From the NCBI GenBank assembly GCA_946886065.1, contig CAMPHU010000256.1, forward strand, positions 1 through 6,348: 6,348 bases of DNA. Direction: 5' to 3'. The notes beneath the pieces are model-generated. The model saw nothing but the letters and a program-made list of their open reading frames with translations, was not told the origin of the DNA and made no database searches. Position 1 is the stretch's first letter, and the number at the start of each line of letters is the position of its first letter. A program made the position numbers and the translations under genes. Shown piece after piece: positions 1-6,348 of this stretch. This DNA is from an uncultured Massilia sp. (GTDB taxonomy: Bacteria; Pseudomonadota; Gammaproteobacteria; Burkholderiales; Burkholderiaceae).

Positions 1-1566
1 CCGCGCTACCTGTTCATGAGCGAGCGCCACCGCGAGGCGCTGGCCCACCTGCTGTACGGCATCGGCAGCGGCGGCGGCTTCGTATTGCTCACCGGCGAGA
101 TCGGCGCCGGCAAGACCACGGTGTGCCGCTGCTTCATCGAGCAGATCCCCGGGAACTGCCGCCTGGCCTATATCTTCAATCCCAAGCTGACGGTGGAAGA
201 GCTGCTGCTGACGGTGTGCGACGAGTTCCACATCGCGCTGCCGCCGGCCGGGCCCTCGCCCTTCGGCGTGAAGGGCTATGTCGACGCCATCAACCGCTAC
301 CTGCTGGACGCCCACGCCCAGGGCCTGAACAACGTGCTGGTGATCGACGAGGCCCAGAACCTGTCGCCCGAGGTGCTGGAGCAGCTGCGCCTGCTGACCA
401 ACCTGGAAACGAGCGAGCGCAAGCTGCTGCAAATCATCCTGATCGGCCAGCCGGAGCTGCGCGGCATGCTGGCGCGTCCGGAACTCGAGCAGCTGGCCCA
501 GCGCGTGATCGCGCGCTACCACCTGGGCCCGCTGTCGGAGCAGGAAACCGGCGCCTACGTCGCCCACCGCCTGGCGGTGGCCGGCGCCACGGGAGCGCCG
601 ATTCCGTCCTCGCTCACGCCCCGGATCCACCGCCTGGCGCAGGGTGTGCCGCGCCGGATCAACCTGCTGTGCGACCGCGCGCTGCTGGGCGCCTATGTCG
701 AGAACAGCCCCCAGGTCACGCGCCGCATCCTGGACAAGTCGGCGCAGGAAGTATTTGCCGGCGAAGCGCCGGCTGCGCGCCCGGCCGCGCGCTGGCCGAT
801 GCTGGCGGGCGGGGTGCTGGCCGGCGCCGCCCTCAGCGCGGCCGCGGCCTGGCAGATGCTGCCGCAGCCCGCCGTGAAGCCCGCCTTGAAGCCCGCAGTG
901 AAGCCGACCATGGCGGCTGCGGCGCCGGCGCGCGCCGTTCCGGTGAAGACCGCGGCCCCTGCCGCCGTCACCGTGCCGGTCCAGGCCAGCGAGCACGATG
1001 CCTTGCGCGCCCTGGCCACGTTGTGGGGACAGCCGCTCGCAGCCGGCCAGCCCTGCGAAGCCGCGCTGCGCCTGAACCTGCGCTGCCACCAGGGCAAGGC
1101 AGGCCTGTACGAGCTGCGCCTGCTCGACCGGCCGGCCGTGGTCACCCTGCACGACGGGCCGCGCACCGGCTACGCGGTGCTGGTCGGGATGGACGCCGCC
1201 AGCGTCACACTGGATGCGGGCGGACGACGCGAGCGGGTCGACCTGGCCACCTTCGTGGCCCGCTTCGGCGGAGAATTCACGACCTTCTGGCGCATGCCGC
1301 GCGCCTTCCGCGACGAAGTGGTGGAGGGCGAAAGCGGGCCGGACGTCGACTGGATCGCCTCCAGCCTCGCCATCCTGAACAAGGCCGCCGCTCCCGGCGC
1401 CGGCCAGCCCTTCGACGCGCGCACCAAGGAGTGGCTGCGCGCCTTCCAGGCGGCGCAGAACCTGAAGGCGGACGGCGTGGCCGGTCCGCGCACCTACATG
1501 CGTCTCAACCAGCTGTCCGGCGTGGCGGAACCGCAGCTGCTTGCCGCCGCCGGGAAGACCCCCTGA
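1..1566 (+). CDS. gspA: GspA/ExeA-type AAA+ ATPase of type II secretion, 5' end outside window
   Basis: Inner-membrane ATPase that, with GspB, binds peptidoglycan and promotes assembly of the type II secretion secretin (known for Aeromonas ExeA/ExeB). The frame is open from base 1 and reads PRYLFMSERHREAL, which is internal ExeA-family sequence. The ATG at 16 is therefore not the true start, and the gene begins upstream. Counting codons from base 1: Walker A GEIGAGKT at 32-39; Walker B VLVIDE at about 112-117; an IGQPEL sensor-like segment follows. One membrane helix lies at about 265-284, then a Lys-Pro/Ala-rich linker with a short repeated KPA unit. A C39-peptidase-like domain spans about 331-433, and a peptidoglycan-binding (PG_binding_1) domain about 450-510. 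The C39-like domain looks catalytically dead: the position expected for its His appears to be Tyr391. The gene stops one base before gspB, so the two are almost certainly co-transcribed. Confidence 0.93.
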   Translation, partial: PRYLFMSERHREALAHLLYGIGSGGGFVLLTGEIGAGKTTVCRCFIEQIPGNCRLAYIFNPKLTVEELLLTVCDEFHIALPPAGPSPFGVKGYVDAINRYLLDAHAQGLNNVLVIDEAQNLSPEVLEQLRLLTNLETSERKLLQIILIGQPELRGMLARPELEQLAQRVIARYHLGPLSEQETGAYVAHRLAVAGATGAPIPSSLTPRIHRLAQGVPRRINLLCDRALLGAYVENSPQVTRRILDKSAQEVFAGEAPAARPAARWPMLAGGVLAGAALSAAAAWQMLPQPAVKPALKPAVKPTMAAAAPARAVPVKTAAPAAVTVPVQASEHDALRALATLWGQPLAAGQPCEAALRLNLRCHQGKAGLYELRLLDRPAVVTLHDGPRTGYAVLVGMDAASVTLDAGGRRERVDLATFVARFGGEFTTFWRMPRAFRDEVVEGESGPDVDWIASSLAILNKAAAPGAGQPFDARTKEWLRAFQAAQNLKADGVAGPRTYMRLNQLSGVAEPQLLAAAGKTP

Positions 1567-1567
1567 T

Positions 1568-2266
1568 ATGTCCTACATCCTCGAAGCCCTCAAGAAAGCC
1601 CAGGCCGAGCGCCAGATCGGCAACGCGCCGACCATCCATGCGCCGGCCCCGAGCTATGCGGCGCCGGCCGGTCCCGCGGGCGGCAGGCAGCGCACCCTCC
1701 TGATCGGACTGGGCGCGGGCGCCGTCGTCGCGGCGGCCGCCGTCCTGTGGCTGCGGGCGCCGGGCGAACAGCCGGTCAAGCTGGCGGCTGCGCCGGCGCC
1801 GGCCCAGCCGGCCCCCACTGTTGGGTCACCGGCTGCGCCACCCGCCGCGGCGCCCGTGACCGTTCCGCAGCCGGTAATCGCGCCCCCGCCGGCCGTACCG
1901 GAGCCGCGTGCGAAGGCAAAACCGGTACGTGAACCCGCGCCGCCGCCCAAGGCCGCGCCGGCGCCCGTGCCGGAACCGGTTGTGGCTCCACCTCAGCCCG
2001 AGCCGGTCCGGGTGGCCGCCGCCCCGGCGCCCGAAGACAGGGTCCGCAGCCTGCAGGAGCTGCCGGAAGCGCTGCAGCGCGAGATCCCGAAGGTGGCCTT
2101 CGGCGGCTATATCTATTCGCCCAACGCGGCCGAGCGCCTGCTGCTGGTCGACAAGATGCTGCGCCGCGAAGGCGAGGAGGTCGCGCCGGGCCTGGTGCTG
2201 GAGCGCATCCTGCCCAAGGCGGCCGTGATGAACTACCGTGGCAACCGCTACCGTGTCGGCTACTGA
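1568..2266 (+). CDS. gspB: GspB-type type II secretion accessory protein
   Basis: Partner of GspA; together they form the complex needed for secretin assembly in ExeAB-type systems. The 232-residue protein starts with a short cytoplasmic segment, [15 protein letters not shown], a typical GspB N-terminus. A membrane helix follows at about 43-62, then a long Pro/Ala-rich periplasmic linker (about 64-155). The C-terminal T2SSB/GspB_C domain (about 159-232) contains the family-like GGYIYS stretch and ends in RGNRYRVGY. The ATG at 1568 is chosen because the protein then begins with the conserved N-terminus; the reading frame extends 27 bases upstream, but that part overlaps gspA. GGGAAG at 1552-1557 can serve as ribosome binding site, and the one-base gap to gspA suggests translational coupling. 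The linker is low-complexity, so its similarity to other proteins means little. Confidence 0.9.
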
Positions 2267-2269
2267 GGG
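2265..2269 (+). promoter_or_regulatory. Ribosome binding site for mobB on the gspB stop codon
   Basis: GAGGG overlaps the gspB TGA stop and lies 10 bases before the GTG at 2280. The upstream GTG codons at 2238 and 2253 have no purine-rich sequence before them. This supports the 2280 start and implies that translation of mobB is coupled to gspB termination. Confidence 0.45.
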
Positions 2270-2279
2270 CCGCGGCAGG

Positions 2280-2813
2280 GTGCTGGCCGTGGTCGGCTGG
2301 TCCGGCAGCGGCAAGACCACCTTGCTGGAATTCCTGGTCGGCCGCCTGGCCGGCGAGGGCCTGCGCGTGAACGTGGTCAAGCACAGCCACCACGACATCG
2401 AACTCGAACCGCCGCGCAAGGACAGCGCCCGCCTGCGCATGGCCGGCGCTGCCGAGGTCATGATCGCTTCGCCCTACCGGGTGGCGATCCTGCGCGAACT
2501 GCGCGGGGCCGAAGAGCCGCCGCTGGCCGAGCACCTGGCGCGCCTGGCGCCGGCCGACCTGACCCTGGTCGAAGGTTATAAATGGGAAGCGCTCCCCAAG
2601 CTGGAGGTGTTCCGCCCGGCGCTGGGCAGGCCGGCGCTGTATCCGCAGGATGAAGACATCGCCGTGGTCGTGTCCGACGCGCCCCGTGCGCCGGATGCGG
2701 GGCAGGGCGTCGCCTGGCTGGACCTGAATGCGCCGGATCAAGTCCTGGCGTGGTTGCGCGACTGGCTGCGCGCCAGCCCTCAAGTTCCGGTCCAGGCTGC
2801 CGTTAACGGCTGA
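2280..2813 (+). CDS. mobB: Molybdopterin-guanine dinucleotide biosynthesis adapter protein MobB
   Basis: GTP-binding protein that assists MobA/MoeA in forming the guanine-dinucleotide form of the molybdenum cofactor in the cytoplasm. With the GTG at 2280 the protein has 177 residues, close to E. coli MobB (about 175). Visible motifs are a P-loop GWSGSGKT at 6-13, VKHSHHD at 33-39, a KDS motif at 47-49 followed by RLRMAGA, and VEGYK at 97-101. All match the MobB order. In-frame GTG codons at 2253 and 2238 would add 9 or 14 residues and overlap gspB; 2280 is preferred for its ribosome binding site and because the first beta strand then starts at once, as in homologues. No moeA or mobA lies nearby; the gene simply follows the secretion pair. 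Its last codons contain a likely sigma-28 promoter for the next gene. Confidence 0.92.
2780..2806 (+). promoter_or_regulatory. Likely sigma-28 (FliA) promoter for the downstream motility gene
   Basis: The -35 element TCAAGTTC (2780-2787) matches the known FliA consensus TAAAGTTT at 6 of 8 positions. An 11-base spacer, the canonical length, follows. The -10 element GCCGTTAA (2799-2806) matches GCCGATAA at 7 of 8. Transcription would start near 2813, giving a leader of about 30 bases before the ATG at 2845 with its AGGAGA ribosome binding site. The site lies within the last codons of mobB. A gene of a motility-annotated family directly downstream makes the match much less likely to be chance. 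No transcription data were available. Confidence 0.68.
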
Positions 2814-2844
2814 TACGCCTCATAGGGCTGACTAGGAGAGCATC

Positions 2845-3042
2845 ATGGATGTCACCGGAATTGCCAAACTGGCAAGCAGCATCGCCGAAACCGGCAACCG
2901 CCAGGAAGTCGCGCTTGCCGTGCTCAAGCGTGCGCAGCAGATCGAGATGTCGTCGGCTACCCAGCTGATCGAGGCGGTGCAGGCGACCTCCAGCGCCAAC
3001 CTGCCGCCCCACCTGGGCAACAAGATCAACACCACCGCCTGA
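2845..3042 (+). CDS. YjfB-family putative motility protein (65 aa)
   Basis: Small cytoplasmic protein resembling the YjfB 'putative motility protein' family (Pfam YjfB_motility). The molecular function of this family is not established to my knowledge. The sequence has a helical N-terminal half beginning [11 protein letters not shown], a central VLKRAQQIE helix, and the family-like C-terminal tail [14 protein letters not shown]. It has no cysteine, signal peptide or membrane segment. The length of 65 residues is normal for the family. The start is fixed by AGGAGA at 2834-2839, five bases before the ATG. It has its own likely sigma-28 promoter in the end of mobB, so it is probably expressed with late flagellar genes rather than only by read-through from gspAB-mobB. 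Assignment rests on recognising the N- and C-terminal pattern, not on a search. Confidence 0.8.
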
Positions 3043-3124
3043 AGACCCGCGCCGGTTGGCACAGCTTGCCTTTCCCGCGCCGCGGGGCGACACTGCTGTT
3101 TTGCCTCATCCACTGGAGTTTGTC

Positions 3125-3436
3125 ATGTCGCACCGCCACGCCCTGATCGCCGCCGCCCTGGCCGGCGTTTGCGCCGCCTCTGCCACCTCTGCCCAGGCCG
3201 CCGGCCAGGAGGAGATGGGCACACCCAAGGCCGACCAGGAAATGTGCTACGGCGTGGCCAAGGCCGGCCAGAACGACTGCGGCACCGCCACCCACGGCTG
3301 CATGGGCGCCGCCGCCGCCGACAACGATCCGGCCGAATGGAAGTTCGTCGCCAAGGGCACCTGCGCCAAGCTGGGCGGTTCGCTCAAGCCGGGCAAGGCC
3401 GACCAGCCGGCCGAGCCGGCCCCCGTCACCAAGTAA
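3125..3436 (+). CDS. bufA: Bufferin-type RiPP precursor, DUF2282 family (BufA1-like)
   Basis: Exported 103-residue precursor peptide. Residues 1-25 form a signal peptide with an Ala/Leu-rich core and a likely signal peptidase I site after AQA. The mature part carries four cysteines, Cys41, Cys52, Cys59 and Cys80. They sit in the DUF2282 pattern: [13 protein letters not shown], then THGC, then [14 protein letters not shown] Pro/Ala/Lys-rich tail follows. In characterised bufferins, MNIO enzymes convert some of these cysteines to thiooxazole-type heterocycles and the product binds copper in the periplasm; the same role is inferred here. The ATG at 3125 has a GGAG six bases upstream (3115-3118). 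The frame runs open from an ATG at 3056, but that would put 23 residues before the signal peptide. The modifying enzyme begins two bases after the stop. A fifth Cys (16) is inside the signal peptide; its context AGVC does not fit a lipobox. Confidence 0.9.
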
Positions 3437-3438
3437 GC

Positions 3439-5091
3439 GTGACCCTGGCGCAGGCGGGCGTCGGCGTCGGGCTGCGCCCGCCGCATGTCCGCGCCTTCCT
3501 CGAAGGGCGCCAGCCGGTCGGCTGGCTCGAGGTCCATTCCGAAAATTATCTCGCCCGCGCGGGCTGGGACTGGCACGTCCTGCGCCGCCTGCGCGAGGAC
3601 TATCCGCTCAGCCTGCACGGTGTCGGCCTGGGTCTCGGCTCGGCGCGCGGTTTTTCCGAAGCCCATCTGGCGCGGGTACGCGAACTGGTGGAGGCGGTCG
3701 ACCCCTTCCTGGTATCCGAACATCTGTGCTGGGGCGCGCTGGCCGGCCGCCAGCTGAACGACCTGCTGCCCTTGCAGCTCGACGCCGCCGTCCTGGACCT
3801 GCTGTGCGCCCGGGTCCAGCGGGTGCAGGACCTGTTGCGCCGCCGCATCCTGGTCGAAAACGTCTCGAGCTACGTGCGCTTCCGGGGAGACACGATGAGC
3901 GAGGCCGACTTCCTGGCCGAACTGGCGCGCCGCACCGGCTGCGGCATCCTGCTCGACGTGAACAACCTCTACGTCAACCAGCGCAACCATGGGGAAGACG
4001 CACTGGCGGCGATCGCCGCCTTGCCCGTGGGGAGCGTGGGCGAGATCCACCTGGGCGGCCACCTCGAGACAGCGGTGGCGGTGATCGACCACCACGGCGC
4101 CGCCATCGCGCCGCCGGTGTGGGCGCTGTACCGCGCGGCGCTGGAGCGCTTCGGACGGGTGCCGTCCCTGGTCGAGTGGGATACCGACGTGCCTGCGCTG
4201 GACGTGCTGCTGGAAGAGGCGGGCAAGGCGCGCGCCATCGCCCAGCAGTTCCACCCCGCCGGACAGGCGGCCGGCCCCGTCACCGCCGTAACCGGCGGGG
4301 AGGCCGGTACCCAAGCCCTGGCCGGCCTGCAGGAAGGCTTCGGCCAGGCGCTGGCCGATCCCGGGGCGCAGGCGCCTGACCTGCGCGGCGATGCCGCGCG
4401 GCTGGCCGTCTACCGCGCCAACCTGGCCGGCAACTGGCGCCGGGCCCTGGCCAACGCCTATCCCGTCGTCGAGCAACTGGTCGGCGATGAATTCTTCGGC
4501 GGCCTGGCGCACGCCTACGGCAAGGCGCATCCTTCGCAAGACCCGGACCTGAACCGCTTCGGCGCGCAGTTCGCGGCCTTCCTGGAGGGTTTCGCCCCTG
4601 CCGCCGACCTGCCCTGGCTGGGCGACATGGCGCGCCTGGAATGGGCGCTGCACCTGGCCTGGCAGGCGCCCGACCTGGCCCCGTTGCCCGCCGCGGCGCT
4701 GGCCGGCCTCGATCCGGCGCGGCTGGCCGGCGCCCGCCTGGCGCTGCACCCCGCCTGCGCGCTGCTCGCCAGCCGCTGGGCGTTGGCGCGCCTGTGGCTG
4801 GCGCACCAGGACGGCGGCCCGACCTTTCCGGAGCAGCTGGACGCACCCGGCTGGGCGCTGGTCACCCGCGCGGGCTGGAAAGGGCAGGTGACGGAAATCG
4901 GCCGGGCCGACTGGCTGGCCCTGGGGCGCCTGGCGGCCGGAGACAGCCTCGCCGGCGCGCTGGACGCGGCGCTGGCCGATGCGGAGGAGCGTGGCGAGGA
5001 GTTGCCGGATGTGGGTGCGATGCTGCGCCGCTGGTTCGACCTGGGCGCCGTGGCCGCGATTGCGGTGGACGGCGTCCGGATCGGGGACTAG
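3439..5091 (+). CDS. bufBC: Fused MNIO (DUF692/BufB) and DUF2063 (BufC) bufferin maturation protein
   Basis: A 550-residue fusion. Residues 1 to about 271 are an MNIO (multinuclear non-heme iron oxidative enzyme) TIM-barrel. It shows all family signatures: GVGLRPPH near the start, VHSENY (His33, Glu35), LHGVGL (His60), SEHLCWG (Glu94, His95), NDLLPL (107-112), VENVSSY (Glu140), LLDVNN (Asp173, Asn175), EIHLGGH (Glu202, His204), an Asp-His-His-Gly at 217-220 and VEWD (Glu246). Several of these are the expected iron ligands. After a Gly/Ala linker, residues from about 293 to 550 are a DUF2063 domain with [20 protein letters not shown] and DMARLEWA patterns. DUF2063 has often been labelled 'putative DNA-binding', but in RiPP operons it acts as the partner that presents the precursor to the MNIO. 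The GTG at 3439 is the only start fitting the N-terminus; it lies two bases after the bufA stop and has no strong ribosome binding site, implying coupling. No frameshift or stop separates the domains. Confidence 0.9.
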
Positions 5092-5104
5092 GGGAGGGCG
5101 GTGC

Positions 5105-5389
5105 TCAGTGGAAGGCGCGCAGGATGCGGTCTTCGCCGGTGCGGTCGCGGAAGCGCTCGTTGGCGGCGCGGGTGGCGGCCATCATGCGTTCCAGCTGGGC
5201 GTCCTCGAAGCGCGCCAGTTCCTCGTTGGCCGCTTCCAGCGCCAGCGCCAGCTTCGCGCGCGCGTTCTGGTATAGCGTACTGGTGTAGTGGTCGGTATTC
5301 TTGAGCAGTTCTTCCGCGTTCTCGATCACGAGCCGCAGGTCGCCGATCAGCTGCTCCTGCGACTGCTGATGCTGTTCCGGGGTTTCCAT
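5105..5389 (-). CDS. DUF883/ElaB-YqjD-like helical protein without membrane anchor (94 aa)
   Basis: Predicted all-helical 94-residue protein. Residues about 10-60 (EQLIGDLRLVIENAEELLK and following) resemble the N-terminal part of DUF883 proteins (E. coli ElaB, YqjD, YgaM). Those are stationary-phase inner-membrane proteins with a C-terminal glycine-rich anchor. Here that anchor is absent: the chain ends in a charged RDRTGEDRILRAFH stretch, so the protein is probably soluble or peripheral. Heptad-like Leu/Ala spacing suggests a coiled coil. The ATG at 5389 is preferred because AAAGG lies 8 bases upstream on this strand; a GTG at 5398 would add three residues but would overlap that site. It is the third gene of a minus-strand series after fumC and the S4 gene, but the 124-base gap and an AT-rich region suggest its own promoter. 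The family link is tentative. Confidence 0.72.
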   Translation of the reverse strand: METPEQHQQSQEQLIGDLRLVIENAEELLKNTDHYTSTLYQNARAKLALALEAANEELARFEDAQLERMMAATRAANERFRDRTGEDRILRAFH

Positions 5390-5425
5390 CGCCTTCACCT
5401 TTAAGCCGGATTGATGACGTCTTAA

Positions 5426-5431
5426 AATATA
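5426..5431 (-). promoter_or_regulatory. Possible -10 element for the DUF883-like gene
   Basis: On the minus strand this reads TATATT (5 of 6 matches to the sigma-70 -10 consensus) within the most AT-rich stretch of the window. It would place a start near 5420, about 30 bases before the ATG at 5389. No convincing -35 element is seen at 16-18 bases, so this is weak. Confidence 0.28.
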
Positions 5432-5454
5432 AACAAGGAAGCCCCGCTTTGTTT
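5431..5454. repeat. Short imperfect inverted repeat
   Basis: AAACAAGG (5431-5438) faces CTTTGTTT (5447-5454) across an 8-base loop, with 7 of 8 pairs. It sits between the S4 gene and the DUF883-like gene, next to the possible -10 element. It could be an operator or a weak transcript hairpin; the sequence does not tell which. Confidence 0.3.
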
Positions 5455-5482
5455 GTTAGCGCGCAAACATAGCCGACACATC

Positions 5483-5506
5483 CGGAGCGTGTCCGTGCAC
5501 GCTCCG
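5483..5506 (-). terminator. Perfect 9-bp GC-rich hairpin downstream of the S4 gene
   Basis: CGGAGCGTG (5483-5491) and CACGCTCCG (5498-5506) are exact inverted repeats with a 6-base loop. The hairpin begins 7 bases after the stop of the S4-domain gene in that gene's reading direction, the usual place for a terminator. No T-run follows the stem on the minus strand, so it may instead be a 3'-end-stabilising or processing hairpin, or a partial terminator. Confidence 0.4.
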
Positions 5507-5513
5507 CGGCGCG

Positions 5514-5726
5514 TTATTGCACGCGGATCTGCAGGTCGCCGACCGAGACGGTCTGCCCGCTGCGGATCTTGGCGGTCTTGCGCAGCTCCTGTTTACCGTC
5601 GACCGACACCGCGCCGCTGGCGACCATGTTCTTGCCGGCGCCGCCGCTGTCGACCAGGCCGACCAGCTTCAGCAGCTGGTTGACCTCGACGAATTCTGAT
5701 GTCAAATCGAAAACTATTTTTTGCAT
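5514..5726 (-). CDS. YbcJ-type S4-domain RNA-binding protein (70 aa)
   Basis: A small stand-alone S4 domain, the RNA-binding fold also found in ribosomal protein S4 and pseudouridine synthases. It resembles E. coli YbcJ in length and pattern: LLKLVGLVDSGGAGKNMV (about residues 19-36), then SGAVSVDGKQELRKTAKIRSGQ (in two parts, about 38-59) and a final VGDLQIRV strand. The basic residues around the KQELRK and KIRSG segments form the expected RNA-contact surface. The precise target of YbcJ-like proteins is not settled. GAGG lies five bases before the ATG on this strand. The gene follows fumC by 54 bases on the same strand and is probably co-transcribed with it. A perfect hairpin lies just past its stop. 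Confidence 0.9.
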   Translation of the reverse strand: MQKIVFDLTSEFVEVNQLLKLVGLVDSGGAGKNMVASGAVSVDGKQELRKTAKIRSGQTVSVGDLQIRVQ

Positions 5727-5780
5727 TCTATCCTCGGGGTGGTAAGGGCGGCGTACGATAGCCGAGGCCGCCTGTAGGTG

Positions 5781-6348
5781 TCAGACGCGGTCCGGGCGGG
5801 TCATCTCGATGGGGACGATCCACTGGTCGAACTGTTGCTCGTCGACAAAGCCGGTCTGCAGCGCGGCCTGGCGCAAGGTCAGGCCTTCCGCCGATGCCTT
5901 CTTGGCGATCTGCGCGGCGCGATCATACCCGATATGCGGCGCCAGCGCGGTCACCAGCATCAGCGATTTTTCCATCAGCTCGCCGATGCGGGCGTGGTTG
6001 GGTTGAATGCCCTTGGCGCAGTGCTCGTCGAAGGAGCGCATGCCGTCGGCCAGCATTCGTGCGCTTTGCAGGAAATTGTGCGCAATCATGGGCTTGAACA
6101 CGTTCAGCTCGAAGTTGCCCTGCGAGCCGCCGACCGTGATCGCCACGTCGTTGCCGAACACCTGGCAGCACAGCATGGTCAGGGCCTCGCACTGGGTCGG
6201 ATTGACCTTGCCCGGCATGATCGAGCTGCCCGGCTCGTTCTCGGGGATCGTGATCTCGCCCAGGCCCGAGCGCGGGCCGGAAGCCATCCAGCGCACGTCG
6301 TTGGCGATCTTCATCAGGGCGGTGGCCAGGGTCTTGAAGGCGCCGTGG
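5781..6348 (-). CDS. fumC: Class II fumarate hydratase, C-terminal part (5' end outside window)
   Basis: Iron-independent, homotetrameric fumarase that interconverts fumarate and L-malate in the citric acid cycle in the cytoplasm. The visible 188 codons cover about the last 40% of a protein usually near 460-470 residues. The superfamily signature [11 protein letters not shown] lies at 6198-6230 on this strand. The flexible loop containing its serine is the catalytic SS-loop of fumarases and aspartases. Further fumarase-type segments are [17 protein letters not shown] upstream, then [15 protein letters not shown] and the C-terminal [12 protein letters not shown]. The frame is open to the window edge ([17 protein letters not shown]), so the ATG at 6314 is internal. 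Aspartase and argininosuccinate lyase share the signature, but the GLGEI and NVFKPM-type context and the C-terminus fit FumC best. The reading frame shows no damage. Confidence 0.94.

Follow-up and report, generated by a model that had tools for sequence, protein, structure and literature searches.

Can an MNIO enzyme and its DUF2063 partner be made naturally as one protein, and if so, what would the fusion accomplish? The question is raised by a single open frame in the window, the whole 6,348-nucleotide stretch of DNA from an uncultured Massilia sp. that we analysed. We put at roughly 0.8 the probability that this frame encodes a single-chain bufferin maturase, in which a DUF2063-RRE half would recruit BufA and an MNIO half would oxidise its cysteines, the fusion having probably arisen once from bufB-bufC.

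The gene order of the window is that of a bufferin locus (Table 1). A DUF2282 precursor gene lies directly 5' of the MNIO gene, as in Buf1 clusters, and the GTG start of the fused gene stands 2 bases past the bufA stop. Together with a score above cut-off for the MNIO_BufB model NF050167 (353 bits for the N-terminal half; cut-off 310, NCBIfam), this supports the bufferin setting proposed in an earlier note made from the sequence alone. BufB and BufC of Buf1 belong to the same families, follow the precursor gene in the same order and act with the same precursor type, but they are the products of two genes, whereas the window encodes one 550-residue chain. As one frame takes the place of separate bufB and bufC, the locus is a variant of the Buf1 cluster. 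The Buf2 precursor model NF050166 gave 25.8 bits, below its cut-off of 60. Neither Pfam nor NCBIfam matched a DoxX or sigma-factor gene among the main frames of the window, and no promoter-like site was found in 2700–5500, where the chance expectation is 0.1. The mobB and YjfB-type genes adjoin bufA; nothing ties either to the bufferin genes. We take the AAA/peptidoglycan-binding and T2SSB genes to be a GspA/GspB-like pair.

Table 1 Features of the window and their positions, counted from its first base.
Feature	Position	Strand	Remark
AAA/peptidoglycan-binding gene and T2SSB gene	in the window	+	
mobB and YjfB-type putative motility gene	2238–3042	+	directly upstream of bufA; Pfam
bufA, DUF2282 (Buf1) bufferin precursor, 103 residues	3125–3436	+	PF10048, E 6.9e-20
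fused bufBC gene, 550 residues	3439–5091	+	GTG start, TAG stop
MNIO (BufB, PF05114) domain, residues 7–268	3457–4242	+	Pfam, E 2.8e-98
linker, about residues 269–296	4243–4326	+	
DUF2063 (PF09836) domain, residues 297–382	4327–4584	+	Pfam, E 1.2e-22, 80.4 bits (cut-off 27.2)
RRE-like C-terminal part, about residues 428–546	4720–5076	+	structure model
DUF883 gene, S4-domain gene, end of fumC	3' of fused gene	−	

The fused gene is one open frame with no internal stop, matched by PF05114, PF09836 and NF050167, and the earlier claim of a single 550-residue MNIO-DUF2063 protein stands. That claim hung on DUF692 homology in one half and DUF2063 homology in the other; both families match in Pfam. The junction, previously put near 4250–4320, falls within the linker that we place. 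The second half was described as a complete-looking DUF2063 domain, and this is right in part: PF09836 is present, but it covers residues 297–382 only, and the remainder models as an RRE-like domain. The partner half is therefore larger than DUF2063, consisting of DUF2063 and a full-length RRE-type domain, about 250–260 residues in all, in the PME-type 1 (BufC) layout. Its score against NF050145, the model of the oxazolin partner HvfC, was 58.3 bits, below the cut-off of 142; of four split partners from related clusters, three also scored below that cut-off and one gave no match. The fused protein reached 33 bits against the ChrH model NF050165, far below the cut-off of 600 (NCBIfam), and the partner-half sequence had no match in the PDB. 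The whole-chain structure model is confident (pLDDT 95.8; pTM 0.93, which is no direct measure of an interface), and its two halves resemble TglH and TglI, which are partners in a complex.

Production of a second protein from an internal start was considered and rejected. Residues 266–300 of the window protein contain no in-frame ATG, GTG or TTG, so a single chain is the expected product. Among 24 frames from fused loci, an ATG lay near the linker in eight, and in one a start codon was accompanied by a Shine-Dalgarno-like stretch.

An assembly or sequencing error, or a lost stop, could also join two genes on paper. We searched about 5.8 billion proteins twice, with the window protein and a distantly related fused one from Massilia sp. 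W12 as queries (2,894 and 3,115 matches, respectively); the best 120 of each were listed, giving 235 distinct proteins. All 235 carry both Pfam domains within 524–611 residues, and both halves were also detected in all of them by profile search. The same fused architecture recurs in genomes, some of it on contigs of 5–6 Mb. This recurrence refutes the artefact reading, to which we assign a vanishingly small probability.

Where, then, is the fused form found? Named sources of the listed fused proteins include Massilia, Telluria, Duganella, Rugamonas, Pseudoduganella, Noviherbaspirillum and Paucimonas, and a Janthinobacterium locus (L006) is fused as well. A few of the listed records carry odd labels, among them a Sphingomonadaceae MAG (P0209) and a Comamonadaceae-labelled MAG (L009), for which misbinning or transfer are possible sources. 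A scan of species genomes gave 216 relatives, and the best 80 loci were kept: 8 are fused, 71 are split and one (L052) lies on a contig without a partner half. Odd labels or places occur in 2 of these 80 named loci, including L009; L009 and L116 end at contig boundaries. The Massilia genus sample comprises 62 genomes of the genus to which Massilia sp. ST3 belongs; 44 of them match and 43 of the 44 are fused: 38 show one match across both halves, 4 have a longer linker in a single frame and 1 is cut by a contig end. The remaining genome (G039, L088) carries a fused gene broken across frames, either a pseudogene or a sequencing error. The family sample yielded matches in 265 of 392 genomes, at least 149 of which cross the junction in one frame by hand count. 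Since an "open frame" in the genome scan reads through stops, rows of the genus and family samples with one stop were fetched too; all five (L101, L112–L115) proved to be single frames, so that the stop in each is the terminal one.

Matches were found in 145 of 398 genomes of the phylum sample, and among the matches listed, 6 span both halves and uninterrupted fusion occurs only in G001 and G013, both of them genus-sample genomes. The candidates G489, G734, G405 and G687 (L102–L105) were rejected as fusions because each has an in-frame stop at the junction; an ATG follows right after the stop or one codon on in three of them, and about 38 residues precede the partner domain in L103. Six long open frames of the phylum sample (L106–L111) were likewise discarded, all six being split. 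The fused form is thus common and conserved in one clade, with none elsewhere among the matches listed, odd labels aside, and the fusion looks like a trait of Oxalobacteraceae. A second MNIO, at 41–50% identity, is present in 13 genus genomes; the eight that were fetched (L090–L097) are all split, which shows that fused and split maturases coexist. Pattern matching picked out a DUF2282-like precursor at two of these eight second loci (L094 and L095).

To place the origin of the fusion, we compared two trees. The tree of the MNIO half (119 rows, with 20 of the first 120 proteins and L081, L088 and L052 left out) needed three fused/split changes, two of them forced by starred branches, and set Massilia sp. 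W12 and one MAG apart from the other fused rows. These three changes leave room for a second origin or for a re-split (L008). The tree of both halves, with the linker removed, had 73 rows: 51 fused, after 8 close relatives were dropped, and 22 of the 79 split. In it, all 51 fused rows grouped with a single split row (L008) in one set, supported at 99/97, beside split Undibacterium, Rhodocyclaceae and Paraburkholderia; W12 and the stray MAG joined the fused set once both domains and more taxa were used. Constraining the 51 fused rows to one clade was not rejected (p-AU 0.338). Two separate origins, suggested by the MNIO-only tree, were set aside on the reunion of these rows and the AU result, which leave a single origin unproven. 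A single origin, with L008 re-split or unplaced, is the simplest reading of these trees rather than a proof. L008 itself (930–2529 of a Paucimonas MAG) is a split bufB-bufC pair whose genes overlap by 17 bases. It falls within the fused clade or next to it, and may have split again or represent a sister lineage in which no fusion took place.

The split relatives suggest how little a join would take. In many of them, a putative bufC start codon lies 4 to 17 bases before the bufB stop, and in others further on. Across 12 close split loci, BufB tails measure 12–28 residues, and BufC starts, parsed in six, 7–10 residues; in these six the two tails sum to 19–36 residues, and L015, whose start is uncertain, would give 52. 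Fused linkers are 18 to 89 residues long, with a median of 32 (230 of 253 parsed), and as the split sums fall within this range, little or no extra sequence would have been needed. In composition the fused linkers are rich in Ala (27%) and Pro (11%); the Gly/Ala linker of the earlier note therefore holds roughly for the window but not across the clade. Some long linkers (P0083, P0072 and P0114) resemble translated palindromic repeats inserted in frame, and we presume that motifs of the PAQAGTH or GNDG type are of this kind.

The linker is also the least conserved stretch of the fused protein and the part where model confidence is lowest (83 at residues 271–280 and 76 at 281–290). With its Ala/Pro-rich composition and variable length, it might be cut in the cell, the working enzyme then being the usual two-chain complex. 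We consider such cleavage quite improbable: no conserved cleavage motif was seen by eye in the linkers of 20 aligned proteins, and the domain pair fits as one chain in the structure model.

A further reading is neutrality: a chance fusion became fixed in one lineage, and the protein works just as a split pair does, gaining nothing. A single origin would suffice for the distribution observed, and the split form persists as well, in the second MNIO of the genus genomes. The partner half also evolves at a similar relative pace in fused and split pairs. At MNIO distances of 0.2–0.3, the partner-to-MNIO rate ratio is 1.80 for fused (453 pairs) and 1.85 for split (9 pairs), and at 0.3–0.4 it is 1.55 (629 pairs) and 1.65 (34 pairs), the pairs not being independent; these pairwise ratios show no clear difference of the kind that looser constraint on a fused partner half would leave. 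Against the neutral reading, 43 of 44 matching genus genomes have kept the fusion and only one possible re-split (L008) was seen, and an engineered fusion of a related pair is markedly more productive than the co-expressed proteins (PMC13419390). We regard neutrality as a real, if minority, possibility.

Is the MNIO half equipped for catalysis? N175, D217 and H219 are invariant in all 20 fused proteins that were aligned, and the same holds for H60, H95, E140, D173, H204, E246 and D248. The iron ligands, assigned from the MNIO family, presumably lie among the latter seven. The former three correspond to N175, D242 and H244 of HvfB in an alignment through 3bww that assumes a constant numbering offset of one, and their replacement in HvfB kills activity (PMC13419390).

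The putative substrate shows a Sec-type signal peptide by eye, with Cys 41, 52, 59 and 80 outside it. In Buf1, modification affects the central cysteines, and the outer two are joined by a disulphide (PMC12452194), which makes Cys52 and Cys59 the likeliest targets. All 18 fused loci searched have a precursor homologue upstream of the fused gene, within about 100 bases in 17 and about 360 bases away in L083. In 21 of the 22 fused loci that were parsed, the first 13 residues of the BufA signal peptide (3125–3199 in the window) resemble one another strikingly for a signal peptide, which would be consistent with use as a recognition sequence; preliminary results of Antoine et al. place the signal peptide within the bufferin recognition sequence (PMC12452194).

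The closest parallel to the fused protein was made by hand. According to a 2026 preprint (PMC13419390), HvfB and HvfC interact weakly, mixing the separate proteins yields no activity and HvfC is required for the active mixed-valent diiron state. Because of this weak binding, an HvfB-HvfC fusion was engineered, and the linker-free HvfBC gave markedly more product and more of the mixed-valent state than the co-expressed pair. HvfBC joins the MNIO C-terminus to the partner N-terminus in the same order as the window protein, but it is man-made, has no linker and acts on an EGKCG-motif precursor, whereas the proteins of the fused clade are natural, carry a linker and go with a DUF2282 precursor. 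The natural fusion may serve the same end. The confident whole-chain model and the HvfBC work together favour the permanent 1:1 complex that the earlier note had suggested. Halves pairing across chains in a swapped dimer is an unlikely arrangement, given the pTM of the single-chain model and the size of linker-free HvfBC, which agreed with one HvfBC pair (PMC13419390).

Other known systems differ more. MovX and ChrH are named as exceptions to separate MNIO partners (PMC13419390) and, similar to the window protein, have an MNIO domain and an extra C-terminal domain in one chain (PMC12636315, PMC12452194, PMC13419390). That domain is an RRE or winged helix in MovX and of unknown function in ChrH, neither being called DUF2063 in the accessible texts, whereas it is DUF2063 in the window. 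Cyanobacteriota have the extra ChrH domain as a stand-alone protein, which points to an evolutionary fusion (PMC12636315). MbnBC and TglHI, unlike the window protein, are separate chains with other products and precursors. Bufferins fused to other domains have been described in PMC12452194, the accessible part of which shows no MNIO-partner fusion. In the accessible part of the 2009 NGO1945 paper (PMC2954202), one DUF692-DUF2063 protein is counted among 216 DUF2063 proteins; its architecture is the same, with DUF692 N-terminal, and it is neither named nor interpreted there. In the open literature, subscription papers and supplements aside, we found no description of a clade-wide natural MNIO-partner fusion. 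What is new is this clade-wide natural form in related soil bacteria, the architecture itself having been counted in 2009. It is a conserved, probably single-origin, natural one-chain MNIO-partner enzyme, a variant of a known pair and no new system.

Taken together, we propose the following route for the single-chain maturase. The C-terminal DUF2063-RRE half would hold the BufA precursor, probably via its signal peptide, and would keep the MNIO half in the active mixed-valent Fe(II)/Fe(III) form; the transfer of the precursor from the partner half to the active site, as the earlier note had it, is likewise plausible. In the cytoplasm, the MNIO half would turn core cysteines of BufA, most likely Cys52 and Cys59, into 5-thiooxazoles. 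Sec would export the modified BufA, which may then buffer periplasmic copper. The fusion itself was probably born once, from adjacent bufB-bufC in an ancestor of most Oxalobacteraceae, and would set one partner per enzyme. By analogy with the studied pairs, chemistry, cofactor state, substrate recognition, the copper role and the benefit of a 1:1 complex are all predicted along these lines.

A bolder proposal, to which we give somewhat short of even odds, is that the partner never leaves the enzyme in the whole clade and that the catalytic cycle includes no dissociation step. If true, precursor loading, repeated cysteine oxidation and release to Sec would all proceed from an intact enzyme-partner unit, always ready for the active mixed-valent state, and the clade would be a natural answer to the weak binding that led chemists to HvfBC.

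The value of the finding lies in its usefulness more than in surprise. The MNIO family is large and growing, and weak partner binding, in at least one case (HvfB-HvfC), hampers structural and spectroscopic work. A natural single chain, of which hundreds of relatives have been sequenced, supplies enzyme and partner at 1:1 for crystals, EPR and kinetics, and the natural split versions in some of the same genomes serve as controls. The fused enzyme also provides a test of whether the partner must ever leave.
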